This document shows, piece after piece, positions 1 through 49,883 of a stretch of 49,883 bases of DNA (positions within the stretch are counted from its first letter, which is position 1; each line of letters starts with the position of its first letter). Under the pieces are notes generated by a model, which worked only from the letters and a program-made list of their open reading frames with translations, made no database searches and was not told the origin of the DNA. Both the position numbers and the translations under genes were made by a program. Origin of the DNA: Gammaproteobacteria bacterium (lineage in GTDB: Bacteria; Pseudomonadota; Gammaproteobacteria; SG8-11); contig JAHECY010000019.1 in the NCBI GenBank assembly GCA_024641505.1, forward strand, positions 1 through 49,883. The letters are read 5' to 3'.

Positions 1-1244
1 GCATAGCGAAGGACTTCTCGTTCAATACTCCCGAATTGCTACCTGATGGCTATTGGAATTTGGAAGATCGTGGGATAGGTTATAGCTATTTCGATGGAAA
101 TGCTTTGAAGTGGCTTTCTATTAAGGTGGGATACGATTCAAATACTAGCTTGTACAGTTTTGGAATGTTGGCGACTAGCTATCAGGACAATACATGGGGT
201 CAGAGAATTTCAAATGTACCATATACTGTTAGAGGCAATTTCTCGCCACAGGTTTATTATGATCAGCACAACAACTTCAATATTTTGTTCAAGGACTCGT
301 ATGGTGGCAACCTTGATTTTACTTTCAATTCGGTCTGGACTGCCAATTTCATTGGCGACTCTTGGGCTAGTTTAATTAATCTTGATGGGTTACCTCTTGA
401 TGTTAGTGGGACTATCTGGGGAGATGGTTCTACAATTTCATCGGATTACCCCTCTCAGGTTGTTGACAGTTTTGGAGATAAAACGGTAGTTTGGGCTAGA
501 ACTGAAAGTGAAGATTTTAACGCAATATATTTTATTTGGTCTTCCCGATTTGAGCAGAGTAAGGGGCAATGGAGTACTGCCATGCGGATATCTAACGTTG
601 GTTCAGAAAAGCCTGCTATCTATCAAAGTCCCGCTGCAATCGCAGATAGTGCTGGCAATGTCATCGCGGTATGGCCAGAAAAACAAACCACAGACACATA
701 TAAAAATCTTGTTAGCGCAGTATTCAATAAACAATTGAACACGTGGGCAACGCAACAAGAGATCGAAAACCAAGACATTGGAGACACCAAGAATTTTAAA
801 TTGATATCAGGCTCGGACAACGTCACTACAGTAATTTGGGAGCAGGACAATGGCACAACGACCGACATTTGGTATAACCAATATTCCTCCGGTGTATGGC
901 TGGGATCAAAAATACTCATCGCGGGAAAGGCAGGACTGAGTCTCTACCTCAGGGATGCGGTAACGTTGCAGACCGGTGAGTCAGTGATTTTTTGGACTGA
1001 AATGGATGGTAGTTTCAACGCCAAACATTGGGCAACCACAAATCAAAATGGTGAATGGCAGTCCGTGCAAATGGGATTCACTCAATATCTGCGAAAGTTT
1101 ATCGGCTCTACGGACGCCGACAACGAGTGGAAAAATGAAACGAAATATGTCATTGGTCCCATTGAGAAAGTATTCAGCTTGTTGCTGGTGGAAAAAAATC
1201 CAGGCGCGGGGACGGTCACGGTATATGTCAATGACTATCGATAA
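1..1244 (+). CDS. Propeller-repeat protein, 5' end cut by window edge
   Basis: The reading frame is open from base 3 to the TAA at 1242-1244 with no stop before the first base, so the true start lies outside the window. About 413 codons are visible. The sequence carries imperfect repeats of roughly 50-60 residues with the pattern 'D..GN..AVW....' followed by an aromatic-rich stretch and 'W......I.N'. This resembles the eight repeats in the lipoprotein at 41841-44294, so the two are probably distant paralogues. The visible part is most likely a beta-propeller region of an exported protein, but the N-terminus that would show a signal peptide or lipobox is missing. No catalytic motif is visible. 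No hairpin terminator is seen after the stop. Fold and location are inference. Confidence 0.75.
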   Translation, partial: IAKDFSFNTPELLPDGYWNLEDRGIGYSYFDGNALKWLSIKVGYDSNTSLYSFGMLATSYQDNTWGQRISNVPYTVRGNFSPQVYYDQHNNFNILFKDSYGGNLDFTFNSVWTANFIGDSWASLINLDGLPLDVSGTIWGDGSTISSDYPSQVVDSFGDKTVVWARTESEDFNAIYFIWSSRFEQSKGQWSTAMRISNVGSEKPAIYQSPAAIADSAGNVIAVWPEKQTTDTYKNLVSAVFNKQLNTWATQQEIENQDIGDTKNFKLISGSDNVTTVIWEQDNGTTTDIWYNQYSSGVWLGSKILIAGKAGLSLYLRDAVTLQTGESVIFWTEMDGSFNAKHWATTNQNGEWQSVQMGFTQYLRKFIGSTDADNEWKNETKYVIGPIEKVFSLLLVEKNPGAGTVTVYVNDYR

Positions 1245-1617
1245 TGACCCATTCTGGTTTCACCACTTCACTATTCAATCTAAAAAAACGCCACAACACC
1301 CATCAGTCAAACGGCCAGTGGCATGCGGGGAGTATAATCAATACACAATCATCCCCATTATTTACCAGACTTAAATGTATATAAACGTACAGCGTATAGA
1401 CAAATAGCTGATTAGATAATCCTTCTTAATAACTTTCTTTAGCTTAGCTCACCACTATTTCTGTTTTTTGTGTACTGGTTCTCTCTTTTGCTGCCACTCA
1501 GCCCTCGGAAATGCCCAAATGATACTGTATATTATGTTGACTAAGTAATTGATTAAGCATTACTTAAGCGTATTAACAGATTCTTGACACCGGTCATTTT
1601 CCGTTATAACAGACCCA
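1245..1617. other. Intergenic region, no gene seen
   Basis: This AT-rich stretch contains no convincing reading frame and no RNA gene that I recognise. Its last part holds the candidate promoter listed at 1584-1610. No hairpin with a T-run follows the upstream gene. Confidence 0.6.
1584..1610 (+). promoter_or_regulatory. Candidate sigma-70 promoter for lipoprotein/DUF1501 operon
   Basis: A perfect -35 box TTGACA (1584-1589) is followed by TATAAC (1605-1610). The spacer is only 15 bp, shorter than the usual 17, so the call is tentative. It lies just upstream of the ATG at 1633 and would give a very short leader that still contains the AAGGGGG ribosome-binding site. Confidence 0.4.
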
Positions 1618-1632
1618 ATGAAGGGGGTAGTT

Positions 1633-3264
1633 ATGTATAAAAATAATACAGTGGGGTTGCTGGGAGTGCTATGTACCCTCCTGGTGTTGATTTCCTGCAA
1701 ACCGGGTAGCCCTGAAGAAAAGAATACCTACAAGGCTCAAGGTTCCGCGGCTTCGTTGAGTGAAGCCGAATATAACAGTCTGACAGCTTTAGAACAGTAC
1801 CAGGTAGCAAACCGCCTGCTGGCAACCTTTTTCAAAGGCGTTCCCGCTCAGGAATTCTTTGATGTTTCCACCATGACGGGCAATGAAGCGGATCTGCGGG
1901 TGGCGGATGGCAGTACCGGTTATATATCGAACATCAAGGACCAATTGAACACGCATTTGGAAAACCGTCAATCCTACTATACGAAAGTCGTGGGAGACGG
2001 CGACATACCCGGTCGCTACCAGTTTTCCTCTGAAGCACGTACTCCCATGGAATACCCACTGGCCTATATGTACGAACTCCCGCTGAGTGATGAGTTCTAT
2101 GCCCGGTGGATTGCTTATAAACTCATGAATACTATCCTGTTTTCTCCCGCGGAAGAAATCGATTCCGCCTCCCCGGAAGATGCGGATAAATTGTTCCAGG
2201 AGCTGTCGGAAGGCATTGTCAATCACGCGTCAATCCGCTCGCTGATTTATCAACATGAAATCTCGGAAACCAACTGGCGCCGTTTCCGTTCTCCGGAAGA
2301 CAATACCCGGGAAATGATTGAAATCTATTTGGGCCTGTTCGATCGTGATGAAGACGTGCCCAAAGCATCCATCGCCTGTAAAAACTGGTATCTCACCGAT
2401 GAAGATGCCGGCTATGTGCTGAAAAACGATCCTGCCAAGAACAATACCGAACCCCAGTTGATTCTCGACAATTACTGGGTGACTACCTGCGAGGACGTAA
2501 TGCAGGCGATCTCCAATCACCCCCTGGTGATTCCGCGTATCGCGACGGTGCTGGTGGACCATATGTTCGACGTCGGTTATGACTCTGAGAAGAAAGCCGC
2601 CTTCGTGCGCTCGGTGGTCGGCGCCCACCCCCAGACATTTACCGAAATGTTTAACGCCATTCTTTTCTCCAAAGAATTTCTCATGAATGTGGAACGGCCC
2701 ATGTATTTTGAGGAGAGTTTCTTCAATACCGCTGCACGCATTTATTGGACACCCAATTCCACGTTTTTTCGTGAATTAGCGGGTACTTCTGGAACCGGTG
2801 GCGGCATGGCTACTAACTTGTTGGTGATGAACCAACCAAGCATGAGTTTGAAACTGGGCCGCTGGCCGTCCGTACCCCTGGATTCCCTGGGCTTCAGTTA
2901 TTACCACCGTGGTATTCGTGACGTTGCCCTATTGAAACGCAAAACCAATTATGATAATCCCTATAACGGTGGTTACTGGGGTTGGGATGCGAAATTCATT
3001 GGCAGCGCCGTGGATTACCTGCGGGAAGACGCCTACATCAATTATATATTTATCTCCGTCCTCGGCCGCTATGCCACCCAATCGGAATTGGATGAAATCA
3101 ATAGCATCATCACTACGGCAAAAAAGGCTGATGGTAATCCAGAGTTCAACCCCACCTCAACCAACGGCGGTACCATCGTCACTACACGTATAGATATCGC
3201 CTTGACGGTAATGGACTATGTGTCCCGGTTACCCGAACTTTATTTCTATAACGCCGTTAACTGA
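1633..3264 (+). CDS. Uncharacterised lipoprotein paired with a DUF1501 protein
   Basis: About 543 residues. The start is set at the ATG at 1633 rather than the in-frame ATG at 1618, because AAGGGGG at 1621-1627 is an ideally spaced Shine-Dalgarno for 1633. The protein then begins with a short charged segment, a hydrophobic core and the lipobox LISC, so it is probably a lipid-anchored envelope protein. The rest is rich in aromatic and acidic residues and lacks a catalytic signature I can name. The segment around 300-360, with its 'LFSKEF' motif, recalls DUF1800-type proteins that often accompany DUF1501 proteins, but the resemblance is too weak for assignment. The gene is followed after 18 bp by the DUF1501 gene and both end at the terminator at 4808, so they form a two-gene operon. 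Confidence 0.8.
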   Translation: MYKNNTVGLLGVLCTLLVLISCKPGSPEEKNTYKAQGSAASLSEAEYNSLTALEQYQVANRLLATFFKGVPAQEFFDVSTMTGNEADLRVADGSTGYISNIKDQLNTHLENRQSYYTKVVGDGDIPGRYQFSSEARTPMEYPLAYMYELPLSDEFYARWIAYKLMNTILFSPAEEIDSASPEDADKLFQELSEGIVNHASIRSLIYQHEISETNWRRFRSPEDNTREMIEIYLGLFDRDEDVPKASIACKNWYLTDEDAGYVLKNDPAKNNTEPQLILDNYWVTTCEDVMQAISNHPLVIPRIATVLVDHMFDVGYDSEKKAAFVRSVVGAHPQTFTEMFNAILFSKEFLMNVERPMYFEESFFNTAARIYWTPNSTFFRELAGTSGTGGGMATNLLVMNQPSMSLKLGRWPSVPLDSLGFSYYHRGIRDVALLKRKTNYDNPYNGGYWGWDAKFIGSAVDYLREDAYINYIFISVLGRYATQSELDEINSIITTAKKADGNPEFNPTSTNGGTIVTTRIDIALTVMDYVSRLPELYFYNAVN

Positions 3265-3282
3265 TCAGGGGAGTAACAGATC

Positions 3283-4788
3283 ATGAAAAGACGCGATTTT
3301 AACAAAGCATTAGCGATTCTGGGCTCCGCCCTGACCATTCCGCCCATTCTGACGAAAAAAGGCTTGATATCACCCTTGCAGGCTGCGGGTATCAGCAACA
3401 AACAGATACTTGCCGCACGCTCGATGGTATTGGGTGAAGTGGACTATTCAGCACCGGCAACATTACCTACGGTAATTAATGTCTTCATGTACGGTGGCCC
3501 TTCGGAGTTAGGCGGCAATCTCAGCAATATCCAGGACATTTCCGCCAACTCCCAGAATCCTTATCCTGCGGCCATGTTGCGCGATGTTACGAATAACAAC
3601 GGTCAGATTACGCCCAACAAGATGTGGGCGAGTGCGGGCGGCAGTATCATGGAAACCATGATCGCCAACAAACAAATGTCCCTATACCGTACGGTAAACC
3701 GTGTCCTTGACGACTCCAAAGCCCATCGCACCAGTATTTTCTCCGCGCAGGTCGGTGGTTTGAGTGAAGAAGCCCCGGGTATGGGCACGACGCTGGCCGC
3801 CATTCTGGTGGCGTATCATCCAGAGTTCATGGATCCCAATAACATTCCGTTGCTACCCTTCATCTCCATGGAAGGCGAAAGCGTGTTGTTCAATAGTGGC
3901 GATATTTCCCTGGCCCTGCCGTACCGACCGGTGAGCCTGGACAGCAATTTTAATAATCCTTATAAGAGAGACAGTAGCTTAGTTGCCATCGCATCAACCT
4001 CTACCTGTGGCGCTTCCGCCGCAAATTGTGACGCCATTATCGAAGCGTTGGCTAAGAATACATCGTCCGGTCTTGCCAATAAATATCAGAAAGTCATTGA
4101 CGCTTTTGCTAAGCGCGCCGAGTTGGATGATTTTATTACTGGGCGCCTTAGTGGCGACCCCGCCACTCACGTCCCAACGGACTTTAATACTTTTACCGGC
4201 AGTTTTGGACGAAACATGCGTGCTGCAACTGTATTAGCTCTGGAAAATCCCGATACCAAATTTATTGCGTTAAGTACCGGAGGCTTAGGGGGATGGGATA
4301 ACCATGACAATGCCATTGACGGGTATGCTGCTCGTGTTCAGGAGCTTATGGTAAACATGCAAGCAGCGGTAAACTTGTTGGCAAAGGGCACCGTAGATGC
4401 AACAGGAACAGACAAGGCCAATCCACGCAACGACGTCATCATCAACGTCTACGGCGAATTCGGTCGCAACGTGAACCTCAACGGTTCCATGGGTTGGGAT
4501 CACGGCAACAATATGAACCTGTACACCTTTGGTGGTGAGGGTATCGGTGGCCGTCAGTTGGGCAAGATCGTCGGCTCCACCAAGCGCATTGGTACCTCCG
4601 GCCAGAACCGGCAGTTCACGAGCCCTACTGACGGTAGCTACCAGTTCGAACCGATGAGTATTGCCTCCAGTGTTTACAAATACTTCGGCGTACTGAATCC
4701 GGAAGCCTTGACCACCAACGAAGATCCTCGGGCACCTGCTGGTTTTGGCGCCATTAATGAAGGTGTGGCCAGCGAACCTCTCGTTTAA
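3283..4788 (+). CDS. DUF1501 family exported protein
   Basis: A 501-residue protein preceded by a good ribosome-binding site (GGGGAG, 3268-3273). The N-terminus starts MKRRDFNKAL and continues into a hydrophobic stretch, which fits a Tat-type signal peptide (R-R-x-F), so export in folded form is likely. The body shows features of DUF1501: the early 'FMYGGPSELGG' segment, 'GGWDNHDN' around residues 335-342 and 'GEFGRN' near 390, which recall the metal-binding Asp/His positions of the alkaline phosphatase/sulfatase superfamily to which DUF1501 is thought to be related. The substrate is unknown. DUF1501 genes are often next to DUF1800 or other large envelope proteins, as here with the lipoprotein upstream. 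Family assignment is fairly secure; activity is not. Confidence 0.85.
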   Translation: MKRRDFNKALAILGSALTIPPILTKKGLISPLQAAGISNKQILAARSMVLGEVDYSAPATLPTVINVFMYGGPSELGGNLSNIQDISANSQNPYPAAMLRDVTNNNGQITPNKMWASAGGSIMETMIANKQMSLYRTVNRVLDDSKAHRTSIFSAQVGGLSEEAPGMGTTLAAILVAYHPEFMDPNNIPLLPFISMEGESVLFNSGDISLALPYRPVSLDSNFNNPYKRDSSLVAIASTSTCGASAANCDAIIEALAKNTSSGLANKYQKVIDAFAKRAELDDFITGRLSGDPATHVPTDFNTFTGSFGRNMRAATVLALENPDTKFIALSTGGLGGWDNHDNAIDGYAARVQELMVNMQAAVNLLAKGTVDATGTDKANPRNDVIINVYGEFGRNVNLNGSMGWDHGNNMNLYTFGGEGIGGRQLGKIVGSTKRIGTSGQNRQFTSPTDGSYQFEPMSIASSVYKYFGVLNPEALTTNEDPRAPAGFGAINEGVASEPLV

Positions 4789-4807
4789 TTGGTAATCGAC
4801 TCACTAC

Positions 4808-4841
4808 AACCCGGTACTGGTAACAGTACCGGGTTTTTTTA
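4808..4841 (+). terminator. Rho-independent terminator after DUF1501 gene
   Basis: A perfect 9-bp GC-rich stem (4810-4818 with 4825-4833) encloses a 6-nt loop and is followed by seven T residues (4834-4840). It lies about 20 bp after the DUF1501 stop codon. Confidence 0.95.
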
Positions 4842-5231
4842 TTGCAGTGGGGCCGGGTAGAGCAGCACATACCGTAGAGTTTCGATATGTGCGTTTCAAC
4901 TCACATTGTAAGCGGACCAAGCACACTTCGTTTCCTGCTGAAACTCTGCATAACTGAGATTAGCCGGGGTTCCTGACGCTAGTGGTCATGCGTATAATTA
5001 GGTAACAACCGGTATACGCTTGGTAGCGTCGGCACTGCTAATGGTGCGGAAAAACGCACCCGAATCTGTTCACTGCGCGCCGTACGTATAGGTGTCACCG
5101 TATTTTACGCATGGACCATTAGTTATCAATATACCGGCCAATCGTCCCTGATGGATCAGCAGGAGGGGGGGGGTTGCTATGAGAGAGATACTTCGTCTGT
5201 GCCCAACTCAGGAACTGCAGGGAAAGGTAAA
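4842..5231. other. Intergenic region with a small hairpin and a G9 tract
   Basis: No substantial gene is seen. There is a hairpin with arms GGTGCG (5043-5048) and CGCACC (5055-5060), the same arms as the MITE-like repeats near mazG and hrpA, but without their TAGGG tip. A run of nine G (5165-5173) precedes an ATG at 5179 that opens only 26 codons and runs through the hairpin at 5232-5258; I do not call it a gene. Confidence 0.5.
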
Positions 5232-5258
5232 TAGGCGCGCCCTCCGGAGGCGCGCCTA
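5232..5258 (-). terminator. Hairpin, probable terminator of the DUF4266-DUF3570 operon
   Basis: A perfect 10-bp GC-rich inverted repeat (5232-5241 with 5249-5258) with a 7-nt loop sits 8 bp after the DUF3570 stop codon. On the minus strand only a weak T-rich stretch follows (TTTACCTTT), so termination efficiency is uncertain. Confidence 0.6.
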
Positions 5259-5266
5259 AACTTGTC

Positions 5267-6535
5267 TTAACGTCCGAACTTCACCGTCACTGCCGCGTGC
5301 AGAATCTTGGCCTTGAGCTGCGTATAGTCACCGGTGGTGCCTTGCTGTTCCATGGTTTCGTAGCGGATACGGAAATGACCGAATTGGCTGAAGTTAAATC
5401 CGTATTTGATTCCCAGCGTGGTTGTGGTCAACTCGTCAAGCCGGTAATCGGCGCTCATGTATTCCGGCAGATTGCGTTCGTCGGCTTCCGTCAACCTGGC
5501 ATGGTAGAAATCCGCCGCGGTTTGGGTGTAGTAACGGCCATGCAACTGGATGTACTGAGATGCGCCCAAATCGATACGGTATCGCATATCCAGGGTATGG
5601 GAGGAAATATCCCAGTCATCCCAGAAAAAGCGATAATAGCCGTTGAATACCGCGCCACCGGCCATCTGGTGCATAAGCTCCAGATTCAGTGCGTCACGGG
5701 CATGAGTATTAGGGCGCTTCTCGTAATAGTAACTTTTCGGCAAGTCGGATACATCGTTGTGCACCGTCACCAGCTTGTAGGGGTCCGAAAGATAACCATC
5801 GGTGGTACCGGTAACATAGGTTAACTTGGTCACCGTACGCCGATTCAACACTTGAGTAACACCCACACTCTTATCGACGATCAATTTATGGCCGTCGTCA
5901 TAGGAAAAAAGCCGTCCACCCACGATTTCGCCTTCCGGCGGCGGCCCACCGGCAACGCTGGGGCTTACCGTATCCCAGGTCCAGGCCAAACCAACGTCCA
6001 CCCGGGTCAATTTGTTATTCAAGTCGATTCCCGCACTGCCATTGACACCCATGGAACTGTAATCGTCTTCCACTGAATAGGCGCCACCGAGGTTGGTGGT
6101 AATGGTCCGGGCAAAGACATTTTCCCAATCCACCACGAAGCCATTACGTCGGTCCACGAAATCAACCAGTGGATCGAGAAATTTACCGGCTGCCTCACCC
6201 ACATCCGACGCTACTACCGTGCCTGATGCGGTCGTGGAAGTCTGCGATTGCGCACCGGCGACCTTGCTGGCGCCGCTGGGCGTCGCTCCGGTCATACTGT
6301 CGGACACCACCTTGAAGCTCAGGGCGGAATCATCCTTGCGTTGCCATTTCGAATTGATATCCAATTCTACAACCCGTACACGAGCGTCGGCCTCCTGATA
6401 ATTCAGCATGCTGACATCGAAATCCCAATCACCCTCGGTGGCGGTTGCCATGGCGTTCTGTGGTGCCTGGGAAAGCAGGGAACAGGTGGCAAGCGCGAGC
6501 GCTTCCGTTAACGACTTTTTCTGCTTTAATTGCAT
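5267..6535 (-). CDS. DUF3570 family protein, probable outer-membrane barrel
   Basis: The start is placed at the ATG at 6535, not the upstream TTG at 6541, because GGAGGGGG lies six bases before the ATG. The product is about 422 residues. The N-terminus has a basic patch followed by a hydrophobic region and an Ala-rich cleavage region near residue 30, so it is exported. The remainder alternates polar and aromatic residues in short strands and ends in V-K-F-G-R, typical of an outer-membrane beta-barrel C-terminus. The combination with the small DUF4266 lipoprotein directly upstream is characteristic of DUF3570 loci, which in other genomes often also carry an ApbE flavin transferase and a thioredoxin-like protein; neither is present here. 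The start overlaps the end of the DUF4266 gene by 10 bp, which implies translational coupling. Function unknown. Confidence 0.85.
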   Translation of the reverse strand: MQLKQKKSLTEALALATCSLLSQAPQNAMATATEGDWDFDVSMLNYQEADARVRVVELDINSKWQRKDDSALSFKVVSDSMTGATPSGASKVAGAQSQTSTTASGTVVASDVGEAAGKFLDPLVDFVDRRNGFVVDWENVFARTITTNLGGAYSVEDDYSSMGVNGSAGIDLNNKLTRVDVGLAWTWDTVSPSVAGGPPPEGEIVGGRLFSYDDGHKLIVDKSVGVTQVLNRRTVTKLTYVTGTTDGYLSDPYKLVTVHNDVSDLPKSYYYEKRPNTHARDALNLELMHQMAGGAVFNGYYRFFWDDWDISSHTLDMRYRIDLGASQYIQLHGRYYTQTAADFYHARLTEADERNLPEYMSADYRLDELTTTTLGIKYGFNFSQFGHFRIRYETMEQQGTTGDYTQLKAKILHAAVTVKFGR

Positions 6536-6753
6536 CCGCAACCCCCTCCACCAATACTGCGCCCAATGCTGGACGCTTCCTTACTAAAAGTTATTTTGTC
6601 GTCGATTTGGATTTCGAGAGGATCCCCTCCGATCAACATTTTGTCCTGGGCCAGGATATCTCTTTCCCAGGGTTGAGGAGGTTTATAAATACTTGCACAC
6701 CCTTGACTGGTAACACTAGCGAAAAACAACACAACCCATACAGACCATTTCAT
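6526..6753 (-). CDS. DUF4266 family small lipoprotein
   Basis: A 75-residue protein with a strong ribosome-binding site (AAGGAGA) before the ATG. It has a classical lipoprotein signal: positively charged start, hydrophobic core and lipobox ending in a Cys about 19 residues in (SQGC). The mature part contains 'PWERDILA' and the conserved 'ITFSKEASS', and ends in a Gly/Cys tail GGGGCGCN. This tail and the short length match the DUF4266 family. It is the first gene of a two-gene operon with DUF3570. The conserved C-terminal cysteines suggest metal or redox chemistry or a modified C-terminus, but this is speculation. Confidence 0.85.
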   Translation of the reverse strand: MKWSVWVVLFFASVTSQGCASIYKPPQPWERDILAQDKMLIGGDPLEIQIDDKITFSKEASSIGRSIGGGGCGCN

Positions 6754-7162
6754 GCAGGTCTCCTTCGTTTTAATTAGAATTATGTTACTACCCTATTACT
6801 TTTAAGTATTACTAAATTAAACTGTAATTATTTTGTGAAGTTTATAATTTATATCTACGCAATTACTGTGCCTCGGTCACATTCTTGGTATTTTCTGTTT
6901 AAAAACAAACCAGTGAGGGAGGTCAAATTGCATAGGGACTTTTGTTGTGACGGGTTCATGGCATCCAGCAACATATCCTTTTTTTTCTTACCCCAATGCC
7001 GGCAGCAGCGACTATAACGGTGTACCCTTAAGAAAATGTTAAGCCTATGATAGCTTTGGTTTTTCACAAATACCGTCACAATATAACCTTATATTAAATT
7101 TGATGTTATGACGTGTATAGTTAATTGTCCGATAACACAAAAATACTGATCAGGAAATAAGC
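6754..7162. other. Divergent intergenic region between DUF4266 and relA
   Basis: This AT-rich region must contain the divergent promoters for the DUF4266 operon and relA. I could not pick a convincing -35/-10 pair for either. An AGGAA ribosome-binding site lies before the relA ATG. No RNA gene is recognised. Confidence 0.5.
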
Positions 7163-9373
7163 ATGGTTACAACTGCCACGAGGTCACCTGACTCAACCTT
7201 GCCGCTCTCCGACCTCGGGTTGTGGTTATCCAAGCAACAGGACTTGCGTAGCCGTGATTCCCAAGACGTCTTGATCAAGACCATCAATTTGTTGCAAACC
7301 CATCTCGCAGATCTTCCTGAGGCATCGCAAGCGGAAATCATTGCCATCGGAATCGACACCGCACAGTGCCTCATCGATCTGGGTTCGGACATCTTAACCG
7401 TTGCCACCAGCTTGATCCTGGAACCCGTGCACCGGCGTTATCTTGCGCTGGATCAATTGGAACAACATGTCGGCCAGGAAATTATGCAATTGGCGACTGA
7501 CGCGGGCAAAGTCTATGTGTTCGATCAAATCTACCAAGTCGAGGAATCCCAATCCGCGCAGGCGTTAACCGTGCAACAGGAGAATTTACGGCGCATGTTT
7601 CTGGCCTTGGCCAAAGACATCCGCGTAGTCTTGCTGATTCTGGCAGCGCGTTTGGTGACCATGCGCCAGGCGAAACAACAGCCGCAAGAAATTAGGGTTG
7701 CGCTGGCACGTGAATGTATGGATGTTTACGCACCCCTGGCAAACCGCTTGGGAGTTGGCCAGTTAAAATGGGAAATGGAAGACCTTGCGTTTCGCTACAT
7801 TGAGCCGGAAGTCTATCGCGATATCGCGAAATCCCTGGACGAAAAGCGCCTGGCCCGGGAACAGTATATCGAAACGTTCACATCACAACTCACCGGCATC
7901 ATGCGCGAGCTCAGTATATCCGGCGAAGTCACCGGCAGACCGAAGCATATCTACAGCATCTGGCGCAAGATGCAGCGCAAGAACCTGCCATTCGACCAGG
8001 TGTTTGATGTGCGTGCGGTCCGTATTCTGGTGCGCAGTCTGGAAGATTGCTATGCCGTCCTGGGCATCATCCACAGCCGCTGGAAGTATATCAAGGAGGA
8101 ATTCGACGATTACATAGCCTCCCCCAAGGGCAACAATTATCAATCGCTGCATACTGCGATCATCGGACCGGAGGGCAAAGTTGTCGAAGTCCAGATTAGA
8201 ACCTACAACATGCACGAAGACGCAGAACTCGGGGTTGCCGCCCATTGGCGCTATAAGGAAAATACCGGGGATGATCAGGACTTTGATCAAAAAGTAAATT
8301 GGTTTCGACAGATTCTTGAATGGCGCAAGGATATCGCCGATACCGATGAGTTCGCCGCTTTGTTAAAGGAAGAGTCTTTTAATGACCGCGTATTTGTCCT
8401 GTCACCCAAGGGCAGGATAGTCGATTTGCCACGCGGTGCGACACCGCTGGATTTCGCCTATGCCATTCATTCTGACGTGGGTCACCGGTGTCGCGGTGCC
8501 AAGATAAACGACAAAATCGTGCCGCTGACCACGTCTTTGCAAAGCGGTCAGGTGGTGGATATCATGACCGCCAAGGAAGGGGGTCCCAGTCGTGATTGGA
8601 TCAATCCAAGCCGCGGTTTCGTCACCACCTCAAAGGCCAGATCGAAAATTCAGCAATGGTTCAACCAGCAGAATCTTGAACACCATGTTGCTACAGGACG
8701 CGGCAAACTTGAAAAAGAGCTGGATCGACTGCATCTAGAACGAACTAGTCTTGACAAGCTATCCACACAGCTGAAGTATGACCATCCTGACAAATTGTTC
8801 GCTGCCCTGGGACGTGGTGAAATCAAGCTGGGACAGGTGATTAATACGCTCCAGGATGAATTGCGCAGTGTTGAAAAACCACAGCTGCCGATCACACGTA
8901 CGACGCGCAAACGTAACTCACCAAAATCCAATATTCTTATCGATGGCGTTGGCGATCTGCTGGTAAACTATGGCCGGTGCTGCAATCCGGTATTTGGTGA
9001 TGCAATCATTGGCTATATCACTCAGGCCAAAGGTGTTACCATACACCGACATGACTGCATCAATGCGCAACGTTACCGGGACAAGTCGCCCGAACGCATA
9101 CTCCCGGTAGAATGGAGCGACACCAATCGCGGCCAGTACCCGGTAGATGTGCACGTCACCGCCGCTGACCGCCAGGGCTTGATCCGGGACATCAGCAGCG
9201 TATTTACCAATGAGAAACTCAACGTGATTTCCGTCAACACCTACACTGACCGTAAAAGCAATCTTGCACACATGAGTTTCACCTTGGAAATTCAGGACTT
9301 GACACAATTAAGTCATTTACTCGGTTTGATCAGCCAGGTGTCCGGTGTCGTCAATGTGCAGCGCCGTCATTGA
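7163..9373 (+). CDS. relA: GTP pyrophosphokinase RelA, (p)ppGpp synthetase I
   Basis: A 736-residue cytosolic protein that transfers pyrophosphate from ATP to GDP/GTP when ribosomes stall on uncharged tRNA. Domain order is: a pseudo-hydrolase region (about 30-190) lacking the HDxxED motif, so hydrolysis is not expected; a synthetase domain with the E-F-D-D signature at 313-316, which marks monofunctional RelA rather than SpoT (R-x-K-D), followed by a 'SPKGNNYQSLHT' motif; 'HEDAELGVAAHW'; a TGS domain starting near 'DRVFVLSPKG' (about 410); a conserved Cys-containing zinc-finger-like region ('YGRCCNP', about 608-615); and a C-terminal ACT domain (about 660-736). Length is close to E. coli RelA (744). 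It overlaps mazG by 4 bp, with no mazEF between them as in E. coli. Confidence 0.97.
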   Translation: MVTTATRSPDSTLPLSDLGLWLSKQQDLRSRDSQDVLIKTINLLQTHLADLPEASQAEIIAIGIDTAQCLIDLGSDILTVATSLILEPVHRRYLALDQLEQHVGQEIMQLATDAGKVYVFDQIYQVEESQSAQALTVQQENLRRMFLALAKDIRVVLLILAARLVTMRQAKQQPQEIRVALARECMDVYAPLANRLGVGQLKWEMEDLAFRYIEPEVYRDIAKSLDEKRLAREQYIETFTSQLTGIMRELSISGEVTGRPKHIYSIWRKMQRKNLPFDQVFDVRAVRILVRSLEDCYAVLGIIHSRWKYIKEEFDDYIASPKGNNYQSLHTAIIGPEGKVVEVQIRTYNMHEDAELGVAAHWRYKENTGDDQDFDQKVNWFRQILEWRKDIADTDEFAALLKEESFNDRVFVLSPKGRIVDLPRGATPLDFAYAIHSDVGHRCRGAKINDKIVPLTTSLQSGQVVDIMTAKEGGPSRDWINPSRGFVTTSKARSKIQQWFNQQNLEHHVATGRGKLEKELDRLHLERTSLDKLSTQLKYDHPDKLFAALGRGEIKLGQVINTLQDELRSVEKPQLPITRTTRKRNSPKSNILIDGVGDLLVNYGRCCNPVFGDAIIGYITQAKGVTIHRHDCINAQRYRDKSPERILPVEWSDTNRGQYPVDVHVTAADRQGLIRDISSVFTNEKLNVISVNTYTDRKSNLAHMSFTLEIQDLTQLSHLLGLISQVSGVVNVQRRH

Positions 9374-10176
9374 GCATCACAGTCATGGATCGTTTACTGG
9401 AAATTATGCGCCGTCTGCGTGACCCGGAACGGGGATGCCCATGGGACCGTCAGCAAACCTACAAAACCATCTTGCCCTATACATTGGAAGAGGCTTATGA
9501 AGTCGCCGACGCCATCGATCGGGAACATTACGAAGATTTACGGGAAGAATTGGGTGACCTGTTGTTCCAAGTGGTGTTTTATGCACAAATTGCCACGGAG
9601 GAGGGACGTTTCCAGTTCCCGGACATCGTAGAGTCTATTTGCGACAAACTCGAACGACGGCATCCTCATGTCTTCGGTGATCACAATATTCCGGATGCCG
9701 AGACACAAACACGCGCCTGGGAACAACATAAAAAGCAGGAACGTGCCAATAAATCAGCACCGGGAAATGATGTCAGTTTGTTGCAGAATATTCCCACCAG
9801 CTTGCCGGCCATGGCGCGCGCCATGAAACTGCACCGGCGGGCGGCCACCGTCGGTTTCGATTGGCCGGATATTCACGGTGTCCTGGACAAGTTAGACGAG
9901 GAGGTTGGAGAGCTTAAACATGAGATCGCCACCGATGGCGACCGCGAGCGACTTCAGGATGAAATCGGTGATTTACTGTTCGTCACCACCATTCTGGCGC
10001 GTCACGCCGCCATTGATCCGGAATCCGCACTGCGTTCAGCCAATACCAAATTCGAACGCCGCTTTCGGGGTGTGGAACAGGAGCTTGCCCAACGTGGTAA
10101 AAATCTGCAAGATGCATCCCTCCAGGAAATGGATGCTATTTGGGATCATGTCAAACGGCACGAACGTAAAGGGTAG
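9370..10176 (+). CDS. mazG: Nucleoside triphosphate pyrophosphohydrolase MazG
   Basis: The 268-residue product hydrolyses (d)NTPs to the monophosphate and pyrophosphate and helps keep (p)ppGpp and damaged nucleotides low. It has two tandem MazG domains: the first contains 'GCPWD', 'YTLEEAYEV' and 'EELGDLLFQVVF' (metal-binding Glu/Asp), the second 'VGFDW', 'KLDEEVGELKHE' and 'DEIGDLLF'. It aligns over its length with the E. coli enzyme. The TTG start at 9370 overlaps the relA stop codon (TTGA); an ATG five codons later (9385) is an alternative and starts nearer the conserved region. Expression is probably coupled to relA. The TAG stop is part of an inverted-repeat element (10173-10308). Confidence 0.95.
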   Translation: MSITVMDRLLEIMRRLRDPERGCPWDRQQTYKTILPYTLEEAYEVADAIDREHYEDLREELGDLLFQVVFYAQIATEEGRFQFPDIVESICDKLERRHPHVFGDHNIPDAETQTRAWEQHKKQERANKSAPGNDVSLLQNIPTSLPAMARAMKLHRRAATVGFDWPDIHGVLDKLDEEVGELKHEIATDGDRERLQDEIGDLLFVTTILARHAAIDPESALRSANTKFERRFRGVEQELAQRGKNLQDASLQEMDAIWDHVKRHERKG

Positions 10177-10308
10177 GGTGCGTATGACGCACCGTTTCTG
10201 GCGGAAATGTGACACCCCCCGAAGGCGTGTATTACACGCTGATTTTTATGACAATTCCTGGCATAGTTTTCTATAAAGCAAAATGACGGTACGTAGTACG
10301 CACCCAAC
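10173..10308. repeat. MITE-like element 1, between mazG and hrpA
   Basis: About 136 bp with imperfect terminal inverted repeats: GTAGGGTGCGTA on the left and, reverse-complemented, GTTGGGTGCGTA on the right. Each end is itself palindromic (GGTGCGT..ACGCACC). A third palindrome with 7-bp arms lies inside (10225-10239). The mazG stop codon TAG (10174-10176) is within the left end. Related elements lie after hrpA. No transposase is encoded. Confidence 0.7.
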
Positions 10309-10344
10309 GCAGGTTCAATTACTTGTTTTACAAATTCTCGACCG

Positions 10345-13300
10345 GTGAATCCTTCAATTAAAAACCTCGGCCCTTTACTTCAGCAATGCATGCTGGGCGA
10401 CCAGTATCCATTGCGCCGTCAGCTGAACCGGATCAAAAAGATCAAAGACCCGGCACAGAAAAATTCCCGCATGACGGAGTTGTCCCAGCGCATTCAGGAT
10501 TCCTGCGCCAGACGCGCCAAGCGTGAACAATTGCGGCCAACGATCACATTCGATCAGGCCTTACCTATAGTTACCCGAGGCGATGAAATACTTGCGGCCT
10601 TGCAGGCACATCAGGTGATCGTTGTCTGCGGCGAGACTGGCTCGGGGAAGACCACACAGCTGCCCAAACTCTGCCTGCAGGCCGGTCGTGGCATCGCCGG
10701 CATGATTGGACACACCCAGCCCCGCCGAATCGCCGCCCGCGCTATGGCTGACAGAATCGCCGAGGAGCTTGCCACGCAAGTAGGCGCTTACGTTGGTTAT
10801 AAGGTACGGTTTAATGACCAGGTGAGCGAGTCCTGCTACATTAAACTCATGACCGATGGCATATTGCTGACGGAAATCCAGCAAGATCGATTTCTCAACC
10901 AATATGACACCTTGATTATCGACGAAGCCCATGAACGCAGCCTGAATATCGATCTATTACTTGGTTACATCAAGAACATTCTGCCCAAACGTCCGGATCT
11001 GAAAGTTATTATCACTTCCGCCACCATTGATCCGGAACGCTTCGCGGCGTTTTTTGAAGCGCCCATAATTTCGGTTTCCGGTCGTGTGTATCCGGTGGAG
11101 GTGCGTTATCAACCACCGGAAGAACTGGACGAAAATGCGGATGAAAACGCCTTTGAAAAAGCAGTACTCGACGCCATTGCGGAACTCACCCGAGAACCGG
11201 AAGGTGATATTCTGGCGTTTTTTTATGGCGAAAACGCCATTCGGCAATGCCACAAATTCGTGCAGAAACGGCATGGCCATCGGTATGAGGTACTGCCGTT
11301 GTACTCGCGGCAAACCACCCAGGAACAGAATCGCATCTTTCATCCCGGTCAACGGCCTCGCATTATTTTGGCAACCAATGTGGCGGAAACATCGCTAACC
11401 GTTCCCGGAATACGCTACGTAATTGATACCGGTGATGCCCGTATCAGCCGCTACAGTTACCGATCGAAGGTGCAGCGCTTGCCCGTGGAAAAAATATCCC
11501 AAGCCAGTGCCAATCAACGTGCCGGGCGCTGTGGGCGCCAGCAGGACGGTATCTGCATCCGGTTGTACAGCGAAGAGGATTTTCTTAACCGTCCCGTGTT
11601 TACCGAGCCGGAAATTTTGCGGGCCAATCTGGCGGGCGTCATCCTGCGCATGCACACCCTGGGCATGGGCGATATGGATGCTTTTCCATTCGTCGAAGCA
11701 CCGGACAGCCGTTTTATTAGAGACGGAATCCGGGTCCTCCAGGAATTACAGGCTCTGGACAGTCACGGTGAAATCACGCCCTTGGGCCGGCAGCTCAGTC
11801 GGTTACCGGTCGATCCACGTATCGGCAGGATTCTGCTGGCGGCCGGCCAGTACCATTGTGTCCGAGAGATGCTTGCCATTGCCGCATTACTCAGTATTCA
11901 GGACCCACGTGAATCTGCAGTGGAGATTCGCGATAAGGCTCGATTGCAACATCAAACCTTCAGTGACGACAAGTCCGATTTTGTCGCTATTCTCAATTTG
12001 TGGCATTGGCATCAGGAGCAACGGAAATCTCTGTCTAACAGGGCCTGGCGTCGTGCATGCGGCGAGATTTTTGTTTCGGCTTTACGCATGCAGGAATGGG
12101 CGGATGTACGCCACCAACTGGCGCAAATGTTGCGTGAACAGGAGTTTCGCATCAACCAGGTCGCCGCAAGCTACGAGGAGTTACATAAAGCCTTGCTTAC
12201 CGGATTTGTCAGCCATATCGCTGAATTCACCGAAGACCACGCATATCGCGGTGCGCGTAACCGCACCCTGTATCTGCATCCCTCTTCAGTGTTGTCCGGA
12301 AAAACACCAAAATGGATATTTTCAGCGCAGGTCACGGAAACCTCGCGCACCTGGGCGGTTTATAGCGCACAGATTGAACCCGCATGGGCTGCCGAAGTCG
12401 GCCAGCATGTCGCGCGCAGCTCGTACTACGATCCTTATTGGGACGCCAAACAAGGTCAGGTTTTCGGCCTGGAAAACGTTGTCATGTACGGGCTAACGGT
12501 TATCGCCGGTAGACGCATTTATTACGGGAAAATCGATCCGCAACTGTGCCGGGAGTTGTTTATTCGTGAAGGCTTGGTGATGGGAAATTTGTCGGCACCT
12601 TTCGCATTTGTACAATACAATGCAAAGGAGATGAAGGCCGCCACTATTGTTGAAGACAAACTGCGGCGTTTAGGCATCGTGGATGCAGAAGAGAAACTTC
12701 GCGAATTTTATCAACGCCATATCCCGGAGCACATTATTTCCCTTTCTGAGCTCAAGGCGTGGCTGCAGACGGAACCCGGCGCCGAACATAGGCTGCAGGC
12801 ATCAGCCGCAGACTTTCTTGCGCAGTTGCAATCACAACCGGACCATCCAGATCATCTGACTATCGGCCGTCATGACTATGCCCTCAGTTACCGCTTCGAG
12901 CCCGGCGCGGAAGACGATGGCGTATCATTGCATATTCCACTGATGTTGTTGAATCAACTACACACCGATTATTGCGACTGGCTGGTACCGGGATTACTCG
13001 AAGAGAAAATCATTCAATTAATTAAATCGCTGCCAAAACCTTTGCGCCGAAATTTCGTTCCCGCGCCAGATTTTGCGCGTGCCGCAATACAACGGCTTGA
13101 ATACCGCAAAGGCAATCTTTACTTGTCTGTTGCCACGGCTTTGAAAGGTATGACCGGCATCCAGTTGCAACTCACTGATTGGGGACTCACGGACCTGCCG
13201 ACGCACCTGCACATGAACTATAAATTGGAAAATAACGAGGGAAAACTGATTGCGCAGGGACGTGACCTAAAATATCTGCAGCAACAATACCATGCCCAGG

Positions 13301-14217
13301 CGGCTCAGAGTTTTAACCAGCGATTCGATTGGTCGATCGAGAGTCAGGGACATCGGACCTGGGATTTTGACACACTGCCTGTGCAACTGCATCAACAGGT
13401 GCAAGGCATTGATTGCGTAGGATATCCGGCGCTGGTGGATCATGGCGATTCGGTAGCAGTCAAGGTATTCGACAATAAGGCAGCGGCACAGCGTGCCATG
13501 GTATCGGGATTAACTCGACTTTTTATGCTTGATCTTGGCGAACAGGAAAAATATCTTCACAAGAATTTGCCCCAGATAGGCAAAATATGTCTGCTCTGTG
13601 GCGCTCTGATGCCTTGCGCGGAGGTTCGAGAAGCCATCATTGACGTCACCTTTCGGTCAACCTTCTTAGGTGCCGACGGGGACATCAGGACCCGGGAACA
13701 ATATCGCGTGCGGCGCGACAGCCAGCGCGCCGCGTTGTTTAACAATGGCAGTGAATTGTGCCTGTTGATTCATGACATCCTGAATAGTCGTAAAGAACTT
13801 CTCGCATTGCTTGATCAACAGCGCAACCCGGTCTATCTGGCAACAGTAAAGGATATAAAACAGCAGTTGCAGGAACTTTTCGCCGGAAACTTCATCGCCG
13901 ACATTGCCTATCGGAATTTGCAGCAAATGCCAAGGTATTTAAAGGCGGCCAGGATACGACTGGATAAATTGCCGGGCAGAGTGGATAAGGACACCAAATT
14001 ACAAGCGGAATATACCGCGGTTGCCGCCAGTTACTCAGTTCTGAGCGCCCATCCTGAGGTGAATGCCCGGCACGCCGAGGATATTGAACAGTTTCGTTGG
14101 ATGCTTCAAGAGTTGCGGGTAGCATTATTCGCGCAAGAGGTGCGTACACCCACTCCTATTTCGACGGCCCGGATCGAGAAATTCATCATCGCTACCGGCT
14201 TGAAGCAATATCTGTAG
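10345..14217 (+). CDS. hrpA: ATP-dependent RNA helicase HrpA
   Basis: A 1290-residue DEAH-box helicase, about the length of E. coli HrpA (1300) and alignable with it end to end. Motifs visible: Walker A GETGSGKTT (about 95-103), 'TQPRR' (Ia), DEAH in 'IIDEAHERS' (about 191-199), SAT in 'ITSATIDP', 'ATNVAETSLT', and 'QRAGRCGR' (motif VI). Then come the helicase-associated domain and the long HrpA-specific C-terminal region (DUF3418), with conserved 'LIKSLPKPLRRNFVPAP'. HrpA is linked to resolving collided or stalled ribosomes on mRNA. The start is a GTG at 10345 with a poor ribosome-binding site; an internal ATG about 15 codons later is possible. The stop TAG is the tip of a MITE-like element. 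Confidence 0.95.
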   Translation: MNPSIKNLGPLLQQCMLGDQYPLRRQLNRIKKIKDPAQKNSRMTELSQRIQDSCARRAKREQLRPTITFDQALPIVTRGDEILAALQAHQVIVVCGETGSGKTTQLPKLCLQAGRGIAGMIGHTQPRRIAARAMADRIAEELATQVGAYVGYKVRFNDQVSESCYIKLMTDGILLTEIQQDRFLNQYDTLIIDEAHERSLNIDLLLGYIKNILPKRPDLKVIITSATIDPERFAAFFEAPIISVSGRVYPVEVRYQPPEELDENADENAFEKAVLDAIAELTREPEGDILAFFYGENAIRQCHKFVQKRHGHRYEVLPLYSRQTTQEQNRIFHPGQRPRIILATNVAETSLTVPGIRYVIDTGDARISRYSYRSKVQRLPVEKISQASANQRAGRCGRQQDGICIRLYSEEDFLNRPVFTEPEILRANLAGVILRMHTLGMGDMDAFPFVEAPDSRFIRDGIRVLQELQALDSHGEITPLGRQLSRLPVDPRIGRILLAAGQYHCVREMLAIAALLSIQDPRESAVEIRDKARLQHQTFSDDKSDFVAILNLWHWHQEQRKSLSNRAWRRACGEIFVSALRMQEWADVRHQLAQMLREQEFRINQVAASYEELHKALLTGFVSHIAEFTEDHAYRGARNRTLYLHPSSVLSGKTPKWIFSAQVTETSRTWAVYSAQIEPAWAAEVGQHVARSSYYDPYWDAKQGQVFGLENVVMYGLTVIAGRRIYYGKIDPQLCRELFIREGLVMGNLSAPFAFVQYNAKEMKAATIVEDKLRRLGIVDAEEKLREFYQRHIPEHIISLSELKAWLQTEPGAEHRLQASAADFLAQLQSQPDHPDHLTIGRHDYALSYRFEPGAEDDGVSLHIPLMLLNQLHTDYCDWLVPGLLEEKIIQLIKSLPKPLRRNFVPAPDFARAAIQRLEYRKGNLYLSVATALKGMTGIQLQLTDWGLTDLPTHLHMNYKLENNEGKLIAQGRDLKYLQQQYHAQAAQSFNQRFDWSIESQGHRTWDFDTLPVQLHQQVQGIDCVGYPALVDHGDSVAVKVFDNKAAAQRAMVSGLTRLFMLDLGEQEKYLHKNLPQIGKICLLCGALMPCAEVREAIIDVTFRSTFLGADGDIRTREQYRVRRDSQRAALFNNGSELCLLIHDILNSRKELLALLDQQRNPVYLATVKDIKQQLQELFAGNFIADIAYRNLQQMPRYLKAARIRLDKLPGRVDKDTKLQAEYTAVAASYSVLSAHPEVNARHAEDIEQFRWMLQELRVALFAQEVRTPTPISTARIEKFIIATGLKQYL

Positions 14218-14294
14218 AGTGCGGATCACCCTTGGTTTCTCCTATGCTTGGAGCTTCCTCAAGATCACAAGACGGTGCGTAATACGCACCCTAC
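14214..14294. repeat. MITE-like element 2, at the hrpA stop codon
   Basis: About 81 bp. The left end GTAGAGTGCG includes the hrpA stop codon (TAG, 14215-14217); the right end, reverse-complemented, reads GTAGGGTGCGTA and is followed internally by the palindrome ACGCACC/GGTGCGT (14274-14290). The left copy has one mismatch in its first ten bases. Same family as the elements at 10173 and 14380. Confidence 0.6.
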
Positions 14295-14379
14295 AATCTG
14301 TGCCGCTGATTCGTATACATGAACATTTTTTCAAAGACTCGCACCCCTTGCCAGAACAAGAATGCCGCATTGTATATTA

Positions 14380-14473
14380 GTAGGGTGCGTACAACGCACC
14401 GTGCTTTACATGCCAGACGAAGAAGCAGTGAATGCGCTTCGCAAAATCCGAAGCGTAATGTGAGGCACCCTAC
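14380..14473. repeat. MITE-like element 3, at the hydrolase stop codon
   Basis: About 94 bp with perfect 9-bp ends GTAGGGTGC (14380-14388) and its complement GCACCCTAC (14465-14473). The left end continues as the palindrome GGTGCGT...ACGCACC. An internal hairpin has arms CGCTTCG and CGAAGCG (near 14431-14452). The right end supplies the TAG stop codon of the minus-strand hydrolase gene. Confidence 0.7.
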
Positions 14474-15879
14474 AGGCTCTTGAAGGTGGAGATCTGAATG
14501 AAATCGTGCAGAAAGCGTTTCTGCCCCGGTGACTCGGCATAAACCAGAGAGAACACGAAATTTGATGGCAAATTGCCCTTCGCCAGCAGCTTACGTCCCA
14601 CCAATTTGGTACCTGCGATATCAAATCGGCTTTCATCCGCATAAATAGCGATGTCTCCGGATATTCTACCATTGGTAATACGCACATCGGAATTCACGGC
14701 ATTGATTCCCTGATCACGACCATCAATGACGACATTCTCCAGATCTATAATCGAATTTCGAACAACAAGCTTGTCAGCGAAAACGTTGCGTAAGGTTATA
14801 TTTTTGCAGTCGTTGATTTCAATGGTCGTATAGCTGCCATCCACCACCAGATTAGATTGTTCATTACAGCTCAACATGGCTTCTTTAGCGCCGGCCTGCG
14901 CCTTATTCTCGTGAGTATCCAGCACCGACAGCTTACCAGTAAGAAAATCGATGACATACTTGTTAAACGTTTCCACAGCCTCGCGCATCGGTGCATGCCC
15001 AACGCCGGGAATAATACGCAGATCCGCCGTGGGTAGTATTTCGTCCAACACCTTGCCGGTGCGCACTGGCGTCACCGGGTCCCGCTCCCCCCAAATCAAC
15101 AAGGTTTGTTGTTTAATGCGCGGGATAATAGCGCTGAAATCCTCGAGCACCAGCGACAGAGCGGCTATTTTCACAGGATCACCGCCCAACAGGGTATTGC
15201 GTAGCGGTGGGGTATTCAACACCAATTGCGGACCGATATTGACAAATTCTGAGGCGTCTATGAAGAAATTGATGATTGATCTGACGTCCGACGCCATGGT
15301 TTCATAGACCTCAGGAACCTGTTTATCGACCGCGGAGCCGGCCAGATATTTCTCGAACGCCACCTTGTGCAGAATGCCAGCGGCATCGACCAGCACCAGT
15401 CTTGCCACATCTTCCGGATAAGTCGCTGTGTAGCGAGCTGCAATAGCGCCGCCCATGGAATGACCCACCAGAAAGAACTGCCTACCAACCAGTTTTTGCG
15501 TGATAAAATGCAAGAATTCGGTATAGGTGGCCGGAGAATATAGATTGTTACCCTTGTCGGAACGGCCGAAGCCCGGCAGGTCAAACGTAATGACATGAAA
15601 ACGTTTTGCCAGAACCGGAATTAAATGCTCCCAATCTCTGGCACCACCATTCCCCAGGCCATGCACCAGGACCACGGTGAACTTGTGCTCTTTTCCCACT
15701 TCGTAAACAAATACGCGATCATTGAACACCGGTTCCTGTACGAAGGACGCACTCCCTCCCGGCAAATGAAGCCAGCTATCACTGGCAAGCGCCGGCAATG
15801 ACAGGAACGCAGCGGCAACCATCATTAACAAACAGAAAAATTGTGCGATTCTGACCGGGAAAAATAATTGATGACGCAT
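14470..15879 (-). CDS. Exported alpha/beta hydrolase with C-terminal repeat extension
   Basis: A 469-residue protein with a signal peptide (hydrophobic segment and 'PALAS' cleavage region near residue 32), so it acts in the periplasm or outside the cell. The hydrolase domain covers about 60-320: 'VLVHGLGNGG' (oxyanion region), nucleophile Ser in GHSMGG, acid in 'GERDPVTP' and catalytic His in 'GVGHAPM'. The substrate is unknown; the fold fits esterases, C-C hydrolases and haloperoxidases. Residues about 340-469 are an unusual extension with a regular alternation of N, D, I and V ('NITLRNVFADKLVVRN', 'LENVVIDG', 'VRITNGRISG') that looks like right-handed beta-helix rungs. The gene ends in a MITE-like repeat shared with the convergent hrpA region. 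Upstream (minus strand) is an HDOD gene, 28 bp away, so the two may be co-transcribed. Confidence 0.85.
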   Translation of the reverse strand: MRHQLFFPVRIAQFFCLLMMVAAAFLSLPALASDSWLHLPGGSASFVQEPVFNDRVFVYEVGKEHKFTVVLVHGLGNGGARDWEHLIPVLAKRFHVITFDLPGFGRSDKGNNLYSPATYTEFLHFITQKLVGRQFFLVGHSMGGAIAARYTATYPEDVARLVLVDAAGILHKVAFEKYLAGSAVDKQVPEVYETMASDVRSIINFFIDASEFVNIGPQLVLNTPPLRNTLLGGDPVKIAALSLVLEDFSAIIPRIKQQTLLIWGERDPVTPVRTGKVLDEILPTADLRIIPGVGHAPMREAVETFNKYVIDFLTGKLSVLDTHENKAQAGAKEAMLSCNEQSNLVVDGSYTTIEINDCKNITLRNVFADKLVVRNSIIDLENVVIDGRDQGINAVNSDVRITNGRISGDIAIYADESRFDIAGTKLVGRKLLAKGNLPSNFVFSLVYAESPGQKRFLHDFIQISTFKSL

Positions 15880-15907
15880 TCAGTAATAAGTGCTTAAAGA
15901 TTTAGGA

Positions 15908-16804
15908 TTAACCATTGGCGGCTTTAGGTAGAAATATCTCCCGTGCTTCGTTAAACTGCAGATCCGCTTCAGCACATATTTCCTCGGCATGATCTTCCGT
16001 GAAATTCAACAGCCGCAGTGCTGCGGGATGATAATTCAACGTCTTCTCCGACACATACTCCACCAGGTTTGCGTGTTTGGCCAAAATATTTGCCACATGT
16101 ACGATGGCGCATTCCTGGCGAAACTTCTCCGCCAGCGCCGGCTCATGGTGGTATTGCACCGTTTGGATAAGACTGTCCGGTAGTTTCCAATAGCGGAGCA
16201 GGGCGCTACCCAGTTCCGCATGGTCAAACCCCAGCAATCGGCGTTCAGCCACTTGAATGTCGATATCTTCCCGCCCTGCCTGTACCATGCAATTACGTAA
16301 TTGTTTGGGCAATTTCAAAAACATGATTAGATGCCCGATATCATGCAACAATCCGGCTACGAATAAACGCTCACTGTGCAACACCTTGTTACGGGTCGCC
16401 AAAATACGCGCACAAACGCCAGTATATAAGCTGTGGTTCCAGAAACTGGTCATATTAGCCAGATCCAGGGGAATATGGTCGAATGCCTCAATGGCGGACG
16501 TTGCCAGCACCAAATCCCGCAGTTCACGCAGACCGATAACTGTGATGGCTCGGGAAACGGTCTCAATACTGGATGGAAATCCATAGAAGGCGCTGTTTGC
16601 GATTCGCAACAAACGGGCGGTCAGACTGGTATCCTGGGCGATGATTTCTCCGATCTCCGCCGCGGTACTGTTTTCATTCTCAACCAGATTCAGTATCCGA
16701 TAATACACCGCCGGCATGGTAACCAGGGTGGTAATCTCCTTCACAATCGCGTCCACCGTAAGGATTTCCTCTTGATGATGACGTGTTTGTTCTTTCTGGC
16801 TCAT
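15908..16804 (-). CDS. HDOD domain signalling protein
   Basis: A 298-residue soluble protein consisting almost entirely of an HDOD domain (about 20-225). Characteristic segments are 'AQDTSLTARLLRIANSAFYG', 'SRAITVIGLRELRDLVLA' and 'AGLLHDIGHLIMF'. HDOD proteins are degenerate relatives of HD phosphohydrolases used as scaffolds in signal transduction, often with c-di-GMP or chemotaxis components; catalysis is usually not expected, although an HD pair is present here. It is a clear paralogue of the protein at 20309-21181. It starts at an ATG and is followed by the hydrolase gene on the same strand. Confidence 0.9.
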   Translation of the reverse strand: MSQKEQTRHHQEEILTVDAIVKEITTLVTMPAVYYRILNLVENENSTAAEIGEIIAQDTSLTARLLRIANSAFYGFPSSIETVSRAITVIGLRELRDLVLATSAIEAFDHIPLDLANMTSFWNHSLYTGVCARILATRNKVLHSERLFVAGLLHDIGHLIMFLKLPKQLRNCMVQAGREDIDIQVAERRLLGFDHAELGSALLRYWKLPDSLIQTVQYHHEPALAEKFRQECAIVHVANILAKHANLVEYVSEKTLNYHPAALRLLNFTEDHAEEICAEADLQFNEAREIFLPKAANG

Positions 16805-17211
16805 AAATCAACGACCATTTCCAAATTACCCGCAAGGAGTGCGGGCGCAAGAGTCTTAGTCAATTTGTGTGAAAAGCATATCATATATACAAATAATGTC
16901 TTGTGGCGAATTTGTTTTTCCGTGCAACAAAACCGGTTAACTCTACATATGTTTTCGTTCCGGGATTTCCTGTTGCGTAGAAATTTCTTGTGATGGAGAC
17001 CGCAAATTCACCAAAAAACGTGGCGTATCATGGTGGAAACGTTTATTTTCTGCGGTAACCTAATGATTATTAATAATATTTAAGGCTGCGGGGCTTTAGT
17101 TCGATGCTGAACATGCTCCCTAATTTGATGCTAAATATATAGAGTTCGATACCGATCTACTACTGCATGGTTTAGCAAAGTTCCTTCACCCCATTTCCTG
17201 GCAGGTAATTT
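16805..17211. other. Divergent intergenic region, no gene seen
   Basis: An AT-rich gap between the divergent HDOD and LOG genes. It must contain promoters for both, but no clear box pair can be chosen. No RNA gene is recognised. Confidence 0.5.
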
Positions 17212-17892
17212 ATGGTCGACGATTTTAAAGGTAATGAAGCGTGGCGAATTCTGCGCATTCTCAGTGAATTTATCGAAGGCTTTGATAAATTGGATGACAT
17301 CAAGGACGGCGTGTCCATATTCGGTTCGGCTCGCATCAAACCGGAAGACCCCCATTATCAAGACACTATTCGCATCGCGACATTGCTGTCGGAGCACGGT
17401 TTCACCATTATTACCGGCGGTGGTCCAGGTATTATGGAGGCAGGGAACAAAGGCGCCTTTGAAAATAACGGTGCTTCCGTCGGATTGAATATTCAGTTGC
17501 CGAAAGAAAGTCGTAATGATTACCAAACAAAATCATTGTACTTCCGATATTTTTTCGCGCGCAAAGTGATGTTTGTCAAACATTCCATCGGTTATGTCTG
17601 CATGCCCGGGGGATTCGGTACCTTGGACGAATTTTTCGAAGCATTGACCTTGATGCAGACCTGTAAGATATATCCACTGCCCCTGATTCTCTATGGTCAC
17701 GATTACTGGGATGGTCTGGTGAGTTGGATGCGAACCTCAATGTTGAGAAAAGGTACGATATCTGAAGAGGATTTTTCGTACATCCGAATAACCGACAGCC
17801 CCGAGGAAGTGTTGACCATTCTGCTGGAGCATCGTCAATGGAAGGATCTGAAACGGCGTAAAGATGAGCACAAACTCGAAGCCATCCCATGA
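17212..17892 (+). CDS. LOG family protein (TIGR00730-type)
   Basis: A 226-residue cytosolic Rossmann-fold protein. The two family motifs are present: 'GGGPGIMEAGNKGAF' starting near residue 69 and P-G-G-F-G-T-L-D-E at 132-140, with an upstream 'FGSARI'. Proteins with this signature are phosphoribohydrolases that release the base from nucleoside 5'-monophosphates (cytokinin activation in plants, purine salvage or nucleotide clearance in bacteria); older records call them lysine decarboxylases, which is considered wrong. The gene stands alone, convergent with the Kelch gene at a distance of 4 bp. A hairpin with arms TCAGGGC/GCCCTGA spans the junction but has no T-run. Exact substrate unknown. 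Confidence 0.88.
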   Translation: MVDDFKGNEAWRILRILSEFIEGFDKLDDIKDGVSIFGSARIKPEDPHYQDTIRIATLLSEHGFTIITGGGPGIMEAGNKGAFENNGASVGLNIQLPKESRNDYQTKSLYFRYFFARKVMFVKHSIGYVCMPGGFGTLDEFFEALTLMQTCKIYPLPLILYGHDYWDGLVSWMRTSMLRKGTISEEDFSYIRITDSPEEVLTILLEHRQWKDLKRRKDEHKLEAIP

Positions 17893-17896
17893 CGCC

Positions 17897-18964
17897 TCAG
17901 GGCAATAGCCGGCCGGCAGCGCCCTGAGATACGGTCTCCACGGTATTCAGTACCTGTTGGTCACTGATACCTCCGGCGATGTATACCCGGTTGCCGTCAA
18001 CTGCTACCGCCGCGGCGCTGCGTGCGGTGTGCAATGGCAATGCATCGCGCCAACTGTCTACTTCACCAAAAGGATTAACCGCAGCATATTCAACCGAGTC
18101 GAGCCGCGCCGCGCCATTGTGACCACCGGCGATATAGAGATACGAACCGAGACTGAATGCAGATGCCATAAAGCGTGGCACCGACAAAGGTCCACCGCTC
18201 ATGCGCCAGTTACCGATACTGGCGTCTTGACGCACCGGCGCCAATTCCACATCACCGAAGGAAACGCTATCAGAGTTCTGCATATGTCCTCCAAGCAGCA
18301 CCAGGAAATGCTTGAACAGCGTTGCGGAATGAATGTAACGGTCCACTACGGCTTCGTTAGCTTCGGTCACCCATGCGCCCAGGGTGCCATCCTCGGCAAT
18401 ATGCGCACGTTCCATGGTTCGCAGGAACTTGCCATTGTAACCGCCAAGCGCGTAGATATACCCGTTATACACCACTGCCTTGAGTCCACGGCGCGGCGTG
18501 TTCATGCCGGCAAGTGGCTCCCATGGACTTAGTGATCCATTGGGCAATACGTGCGCACGCTCCACGGTGGCTACCGGTCGGTTATTATCACCCAGATCGC
18601 CGCTGCCACCCCCCAATGCGTAAAGATAGTCACCCTGTGCGACAGTCGCCAGGTAAAAACGACCCTGGCTGAGAGCACTGGTCCGGTGCCAGGAGCCCAG
18701 TGATCCATCAGCGCCGATTGCGGAAAACTCCACGGTGTCAACATATCGACCCTGACCATCAACGCCCCCGACAATATATAAATAGCCACGATGTGCGACC
18801 GCACTGAGCGCGCGGCGTGGCAAATCAAACGCACGAGTTGTATTCCAGAATACAGCGCCTGCCGTGGGGCTTGAGGGCTGTAGGTTCCCGACAACTAGAA
18901 GCCCCACGACGACAGCGGTAATCGTCATGGCAACAACTAACGGTATTGCATCCCGTTTCAACAA
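17897..18964 (-). CDS. Membrane-anchored Kelch-repeat beta-propeller protein
   Basis: A 355-residue protein with one N-terminal hydrophobic segment (about 8-27) acting as a signal anchor or uncleaved signal, followed by six Kelch blades. Each blade shows the 'Y(L/I)Y..GG' double glycine and a downstream conserved Trp ('G.W'), at roughly 45-50-residue spacing. The blades probably close into one six-bladed propeller in the periplasm that binds a protein or glycan. No catalytic domain is attached. It lies 128 bp downstream of the outer-membrane barrel gene on the same strand, so the two may be functionally linked, though no common promoter is proven. Confidence 0.85.
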   Translation of the reverse strand: MLKRDAIPLVVAMTITAVVVGLLVVGNLQPSSPTAGAVFWNTTRAFDLPRRALSAVAHRGYLYIVGGVDGQGRYVDTVEFSAIGADGSLGSWHRTSALSQGRFYLATVAQGDYLYALGGGSGDLGDNNRPVATVERAHVLPNGSLSPWEPLAGMNTPRRGLKAVVYNGYIYALGGYNGKFLRTMERAHIAEDGTLGAWVTEANEAVVDRYIHSATLFKHFLVLLGGHMQNSDSVSFGDVELAPVRQDASIGNWRMSGGPLSVPRFMASAFSLGSYLYIAGGHNGAARLDSVEYAAVNPFGEVDSWRDALPLHTARSAAAVAVDGNRVYIAGGISDQQVLNTVETVSQGAAGRLLP

Positions 18965-19092
18965 AAGATTTGAACTCCGTCAGTGACCCAGCACTAATGT
19001 AACCGAATTAGCGCCTGGAAATCAGCAAAGAAGTACCATGCCGTTGTCCGAAATTCAGGAAATCAACGGCACTTGGAGCATAACCGAGATGA

Positions 19093-19692
19093 CTAGTAGA
19101 AAAATTTAGGAAATGAAAAATGGTGGACGATACCGACGGCGACGCCATCAGAACGAAAATCCGTCGCTTGAATATATCGGAAATACTCAAAGCTCATGCC
19201 AGTGGTTTTGCTGGAATATACTTCGACGCCGATGCCGGCACTGGTACCGGTTTTAGTCTCGGAAATGACCCCGACATTGGTGGAGCCAGTGTCCGCCGTA
19301 TAGTCACCCGTGGCAACCCCCCCAAGCAAATAGAGATTGATTTGCTTGTGGGGAAAGGGCAGATTCAAACGGCCGAATGCCGCGCCAATATAGCTGTTGG
19401 ATGCGGTACGGGAGCTGCTGTTGCTCGCATAAGACGGGAATGACGTACCGCCGTGAAATTCTACCGCTAGAAAGCTGGCCAGAAAAAACCCGTAGCGCAC
19501 ATGCACACTGTCAAACTTGTTCAAATCCGAGGGGTAGTTTTCGCCTTCAAGCTTGCCTTCAACACTTTGCCGATAGTAGCTGATCCCCAGATAATTGCCG
19601 CTTGCAATATCGGCAATTGCCGGCGAGGATCCCGCCAGCAAAACACTTGATAAGATAAGCGCCTTTATTTTTCTCAACTGCGGCATCGTCAT
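19093..19692 (-). CDS. Small outer-membrane beta-barrel protein
   Basis: The start is set at the ATG at 19692, preceded by GGGAA, which gives a standard signal peptide (basic start, hydrophobic core, cleavage after 'AIA'). An upstream ATG at 19716 would add eight residues but lacks a well-spaced ribosome-binding site. The mature protein of about 175 residues shows alternating strands, 'YGFFLASFLAVEFHGG', 'INLYLLGGVATGDY', and ends in Phe/Tyr like outer-membrane barrels. It resembles the OmpA-like/opacity eight-stranded barrel group, without a peptidoglycan-binding domain. Function unknown. Confidence 0.8.
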   Translation of the reverse strand: MTMPQLRKIKALILSSVLLAGSSPAIADIASGNYLGISYYRQSVEGKLEGENYPSDLNKFDSVHVRYGFFLASFLAVEFHGGTSFPSYASNSSSRTASNSYIGAAFGRLNLPFPHKQINLYLLGGVATGDYTADTGSTNVGVISETKTGTSAGIGVEVYSSKTTGMSFEYFRYIQATDFRSDGVAVGIVHHFSFPKFFY

Positions 19693-19831
19693 ATTTGTTC
19701 CCACGTGAAACCCCATATTCCACTATTATTAAGTAGTTTATAGATGAATTTTCAGCAATAACTGAATCTTGCTATCGGCAGCCGCTTATAAAATATTAGG
19801 TTATTAGAATTATATTTCTAATGCGCAGACA

Positions 19832-19867
19832 ACAAAAAACCCCTGTGACCTGATGGTCACAGGGGTT
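19832..19867 (-). terminator. Rho-independent terminator of the small membrane protein gene
   Basis: A perfect 11-12-bp GC-rich stem (19839-19850 with 19855-19866) with loop TGAT is followed on the minus strand by TTTTTTG. It lies about 60 bp after the stop of the 34-codon gene and before the barrel gene, so it separates them into two transcription units. Confidence 0.93.
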
Positions 19868-19924
19868 ACAGTTCAAAACAGCCTGAGGAACTGGGCAGCC
19901 GCGACACGACACCCGGATTTTTCT

Positions 19925-20029
19925 TCAATCTTTCCCGCTGTATATCTGATAAATTAACAAACTCATCATGGCCACGCCAAGCATAGTGACACCGGCAATC
20001 ATTATCGTAAGCACATACGTCATATCCAT
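19925..20029 (-). CDS. 34-residue single-span membrane protein
   Basis: A short gene easily missed: the ATG at 20027-20029 is preceded by a very strong ribosome-binding site (GGGGGAGGT, 7 bases upstream) and the frame closes with TGA at 19925-19927. The product is a short polar start, one hydrophobic segment from about residue 5 to 29 rich in Met, Ile, Val and Leu, and a polar end QIYSGKD. It is therefore a predicted single-pass inner-membrane microprotein. It has its own terminator (19832-19867) and a leader with two small hairpins (20064-20096). I do not recognise the family; such proteins often act as small subunits or regulators of larger membrane complexes. A longer overlapping minus-strand frame (19866-20126) has no comparable ribosome-binding site. 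Confidence 0.7.
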   Translation of the reverse strand: MDMTYVLTIMIAGVTMLGVAMMSLLIYQIYSGKD

Positions 20030-20063
20030 CGAATAAACCTCCCCCTGCAATGCTATTTTTAAG

Positions 20064-20096
20064 CGGCATCCAGATGCCGTTCAGGCTTAATCCTGA
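20064..20096 (-). promoter_or_regulatory. Two hairpins in the leader of the small membrane protein
   Basis: Two adjacent inverted repeats lie 35-67 bases upstream of the ATG: CGGCAT/ATGCCG (20064-20069, 20074-20079) and TCAGG/CCTGA (20081-20085, 20092-20096). They may structure the mRNA leader. A TATAAG-like box lies further upstream near 20113-20122 on the minus strand. Role uncertain. Confidence 0.4.
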
Positions 20097-20308
20097 ATTA
20101 TTTGTGATGGTGGACTTATATACCACGACATGCTTTAGGAGAAAAGAGGTCCCGGCGGGAAAGCACCCATAAACATTTCTCTCAATCTGCCGATAGGGGG
20201 GTTGGCGAGCACACTTTTTCCGGAAATGATGCCCGCCTATATTCCCAGGGCGTTCTGTACAGAGCCGCGATATAAATCATAATCATCGGGACTTCAGGTC
20301 GACAACCA

Positions 20309-21181
20309 ATGCTTCCAGAAGAAAAAACAGTAATCACCCCAAGTACCTTGGTAAAAGGTATGGTAAAACTGGTGTCCTTGCCCCATGTTTGTATTCGCGT
20401 CAATCTCATGGTCGATGATCCAAAATATTCCGCCTCCGAAATTGGCGAAGTGATCAGCCAGGATGCCGCGCTTACAGCACGGTTGTTACGAGTTGCCAAC
20501 AGTTCCTTCTATGGATTCCAATCCAAAATCAGCACCATCAGCAGAGCGGTAACAGTCATCGGGTTTCGGGAATTACGCGACCTGGTTGTTGCCGTATCTG
20601 CGGTAAGAACATTTTCCAGCATTCCCATGGATCTGGAAAACATGGCCGCCTTCTGGCGCCATAGTATTTTTACGGGAATAGTTTCCAGGTTGTTGTCAAA
20701 ACATTGCCGGATTCTTCATGGCGAACGATTATTTGTCTCTGGCGTTCTTCATGACCTTGGGCAGTTGGTTATTTTTCATAAAATCCCTGACCTTGCCAAT
20801 AAGGCCTTAAACCGAGTCAAACTCACCGGCGAAGAGTCCTATATCGCTGAGCGGACGATAATTGGTTTCGATCATGCTGAAATTGGTGCCGAACTTGTAA
20901 AATCCTGGAATCTTCCAAAGAGCCTGGAAGACACCATAAGGTTCCACCATACCCCGGATCTGGCGGTAGAAAACCCCGTGGACACGGCTATCGTACACAT
21001 CGCCAACGTCATTTCCGATATGGCGGAGGAGAATGAGCAAGATCGCAGCAAACACCTGCAAAGGATTCACCCCTCAGCATGGAAGGTTACCGGCCTCAAT
21101 GAAAATATTATCGAACCCATTATTTGTGAAGCACATCCCTTGCTATTCGAGGGCCTGGCTCTTATCATGCCCGCTGATTGA
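20309..21181 (+). CDS. HDOD domain signalling protein (second copy)
   Basis: A 290-residue paralogue of the protein at 15908-16804, similar along its whole length: 'SQDAALTARLLRVANSSFYG', 'SRAVTVIGFRELRDLVVA', 'SGVLHDLGQLVIF' and 'IIGFDHAEIGAEL'. It is a stand-alone HDOD domain without a kinase, receiver or GGDEF domain, so it probably acts as an adaptor in a regulatory network. The ATG start has only a weak AGG upstream. The next gene on the same strand, 318 bp downstream, encodes the receiver-adaptor fusion; a functional link is possible but the gap contains its own promoter-like elements. Confidence 0.9.
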   Translation: MLPEEKTVITPSTLVKGMVKLVSLPHVCIRVNLMVDDPKYSASEIGEVISQDAALTARLLRVANSSFYGFQSKISTISRAVTVIGFRELRDLVVAVSAVRTFSSIPMDLENMAAFWRHSIFTGIVSRLLSKHCRILHGERLFVSGVLHDLGQLVIFHKIPDLANKALNRVKLTGEESYIAERTIIGFDHAEIGAELVKSWNLPKSLEDTIRFHHTPDLAVENPVDTAIVHIANVISDMAEENEQDRSKHLQRIHPSAWKVTGLNENIIEPIICEAHPLLFEGLALIMPAD

Positions 21182-21394
21182 TTTCTAACCCAATAATGAC
21201 GAAATTTGCCGCTACGAGTTCATTCCAACAGGAATTTATCCGAAATTTGAATTAAACTACGCTCTTTTATCAATAAACTTTCATTTATCTATTTAACATA
21301 TAATCATATAATTCGAGCTGCTGAAGGGTCTTTGGGGTACGGGTGTGGACTGGAATCACTTCTCAACTACACTCAAAAACATTAAGTGCATGTT

Positions 21395-21416
21395 TATAGG
21401 GAACATATTCCCTATA
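21395..21416. promoter_or_regulatory. Palindromic operator candidate upstream of the REC-adaptor operon
   Basis: A perfect inverted repeat, TATAGGGAA (21395-21403) and TTCCCTATA (21408-21416) around a 4-bp centre, lies about 84 bp before the ATG at 21500. The 318-bp gap (21182-21499) otherwise holds no gene. The size and symmetry suit a dimeric transcription factor. Confidence 0.55.
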
Positions 21417-21467
21417 TAGTTTAGTTTGATATCGATATATCATTTCTTTAAACGGATTAACAGGCAC

Positions 21468-21473
21468 TATAAT
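21468..21473 (+). promoter_or_regulatory. Consensus -10 box for the REC-adaptor operon
   Basis: A perfect TATAAT lies 27 bp before the start codon. No good -35 box is found at 16-18 bp, which fits an activator-dependent promoter using the palindrome about 50 bp further upstream. Confidence 0.45.
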
Positions 21474-21499
21474 AAGGGTACGTAAATAGGTAGTTCTTC

Positions 21500-24001
21500 A
21501 TGAAAGAGTGGTCAGGCACAATCCCGGGAAATTCGCCCCTGGAGAATTCAGGCATCACCATAACAGCTGGAACCTCCGGCCGTATTTGTTACGTAGACGA
21601 CAGCAGAACGTCGGCATACGTGACACAAAAAATACTGGTGGAACAGGGATTTCAGGTTGACCATTATGGTTCCGCCGAACCGGCAGTCGTCGCGGTGTTG
21701 CAGCACAATTATGACCTCCTGATTACTGATCTAACCCTTGATAATGCAGGCATGGATGGCGACGAATTGGTGCGCTTTATCCGTCGCAGCGGCCACCCTC
21801 AGAAAAAACTGCTGCCGGTCATCGTGATCACAGGGAATACCGAAAAAGATACTCTGCTTAGATTATATGAGGCGGGTGCGAATGCGGTCCTGGTGAAACC
21901 CATATCGGGCGATGTCCTGATCGATAAGGTGCGGGACTTGATTCCCGGCAAACCTGCCATGCCCCCGGTAAGCTCGTTTCAAGTCAGTCATCCAGCACCG
22001 GCGGCGCGGCCTACCGCCCCTCCGGGACACCCCAGAACATCACCACCGCCGCCACCGAGACCGCGTAGCCAGGTCCCGACCCCGAGGCCTGCTGCGGCGC
22101 GTTCGCCGGCGGCATCACCGAAACCCCGAATTCAGCATAATTCCCAAACTCCTTCGGGACACAGGGTTCCAGCGCGCCCCACGGTGCCCGCACCTCCGCA
22201 GCCACCGTTGATGCATCAGCCGGTGATGTCGCGTATGCAAACACAGCCGTCGATTCCAGATCATATGCTGGATATGCCGACCAGTCCCTTTGCCCCCGCG
22301 CCGGGATCAAATCTTACCCAGACCCTGAAGGATGCCGTCAAATCGGCGGTGGAAAAAATCGGGGAAAAATCGCGCCAAGGCCTGGAACGGCTGGCACATC
22401 AAGGCAATCCGGGAATACGTGACCATAAGTCACAAGACAGCAAACAGCAAGTCAACGACGCTGCTGCGCTGATTGCCAAATTGCGCGCCCAGGCGCGATC
22501 TAAAAGCATGCGTGGGCATGACGGATCTGTGCAACACGCGTCAGATACCGCCCATCGTGGCTCGGGCGTCACGGAGCATGCGCGCGCGCCACACCCTGAA
22601 CATCCTGCAACCAGACCGGTCGCCCCCCGTAAACCAGCACCGGAGAAATCAACCAACAACAAGTTCACGATAGAACAGGCGCAGCCCTCGGAAACTGATT
22701 TCGCGAATTTATTCGCCGGCTTGGTGCCTGACCAGGATGGCGGGCCAGTGTCGCCGGCTGGTGGTGATACTATGGAGCCTATCGCCAGCGACAAGAAAAT
22801 GATCACAGCGCTGGATATCAATCTGGATCTGGTCAATTTTCAGGATGCGCTGTATCAAAACTCCTATGGCAACTTCAGCTCCGACTTGTTTGACAGGATA
22901 GCGACCAAAGTGCGCGAATATAAAATCGTAATCGGTGCACTGATCATAGCCGGCCTGTTATTGTTCACCGGGATCGGTGATTTTTTCACCGGTGGTAAGG
23001 CTGTGGAGGTGGAAACCGTGCGCGTCGGCCTGGGCAACATTCACCAGGCCATTCCGTTGTCAGGTAAGATTGTCAGCAACATGAAAGTTGAGGTCAGTCC
23101 ATCTTCTCCGGGCCAGATCGTTTCCTTGAAGGTAGAAGAAGGCACCCAGGTCAAGAAAGGGCAAATTCTCGCCGAATTGGAGAACGAACAAGCCATCAGC
23201 GATGTAAAACGCGCCGAAGGAAACTTACTCAGCTCCCAGGAAGAAACCGCCTTGGCGGAGAAAACCTGGAAACGCATGAGTAATGCGTTTCAACTGGGTG
23301 CCGTGTCCCGTTATGCCGTGGAGGAAGCCGAAGCCTCACTGAAATCAGCCAAAGCGCGCGAAGCCGTGGTCAAGGAAGAAGTCCGTTCCACGCGTCTTTC
23401 CCTGGATAAACTGTCTATAGTGGCGCCGTTCACCGGCACTGTAACCACCCGTCACGTACAAGTGGGGCAGTGGGTATCGCCCAGCGAAGCGATTTTCACG
23501 TTGGTAGATCTCACCGCGAAGGAAGTCGAAGTTAAAGTCGATACCGCCGACAGCAGCGCCATCAAGGTCGGTCAGCCGGTTTCCATGACCTCGGACGCAT
23601 ATGCGGGTCAACATTGGATGGAATCCGTCACCCGAGTCGCGCCGGCTGCCAACCGGGAAGACAAAGCAAATACTGTATCAGTGTTCGTCAGTCTCGGCTC
23701 GAAAGCACCGGACCTGCGTTTTGGCCAGCAGGTCGATGTGGAAATCCGCACATCCTCCAGCAACAATATCATCAAGTTGCCTATCGAAGCGCTGATCACC
23801 CGCAATGGCAAAACCTGGGTTGCGGTGGTGGAAGAGGGCAAGGTACATTTCAGCCCGGTGGTAATCGGTCTGGAAGACTTCACTCATGTTGAAATATTGC
23901 AGGGTGTGAAGCCGCGACAAGAAGTCATTTTACCACGTGATGCCACTTCACTGCATGAAGGTGATGCAGTACGCATCATTGCCACCCAAACCGTGGAATG
24001 A
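21500..24001 (+). CDS. Receiver domain fused to a MacA/HlyD-type membrane fusion protein
   Basis: An 833-residue protein with an uncommon architecture. Residues about 28-148 are a complete response-regulator receiver: acidic pair D33/D34, phospho-acceptor D77, T111 and K133 are all present. Residues about 150-470 form a long Pro/Ala/His/Gln-rich linker. One transmembrane segment (about 475-495) precedes a periplasmic adaptor of the RND/ABC type: a lipoyl-like half ('GQIVSLKVEEGTQVKKGQILAEL', about 533-555), an alpha-helical hairpin (about 565-635) and the second lipoyl half ('VAPFTGTVTTRHVQVGQWV'), then beta-barrel and membrane-proximal domains. The topology is sensible: receiver in the cytosol, adaptor in the periplasm. 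The stop overlaps the next start (ATGA), so it is coupled to a MacB-like ATPase and permease. Phosphorylation could gate export, but the kinase is not in the window. Confidence 0.9.
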   Translation: MKEWSGTIPGNSPLENSGITITAGTSGRICYVDDSRTSAYVTQKILVEQGFQVDHYGSAEPAVVAVLQHNYDLLITDLTLDNAGMDGDELVRFIRRSGHPQKKLLPVIVITGNTEKDTLLRLYEAGANAVLVKPISGDVLIDKVRDLIPGKPAMPPVSSFQVSHPAPAARPTAPPGHPRTSPPPPPRPRSQVPTPRPAAARSPAASPKPRIQHNSQTPSGHRVPARPTVPAPPQPPLMHQPVMSRMQTQPSIPDHMLDMPTSPFAPAPGSNLTQTLKDAVKSAVEKIGEKSRQGLERLAHQGNPGIRDHKSQDSKQQVNDAAALIAKLRAQARSKSMRGHDGSVQHASDTAHRGSGVTEHARAPHPEHPATRPVAPRKPAPEKSTNNKFTIEQAQPSETDFANLFAGLVPDQDGGPVSPAGGDTMEPIASDKKMITALDINLDLVNFQDALYQNSYGNFSSDLFDRIATKVREYKIVIGALIIAGLLLFTGIGDFFTGGKAVEVETVRVGLGNIHQAIPLSGKIVSNMKVEVSPSSPGQIVSLKVEEGTQVKKGQILAELENEQAISDVKRAEGNLLSSQEETALAEKTWKRMSNAFQLGAVSRYAVEEAEASLKSAKAREAVVKEEVRSTRLSLDKLSIVAPFTGTVTTRHVQVGQWVSPSEAIFTLVDLTAKEVEVKVDTADSSAIKVGQPVSMTSDAYAGQHWMESVTRVAPAANREDKANTVSVFVSLGSKAPDLRFGQQVDVEIRTSSSNNIIKLPIEALITRNGKTWVAVVEEGKVHFSPVVIGLEDFTHVEILQGVKPRQEVILPRDATSLHEGDAVRIIATQTVE

Positions 24002-24672
24002 TCGAGCTCATCAATGTCAGCAAGGCCTATGGTTCCGATGAGCTATCGGTCCCGGTTCTGAAAGACGTATGCCTGAGCATTCCCAAGGGCGACTTTATCG
24101 CCATCATGGGACCGTCAGGCTCGGGCAAATCCACTTTACTCAATATCATTGGCTGCCTTGATTCCCTTGATGCCGGCGTCTACCAATTGGGCCGACAACG
24201 TGTCGATCTGCTGGATGAAGACGAACTTACGCAACTGCGTTTACGTCACATGGGCTTCGTATTCCAAATGTTCAACCTCATTCCGCGGTTCAACGCGTTA
24301 CGCAACGTCGAATTGCCAATGATATATGCAGGAATGCAACCGCAACAACGCATCCAGAAAGCGGTAGCGGCGCTCAGTCGGGTGGGGCTGCAAGATCGGC
24401 TGAACCATATACCTGCCAAATTGTCCGGCGGACAGCAACAGCGCGTAGCGATTGCGCGGGCATTGGTTAACGATCCTGATATCATCATTGCTGACGAACC
24501 GACCGGTAGTCTGGACACGAAAACAGGTCACGAAATAATGAAATTGTTCCAGACACTGAACAGACATGGCAAAACCATTGTCATGGTCACTCACGAAGAC
24601 AACATCGCCGCATATGCGCAACGTGTGGCGCATATGAGAGATGGCGTGATCACGGATATAGTACGTCATTGA
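23998..24672 (+). CDS. MacB/LolD-type ABC transporter ATPase
   Basis: A 224-residue nucleotide-binding subunit. Motifs: Walker [10 protein letters not shown] (about 38-46), Q-loop 'VFQMFNLIP', ABC signature [15 protein letters not shown] (about 141-155), Walker B '[12 protein letters not shown]' and switch His in 'MVTHE'. This pattern is typical of the MacB/LolD/FtsE subgroup, whose permeases do mechanical work across the membrane instead of translocating the substrate through the inner membrane. In classical MacB the ATPase and permease are fused; here they are separate genes, as in YknYZ-like systems. It begins with ATGA overlapping the adaptor stop and is followed by the permease after 17 bp. 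Confidence 0.95.
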
Positions 24673-24689
24673 CGAGCCGGCAATAAATC

Positions 24690-25934
24690 ATGCTATTAGC
24701 ACACGTACGCGACATCTATTTTCAGGCCGTATGGGCCTTGCGCGACAACCTGATGCGCACGCTACTCAGCATTCTCGGTATTTTTATCGGCATCATAGCG
24801 GTAATGGCGGTAGGTACTGTCACCCAGACCGTGCACAACTTCGTTTTCACGGAACTGGCCAGCTATGGTCTGCAAACTATCTGGATCTACCGCCAGCATG
24901 AAGCCCCTAATCCTTACAGTACTGTACGTACCGGTTCGGGTATCACCAATCTCGATTTGGAACAGATTCAAAAAGGCTGTTGCCCGGCGGTTGCCCGAGT
25001 ATCACCAGAAGTCTATTATCAAGACTGGTCGCAATTATTCCGTTTCGGCAATCGTTACAACAATGTCATTCTGGAAGGGGTCGATGGAGTATTTTTCGAC
25101 ATTTCGCGCGATGAATTCACCATCGGCCGTAATTTTCGTGACGAAGATATCGATAATCGGCGTAATGTCGCGATAATCGGCTCCGAAGTGCACAAAACTT
25201 TAATCGGAGAACATCAAAATCCGGTGGGGAAATCCATCAGATTCGGCGAACAAAAATTCATTGTCGTCGGGGTACTCAAGCGCAAGAACCGGGATTTTCT
25301 CGCCAGTATCGGCGCTGCCGAGGATTATGATGTAAACAATAAAATCTACATTCCCTATACTGTGCACCAGCAGATGCTTGCATCAAAGGATATTCATCAG
25401 TTATTGATTGAATCCAGATCGGTCGCGGAAACTCAAAACGCGGTGGATCAGGTCGTTGAACTCTTGCAGCGTCGTAACAATAATCACTTCCAGTACAAAT
25501 GGGACACCATGGAATCCTGGAATACTAAGGCGAATAATATCTTGTCCAATATCTCACTGCTCGGTCTGGTGGCGGCTTTTGTGTCATTACTGGTTGGTGG
25601 CGTGGGAATCATGAATATCATGACTACCTCGGTTGTGGAACGCACCCGTGAAATCGGCATCCGTAAAGCCATCGGTGCCACGCAAAACGACATTCGCCTG
25701 CAATTCATCCTTGAAGCTGTGGTCATCAGTACTTTGGGGGGAAGTTTCGGCCTGGGCGTAGGGTATATCTTGAGTATCGTGGCTCAACATATGCTGCAGA
25801 TTCCGTTGCAACCTCCCTGGATGATAATAATCGCTGCGTTCCTGGTTTCCATTGGCGTAGGCCTGGCGTCCGGGTATTATCCGGCAAAAAGGGCCGCGCG
25901 ATTGAAGCCGGTTGAAGCGTTACGTCACGATTGA
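24690..25934 (+). CDS. MacB/FtsX-type ABC transporter permease
   Basis: A 414-residue permease with the MacB layout: an N-terminal transmembrane helix (about 20-42), a large periplasmic MacB-PCD domain (about 43-280), and three C-terminal helices in the FtsX domain (about 287-400). The cytosolic coupling segment 'VVERTREIGIRKAIGAT' and the end 'YYPAKRAARLKPVEALRHD' are hallmarks of the family. With the adaptor and the ATPase it should form a tripartite-type exporter; the outer-membrane channel (TolC-like) is not encoded here. Substrate unknown (macrolides, peptides, lipids or siderophores are handled by relatives). It ends 15 bp before a convergent lipoprotein gene, with no hairpin. Confidence 0.95.
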   Translation: MLLAHVRDIYFQAVWALRDNLMRTLLSILGIFIGIIAVMAVGTVTQTVHNFVFTELASYGLQTIWIYRQHEAPNPYSTVRTGSGITNLDLEQIQKGCCPAVARVSPEVYYQDWSQLFRFGNRYNNVILEGVDGVFFDISRDEFTIGRNFRDEDIDNRRNVAIIGSEVHKTLIGEHQNPVGKSIRFGEQKFIVVGVLKRKNRDFLASIGAAEDYDVNNKIYIPYTVHQQMLASKDIHQLLIESRSVAETQNAVDQVVELLQRRNNNHFQYKWDTMESWNTKANNILSNISLLGLVAAFVSLLVGGVGIMNIMTTSVVERTREIGIRKAIGATQNDIRLQFILEAVVISTLGGSFGLGVGYILSIVAQHMLQIPLQPPWMIIIAAFLVSIGVGLASGYYPAKRAARLKPVEALRHD

Positions 25935-25949
25935 AGACTTACACAATTC

Positions 25950-26837
25950 TCATGGTGTCGTTGAGACATTGATATTGGTGTCTCGTAACGTGGCGGTGTA
26001 AGTGGTTGTATAACCGCCGGTGGCGCATGTATTGATCATGCGCACAATGCCGATCGCTGGATGGTAGTTATAGAAACTGCCCTCGCTCGCTGAGATATTT
26101 TGCAGAGATCCAACACCGCAGGCAAAACGCGGATCAATGGCGCTACTGATGGCGACCGCAGGTCGAAAATGCCCGCCGTACTCCATCCGATAGGTATCAA
26201 AATAGCCATACTGTGTTTCCACGCGGTCCACCGAGCTATTAAGTCTATTCGTTGCCATTTCCAACACCCCTTCATGGGTGCAATTTGCTTGCGTACAGGA
26301 ACCTATTACATCAAATTGGTAATTATGGTTCGTAATGTCAATGCCATCCGTTTCAGTCTCAAAGGGTGACCACAAGACTTGCACCGGCTCTGGCGTAACG
26401 CCCGATGTATCAGTTTCCAGCCAATATAAATTTTCCTTGTCAGTCCCCATGATTGCCCGAAGTGAAAGCGAGCCTGCATCAACGGCATCAGCCGGCTGTT
26501 GCGTAAAAAATTGCACCGTGGCTGTTTCCTCACCGCCAATATCAATGGTTGTGGTCACGCGCAGCACTGGAAGGAGCTTGGAGGTTACTGGATTGGTAAT
26601 TGAGTCGTTCGACCAGGTAATGTTCATGGTGCCGGAGATATTGCTCGTCTGTCCGAGCGGGGAAAGCCGATACCCCGAAATCACGTATTCCGTCCATTCT
26701 CCGCCCTCGAACTGGCGCAAGGTTGCCGGAAGGGTGATAGGGAAACTAGCCAACTTATCGCCTTTATTAACCAGGCACGACGTCGTCAACAGTAACAGCG
26801 TCGTGATTAACAGAAATCGTTTTATGAGTACGGACAT
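25950..26837 (-). CDS. Uncharacterised lipoprotein
   Basis: A 295-residue protein with a lipoprotein signal: basic start, a long Leu-rich core and the lipobox TTSC around residue 21. The mature protein is rich in Thr, Ser and aromatic residues arranged in short beta strands, and has several Cys residues in the second half (for example 'GSCTQANCTHEG') that may form disulfides in the periplasm. No catalytic motif or known domain is seen. It is convergent with the exporter permease and divergent from the uracil-DNA glycosylase gene, so it is probably a single-gene unit. Confidence 0.8.
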   Translation of the reverse strand: MSVLIKRFLLITTLLLLTTSCLVNKGDKLASFPITLPATLRQFEGGEWTEYVISGYRLSPLGQTSNISGTMNITWSNDSITNPVTSKLLPVLRVTTTIDIGGEETATVQFFTQQPADAVDAGSLSLRAIMGTDKENLYWLETDTSGVTPEPVQVLWSPFETETDGIDITNHNYQFDVIGSCTQANCTHEGVLEMATNRLNSSVDRVETQYGYFDTYRMEYGGHFRPAVAISSAIDPRFACGVGSLQNISASEGSFYNYHPAIGIVRMINTCATGGYTTTYTATLRDTNINVSTTP

Positions 26838-27057
26838 GGATGAGATAATCCTTCATGAGGCCTACCCATTATAACGCCAGATTTTTTATAAAGATAAGGC
26901 GGTTACCACACGAAAATGCGATTGCTGAGCACTTACCTGGACACCAGCCCTGTAAAACAATATTATGTAAAACAACATGTTGCTGACTTTATTTCATGGT
27001 TCGTCACACCCCTGCGCAACTCACGGATAACATCATTTCCTTATAAACGGTGCATTA

Positions 27058-27693
27058 ATGAACACTACCTTCGATCCCCACTGCCGGCAATGCAGCCGTC
27101 TGAGTCGCTTTCTTGATGACGTCAAACTCAAACACCCCACGTACCATGCGCGCCCCGTAGAGCCTTTTGGCGCCCGCAAGGCGCAACTGCTGATCGTAGG
27201 TCTGGCACCGGGCATGCATGGCGCCAATGCTACCGGTAGACCGTTCACCGGTGACTATGCCGGGATACTGTTGTACGAAACCCTGTATAAATTTGCATTC
27301 AGCAATCAGGCAACATCAGAACACAGTGGGGATAAATTAAAGTTGAAGCATTGCCGCATTACCAACGCGGTAAAGTGCCTGCCGCCGGAAAACAAGCCGG
27401 AAGGCAAAGAGATCAATCAGTGCAACACTTTTCTGGCGGCGGAACTTGCGGAATTGCCCAAACCCGCCGTGATTCTGGCCTTAGGCACCATTGCCCACAA
27501 CGCCGTACTCAAAGCCAGTGGCGTAAAACAAACCGCCTGCAAATTCAGTCATGGCGCCGTACACCGACTGACCGAGTATCGTATTCTTGTAGACTCTTAC
27601 CATTGCAGTCGCTACAACACACAGACCAAGAGATTGACGGAAAACATGTTTCACGACGTGTTCCGCAAAATTACCAAACTGCTGAAACAATAG
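27058..27693 (+). CDS. Family 5 (UDGb-type) uracil-DNA glycosylase
   Basis: A 211-residue base-excision repair enzyme that removes uracil and other deaminated bases. The first motif 'GLAPGMHGANATGRPFTGD' (about 48-66) and the second motif 'DSYHCSRYNTQTKRLT' (about 180-195) fit family 5, which lacks the usual catalytic Asp/Asn in motif 1 (GLAPA/G-x-HG instead of GEAPG). Four cysteines suited to a 4Fe-4S cluster are visible: C9 and C12 near the N-terminus and two in the middle ('VKCLPPENK', 'INQC'). uvrC starts 3 bp after its stop, so two DNA-repair genes form an operon. Confidence is high for UDG superfamily and good for family 5. Confidence 0.9.
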   Translation: MNTTFDPHCRQCSRLSRFLDDVKLKHPTYHARPVEPFGARKAQLLIVGLAPGMHGANATGRPFTGDYAGILLYETLYKFAFSNQATSEHSGDKLKLKHCRITNAVKCLPPENKPEGKEINQCNTFLAAELAELPKPAVILALGTIAHNAVLKASGVKQTACKFSHGAVHRLTEYRILVDSYHCSRYNTQTKRLTENMFHDVFRKITKLLKQ

Positions 27694-27695
27694 TA

Positions 27696-29555
27696 ATGAC
27701 TGGCAACCACGTACAAGCGTTGGATTCACCCGAGGCGATCAAGGCCTATCTGAAGGGCCTGCCGACACGGCCCGGTGTGTACCGCATGTATGATAAACAG
27801 GGACACATCCTTTACGTTGGCAAGGCTCGACAACTCAAGAAACGAGTGAGCAGTTATTTTCAGAAACAGGCGCTTGATGGTAAAACAGCGTCCCTGGTGC
27901 GCCAGATCGCGGCAATCGATATTACGGTGACGCACACCGAGACCGAAGCCTTGCTCCTGGAAAATAATCTGATCAAGGAACACAAGCCCCGTTATAACAT
28001 CTTGTTACGCGACGATAAGAGCTATCCGTACATCTTTCTATCAACCGCACACGACTTTCCACGCTTTGGATTTCACCGCGGCGCGAAACGCGAGCGTGGC
28101 AGATATTTCGGACCGTATCCAGGCGCCAGCGGCGTCAGGGAAACATTGTATCTCTTGCAGAAACTGTTTCCGGTTCGACAATGCGAGGACAGCGTATTTA
28201 ACAATCGCTCCCGTCCCTGCTTGCAATACCAGATAAAGCGTTGCAGCGCGCCCTGTGTCGGCTACATCAGTCGGGAGGCTTATGATCAGGATGTGCGTCA
28301 CTCTGTCATGGTGCTGGAAGGACGGGATAACCAGGTTGTCGACGAACTGGTGATGCAAATGGAACGCGCATCCGCATCACAGTTGTTCGAACAAGCTGCA
28401 CATTATCGCGACCAGATAAGCAGCTTGCGTCATGTGCAGGAGAAGCAATATGTAAGTGGTGATCTTGGTGACACTGACATAATCGTGTGTGATCTAAAAG
28501 CGACTATCGCCTGTATTCAGATTTTCTTTATCCGGGGAGGACGCAATCTTGGCAACAAGACATTCTTCCCGGCAAACAGCGGTTCCGCTAATGCCACGGA
28601 AGTGCTTACGGCATTTATCCCTCAGTATTATCTGGGACGTGATCAGCAATTGCAGAAAGATATTCCGCAAAGCATTCTGATAAACCCGGCAATTGGTGAC
28701 GCAGAATCCCTGGCCAACAGTCTTTCAGAAATTGCGGGACATAAAATCAGCTTGCATAATCCCATGCGCGGCGACAAGGTACGTTGGGTCGAAATGGCTG
28801 TTCGTAACCTGCACCTGGCCCTGAACAATAAACTGAATTCTCGTCTCAATATGCAAAAACGGTATGAGGCGCTGCAGGATTGCCTGGGATTGGACCAGTT
28901 GCCGGAGCGCTTGGAATGTTTTGACATCAGTCATACCGGTGGCGAGTCTACAGTAGCTTCCTGTGTAGTGTTTAACGCGGAAGGGCCAATGAAATCGGAC
29001 TATCGTCGCTTCAACATCAAGGAAATCGCCGCCGGCGATGACTATGCCGCCATGCGTCAGGCGCTGGAACGGCGTTATAAGCGACTTATGCAAGGGGAGG
29101 GCAGGTTACCCGACATACTGTTTATCGATGGTGGAAAGGGCCAAGTCGCCCAGGCCCTGCAGGTACTGGGGGAACTGCAGGTGCCAGGTGTAACGATTGT
29201 GGGGGTCGCCAAGGGGAGCGAGCGCCGTCCCGGACTGGAAACGCTCATCCTCGCCCCTGCGAACACCGCGATCACATTGCCCGCTGACTCGCCGGCATTG
29301 CACTTGATTCAACAGATTCGTGACGAAGCACACCGATTTGCGATCACCGGGCATCGCCAGCAACGTAAAAAATCACGGGGTAAATCGCTCCTCGAAGAAA
29401 TCGATGGACTTGGCGCCAAGCGCCGGGCATTATTAATCAAGCAATTCGGAGGTTTACAGGAAATTGCCCGCGCGGGAGTGGAAGATCTGGCGCGCGTCTC
29501 CGGTATTAGCATGGAATTGGCACAACGGATATACGACACCCTTCACGACGACTAA
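27696..29555 (+). CDS. uvrC: Excinuclease ABC subunit UvrC
   Basis: A 619-residue nuclease that makes both incisions in nucleotide excision repair. Domain order: GIY-YIG nuclease (about 20-100, with 'RPGVYRMYD' and 'LYVGKARQLKKRVSSYF'), a Cys-rich region ('RPCLQYQIKRCSAPCVG'), the UVR domain that contacts UvrB (about 205-240), the RNase H-like 3'-terminal nuclease domain with 'FDISHTGGESTVAS' and 'IDGGKGQ', and C-terminal helix-hairpin-helix motifs ('ISMELAQRIYDTL'). The frame is open further upstream to 27351, but that part overlaps the glycosylase gene; the ATG at 27696, just after the glycosylase stop, matches the usual UvrC length (610 in E. coli). pgsA follows without a gap. Confidence 0.97.
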   Translation: MTGNHVQALDSPEAIKAYLKGLPTRPGVYRMYDKQGHILYVGKARQLKKRVSSYFQKQALDGKTASLVRQIAAIDITVTHTETEALLLENNLIKEHKPRYNILLRDDKSYPYIFLSTAHDFPRFGFHRGAKRERGRYFGPYPGASGVRETLYLLQKLFPVRQCEDSVFNNRSRPCLQYQIKRCSAPCVGYISREAYDQDVRHSVMVLEGRDNQVVDELVMQMERASASQLFEQAAHYRDQISSLRHVQEKQYVSGDLGDTDIIVCDLKATIACIQIFFIRGGRNLGNKTFFPANSGSANATEVLTAFIPQYYLGRDQQLQKDIPQSILINPAIGDAESLANSLSEIAGHKISLHNPMRGDKVRWVEMAVRNLHLALNNKLNSRLNMQKRYEALQDCLGLDQLPERLECFDISHTGGESTVASCVVFNAEGPMKSDYRRFNIKEIAAGDDYAAMRQALERRYKRLMQGEGRLPDILFIDGGKGQVAQALQVLGELQVPGVTIVGVAKGSERRPGLETLILAPANTAITLPADSPALHLIQQIRDEAHRFAITGHRQQRKKSRGKSLLEEIDGLGAKRRALLIKQFGGLQEIARAGVEDLARVSGISMELAQRIYDTLHDD

Positions 29556-30158
29556 ATGCGCAGCGTACTTGATCGAAAGACAGTGCTATACAACATCCCC
29601 AATATCCTGACTCTGTTGCGTATCGCACTTATTCCGGTGTTTGTGGTTTTCTTTTTCACGCCATTCAGCTGGTCCAATATCGCAGCTACGAGTATTTTCG
29701 CATTTGCTGCCATCACTGACTGGCTGGACGGCTATCTCGCCCGGAAGTTGGGACAGTTAACGGCATTCGGCGCGTTTCTCGATCCGGTGGCCGACAAATT
29801 AATGGTCGCTGTCGCCCTGATATTGCTCCTGACCTCAAATCCAACACCCTTCGATAGGTCTTTATTGGCATTGCCGGTGGCGGTCGTGATTGGTCGGGAA
29901 ATCGCTATATCCGCTTTGCGTGAATGGATGGCGGAAGTCGGGGAGCGCACTCAGGTCGCGGTCTCTGTTATCGGTAAAATCAAAACCTCGGCGCAAATGC
30001 TCGCCATTGGATTTCTCCTGTACCACGAACCGTTGGCGGAGCTTCCAACAGCGGAAATCGGCTTCGTCCTGCTTTATCTGGCTGCATTTCTGACACTCTG
30101 GTCAATGCTTATCTACACCAAAGCGGCATGGCCCATCCTTATGGGCAAAAGCAGATAA
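29556..30158 (+). CDS. pgsA: CDP-diacylglycerol-glycerol-3-phosphate 3-phosphatidyltransferase
   Basis: A 200-residue inner-membrane enzyme that forms phosphatidylglycerol phosphate, the committed step to phosphatidylglycerol and cardiolipin. The full CDP-alcohol phosphotransferase motif D-x2-D-G-x2-A-R-x8-G-x3-D-x3-D is visible with D55, D58, G59, A62, R63, G72, D76 and D80. It begins with the family pattern 'NIPNILTLLRIALIPVF' and has several transmembrane segments. The ATG follows the uvrC stop codon directly, so translation is coupled. The uvrC-pgsA-tRNA order is the same as in E. coli. Confidence 0.96.
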   Translation: MRSVLDRKTVLYNIPNILTLLRIALIPVFVVFFFTPFSWSNIAATSIFAFAAITDWLDGYLARKLGQLTAFGAFLDPVADKLMVAVALILLLTSNPTPFDRSLLALPVAVVIGREIAISALREWMAEVGERTQVAVSVIGKIKTSAQMLAIGFLLYHEPLAELPTAEIGFVLLYLAAFLTLWSMLIYTKAAWPILMGKSR

Positions 30159-30185
30159 CCGTTAGTAATTTATGTTATTAACTGC

Positions 30186-30213
30186 TTGACAGGATAAGGG
30201 ATAACACTAAAAT
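30186..30213 (+). promoter_or_regulatory. Sigma-70 promoter of tRNA-Gly (and probably tRNA-Cys)
   Basis: A perfect TTGACA (30186-30191), a 16-bp spacer and TAAAAT (30208-30213), followed by a GC-containing discriminator (AGCGCC). The tRNA starts 20 bp downstream. Confidence 0.8.
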
Positions 30214-30232
30214 AGCGCCTTTATTTGGCCAC

Positions 30233-30308
<76 letters not shown>

Positions 30309-30378
30309 AATTACCCCCTTCCTTTTATCGTTAACTATACGAATCTGCACCTTCTGTGCAGGCAGGGACCCTGTTCAG

Positions 30379-30452
30379 GGCTGAGTGGCAGAGTGGTTAT
30401 GCAGCGGCCTGCAAAGCCGTGTACCTCGGTTCGATTCCGGGCTCAGCCTCCA
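30379..30452 (+). tRNA. tRNA-Cys (anticodon GCA)
   Basis: A 74-nt tRNA with acceptor stem GGCTGAG/CTCAGCC, discriminator T, encoded CCA and anticodon GCA at 30411-30413. It occupies the cysT position. The 294-bp gap to the next tRNA contains only a GGCC-rich hairpin (about 30534-30551) without a T-run. Confidence 0.98.
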
Positions 30453-30722
30453 TATTAATCAACAGGTTGCGTGATATTCCTGAATTGCAGTCATTCAATT
30501 CTGGCGTGTAATAAACAAAAAAACACGCGGTTTACGGCCAGCATGGCCGTCAACATAGATCGCCTAAGTGCTATAAAACACACCGTAACCTTGTACAGTC
30601 GAACCTGACCCACAGCGATCACCCGCTGAGATTCTCAATGACATCTGAAGGAGGCGTGATCACCACCACCAGTTGCCATCATATTTCGTGCGCAACAATA
30701 CCACTTACCTCTTAAATGCAGG

Positions 30723-30746
30723 TATAATCCCGCTCGTTCACTCAAT
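30723..30746 (+). promoter_or_regulatory. Promoter -10 and discriminator of tRNA-Leu
   Basis: A perfect TATAAT (30723-30728) followed by a C/G-rich discriminator (CCCGC), typical of stringently controlled stable RNA promoters. No strong -35 box is found at the right distance. Confidence 0.55.
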
Positions 30747-31054
30747 GCCCGGGTGGCGAAATTGGTAGACGCAAGGGACTTATAATTTGAGCACCCGATT
30801 TGGAAACAGTCGGAGTGAATGGAGTCAAATTCGGGGAACCCTCAGTGCCTAACGGCAGTGGCAATCCCGAGCTAAGCCTGATCAGGAAAGTGTAGAGACT
30901 TGACGGCTCCCACCTAAGTCATCAGTTTGATAGGGTGAAGAGAAAGTCCAGACCCCAAATGTGTTCATGACACACAGCAGCTAAAGCTGTAGCGGGTAAG
31001 AAAATCCCTCGGAGCTTAACCTCCGTGCCGGTTCGATTCCGGCCCCGGGCACCA
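30747..31054 (+). tRNA. tRNA-Leu (anticodon UAA), interrupted by a group I intron
   Basis: The exons are 30747-30781 and 31001-31054, 89 nt in total with encoded CCA. Acceptor stem is GCCCGGG/CCCGGGC with discriminator A. Joined, the anticodon arm reads AGGGA-CTTAAAA-TCCCT, so the anticodon T-A-A is split between T (position 34) and A-A (positions 35-36). A long variable arm (CGGAG/CTCCG) confirms a leucine class II tRNA. The exons resemble E. coli leuZ, which occupies the same place after glyW-cysT. Splicing is needed to make a functional tRNA. Confidence 0.96.
30782..31000 (+). ncRNA. Group I intron in the tRNA-Leu anticodon loop
   Basis: A 219-nt insertion with a group I core. The 5' exon end CUU pairs with an internal guide GAG a few bases inside the intron (U.G at the splice site), as in the Anabaena tRNA-Leu intron. 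P4 can form between TTCGGGG (30830-30836) and TCCCGAG (30865-30871). The R element GTAGAGACTTGACGG and S element AAGTCC give P7 (30897-30901 with 30944-30948). P8 arms CACCT/AGGGTG and a P9-like hairpin AGCTAAAGCT follow. The last base is the conserved terminal G (31000). No homing endonuclease is encoded. It should self-splice using exogenous guanosine; activity is inferred from structure. Confidence 0.93.
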
Positions 31055-31070
31055 ATACTCCATAATTCCG

Positions 31071-32849
31071 TTACGGTACCAGCTCTAGAATAACCCGTCC
31101 AAAACGCAAGTTGTCATTCGCTTTGATATGGCAAGCCTGCTGTTTCTTACCATTGATATAGACGCCATTTAGCGAATCGTTATCGCGGATATACCAGCCA
31201 TCACGTTCTTTGACTATTTCCGCATGCAACGAAGACACTGTTGAGTCTTTTATGACAATATCGTTCTTCAAACTCCGGCCGATGGTCATTCTGTCCTTTG
31301 ACAAACTGAAGGTAATACCACTGACCGGATCCGACAGACCTTGCAATTGGGTTTCCATACGGGGTGCGGGCGGTGTTGCGGGCGCAGCGTACAAACGAGT
31401 TTGCGCAACATCGCGGATCTGGGTTTTGCCGGCGTTCAAACCGAGAATACCGACCCGGAACTCTATAATGTCGATACGCATGACATCACCCTGTTGAATC
31501 GGACCTTTGTCCACTCGTTCACCGTTGATGTACGTGCCGTTGGTGGAACCGAGGTCTGTAAGATGGAGCCGGCCATTGATGACATCCAGTTGCACGTGCC
31601 GACGCGACACTTCAGGGGAGGGAATAACAATATCACACTGCCGATTTCGCCCGATAATTGTCGTTTCTTTCAAATGGTATTCGTTCTGTGGCATCCCTTT
31701 GTGGTCTGTATACAGAAACCACATCGGTTTAAACGACCGTACCATGGTCGCCCCGGAATCCAATACGGCATCGGTTTCGGGGGTATGCGCTGATTTGGCG
31801 CCTAATATACCCGCGACCGGTGGCACCGGCGCCGCGTCGAGGACTTCGGCCAAACCAGAGTTCTGAAAGCCATTATCGGTGTCAGGAGTGACCACGGCGA
31901 ACTCCTCACTGATATGGGTCGCATCCGGGGCCGGGGGTGCCGAGGGAAGCTGTTGTTCTAGAGCATTCGCGGCATGCTTATCAGGACTACCGACTGCGTT
32001 CAGCACTGGACTTTCTTGAGATATTACGCTGACAGGACCTGTGGATACTCCAATATGCTCAACCAGTTGCCGCACGAAAACACTGTCCGAAGCTGGCGTT
32101 GCGGACGAAGGCACGCCAGTGCCGGAATCAAGAATAATGGTTTCCAAACCGGCCACCAGGGGGTCCGCTTGGGCGGGAGCCGGTGTGGCTATCTGTCTCT
32201 TGGCCGACGCTTTCTCCGGCATTGCCAAATCATGATCCACTTCCGTTGCGGTAGATAAAATCTTTTGGGGTTTCAGGTCTGCGCCAGGTGATTTTAAAAT
32301 AACTGTTTCATCTTCTGTTTTGCGTACTCCGGGGGGCAGCTTCTTTTCTTTGGGGGGCACTCGCTTCCCCATCGGTGGCTTTTTATCATCGCCCAACACC
32401 AGCTTACGCTTCTCCAAGTCCTTTCTCACCTCTACGAGAAGGGCATGGTAGGAATCATTAAACCGACGTAGTTGATCCGGCTTCCACGTGGCAGTGAGAT
32501 CAAATTCTGTTTTAAAAAAAGTGCTGGATATCAGCTGATAATTACGATCTATTTCCTCCACCGTGGCACCCCGGCGTAATCCTAATATCCGGTATTTATC
32601 CTCTGCAGGAATGAGTGCATTCTGTATGAAATAAGCGGTGGCGTTAAACAATTCAAAGGGCTCATGTTTGACATGATAGCGCTTTATGGCTTCAGCGCGG
32701 GCATTGGCTTCGGCACCCGCCAATTCCAGCAAGTCTCCCGTATGTAACGTCAACGGGGCTTTAAGATCCGCCAAGTCTGGATACTTTGCCAGGGATTTAT
32801 GCGTGTAAACAGTAAGGGCGATATCGAAAATATCTTCATCTTTCTTCAT
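31071..32849 (-). CDS. J-like domain protein with two C-terminal FHA domains
   Basis: A 592-residue cytosolic protein. Residues about 80-150 resemble a DnaJ J-domain ('DKYRILGLRRGATVEEIDRNY') but the HPD tripeptide needed to stimulate DnaK is absent. A long, Pro/Ala/Asp-rich linker (about 165-370) carries several Thr-rich sites such as 'ETVILK'. Two FHA domains follow: FHA1 (about 376-470) with 'GRNRQCDIVI', 'SRRHV' and 'STNGTYING', and FHA2 (about 507-592) with 'GRSLKNDIVI', 'SSLHAEI' and 'SLNGVYING'. FHA domains bind phosphothreonine peptides, so a Ser/Thr kinase partner is likely elsewhere in the genome. It ends 16 bp from the convergent tRNA-Leu gene. A GGAGG sequence lies about 13 bp before the ATG, farther than usual. 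Confidence 0.88.
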   Translation of the reverse strand: MKKDEDIFDIALTVYTHKSLAKYPDLADLKAPLTLHTGDLLELAGAEANARAEAIKRYHVKHEPFELFNATAYFIQNALIPAEDKYRILGLRRGATVEEIDRNYQLISSTFFKTEFDLTATWKPDQLRRFNDSYHALLVEVRKDLEKRKLVLGDDKKPPMGKRVPPKEKKLPPGVRKTEDETVILKSPGADLKPQKILSTATEVDHDLAMPEKASAKRQIATPAPAQADPLVAGLETIILDSGTGVPSSATPASDSVFVRQLVEHIGVSTGPVSVISQESPVLNAVGSPDKHAANALEQQLPSAPPAPDATHISEEFAVVTPDTDNGFQNSGLAEVLDAAPVPPVAGILGAKSAHTPETDAVLDSGATMVRSFKPMWFLYTDHKGMPQNEYHLKETTIIGRNRQCDIVIPSPEVSRRHVQLDVINGRLHLTDLGSTNGTYINGERVDKGPIQQGDVMRIDIIEFRVGILGLNAGKTQIRDVAQTRLYAAPATPPAPRMETQLQGLSDPVSGITFSLSKDRMTIGRSLKNDIVIKDSTVSSLHAEIVKERDGWYIRDNDSLNGVYINGKKQQACHIKANDNLRFGRVILELVP

Positions 32850-33271
32850 AGCTACCGGTTAACCTCCAGAACTATGTACGTTGCTCATGCGCAAACTGGC
32901 TTTAATGCACGTCAGTCTAACGACCAATAGCCCCAATCCCAGGGAATAATTGTGCATCATTTTGTGAATAGTAACGTATAACATAATAAAAGGCTGCAGC
33001 ATGTAATATGTCGGTTATTTCGATATCACAATAAAATATAACAAGATTTTTAATAGAACAAAAATATACATTACTAATGTAGAGGTATAAAATATCTTCC
33101 ATATCAGGGTATTCTGGTCGGAAATTTCCCGCTATTTAGTTCCATCTAATTTAAAAACATATTAATATGAAAAAGTTGGAACCTGATTCAAACAAATTCA
33201 CCGGAAATGTTGCCCAATTGGCCGATAATTATAATACAACATAAGCTGACCACGCAGTCTTCGGGAGTTCC
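32850..33271. other. AT-rich divergent intergenic region
   Basis: About 420 bp between the divergent FHA and HD-GYP genes. The right half is very AT-rich and shows no conserved gene; a 61-codon minus-strand frame (32917-33102) has no ribosome-binding site and low-complexity content. Promoters for both neighbours must lie here. Confidence 0.5.
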
Positions 33272-34378
33272 ATGACAACTAATGTCAAACACTTAGATGC
33301 CAATATCCTGATCGTTGACGATCAGCCAACCAATGTGAAATTGTTGCAACGCATGCTGGAAGGCAGCGGCTTCAACAATATTTCGACCACTACCGACTCC
33401 CGCGAAGTCTCCGCTCTCTATCAGAATAACCGGTTTGACCTTGTGCTCCTGGACATCAACATGCCCCACCTGAATGGATTTGAAGTGATGGCGGAACTGG
33501 CTGCAGTTGAACGGGATTCCTACTTGCCAATTCTGGTATTGACGGCACAAACCGATAACGAGACTCGTTTACGAGCGCTGGATCTGGGTGCCAAAGATTT
33601 TCTGACCAAACCGTTTGACCGCGTTGAAGTATTGACCCGGATACGTAATATGCTGGAAGTGCGATTGTTACACAATCAGGTTCGTGACCAGAACAAAATT
33701 CTCGAAGAAAAAGTGCAAATTCGCACCAAAGAACTGCTCGATACACGCCTGGAAATTATCCGCCGCCTGGGCCGTGCGGCGGAATACCGTGACAACGAAA
33801 CCGGCTTTCACATTATACGAATGAGTAAGTTCGCCCAGTCTATTGGCAGGTCTTATGGCATGAGTGATTACGATGCCGAAATTCTGTTACATGCCAGCCC
33901 AATGCACGACATTGGCAAAATCGGCATCCCGGACCGTATTCTCCTCAAACCTGGCCAGTTGAATGAGGAGGAATGGGAGATTATGAAAACCCATGCCATC
34001 ATCGGTGCCGAAATATTGTCCGGACACAATTCGGATCTCATTGAAACTGCGCGTATCATCGCGCTCACCCACCATGAACGCTGGGATGGCACAGGCTATC
34101 CCAATAAACTAGCCGGAAAAGATATTCCCTTGGTCGGCCGAATCGTTGCCATATGCGATGTATTTGATGCACTAACTTCGGAACGGCCGTACAAACGTCC
34201 CTGGAGCATCGAAGAAGCGCTGAAGTATATCGAAGAAAACGCCGGCAAGCATTTTGATCCAGACGTCGTTACGATATTCCTTCATGTGTTACCGGATATC
34301 CTGAAAGTCAAAGAACAATACGAGGAACCGACGCGCGATTCTGCCGTAGTTTTCCCGATGCAGATCCAAAAGGCTTAG
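33272..34378 (+). CDS. Response regulator with HD-GYP c-di-GMP phosphodiesterase domain
   Basis: A 368-residue RpfG-like protein. The receiver domain (about 8-125) has the acidic 'VDDQ' pair, phospho-acceptor D61 in 'LLDIN', a conserved Thr ('VLTAQ') and Lys ('LTKPF'). A helical linker leads to an HD-GYP domain (about 165-350) with H212-D213 in 'HDIGKIGIPD', 'HHERWDGTGYP' (GYP at 275-277) and 'DVFDALTSERPYK'. It should lower c-di-GMP by hydrolysis when phosphorylated. No histidine kinase lies beside it. The GGDEF-EAL gene downstream and a PilZ gene further on form a local c-di-GMP neighbourhood. Confidence 0.95.
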   Translation: MTTNVKHLDANILIVDDQPTNVKLLQRMLEGSGFNNISTTTDSREVSALYQNNRFDLVLLDINMPHLNGFEVMAELAAVERDSYLPILVLTAQTDNETRLRALDLGAKDFLTKPFDRVEVLTRIRNMLEVRLLHNQVRDQNKILEEKVQIRTKELLDTRLEIIRRLGRAAEYRDNETGFHIIRMSKFAQSIGRSYGMSDYDAEILLHASPMHDIGKIGIPDRILLKPGQLNEEEWEIMKTHAIIGAEILSGHNSDLIETARIIALTHHERWDGTGYPNKLAGKDIPLVGRIVAICDVFDALTSERPYKRPWSIEEALKYIEENAGKHFDPDVVTIFLHVLPDILKVKEQYEEPTRDSAVVFPMQIQKA

Positions 34379-34520
34379 TCTTCATCTGCAACACGTCGAC
34401 AAGATTGAAATATTGTTGTCCGCTTGGTCCATCCACCGCCCGTACCGCATCAAACGAAAAAAGTTTACGTACCAACCGGTCAAGCATTCCCTCAATTCCG
34501 TGAAAAAAGTACAGTTCCAT
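34308..34520 (-). CDS. Possible small hypothetical protein
   Basis: A 70-codon frame opposite the gap between the HD-GYP and GGDEF-EAL genes, overlapping the 3' end of the former by 71 bp. The first ~45 residues have a normal amino-acid mix ('HGIEGMLDRLVRKLF'), but there is no good ribosome-binding site and no family is recognised. It could be non-coding. The rest of the 34379-34720 gap shows no other gene. Confidence 0.3.
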   Translation of the reverse strand: MELYFFHGIEGMLDRLVRKLFSFDAVRAVDGPSGQQYFNLVDVLQMKTKPFGSASGKLRQNRASVPRIVL

Positions 34521-34720
34521 ACCATTGCGTCCGTCTTATTCAAAATTATGATAGCGACGACTAATCGTCCCTGCATTATTAAATAATGAATGTCGTCAAT
34601 TAGAGATCAGCCGTCATATCGGGTAAATATCGAAAAAAACCGCTGATTTCTTCTTAAGGTTTAAACGACCCCTGTCGATACCCCTAAAGTACTTCATTTC
34701 TATGTGAAAAGTGGGATATC

Positions 34721-36469
34721 ATGACGCCAATATCGGAGCTGCCCCTGCTGATAATCGCTGGCGACCATGATGACCGTCGGTATGTTCGACAGACCTTTAG
34801 CCAGGAAGCGTCAGTAAATCTGCCCATCAGACACTGCCCGGATTTCGAAACAGCAGCGAAACTTCTTGTTCAGCAATCGTTTTCCGCGGTGTTGCTATGC
34901 GCATCAAGCGCTGGCGTCGAAAACACTCTCTATATGTTAAACCAGATCCTCCATCTCGCGCCGCAATTGGCCGTGCTTATCCTCGCCAGCGCAAGTAACG
35001 AGGAGTTAGCCGTCACTGCGTTACGTCAGGGCGCCCAGGACTATTTGGTAAAAGGCACGGACGATTCACACCATATGCCGCAAAGGCTTGTCTATGCAAT
35101 GGAACGCAAATCCGTTGAACAGCAATTGCTTTGCAAAGTCCAGTTCGACGGCCTCACAAATCTGCCCACACGTGCCTTGTTCCGTGATCGGTTGAGCCGT
35201 GCCATCGGTAATGCCAAGCGCAATCATAGTGGATTTGCACTGCTGTTCCTTGATCTTGACGACTTCAAATCCATCAATGATTCTCTAGGCCATGACGCAG
35301 GTGATCTCCTGTTGGTTCAAGTTGCAAAACGGTTGCGAACACTGCTACGCGACAGCGACACCGTCGCGCGTTTGGGCGGTGATGAATTCACCATAATTCT
35401 GGATGACCTAACCAATCCTGCATATGCATCAACCATCGCCGAGAAAATACTGGCCGTTATGGCGCACTCATTTGTCATTGACGGACACGAATTGTTTACC
35501 ACCACCAGTATTGGCATTGCAATCTACGAGAACGACTGCGATGAAAATACGTTGCTGAAAAATGCGGACGCCGCGCTCTATAACGCAAAATCCCAAGGCA
35601 GGAGCACCTATCGCTTCTTCGATTCAGATATGAATATATGGGCTTCGCGACGTTTGCAAATGGTTACAAGTCTGCGTCATGCGGTAAATCGTCGTGAATT
35701 CCTGCTATGCTACCAACCCCAGGTGGACCTGAAAACCGGGGAAGTTATCGGCATGGAAGCATTGCTACGATGGAATAATCCAAAGCTTGGCACCATTTCA
35801 CCCGCGCAATTCATTCCCCTGCTGGAAGAAACAGGCTTGGTTGTCGAAGTGGGGAAGTGGGTATTGGCCAGCGCTTGCAAGTTCAATAAGTCACTGCAAC
35901 GCCTTGGTTTTCCGCCCATGCGTGTGGGCGTGAACCTGTCGCCACGTCAGTTCATGCAAACTGATCTTCCGGGAATGGTATGTGACATCCTGATGGACAG
36001 TAAATTACACGCGCAATACCTGCTCCTGGAAATTACGGAAAACATGCTGGTGGACAGCGTGGAAAAAGCCGTGGGCATTCTCCAGGCGTTGCAGACTATC
36101 GGGGTACATCTGGCATTGGATGATTTCGGTACGGGTTATTCATCGCTAAACTATCTGAAACGATTACCCTTGCATTGTATTAAACTGGATCGTTCATTCG
36201 TTCAAAATGTAAATTCCGCCAGTCAGGATGCCGCAATCGTAAAGGCGATTATCGAGATCGGACGCAGCATGCACATGCAGGTAGTCGCCGAAGGCGTGGA
36301 AACGAAGGAACAACAACATTTTCTGGAAACACATGGATGCGACATGGCCCAAGGATATTTATTCGGACATCCCATGCAAGAAAAAGACTTTGTTATATGG
36401 TTGCGCAACCACAGGGATCGGTTAGTGGAGCAAAATCGCAGCATCGGAGACGGCACCAGCGGCGGATAA
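34721..36469 (+). CDS. GGDEF-EAL protein with degenerate receiver domain
   Basis: A 582-residue c-di-GMP enzyme. The N-terminal part (about 8-125) has the receiver fold pattern and the end 'GAQDYLVKG', but the phospho-acceptor Asp is missing (the strand reads 'AVLLCASS'), so it is a pseudo-receiver. The GGDEF domain (about 135-305) has an intact G219-G-D-E-F active site, so cyclase activity is possible. The EAL domain (about 320-570) has E346 in 'EALLRW', 'LLEITEN', 'DDFGTGYSS' and 'EGVET', all expected for phosphodiesterase activity. It could therefore be bifunctional. Its stop codon is in a perfect inverted repeat shared with the convergent GspB gene, 4 bp away. Confidence 0.93.
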   Translation: MTPISELPLLIIAGDHDDRRYVRQTFSQEASVNLPIRHCPDFETAAKLLVQQSFSAVLLCASSAGVENTLYMLNQILHLAPQLAVLILASASNEELAVTALRQGAQDYLVKGTDDSHHMPQRLVYAMERKSVEQQLLCKVQFDGLTNLPTRALFRDRLSRAIGNAKRNHSGFALLFLDLDDFKSINDSLGHDAGDLLLVQVAKRLRTLLRDSDTVARLGGDEFTIILDDLTNPAYASTIAEKILAVMAHSFVIDGHELFTTTSIGIAIYENDCDENTLLKNADAALYNAKSQGRSTYRFFDSDMNIWASRRLQMVTSLRHAVNRREFLLCYQPQVDLKTGEVIGMEALLRWNNPKLGTISPAQFIPLLEETGLVVEVGKWVLASACKFNKSLQRLGFPPMRVGVNLSPRQFMQTDLPGMVCDILMDSKLHAQYLLLEITENMLVDSVEKAVGILQALQTIGVHLALDDFGTGYSSLNYLKRLPLHCIKLDRSFVQNVNSASQDAAIVKAIIEIGRSMHMQVVAEGVETKEQQHFLETHGCDMAQGYLFGHPMQEKDFVIWLRNHRDRLVEQNRSIGDGTSGG

Positions 36470-36491
36470 ATACCTACTGTGTATTTATCCG
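36463..36491. terminator. Shared hairpin over two convergent stop codons
   Basis: A perfect 11-bp inverted repeat CGGATAAATAC/GTATTTATCCG (36463-36473, 36481-36491) with a 7-nt loop. It contains the TAA of the GGDEF-EAL gene and abuts the TAG of gspB. There is no T-run, so it may act as a bidirectional 3'-end stabiliser or weak terminator. Confidence 0.45.
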
Positions 36492-37370
36492 AAACGTCTC
36501 GCCTTGAAAAATCATGATCATGCCATCGGGCACGATATGAATCAATTTCAGTCCATTCCCTAAATCATCACCTTCGCGACGCCTTTTCATATTGATCATC
36601 ACAAAGCGCTTCTCCGGAATTTCCGAATACACATGTATATCCAACACGATTTCCGGAACTGATTGGCGAAAAGGGAACGGCTTTTCTTTTAACAGAGGTA
36701 TATCCATTTCCAACATTTCCGGTTCCGGTTCCGGTTCCGGTGCTACGTTTTCAGAAACCGGTTGCGACACCGACGGCCGCGATGTCGTGGATGGCACTAT
36801 AGGCACTGCCACGGGAGGTACTACAGGTACAAAAGTCTGGTCCGCGATGTCAACCTGCTGTATCAACGGCTCCACTGCAGGTCGGTGGCGGGGCGCCACA
36901 GTATTCGCCTGGGGATCAGCGGGGTCCGTCGGCGCGGCGTTTACCGACCGCTCCAGGTCAGCCATTTCCTTGTCCATATGTGCCATCTCAGCCGCGAACT
37001 CCTCCGGCAACGGCGGTTCAGACGCTGCCGGAGGAGTTCGCAAATCTCCGTCTTCGGTATTATCCTGCGGTGGTATCGATGCATCTGGCTTAGGTGCCAG
37101 TTCCACGCTTTCCGCTGCTCCGGAAGCCATGGGTGGCGCGGTCACCGAAGTTGTCGGTAACGGTTCTGAAATAGTTGCGGGCCGCAAAAAATGGTAAAGA
37201 ATTAGCGTCGTCGCCAACAATATATTTACGCCGACAAATACCACCGCTGCCCGCAACCATATGCGATTTCCCGGTTTCAATGCAGTTTCAGTCGGTAGCT
37301 CCAGCATGCTGACATCACTGCCATCGCGGGCTTGATCGGCTTTTTTCAATGCATCCAGTATATAGGACAT
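36474..37370 (-). CDS. gspB: General secretion pathway protein B (GspB-like)
   Basis: A 298-residue inner-membrane protein. The opening 'MSYILDALKKADQAR' is the signature of GspB/ExeB-type proteins, followed by a transmembrane segment (about 39-61), a Pro/Ala-rich periplasmic linker and a C-terminal GspB domain (about 230-298) with 'LDIHVYSEIPEKRFVMINMKR' and 'GLKLIHIVPDGMIM'. GspB works with GspA to insert or anchor the type II secretion secretin through the peptidoglycan. It lies 8 bp downstream of the gspA/exeA gene. The other gsp genes are not in the window. Confidence 0.9.
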   Translation of the reverse strand: MSYILDALKKADQARDGSDVSMLELPTETALKPGNRIWLRAAVVFVGVNILLATTLILYHFLRPATISEPLPTTSVTAPPMASGAAESVELAPKPDASIPPQDNTEDGDLRTPPAASEPPLPEEFAAEMAHMDKEMADLERSVNAAPTDPADPQANTVAPRHRPAVEPLIQQVDIADQTFVPVVPPVAVPIVPSTTSRPSVSQPVSENVAPEPEPEPEMLEMDIPLLKEKPFPFRQSVPEIVLDIHVYSEIPEKRFVMINMKRRREGDDLGNGLKLIHIVPDGMIMIFQGETFRINTQ

Positions 37371-37378
37371 AATTCAGA

Positions 37379-39133
37379 TCATCTCCCGCTCATCGCCGGC
37401 GCCACCGCCACCGCATTGGTAAGCGTGGGTGCATCCAGGTCATTACGCGCTGTTTGCAATCTAACCAGAGTTTGCGGTCCAACTACTCCGTCAGGCAGTA
37501 GACGATGCTGACGCTGAAATGTTTTCACCCTTTGCAGGAGTCTATCGTCAAATACAGAATAAGACCGCTGCGCCTCCTGCAAGCCCTCGATCTGATCCAG
37601 GGTACGACCCAACCAATCGGCGGCGTTACCTTGGGCTCCTGGTTTAATAACCTCATCATCAAATGGCGGGCGACGCCATAGTATGAGTACGTCACCATAC
37701 CAGTAAGGCTCGAGATCGGCTGTCAGAAATTGTTGCTCGCCCTGTGGCAATAGAAACGTCACTTGGGTAGCGTTTAGCTTATTGACCGCTAAATGATGTC
37801 TGTCACCGTTCTTATCCAACAACTCGATGATGGCGGGCCGATTAAGTTCACGCAGGTTGTTCCAGGTACCTTTGGTGTACAGGCAATTCAAGTCAACTTC
37901 CAAGGCTCTTTCACAACCCCCATTGCCATGCAACGAGGTATAATCTTCATGCCAGAGATTAAACAGCATTCGAAACGCTGAATACGTATCGCTGGCCAAA
38001 GCGGTATCTCCCAGAAAGGCCTCGATGCTCTGTGTTGCGGGTTTTAACAGACTATCGACATTGATGACCACGGAGCGCACATCCGCCGCATCTTCCCCAG
38101 GTGTTGGTTGAGTTAGTACTTGCGGAGCTTCCGGGGAAACCGTTACTGGCGTTGAAGTGGCTGGTGTAGCTATGACCGGTGCTGGTGCTTGCGCTACTAC
38201 TTGGGGGGACGGCTGACGTACAAACCAATAGAAAACCAGCCCACTCACTATTACTGACGCAGCTGCGGCAATCGCGGCAATGATCCAACTCCGCTTAAGC
38301 ACAGTATTGTCTTCAGGCTCCAGTTCACCGGCAATTTCCTTGACTGCATGACGGGCGATAACCGGATCAACCTTGTCTTTCTCCTGCGTATAAGCCCCCA
38401 GCAGAGCGCGATCACACACCACATTGATCAATCGTGGTACGCCTTGCGTAGCCTTTTGAATAACTTCTACCGCCGCACGCGTAAAAACCGGTTCCATGCA
38501 GCCGGCAATTTTTAACCGATGCCGAATATATTCCTGAGTATGGTTGAAAGCCAGAGGCAATAAGTGATAACGGCCTGTGATGCGTTGCGCCAGTTGCCGA
38601 AGTTCCTTACGTGCCAACAGCAGACGTAATTCCGGTTGTCCGACAAGAATCATCATCAACAATTTGGTTTTAGTAGTCTCTAGATTGGTAAGCAGGCGAA
38701 TTTGTTCGAGCACCTCCACATCGAGATTCTGCGCTTCATCGATCATTACCGCCGTGCGGCGGCCTTTGCTGTGATTTTCCAACAAATGTCTATTCAGACT
38801 ATCCACCAGATCTTTGAGACTGTACTTATTCGCGACATCATAAGTTATATGCAGTTCATCACAAATGGACCGGACGAATTCCGTAGGCGTCTGCCGGGGA
38901 TTGAACAGCAGCGCCATATCAACTTCCGGCGGTATCTGTTCCAGCAAAGCACGCGTCAACATGGTCTTCCCGGTACCGACTTCACCGGTGAGTTGAATAA
39001 AACCGCCCCACTGCTGGGTGCCGTACAACAGGTGTGCCAGCGCCTCCTTATGTTGCTCACTAAGGTAGAGGTAGCGGGGATCCGGTGAAATAGAAAACGG
39101 ATTTTCTGTTAATCCAAAATATTGGTAATACAT
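37379..39133 (-). CDS. exeA: GspA/ExeA-type AAA ATPase with peptidoglycan-binding domain
   Basis: About 584 residues. The ATG at 39133 is chosen because the family starts 'MY..(Y/H)FGL...PF...PDP.(Y/F)LY'; an upstream TTG (39172) would add 13 unlikely residues. AAA domain: Walker A 'GEVGTGKT' (50-57), Walker B 'VMIDEAQNL' (about 128-136), 'LVGQPEL', and arginine-rich C-terminal part 'RITGRYHL'. A transmembrane segment (about 280-300) is followed by a periplasmic region ending in a peptidoglycan-binding domain ('VKTFQRQHRLLPDGVVGPQTLVRL'). ExeA and GspB form a complex that remodels peptidoglycan for type II secretin assembly. The two genes are an operon. Confidence 0.93.
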   Translation of the reverse strand: MYYQYFGLTENPFSISPDPRYLYLSEQHKEALAHLLYGTQQWGGFIQLTGEVGTGKTMLTRALLEQIPPEVDMALLFNPRQTPTEFVRSICDELHITYDVANKYSLKDLVDSLNRHLLENHSKGRRTAVMIDEAQNLDVEVLEQIRLLTNLETTKTKLLMMILVGQPELRLLLARKELRQLAQRITGRYHLLPLAFNHTQEYIRHRLKIAGCMEPVFTRAAVEVIQKATQGVPRLINVVCDRALLGAYTQEKDKVDPVIARHAVKEIAGELEPEDNTVLKRSWIIAAIAAAASVIVSGLVFYWFVRQPSPQVVAQAPAPVIATPATSTPVTVSPEAPQVLTQPTPGEDAADVRSVVINVDSLLKPATQSIEAFLGDTALASDTYSAFRMLFNLWHEDYTSLHGNGGCERALEVDLNCLYTKGTWNNLRELNRPAIIELLDKNGDRHHLAVNKLNATQVTFLLPQGEQQFLTADLEPYWYGDVLILWRRPPFDDEVIKPGAQGNAADWLGRTLDQIEGLQEAQRSYSVFDDRLLQRVKTFQRQHRLLPDGVVGPQTLVRLQTARNDLDAPTLTNAVAVAPAMSGR

Positions 39134-39382
39134 TAAAAGTTTCAGGACTTGGGCTGGGCTTAATGAACGCAATCCGCGTATACGATAATCCGAGGATTAT
39201 ACCGGTTTTAGAAGCGCTGGTATCTCCGAAAACGCACCTGAACAGCAGCCATGGGCGCTGAGACCCACGCATATTCCATTATAATATTATGTGATATAGT
39301 AATTGCATGAATGTACTACCTTTATTATTCAGCGATGATTGTCTGGCATACAGGGCAATAATGATAGTACTATTTCCACATC

Positions 39383-39826
39383 ATGGTAATTTACGATCTC
39401 CGTTGTGAAACAGGCCATCAATTCGAGGGCTGGTTCAAAGACCTTCAGGACTACGAACATCAGGTCCTAACCCATCTATTGACGTGCCCCTTCTGTGAAT
39501 CGCGGCTGGTACAAAGAGTCCCAACAGCCAGTTACATCAATACCCTGTCACGACAAAAATCGCCTGACAGTTCAACTGCCCCTGATCAATCGCGTCCTAT
39601 TGACCCCATCCATTTATTACGGAAACTACACGACTACGTCGATCAAAACTTCCATGATGTGGGTACGGGTTTTCATGAGGAAGCACTAAAAATACATTAC
39701 GGTGAAGCGGAGGAGCGTAATATTCGCGGCACTGCTTCCCGTGAGGAGGTTAGGGAGTTGCATGAAGCCGGGGTTGCCGTCGCACCACTGCCGCCCAAAC
39801 CGATAGCGAAAGAAAAACTCAACTAG
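39383..39826 (+). CDS. DUF1178 family protein
   Basis: A 147-residue soluble protein. It opens with 'MVIYDLRCETGHQFEGWF' and has a second cysteine pair in 'LTCPFCESRLVQRVPTA', giving a zinc-ribbon-like Cx(n)CxxC arrangement. The C-terminal part contains 'VGTGFHEEALKIHYGEAEERNIRGTAS', which is conserved in DUF1178. The biochemical role is unknown. It is followed after 94 bp by the macro-domain gene on the same strand. Confidence 0.9.
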   Translation: MVIYDLRCETGHQFEGWFKDLQDYEHQVLTHLLTCPFCESRLVQRVPTASYINTLSRQKSPDSSTAPDQSRPIDPIHLLRKLHDYVDQNFHDVGTGFHEEALKIHYGEAEERNIRGTASREEVRELHEAGVAVAPLPPKPIAKEKLN

Positions 39827-39920
39827 GGGACTTCCTGGACTCCCGCATATCCATTCACGTTTTTTTGTAGACCATCTCCTGCGCAAAAATCTCTTCAGGT
39901 CAACTTTGCCGAGGTAATCT

Positions 39921-40436
39921 ATGCATACCACAAATCGAATCAAGGTCATCTGTCAGGACATCACATCCCTTGCCGTCGATGCTATCGTTAATGCGGCAAA
40001 TAATGGCTTAATGGGTGGAGGGGGTGTTGATGGTGCCATTCATGCCGGAGCAGGCAAAGGATTGTTGGCGGAATGTCGGACACTGGGTGGATGCGCCACC
40101 GGTGAAGCCAAACTTACCGGCGGCCATTTGTTGCCGGCCAAATATATAATTCATACTGTGGGACCCGTGTGGCGGGGTGGGTCGCAGGGAGAAGCAGAGT
40201 TGCTGGAATCGTGCTATTTGTCCAGCTTACGGCTTGCCCGCGAAAACGGTGTGCGTTCCTTGGCATTTCCCGCCATAAGTTGCGGCGCCTACGGATACCC
40301 AATTGAACGTGCATGTGCTATTGCAGTTGCGACTATTCGTGATTTTCTCGTTGAAAATACGCTTCCGGAAACCGTTACGCTGGTGTGCCGCAGTAAAGAC
40401 ATGGTCCAAACCTATATGAAACTACTCGGCTCATAA
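39921..40436 (+). CDS. Macro domain protein, YmdB-like ADP-ribose deacetylase
   Basis: A 171-residue single-domain protein with a good ribosome-binding site (GAGGT). The ADP-ribose-binding signatures are present: '[20 protein letters not shown]' (about 14-33), 'HTVGPVW' and '[13 protein letters not shown]' (about 114-126). Proteins of this class remove O-acetyl-ADP-ribose or mono-ADP-ribose from acidic side chains; E. coli YmdB also modulates RNase III and biofilm formation. No partner ADP-ribosyltransferase is visible beside it, although a RES-domain NAD-degrading toxin lies 5 kb downstream. Confidence 0.93.
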
Positions 40437-40654
40437 AAATAGTTACCAAACCGTCTTGCATAATTGCCAGGGTTTACTATAAATAAACTAGAGCTTCATT
40501 TTGATTTCATTCGTGCTGTGGCGTGGACTCCAAGAACATCTATTACTACCGCGTTTTTTAAGTCACTTTTAATTTGTACGTTGTATTCTCGCACGTATTC
40601 GTTGAGTTGACATATTGACCCCTCCCAAAAAAACGAGCAGGAGTAACACCGCCG

Positions 40655-40984
40655 ATGGAACATAGATGGAGTAAACGCCAAAATATCACGCTGCCAGTCC
40701 TGGTGTTCGAACATAAGTTACCAGTTGCCACGGGGTACTGTACGAATGTCAGTGCAAGTGGCATTTACCTCTGTACCGGCCACACCAAATGGAACGTCAA
40801 CTCCATTCTTGAAATCGAATTGCATGATGAATTCGGCCATGTACGCCTGCCAGGGATGATCGTTCATCGGTCCCCGAAGGGATTTGGCATGATGCTCAGT
40901 GAATTACAACCGACGTCACGCACAATCCTTAATCGCATCATCCAGAGCCATAATAAACCACAACTATCTTGCAGGATAAGTTGA
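40655..40984 (+). CDS. PilZ domain c-di-GMP-binding protein
   Basis: A 109-residue single PilZ domain. Both c-di-GMP contact motifs are intact: R-x-x-x-R as R4-W-S-K-R8, and (D/N)-x-S-x-x-G as 'NVSASG' (about 34-39). The GGAG ribosome-binding site is about 11 bp before the ATG. It probably acts as a c-di-GMP effector on a protein target; the HD-GYP and GGDEF-EAL enzymes nearby could supply or remove the signal. An FHA gene follows 137 bp downstream. Confidence 0.88.
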   Translation: MEHRWSKRQNITLPVLVFEHKLPVATGYCTNVSASGIYLCTGHTKWNVNSILEIELHDEFGHVRLPGMIVHRSPKGFGMMLSELQPTSRTILNRIIQSHNKPQLSCRIS

Positions 40985-41121
40985 TCGATCTACGTCGGGG
41001 TACAACCTATTTGTTCCCGCGCCAGCGTATCAATAATGTAATGATTGTCTCCAATCTGCTAAATTATTGCGGATGATTGCCGCTATCTTATAAGTCTGAA
41101 TAACCCAGCAGAGGGGATGCC

Positions 41122-41499
41122 ATGGCGCTGTTGATACAGGTTGAAAACGGGGTTGCCAAATCAAAATTCCATATCGACAAGCCCCTTCTGCGTCTCGGCA
41201 GGAGCGTGGAAAATGACATCTATATAGAAGACCCGGAAGTCAGCAGTGAACATTGCGTCATCGAAATGATTGCCAAGCCGGACAATGCCAAGGAGCTAGA
41301 ATATTTCATCCAGGACATGGACAGCACCAATCACACGTTCATCAACGGTCAGAAAATTACTCGCCATAAACTTAGCCACAATGACATGATTCGTATCGGT
41401 TGGAAGTATTTCAAATTCATCGATGAAGCCCGGCAATCACATGAAGATACAAAGAAGATCCATAAAAGTTGGATCCCAGGGGTTTACTATACCAAATGA
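41122..41499 (+). CDS. Single FHA domain protein
   Basis: A 125-residue protein consisting of one FHA domain (about 15-105): 'LRLGRSVENDIYI', 'SSEHCVIEM', 'DSTNHTFING' and 'LSHNDMIRIGWKYFKF'. The expected Gly after Asn in the 'STNG' loop is replaced by His. FHA domains bind phosphothreonine peptides. AGAGGGG upstream of the ATG is a good ribosome-binding site. It may share a pathway with the dual-FHA protein at 31071-32849; no Ser/Thr kinase is in the window. Confidence 0.9.
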   Translation: MALLIQVENGVAKSKFHIDKPLLRLGRSVENDIYIEDPEVSSEHCVIEMIAKPDNAKELEYFIQDMDSTNHTFINGQKITRHKLSHNDMIRIGWKYFKFIDEARQSHEDTKKIHKSWIPGVYYTK

Positions 41500-41586
41500 T
41501 GTTCATGGATCATTTGCCGCTTTCGGCCAACTGTGACCGGGCTGACGATATTCCACAATCCCGCACAAATATGGATCGTACCCGGC

Positions 41587-41602
41587 TGTGATTTTGATCA
41601 CA
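41587..41602. promoter_or_regulatory. Perfect CRP/Vfr-type binding site
   Basis: TGTGA (41587-41591), six bases, TCACA (41598-41602): an exact match to the CRP consensus half-sites. It is about 240 bp upstream of the propeller lipoprotein ATG, in a 341-bp gap (41500-41840) with no gene. FNR-like proteins recognise a different core (TTGAT..ATCAA), so CRP/Vfr is the better guess. Confidence 0.6.
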
Positions 41603-41840
41603 ATTACGATCGCTGCATTTCACGATTGAACTGCCAATCTGAACACACTTGCAAAGTAATTTCCTCGAAATAGATAAGTAACATTCAACGTATTTTGCCA
41701 AACCTCTCTCAATCTGAAATTTAGACATTTACATCCAGGTTCCAACGCCTGATATTGTAACTTCATCTGATATTGCATCAGCATCCGCATCCGCACTTCA
41801 CCCGGATAAGTAAGGTAATAACTGGCAGGAGTAGACCACT

Positions 41841-44294
41841 ATGCCTCCAACAACAAGACTTGCCGTATTCTTATTTGGTATTGCCGCCGTAACAATGGTT
41901 ACCGGCTGCGGTCATGACGGTACGGGTAGCAAATCACCGGTAACCTACAGCATAGGTGGTATGATTTCCGGGTTGCAAGGTGCAGGCTTGGTATTGCAGA
42001 ACAATGGTGAAACCAATCTGGAAATATCCGGCAATGGCGCCTTCAGTTTTGCCAACGAGGCTCATTCTGGCCAAGCATATTCCGTCTCCATCGCGAGCCA
42101 TCCCGATGAGCCTGCGCAAATCTGCGAGATCAGCAATGCCAGCGGGATCGTAACTGACCAGGATATAGGTAACCTTACGGTCACCTGTACCAACACGCAT
42201 GTGATCAATGTCGCGGTTTCCGGGTTACTCGGCAATGGACTGATGCTTCAAAACAATGCAGCTGACATTCTGAAAATACCCAGTGATGGTGATTTTTCAT
42301 TTGCCATCTCACTACATGATGGCGCCAGTTTCAATGTTACAGTACTACAGCAACCCAGTGATCCCATGCAGTTTTGTGAGATTTTTGACGGCGACGGCAC
42401 GCTCAACGACAGTGCTACCATGCCCAAGGCAACAGTGCTTTGTCGAAGCGGCCATTCTGTCCGAGGCACCACCACAGGCATGAGTGGCGGTGGTTTAGTA
42501 CTTCGAAACAATGGCGGAAACGATCTACTGGTCAACAACAATGGGGAATTCGTGTTTTCCAATGTCGTTCCGGAAGGCGTCAGTTATGCTATCGACATCG
42601 GCAAACAACCTGGATCGTTACACCAGGATCCCAACCAAACTTGCACCATATATCATGGCGCCGGGGTCATGGCTGATCAGGATGTTACCGCAGTCGAAAT
42701 CGACTGCGTGGACAATATCGCTCCCGCTCTGTTATCGATGCTACCGGAAAATGGAAGCAATACCGCTGAACGAACACAGCCGGTAGTGGTAACATTTGAT
42801 GAAGCCATGCTCGACACTTCGATAATAGTCTCATTGGAATCAGCCGAACCCAGCTTGCAGGTGAAGAATAGTGGTGGTGCACCGGTCGCCGGGCAATTGG
42901 TTTTTAGTCCTCTGAGTAACGCCTTAGCGTTCACCCCTGACAATCCGCTGGAGCTTCTTGAGTCATATGTCGTCACCTTACGCCCCAATATTACGGACTT
43001 GGCGGGAAACAATCTGCAAGGTACTTCATCGTATGCTTTCACCGTCCGCGATGGTATTTGGCAACAACCCACACTCCTGGAGCACAACAATACAGGGACC
43101 GCATGGAACCCTAATCTTGCCGTGGACAGCAAGGGCAATGCGTTAGCGGTATGGCGTCAGCATGATGGATGGCGTTATAACATCTGGGCGAGCTATTTTA
43201 TGCCTGCTACGGGATGGAGCGCGCCGGTACTCATTGAGGCCAACAACACCGGTACCGCATGGGACCCCAAAGTCGCCATGGATGCCAGTGGCCGCGGCAT
43301 TGCCGTCTGGTCACAACATGCTAACGTCCGGGAAAATATCTGGGCCAATAATTTTTATCCCGATACCGGATGGGGCACACCGGAAATCATTGAATTAAAC
43401 GATACCGGGGGCATGGCATCCAGTCCAGAAATTGCCATGAGTGCGCAAGGCAAGGCAGTGGTCGTGTGGCATGAATACAATGGCACGCGCGAAAACATTT
43501 GGGCCAACGCCTATGACCCGGAGAACGGCTGGAACAGTGCGGTCATGATCGAGATGGACCCTGGTACCGCGCAAAACCCCCGTGTGGCGGTCGATAGTCA
43601 TGGAAACGGTATCGCCATTTGGCAACAGTATGACGGCAAAGTAGAGCGTATCAGGGTCAATACTTACACGGCGGCAACTGGCAACTGGAATACTGCGCAG
43701 AATATCGAAAGTGGTCCCGGACGTGCATCCAACCCCCAGATCGCAGTTTCTCTTGACGGCGAGGCCTTCGCTACATGGCAACAGGACAATGGCGGAGTCG
43801 ACAGTATCTGGATCAGTCACTATGGAACCGATGGCTGGGGAGTTCCTATCGTCCTGGAATCCGATGATTCCGGAAATGCCGGAAATCCAAGCGTCGCTCT
43901 TTATGGAGATGGCAACGCCATGGTTGTCTGGGATCAGTATGATGGCCGCAACAATAATGTTTGGGTAAATCGCTACCACAAGGAAACCGGTTGGAGTGGA
44001 GCTGAACTTTTAGATATTGAAAACGCCGGTGGCGCTTTCAATCCCAAGATCTCGATTGACAAAAAGGGCAGGGCACTGGTGGTATGGAATCAATCCGATG
44101 GGGACCGTATGAACATCTGGTCCAACCGTTACCTTCCGGCTTCGGGTTGGAAGGGTGCCACACTTCTGGAAACTGATAATGTGGGCAACGCGATCAATCC
44201 GTCAGTCGTTATTGACCCGTTTGGAAATGGCATTGTGGTGTGGCGTCAGTGGGATGGTGAACGAGACAACATCATTACTAGTCTTTTGTATTAA
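41841..44294 (+). CDS. Large lipoprotein with Ig-like and beta-propeller repeats
   Basis: An 817-residue envelope protein with a lipoprotein signal (lipobox VTGC around residue 23). The mature part has three layers. First, three related ~85-residue repeats (about 35-285) each with 'G.GL(V/M)L(Q/R)NN' and 'F.F', ending in a Cys pair. Second, an Ig-like Big_5-type domain (about 290-395) with 'ENGSNTAERTQPVVVTFDEAM' and 'YVVTLRPNITDLAGN'. Third, eight repeats of ~50 residues (about 400-817) with 'NP..A.D..GN..VVW.Q.DG...NIW.N.Y....GW', which should form a beta-propeller. It is probably surface-exposed and adhesive or glycan-binding. The gene at 1-1244 has similar repeats. A CRP-type site lies upstream. 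Confidence 0.88.
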   Translation: MPPTTRLAVFLFGIAAVTMVTGCGHDGTGSKSPVTYSIGGMISGLQGAGLVLQNNGETNLEISGNGAFSFANEAHSGQAYSVSIASHPDEPAQICEISNASGIVTDQDIGNLTVTCTNTHVINVAVSGLLGNGLMLQNNAADILKIPSDGDFSFAISLHDGASFNVTVLQQPSDPMQFCEIFDGDGTLNDSATMPKATVLCRSGHSVRGTTTGMSGGGLVLRNNGGNDLLVNNNGEFVFSNVVPEGVSYAIDIGKQPGSLHQDPNQTCTIYHGAGVMADQDVTAVEIDCVDNIAPALLSMLPENGSNTAERTQPVVVTFDEAMLDTSIIVSLESAEPSLQVKNSGGAPVAGQLVFSPLSNALAFTPDNPLELLESYVVTLRPNITDLAGNNLQGTSSYAFTVRDGIWQQPTLLEHNNTGTAWNPNLAVDSKGNALAVWRQHDGWRYNIWASYFMPATGWSAPVLIEANNTGTAWDPKVAMDASGRGIAVWSQHANVRENIWANNFYPDTGWGTPEIIELNDTGGMASSPEIAMSAQGKAVVVWHEYNGTRENIWANAYDPENGWNSAVMIEMDPGTAQNPRVAVDSHGNGIAIWQQYDGKVERIRVNTYTAATGNWNTAQNIESGPGRASNPQIAVSLDGEAFATWQQDNGGVDSIWISHYGTDGWGVPIVLESDDSGNAGNPSVALYGDGNAMVVWDQYDGRNNNVWVNRYHKETGWSGAELLDIENAGGAFNPKISIDKKGRALVVWNQSDGDRMNIWSNRYLPASGWKGATLLETDNVGNAINPSVVIDPFGNGIVVWRQWDGERDNIITSLLY

Positions 44295-44842
44295 GCGCAG
44301 CAGTTCGCACCCGTGTACAGGCCGGTGCCAACTCAGTCAGCGATGGTGCTGGATTACATTGGCAATGGTAATTTGTGAACTTGGCAAATATCGTATCGTG
44401 TGCACCCAACTCAGCATACCGGTACTAAAAATACCGATCACGACCATAGATATCAGCAGTTGAAACAGGCTGTATCTTCGCATTTCTTCCCCATTTTTTA
44501 TATCACATCTTGGTGCGAGGGTGCCCCCTGTTCCAAGCGCAAGATCTTCTTTTTTTCTTGGTTAATGTTACAGGAATTGTAGATAAATTAAAATTTTGAC
44601 CTTTCCGCACTTCTCGGAAGTGCCGGCATACCTATTCATTATCAATGGGTTACATCGGTTTACTAAGGTGAACACAAAGTCTGCCTGGACGATAATTTAT
44701 CCATTTATTCATGAAGTTACAAAAGATTACGCATAAATGGCTAACACCGATCTCTATATGTGATTTTATTGTTGCAATTACGACATTTCTTCATTAATAT
44801 TTCTATATACATCAATTTACTGTCTTCAAGAGGGAGTGCCTT
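44295..44842. other. Intergenic region, no gene seen
   Basis: About 550 bp, AT-rich towards the right. A small hairpin GCACTT/AAGTGC lies near 44605-44621 without a T-run. No convincing reading frame or RNA is recognised. The promoter of the toxin-antitoxin operon should be in the last 100 bp. Confidence 0.5.
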
Positions 44843-45202
44843 ATGTCAGCCTCAGCCCCCGTGCAACTCAAGAATGAGGATACATTGCTGGCACAGGCAC
44901 TACTGCGGGCGGCAAAACAACTGGGGTTGACCCAACTGGATGTCGGTAGAATCGTCGGCCGTGATCGAACCTCTTTACACCGGGGGCTGGAACCTGACTC
45001 CAAATCCGGGGAACTGGCTGCCTTGTTGATTCGCTGTTATCGCAGTCTCTATGTCTTGGTTGGTGGCGATGTCAAACTGATGAAACACTGGATGCACACC
45101 CTGAATCATGGCACAGGTGGCGTACCGGCAGAGCAGGTGAAGTCAATCTCCGGCTTGTTGCGCGTTTTGGAATATCTCGATGCCATGCGCGCCAAGATCT
45201 GA
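44843..45202 (+). CDS. Xre/MbcA/ParS-type antitoxin of a RES module
   Basis: A 119-residue protein. The N-terminal part (about 15-60) is an Xre-like helix-turn-helix ('LLRAAKQLGLTQLDVGRIVGRDRTSLHRG') and the C-terminal part (about 60-119) is the MbcA/ParS toxin-binding domain (formerly DUF2384), with 'LLIRCYRSLYVLVGGD'. It should bind and block the RES toxin encoded 5 bp downstream and repress its own operon. GAGGGAG gives a strong ribosome-binding site. Confidence 0.9.
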   Translation: MSASAPVQLKNEDTLLAQALLRAAKQLGLTQLDVGRIVGRDRTSLHRGLEPDSKSGELAALLIRCYRSLYVLVGGDVKLMKHWMHTLNHGTGGVPAEQVKSISGLLRVLEYLDAMRAKI

Positions 45203-45207
45203 ATATT

Positions 45208-45960
45208 ATGGACATCTGGGGAGCGTGCAAGGACCAGCTAACGCTCGCGATCCTGGACGATATCATGCTGCGCCTAGTGGAAAGTCAGGTGCAAATCGCC
45301 ACCAGCGAATTGGTCGATTCCCTGGAAGAACAAGCCCTACTGGAACAGCTGCTGGAGCGCAGTAAACCTCCAACTCCCGTGGAAAATCCTTCTCTACATT
45401 ATCTATTGGCGACCCCATTCCGCTATCCTCCTTTACCCTGGGGCTCCCGTTTTGGCAGCCGCCTGGAACCGGGCATTTTTTATGGTTCATTGGAAACACG
45501 AACCCTGCTGGCGGAAGCCGCCTACTATCGCTTTATCTTCTGGTGTGACATGGCGCTGCCACCCGACCAGGACAAACTGTTCACCCAACATCATGTGATC
45601 GGCGTCACATTTTACACAACGAACGGTTTACACCTGCAACATGCACCCTTCAACCAATACCAGACACAACTGACACATCCACGGAATTATGCTGATACTC
45701 AATCCCTGGGTGCACATATGCGCGCCCAAGCCGTCGATGCTTTTACCTATGTGTCCGCCCGCGACCCACAATCCGGTATCAATGTCGCTGTCTACACACC
45801 TGCTGCGTTGGCTTGCACTCAACCTTTGTTTCAGCACCTCTGGTTATGCGATACGCGCGCTACGGCAGTGACTTTTTACAGCAACCTGACGGAACATGTG
45901 TATCGCTTTGAGCTCGAGCAATTTCTTTACCAAGGCCAGTTGCCTAAACCATCACCATAA
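45208..45960 (+). CDS. RES domain toxin, NAD+ phosphorylase/glycohydrolase family
   Basis: A 250-residue toxin of the RES family, which depletes NAD+ in the cell. The three residues that name the domain are visible: Arg in 'GSRFGSR' (about 75-81), Glu in 'LLAEAAYYRF' and Ser in 'TYVSARDP'. About 55 residues precede the domain. It forms a type II toxin-antitoxin pair with the Xre/MbcA gene 5 bp upstream. The assignment to the family is good; whether it degrades NAD+ by phosphorolysis or hydrolysis cannot be told. Confidence 0.9.
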   Translation: MDIWGACKDQLTLAILDDIMLRLVESQVQIATSELVDSLEEQALLEQLLERSKPPTPVENPSLHYLLATPFRYPPLPWGSRFGSRLEPGIFYGSLETRTLLAEAAYYRFIFWCDMALPPDQDKLFTQHHVIGVTFYTTNGLHLQHAPFNQYQTQLTHPRNYADTQSLGAHMRAQAVDAFTYVSARDPQSGINVAVYTPAALACTQPLFQHLWLCDTRATAVTFYSNLTEHVYRFELEQFLYQGQLPKPSP

Positions 45961-46128
45961 TACCTTCAGATTATGGAGGTAGCACTTGTGTACAGAATTG
46001 GCTGTCGCCATTTCCTTCACAAAAACACCACTGCGATACAGGTAAGCAACCATTTTCTTGACCGAACCAAACGCAGGCTTTAGGATTTTTGCTGGGTCAG
46101 GGTATCTAATAGCAGCATCGTTCAGCAT
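45952..46128 (-). CDS. Possible small hypothetical protein
   Basis: A 58-codon minus-strand frame in the gap after the RES toxin gene, whose 3' end it overlaps by 9 bp. The ATG at 46128 has AGAGAAG four bases upstream; an upstream ATG at 46149 is in the same frame. The product has a plausible residue mix but no family is recognised. It may be a gene remnant of the accessory tract. Confidence 0.35.
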   Translation of the reverse strand: MLNDAAIRYPDPAKILKPAFGSVKKMVAYLYRSGVFVKEMATANSVHKCYLHNLKVLW

Positions 46129-46179
46129 TATGCTTCTCTGACGAATCAATCACGGGAGTTAATCACACGGAGGTACGCC

Positions 46180-46791
46180 ATGAGTCTACGACTTCTGCAA
46201 GAAGACGTATTATTTTATCAGCGTTTCCTGAAAGGTCAGCTATTTTACACCGGAGAGCTCGACGGACTTTGGGGCAGATACACCGAACGTGCCACACGCG
46301 AGTTTGAGCAAGCAACGGTGCATTTACGCGACGATATCGGTGCATTTGACCTGCGTTCGGAAGCAAATATTATGACCCTGACATTGACTGCGCAACGCGA
46401 AGCGCGACTGTTTCTGAAACGGGTCGCTAGCCTTTATGGAATCAAAGTGAAAATCCTCTCGGGCACGCGCACTTACGCTCAACAAGCGCAATTATATGAG
46501 CAGGGCAGGAGCACGCCGGGCGCTATCGTGACGCATGCACGCCCCGGGGAAAGCCATCACAATTTCGGCGTTGCGTGGGATATTGGCATCTTTGACAGTG
46601 ACGGCAAATATCTTACCCATGACGAACCTTATAACCAGGTAGCGGCGACCGGACTTACGGATACTTTGGAATGGGGAGGGCATTGGACCACATTTGTCGA
46701 TCGTCCACACTATGGATTGCGTACCAATCTCACCCTGGCGGAAATACGTACTCGGTTTGAAGAAGGGGCCACATTGACGGCGATCACTTGA
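46180..46791 (+). CDS. M15-type peptidoglycan peptidase with N-terminal binding region
   Basis: A 203-residue protein with a strong ribosome-binding site (GGAGGT). The N-terminal ~50 residues resemble a peptidoglycan-binding domain ('FLKGQLFYTGELDGLWGRYTERA'). The rest is an M15 (VanY/CwlK-like) zinc peptidase: 'SGTRTYAQQAQLYEQGR', zinc ligands H and D in 'SHHNFGVAWDIG', 'EWGGHW' and the third ligand in 'DRPHYGL'. Such enzymes cleave L-Ala-D-Glu or D-Ala-D-Ala bonds and are common as phage endolysins or in mobile regions. No signal peptide is visible, which fits an endolysin-like origin. Its location in an accessory tract supports acquisition by transfer. Confidence 0.88.
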   Translation: MSLRLLQEDVLFYQRFLKGQLFYTGELDGLWGRYTERATREFEQATVHLRDDIGAFDLRSEANIMTLTLTAQREARLFLKRVASLYGIKVKILSGTRTYAQQAQLYEQGRSTPGAIVTHARPGESHHNFGVAWDIGIFDSDGKYLTHDEPYNQVAATGLTDTLEWGGHWTTFVDRPHYGLRTNLTLAEIRTRFEEGATLTAIT

Positions 46792-46805
46792 ACATTGGCT
46801 GCCAA

Positions 46806-47234
46806 TCACATGGCGTAGGATTCGGTGTTAATACTAGCCTTAAACACTACGTAGAAAAATGCCGCAAACACCAGCATTGCCGGGCCGGCCCAGAAGTAAT
46901 CCGCCATGATGCTGTGGTAAAGATGCGTGGTGCCTTTGGGCAATTCCAGCGCCCACAAGACGTAGGATAAATTCATCTGTACGGCCAACCCGCCGTCCAC
47001 GACTGCGGCAAGTCGCAAGATGAGTTGTGCGCTGTTTTTCACGACGTACCGGTCGGTTAGCAGCCATAAACCGCAGGCGATGGAAAAACCCAGCGTGTAG
47101 CAACCAAGCTTAACCATGACGCCATGTCCGATATGGAGTCCCAGTCCCAACAACACGATACTGGTAACCACCGCGCCAAAACCTAGACTCGCAATGGGAT
47201 ATTGTTTCTTGGAGAGCGGGAAATTCACTAACAC
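46806..47234 (-). CDS. Uncharacterised four-helix membrane protein
   Basis: A 142-residue protein with about four transmembrane segments (about 15-38, 42-60, 65-95, 110-132). The GTG at 47234 is the longest start; another GTG two codons later (47228) is possible. No ribosome-binding site is clear. The composition 'VVDGGLAVQMNLSYVLWALELPKG' gives no family recognition. It is convergent with the M15 peptidase gene, 14 bp away. Confidence 0.6.
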   Translation of the reverse strand: MLVNFPLSKKQYPIASLGFGAVVTSIVLLGLGLHIGHGVMVKLGCYTLGFSIACGLWLLTDRYVVKNSAQLILRLAAVVDGGLAVQMNLSYVLWALELPKGTTHLYHSIMADYFWAGPAMLVFAAFFYVVFKASINTESYAM

Positions 47235-47658
47235 TTATACAGCGGCAGCCATCAACGTCATCAAACAGGATACAGATATTATTCTCTGTATAGTATTGCC
47301 TGTGAAATACAGAATATTTCGATCAACGAATGATTTTATAACTTTGTCGATTCTTTCCAGGCCACCGCGTTGTTCCAACCACAACCGGGTAGCGTTCACA
47401 TGCGGCAAGATCATTTTCGCATTGACCTATGATGACTTCTTGGATTTGTGTCAAGGAGGCTATGCAGGCAGCTTATAGAATCTTTGATTTAACATAATAT
47501 ACATTATGCGCAATCATTTATATTCCCATAGAATGGGTTCTTTTGGTTGGTGGTCATCCACATAAAGTACTAAACCAGGCGACCAGTCCCATATAGTCAA
47601 GAAAGCTTTCGAGCAAATTTCCCAAATGCCCGAAATCGCCCCATAAATCCCGTATTGC
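47235..47658. other. Intergenic region, no gene seen
   Basis: About 420 bp of AT-rich sequence between the membrane protein and the RHS/IS66 remnant. No intact reading frame or RNA is recognised; it may be decayed mobile-element DNA. Confidence 0.5.
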
Positions 47659-47958
47659 TTAATCCAGGCTGCGCTGTTCCGCTACAGGCAGCAGTTCTTC
47701 GATCTGCTCGAGGGTTTCCACCTTCGGTAGTTTTGTCAGGACGTGAGAAAGATACGCATGCGGCTCCAGTCCATTGGCTTTGGCGGTTTTGATTCTGAAT
47801 TTAATGCTCGCCATGCCGAAAGCGCCGCTGTTCCAATCATAGTACCTTAACGAATTGTCCTCTGTGTAATTGTATGAGCTCCGGCTACCAAACAACCCTA
47901 CTGGATCGCTAGTTACGTACCTACTTGTTCTTGGATCGTAAAACCGAAAGTAGTTGTA
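47659..47958 (-). pseudogene. RHS core fragment joined to an IS66 transposase C-terminal fragment
   Basis: One open frame from 47958 down to the stop at 47659, just after a TAA (47959-47961) and without its own start. The first half reads 'YNYFRFYDPRTSRYVTSDPVGLFG', the end of the RHS/YD-repeat core ('RYYDP.TGRF.S.DP.GL'). The second half ('KTAKANGLEPHAYLSHVLTK', 'LEQIEELLP') is the conserved C-terminal segment of IS66 transposases. Neither is complete, so this is a chimeric remnant in a decayed mobile region. The junction lies near 47811. Confidence 0.75.
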
Positions 47959-47965
47959 TTATGTT
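47949..47965. repeat. 17-bp direct repeat, left copy
   Basis: AGTAGTTGTATTATGTT, identical to 48646-48662. It lies at the 5' end of the RHS fragment, where the minus strand codes 'YNY' of the RHS core. The two copies flank the ParDE-like module. Confidence 0.8.
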
Positions 47966-48125
47966 GCCCCAATACAATTTTATAAATTGCGCATTTTCCC
48001 TACAAAAACAGGCCACTACACCCTTATCCACTTTTCCAGCAATGTAATTATTGTGTAGAAAACCGTTCTGCAGTAAGATTTTGTACAACCGTCTGTATGT
48101 CAGCCACTCAACCAGGAGATTTAGC

Positions 48126-48317
48126 TTGTCTTCGAATACACCCAAAAATGTTGCGAACGAACTGATAAATAGTTTACCGGATGAAGCAACCTGGGATGAC
48201 GTAATCTATGAAATTATCACTCGACGTGAGATCGATCTAGGATTAGAAGACAGTGATGCTAATCGTATCACTCCAGTCGAAGACGTCATCAAAGAGTTCT
48301 CTGTGGCAGAGAGATGA
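48126..48317 (+). CDS. Antitoxin of a ParDE/RelBE-like module
   Basis: A 63-residue protein. The start is a TTG at 48126, preceded by AGGAG seven bases upstream; longer frames have no ribosome-binding site and run into the RHS-derived segment. 'INSLPDEATWDDVIYEIITRREIDLGLEDSD' and 'TPVEDVIKEF' resemble small antitoxins that pair with ParE/RelE toxins. It overlaps the toxin start by 4 bp (ATGA), typical of coupled toxin-antitoxin operons. No helix-turn-helix is obvious. Confidence 0.8.
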   Translation: MSSNTPKNVANELINSLPDEATWDDVIYEIITRREIDLGLEDSDANRITPVEDVIKEFSVAER

Positions 48318-48613
48318 ATGTTTACTGGGCTCATCGCGCGAAAACCAGGCTAAGAGCAATCCATACCTATATCGCCCAAGATTCCGTTTTTGCGGCTGAC
48401 AAGACTATTTCGAAAATCCTTCAACGTTCTGCCCAAATTAGCGCTCTCCCTTATTCTGGAAATGCTGTGCCAGAGTATAGAGATGAGCGCATTCGAGAAG
48501 TTTCCACTCAACCATATCGAATTATATATATAGTACGACAAGATAGAATCGATATCTTAACTGTCATGCATTTTCGTCAGCTTCTGCCGAGTGATCTTAT
48601 AATCAATCCCTAG
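48314..48613 (+). CDS. ParE/RelE-type toxin
   Basis: A 99-residue toxin with the ParE pattern: 'WAHRAKTRLRAIHTYIAQDS' at the N-terminus, 'LPYSGNAVPEYRDERIREV', 'YRIIYIV' and 'ILTVMHFRQLLP'. ParE toxins poison DNA gyrase, whereas RelE relatives cleave mRNA; the residues here favour ParE-like by overall pattern but do not decide it. It is coupled to the antitoxin by an ATGA overlap. The module is flanked by 17-bp direct repeats from an RHS-derived sequence. Confidence 0.88.
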   Translation: MNVYWAHRAKTRLRAIHTYIAQDSVFAADKTISKILQRSAQISALPYSGNAVPEYRDERIREVSTQPYRIIYIVRQDRIDILTVMHFRQLLPSDLIINP

Positions 48614-48645
48614 CGGTGTACCTGTGCCCACCTCAGAACACCGAT

Positions 48646-48662
48646 AGTAGTTGTATTATGTT
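48646..48662. repeat. 17-bp direct repeat, right copy
   Basis: Second copy of AGTAGTTGTATTATGTT, 33 bp after the ParE-like stop. The minus strand again codes 'YNYYR' of an RHS core, then diverges. The remaining sequence to 48799 shows no gene. Confidence 0.8.
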
Positions 48663-48799
48663 CGGGCCACGGCATCAAATCATAAGGATAGCTTTTTCCC
48701 TAATACCTTCCGACGCTTAGCGCTGCTTTTTCTCGATTTCACTTCCAAAATCCATTTTTAACCCCAGACGCGGTTTTTCGCTTAACTGGGTCTATACGA

Positions 48800-49105
48800 T
48801 CATGCCAGCGCTTCCAGCCCCTTCTGATCCACCAGGTTCAGCAGCTTCAAGGATGGGCCGTTAGGTTTCTTCTGGCCACGCTCCCACTTCTGCACGGTGG
48901 ACAAACTGGTATTCAAATAAATGGCAAACACGGCCTGGCTGGCGTTGACTTTACCGCGGATGCGCTTGATTTGCGTCGGCGTGTATTCCTTTACCGGTGG
49001 CAAACACAAGGCATCAAATTCACGCAGGGTCTTCACATCCATCACACCGGCGCGGTGCAAGCCGCTGGCGGTATTGTGCACGGTTTCTAAAATTGATTTT
49101 TTCAT
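48800..49105 (-). CDS. HigA-like antitoxin with helix-turn-helix
   Basis: A 101-residue protein whose C-terminal half is an Xre-type helix-turn-helix ('TPTQIKRIRGKVNASQAVFAIYLNTSLSTVQKWERGQKKPNG', about 41-83). The layout matches HigA2/NadS-type antitoxins that sit downstream of their toxin. Its ATG overlaps the toxin stop by 4 bp, so the order is toxin first, antitoxin second, as in higBA. It should neutralise the toxin and repress the operon. Confidence 0.88.
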   Translation of the reverse strand: MKKSILETVHNTASGLHRAGVMDVKTLREFDALCLPPVKEYTPTQIKRIRGKVNASQAVFAIYLNTSLSTVQKWERGQKKPNGPSLKLLNLVDQKGLEALA

Positions 49106-49473
49106 TCCTCGGTTACCTCAATCAATTCATTCTTTCTCATTGCTTTCTTTAAGCCCACATCCGTATAACCTAACAGTTGCGTTGCTAACACTTTCAGGGC
49201 CTTTTTGTCCTTGGCACTGATATTTGCCCGCTCATTCTTGGCAAAGCCATAAACAAAAAACGCCCGGTCCGCTTGCTTGTATACGATCAGGGTACGCAAA
49301 CTGCCACTCTTACCGCGGCCCCGGGTGGCAATACGTTTTTTATAAACATTGCCACCGAGATTAGCATCGATCAGACCTCTTTCCATTTCATCGATCGCGG
49401 CAAGTAGCTGCGCATCCGTCAGGCCCTCATCGTCGGCCCATTCCTGGAAATCCCTGGTCTTAAAAACGCGCAT
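49102..49473 (-). CDS. HigB/RelE-like toxin
   Basis: A 123-residue protein with 'MRVFKTRDFQEWADDEGLTDAQL', the basic stretch 'YKKRIATRGRGKSGSLRTLIVYK' and 'RAFFVYGFAKNERANISAKD'. This matches the RelE-superfamily HigB2-like toxins that cleave mRNA on the ribosome. It is the first gene of a two-gene operon with the HigA-like antitoxin. The conserved basic and Phe/Tyr residues are present, so it appears intact. Confidence 0.88.
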   Translation of the reverse strand: MRVFKTRDFQEWADDEGLTDAQLLAAIDEMERGLIDANLGGNVYKKRIATRGRGKSGSLRTLIVYKQADRAFFVYGFAKNERANISAKDKKALKVLATQLLGYTDVGLKKAMRKNELIEVTEE

Positions 49474-49628
49474 GCGCTATTCCGGTGGTTTTCGGCAGTA
49501 TAGCACTAAGTGCCATATCCTACCAAGGGTATCGGCCGCTGGGATCGGTGACTTTAATCCGCAAAACATCGCTCTATCTCCTTGTATTTACAGTAATATT
49601 ATTTAGCTGCTTGAGGGGTTTAACCGTA

Positions 49629-49655
49629 TAAAAAGGGGCGACTACACGTCGCCCT
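49629..49655 (-). terminator. Rho-independent terminator of the truncated edge gene
   Basis: Stem GGGCGAC/GTCGCCC (49636-49642 and 49648-49654) with a 5-nt loop and, on the minus strand, CTTTTTATA immediately after. The stem overlaps the stop codon of the gene at 49642-49883. Confidence 0.85.
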
Positions 49656-49883
49656 GGTGGTACCAGTAAGCATAGCCCACCCGGTCGTAATACGACTGGG
49701 CCAGGTTCCGCTCATCACTGCCATTGCTGCAATAGCCATCTTGCCGCGGTGCTGATGCCCAGCTGTTCAGCTCACACAGATCCGCGATAAAGCCACGCAG
49801 CACGACCTCGGGGGTGGTGCCATCACCTTGGCATAACGCAATAAATTCCGGGGGCAGGTCATTATAATAATAATAATAGAGCC
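49642..49883 (-). CDS. Uncharacterised protein, C-terminal part only
   Basis: The minus-strand frame enters from the right window edge and ends with TAG at 49642-49644; about 79 complete codons are visible and the start is missing. The first visible residues are L and five Tyr encoded by a TAT repeat, then 'NDLPPEFIALCQGDG', 'GFIADLCELNSW' and several Cys, Trp and Tyr residues. The frame has no stops and a terminator follows directly, so it is probably a real gene end. No family is recognised. The gap from 49474 to 49641 contains only its terminator. Confidence 0.65.
   Translation of the reverse strand, partial: LYYYYYNDLPPEFIALCQGDGTTPEVVLRGFIADLCELNSWASAPRQDGYCSNGSDERNLAQSYYDRVGYAYWYHQGDV

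Follow-up and report, generated by a model that had tools for sequence, protein, structure and literature searches.

A group I intron in the tRNA-Leu(UAA) gene of a gammaproteobacterial glyW-cysT-leuZ locus and its relatives at the same site

The window analysed here, a stretch of 49,883 nucleotides from a gammaproteobacterial draft genome (contig JAHECY010000019.1), contains a tRNA-Leu(UAA) gene at 30747-31054 on the plus strand, which is split by a 219-nt insert (30782-31000) between U34 and A35, i.e. at the position used by the tRNA-Leu(UAA) intron family. With introns allowed, ARAGORN reported a tRNA-Leu(taa) with a 219-nt intron at identical coordinates; run without introns, it missed tRNA-Leu(UAA) and detected only tRNA-Gly(GCC) and tRNA-Cys(GCA) upstream. 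The joined exons form an RNA of 89 nt that folds into a perfect canonical tRNA-Leu(UAA) cloverleaf. An earlier note, made from the letters of this DNA, had claimed an insert of this length at this position as well as the gene order glyW-cysT-leuZ; the former proved exact and the latter is borne out by the two upstream tRNA genes. The features of the locus are the following.

30233-30308, plus strand: tRNA-Gly(GCC) (ARAGORN)
30379-30452, plus strand: tRNA-Cys(GCA) (ARAGORN)
30747-30781, plus strand: 5' exon of tRNA-Leu(UAA), last base U34 (ARAGORN intron mode, spliced fold, sequence)
30782-31000, plus strand: group I intron, IC3-type, 219 nt, terminal G (RF00028, exon pairing, 128 same-site relatives)
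30779-30791, plus strand: P1, exon CUU 30779-30781 with GAG 30789-30791, U.G at the 5' splice site (pairing in relatives)
30792-30817, plus strand: P2 hairpin (outer three pairs 94% kept, 51 double-change cells)
30821-30910, plus strand: P3, 30821-30826 with 30905-30910 (99.7% of 600 cells paired, 187 double changes)
30830-30871, plus strand: P4, 30830-30835 with 30866-30871 (96% paired in relatives)
30840-30841 with 30860-30861, plus strand: outer pairs of P5 (98% paired in relatives)
30871-30891, plus strand: P6 with the P6a hairpin 30877-30886 (P6a 93% paired, 104 double changes)
30897-30948, plus strand: P7, 30897-30900 with 30945-30948, the helix that binds guanosine, forming a pseudoknot with P3 (99% paired, 11 double changes)
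30911-30937, plus strand: P8, 30911-30914 with 30934-30937 (99.5% paired, 62 double changes)
30960-30989, plus strand: P9 (30960-30974) and the terminal hairpin, 30978-30981 with 30986-30989 (pairing in relatives)
31001-31054, plus strand: 3' exon of tRNA-Leu(UAA), A35 to CCA (sequence, ARAGORN intron mode, spliced fold)

Elsewhere in the window, positions 37379-39172 on the minus strand resemble an XrtA/PEP-CTERM system-associated ATPase, the best NCBIfam match scoring under its cut-off.

The insert is a genuine group I intron and belongs to the tRNA-Leu(UAA) IC3 family. A covariance-model search, which the earlier note had proposed as a check, returned a match of Rfam RF00028 (Intron_gpI) at 30771-30969 with 51.1 bits (E 3.7e-10), a score that only slightly exceeds the gathering score of 50; it is the sole match of this model in the 4.78-Mb genome. 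The helices were read from the window and their pairing was scored in 100-110 same-site relatives aligned by sequence. Between 96 and 100% of the cells were paired in P1, P3, P4, P7, P8 and the terminal hairpin (97.5% in the latter, with several pair types), and compensatory changes occurred in all of these except P1, which is paired in 300 of 300 cells from 100 relatives but does not vary and was in part imposed by the search pattern. In control comparisons, in which the partner strands were slid by 1-3 columns, the pairing of P1, P3, P4, P6a, P7 and P8 dropped to 1-71% (34-66% for P3, 1-50% for P7). The window intron has the complete group I core P3-P4-P6-P7-P8 including the P3/P7 pseudoknot, the last base of the 5' exon pairs with the G of P1 (U34.G at 30781/30789), and the intron ends in G31000, so that the previously described CUU/GAG P1 and terminal G were found again. 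Among the P4, P7, P8 and P9 elements named in the same description, the first three are kept in the relatives at the percentages listed above; P9 as drawn is paired in only 45% of them and is lineage-specific. The 3' exon could be placed in 128 of the 141 same-site loci collected, and all 128 start with AAAA and continue with the anticodon-stem complement; terminal G and AAAA are not independent observations in the relatives, because the criterion by which the 3' end was located demanded a terminal G and a near-AAAA start.

The earlier note regarded a second, intact tRNA-Leu(UAA) gene with an unspliced copy at this locus as one of the findings that would speak against its proposal. The genome is a draft of 4.78 Mb and 99.5% completeness with 37 tRNA matches, which include tRNA-Leu TAG, CAA, CAG and GAG; no intact tRNA-Leu TAA was found among these 37 matches, and a spliced anticodon arm is absent from the draft even when up to three mismatches are allowed. 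A standard tRNA search thus shows no tRNA for UUA in this genome; of the 948 leucine codons in the larger open reading frames of the window, 100 are UUA. The interrupted leuZ is probably the sole UUA reader of this genome, and as no intact gene was found in the draft and UUA is used, splicing is presumably essential. An intact, unassembled tRNA-Leu(UAA) gene is conceivable, because the assembly is a draft and other expected tRNAs, namely Phe-GAA, Arg-ACG, Ser-GGA, Ile-GAT and Ala-TGC, are likewise missing among its matches. The related gammaproteobacterium G182 seems to hold an intact tRNA-Leu(UAA) (G182:C1:24588-24612) together with a copy containing an HNH-bearing intron (L075, on a small contig), which illustrates that an interrupted gene can be accompanied by an intact one elsewhere in the genome. 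This example, the draft state of the assembly and the marginal Rfam score are what could be said for a dead, non-splicing relic in a cell whose UUA codons are read by another tRNA. We consider such a relic extremely improbable, since the catalytic-core pairs, the splice-site pairs and the tRNA stems are all intact, and the draft gave no sign of another UAA gene.

The tRNA-Leu(UAA) intron is classically linked to cyanobacteria and plastids and serves as a textbook example of an ancient intron. The rarity outside these groups that the earlier note implied does not hold: introns at the same site are common, though patchy, in Gamma- and Alphaproteobacteria and occur in several other phyla. The search pattern, a gammaproteobacterial 5' exon followed by TTGAGC, matched 17 of the 369 sampled gammaproteobacterial genomes. 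One of these matches (L081 in G156) is false, as it lies in a protein-coding region whose reading frame begins like a type IV pilin, and therefore at least 16 of the 369 genomes, from about a dozen families and including that of the window, carry the intron; an intronless tRNA-Leu(UAA) is present in at least 246 of the 369. A scan of named genomes gave at least 117 matches, with Cyanobacteria, Alpha- and Gammaproteobacteria, Acidobacteriota, Chloroflexota, Binatota and Bacillota among the matches listed, some phyla being represented by metagenome bins in which mis-binning is possible. Of 41 gammaproteobacterial loci, a few of them from duplicate genomes, 29 have leuZ preceded by glyW and cysT or by cysT only. 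Within family f2, one genome (G005) has the intron and another (G162) an intact leuZ, in both cases in the same Gly-Cys-Leu tRNA cluster. In the drafts G001-G004, which belong to the genus or family of the window genome, leuZ was not found with or without intron, the pgsA-anchored search not reaching it. Seven loci (L041-L045, L047 and L048) are gammaproteobacterial tRNA-Ile(CAU) group I introns, and two of the genomes concerned, G005 and G049, have the tRNA-Leu intron as well.

The same-site intron is also found on phages and plasmids, and some of its relatives carry a homing endonuclease gene. Seven distinct gammaproteobacterial introns of 684-706 nt (L068, L069, L072, L075, L152, L163 and L168) contain, in antisense orientation within the P6 loop, an intact HNH reading frame (Pfam HNH_3/HNH). 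The motif LELDHINGN...N...LCPNCHA is intact in these seven loci and in the phages. No such gene is present in the window intron, which with 219 nt is too short for it. On contig L082, whose clamp loader and sliding clamp are of the T4 type, a row of seven tRNA genes is followed by a tRNA-Leu(UAA) with intron and HNH gene. Two contigs from the viral collection (L089 and L090), on which PHROGs identified a metallophosphoesterase, a PhoH-like protein and a head-maturation-type protease, bear such introns too, and the tRNA-Leu(UAA) of a further one (L095) is split by the same-site intron. The HNH gene is antisense in L082 and L091, which are viral contigs as well, and sense in L089. According to a review from 2014, every phage intron then known sat in protein genes (PMC3984707). 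No match to the cyanobacterial exon type turned up when the viral contigs were scanned. Among the candidates rejected are the intact phage tRNA-Leu genes L083, L084, L088, L092 and L093, whose variable arm mimics the search pattern, and the further false matches L086, L087, L094 and L096.

In another viral contig (L085), an integrase gene is located just downstream of the intron-bearing tRNA-Leu, and because the two adjoin, this contig end is likely to be host sequence at an attachment site; in Acidovorax phage AP1 (L100), the last 31 nt of the same tRNA-Leu adjoin the integrase. Regarding plasmids, pCTX-M3 (L097, NC_004464.2, about 61818-62138) and L098 have a complete, unannotated tRNA-Leu(UAA) with a group I intron, next to the tmrB-like ATPase and aac(3)-IId. 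This gene, alphaproteobacteria-like in both exons and intron, was detected in 1280 plasmid records as well as 635 of the 5426 complete genomes of E. coli.

The earlier note also proposed to compare the phylogenies of intron and exons. The intron tree comprises 129 rows and approximately 215 columns, does not include plastid sequences and is weak in places. A branch with 100/100 support separates all same-site introns from the gammaproteobacterial tRNA-Ile(CAU) introns, which places the window intron with the introns of its own site and not with those of other tRNAs. Nineteen of the 21 cyanobacterial introns form one group (94/93) that is split from the other 104 rows at 100/91. The window intron belongs to a set of 47 rows (support 98/93), of which 33 are gammaproteobacterial; its nearest relatives are all gammaproteobacterial, with a highest identity of 86%. 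Alphaproteobacterial introns form a separate block (97/98), and those of the Thiotrichales their own subclade. The exons are typical of the host class whatever the intron type. In the cyanobacteria Myxacorys almedinensis (L153) and Oscillatoriaceae Prado104 (L173), cyanobacterial exons surround introns that group among the proteobacterial-type ones; this placement is tentative, because all cyanobacterial introns as one clade were not rejected by the AU test (p 0.15).

Taken at face value, the shared site, P1 and intron class could suggest that the window lineage acquired the intron more or less directly from a cyanobacterium or a plastid. The two cyanobacteria just mentioned indicate that exchange may happen, and a tree in which the window intron joins the main cyanobacterial clade was not rejected by the AU test (p 0.22). 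Nevertheless, a supported branch parts it from the main cyanobacterial introns in the best tree, its nearest relatives are gammaproteobacterial throughout, and intron divergence partly tracks that of the host gene pgsA (Spearman 0.50 between intron and pgsA distances in 15 gammaproteobacteria, with 19 of 2000 permutations giving an equally high value). In view of the 100/91 split and the 98/93 gammaproteobacterial set, we consider a cyanobacterial origin disfavoured, though not formally rejected, and a direct transfer very unlikely. Alternatively, the intron could be strictly ancestral in the Pseudomonadota, or even in bacteria, with losses only and no transfer. The clear alpha and gamma blocks, the conservation of the glyW-cysT-leuZ locus in most gammaproteobacterial carriers and the same correlation with pgsA agree with this idea. 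It is nonetheless unlikely, as a single clade of all gammaproteobacterial introns was rejected (AU test, p 0.00016), a Gammaproteobacterium (L073) and the prophage flank L085 combine exons of the gamma type with an intron of the alpha type, HNH genes and phage copies were detected, and the intronless genomes counted above would need very many losses. The tree and the patchy occurrence are best read as those of an intron that is probably old in the group and in which descent, loss and some transfer may have acted together.

The identification as an Anabaena- or plastid-type tRNA-Leu group I intron in a conserved glyW-cysT-leuZ locus is supported. With the cyanobacterial and plastid introns (Anabaena, trnL) the window intron shares the gene, the U34/A35 site, the CUU/GAG P1, the core and the terminal G, but it falls outside the main cyanobacterial clade and its exons are gammaproteobacterial. 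The first gammaproteobacterial tRNA-Leu(UAA) group I intron was reportedly found by Vepritskiy et al. in 2002 in a deep-subsurface Pseudomonas isolate. For the gammaproteobacterial Beggiatoaceae, tRNA-Leu-TAA genes split by group I introns have been described from Thiomargarita nelsonii and, with reference to earlier work, from Beggiatoa 'BOGUAY' (PMC4853749); because such introns are published, the window intron is a further case of a known family. It resembles those of Thiomargarita and Beggiatoa in being a group I intron of tRNA-Leu(UAA) in the same bacterial class, but its host belongs to another gammaproteobacterial lineage, and the introns from Thiomargarita and Thioploca (L204, L136) were among the relatives compared. 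The alphaproteobacterial tRNA-Leu(UAA) introns (Bradyrhizobium, Caulobacter, Sphingobium and others) have the same site and architecture, yet form the separate block mentioned above. Group I introns in tRNA-Ile(CAU), known from Acidovorax and Burkholderia (PMC8450103), likewise belong to the class of small introns in tRNA anticodon loops but differ in gene and site.

Altogether, we favour, with a probability of roughly 0.9, a functional tRNA-Leu(UAA) IC3 intron without endonuclease, which belongs to a lineage that is proteobacterial and was shaped by descent, recurrent losses and the homing of relatives with HNH genes. The precursor tRNA would be transcribed from the chromosomal glyW-cysT-leuZ locus, and the intron core would fold and dock the CUU/GAG P1. 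A guanosine held at P7 is expected to attack after U34, and the freed U34 would then attack after the terminal G to give a normal tRNA-Leu(UAA), chemistry that we infer for this organism. Splicing must presumably be efficient, because leuZ seems to be the only UUA-reading tRNA gene. In the window copy the homing endonuclease may have been lost or never present, the intron being inherited with its gene.

By itself, the window intron adds a well-bounded case to the family and is of modest importance. In a broader picture, to which we give about even odds, the tRNA-Leu(UAA) intron would represent a bacteria-wide, recurrently mobile lineage with the cyanobacterial and plastid intron as one branch; in Proteobacteria it would have been spread by HNH genes in P6, phages with whole intron-bearing tRNA-Leu genes being one vehicle, and the window copy would be a stabilised, endonuclease-free descendant. 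The wider set of introns, with its several phyla, homing genes in P6, copies on phages and plasmids and presence or absence in one family, makes deep ancestry versus transfer a testable question in Proteobacteria.
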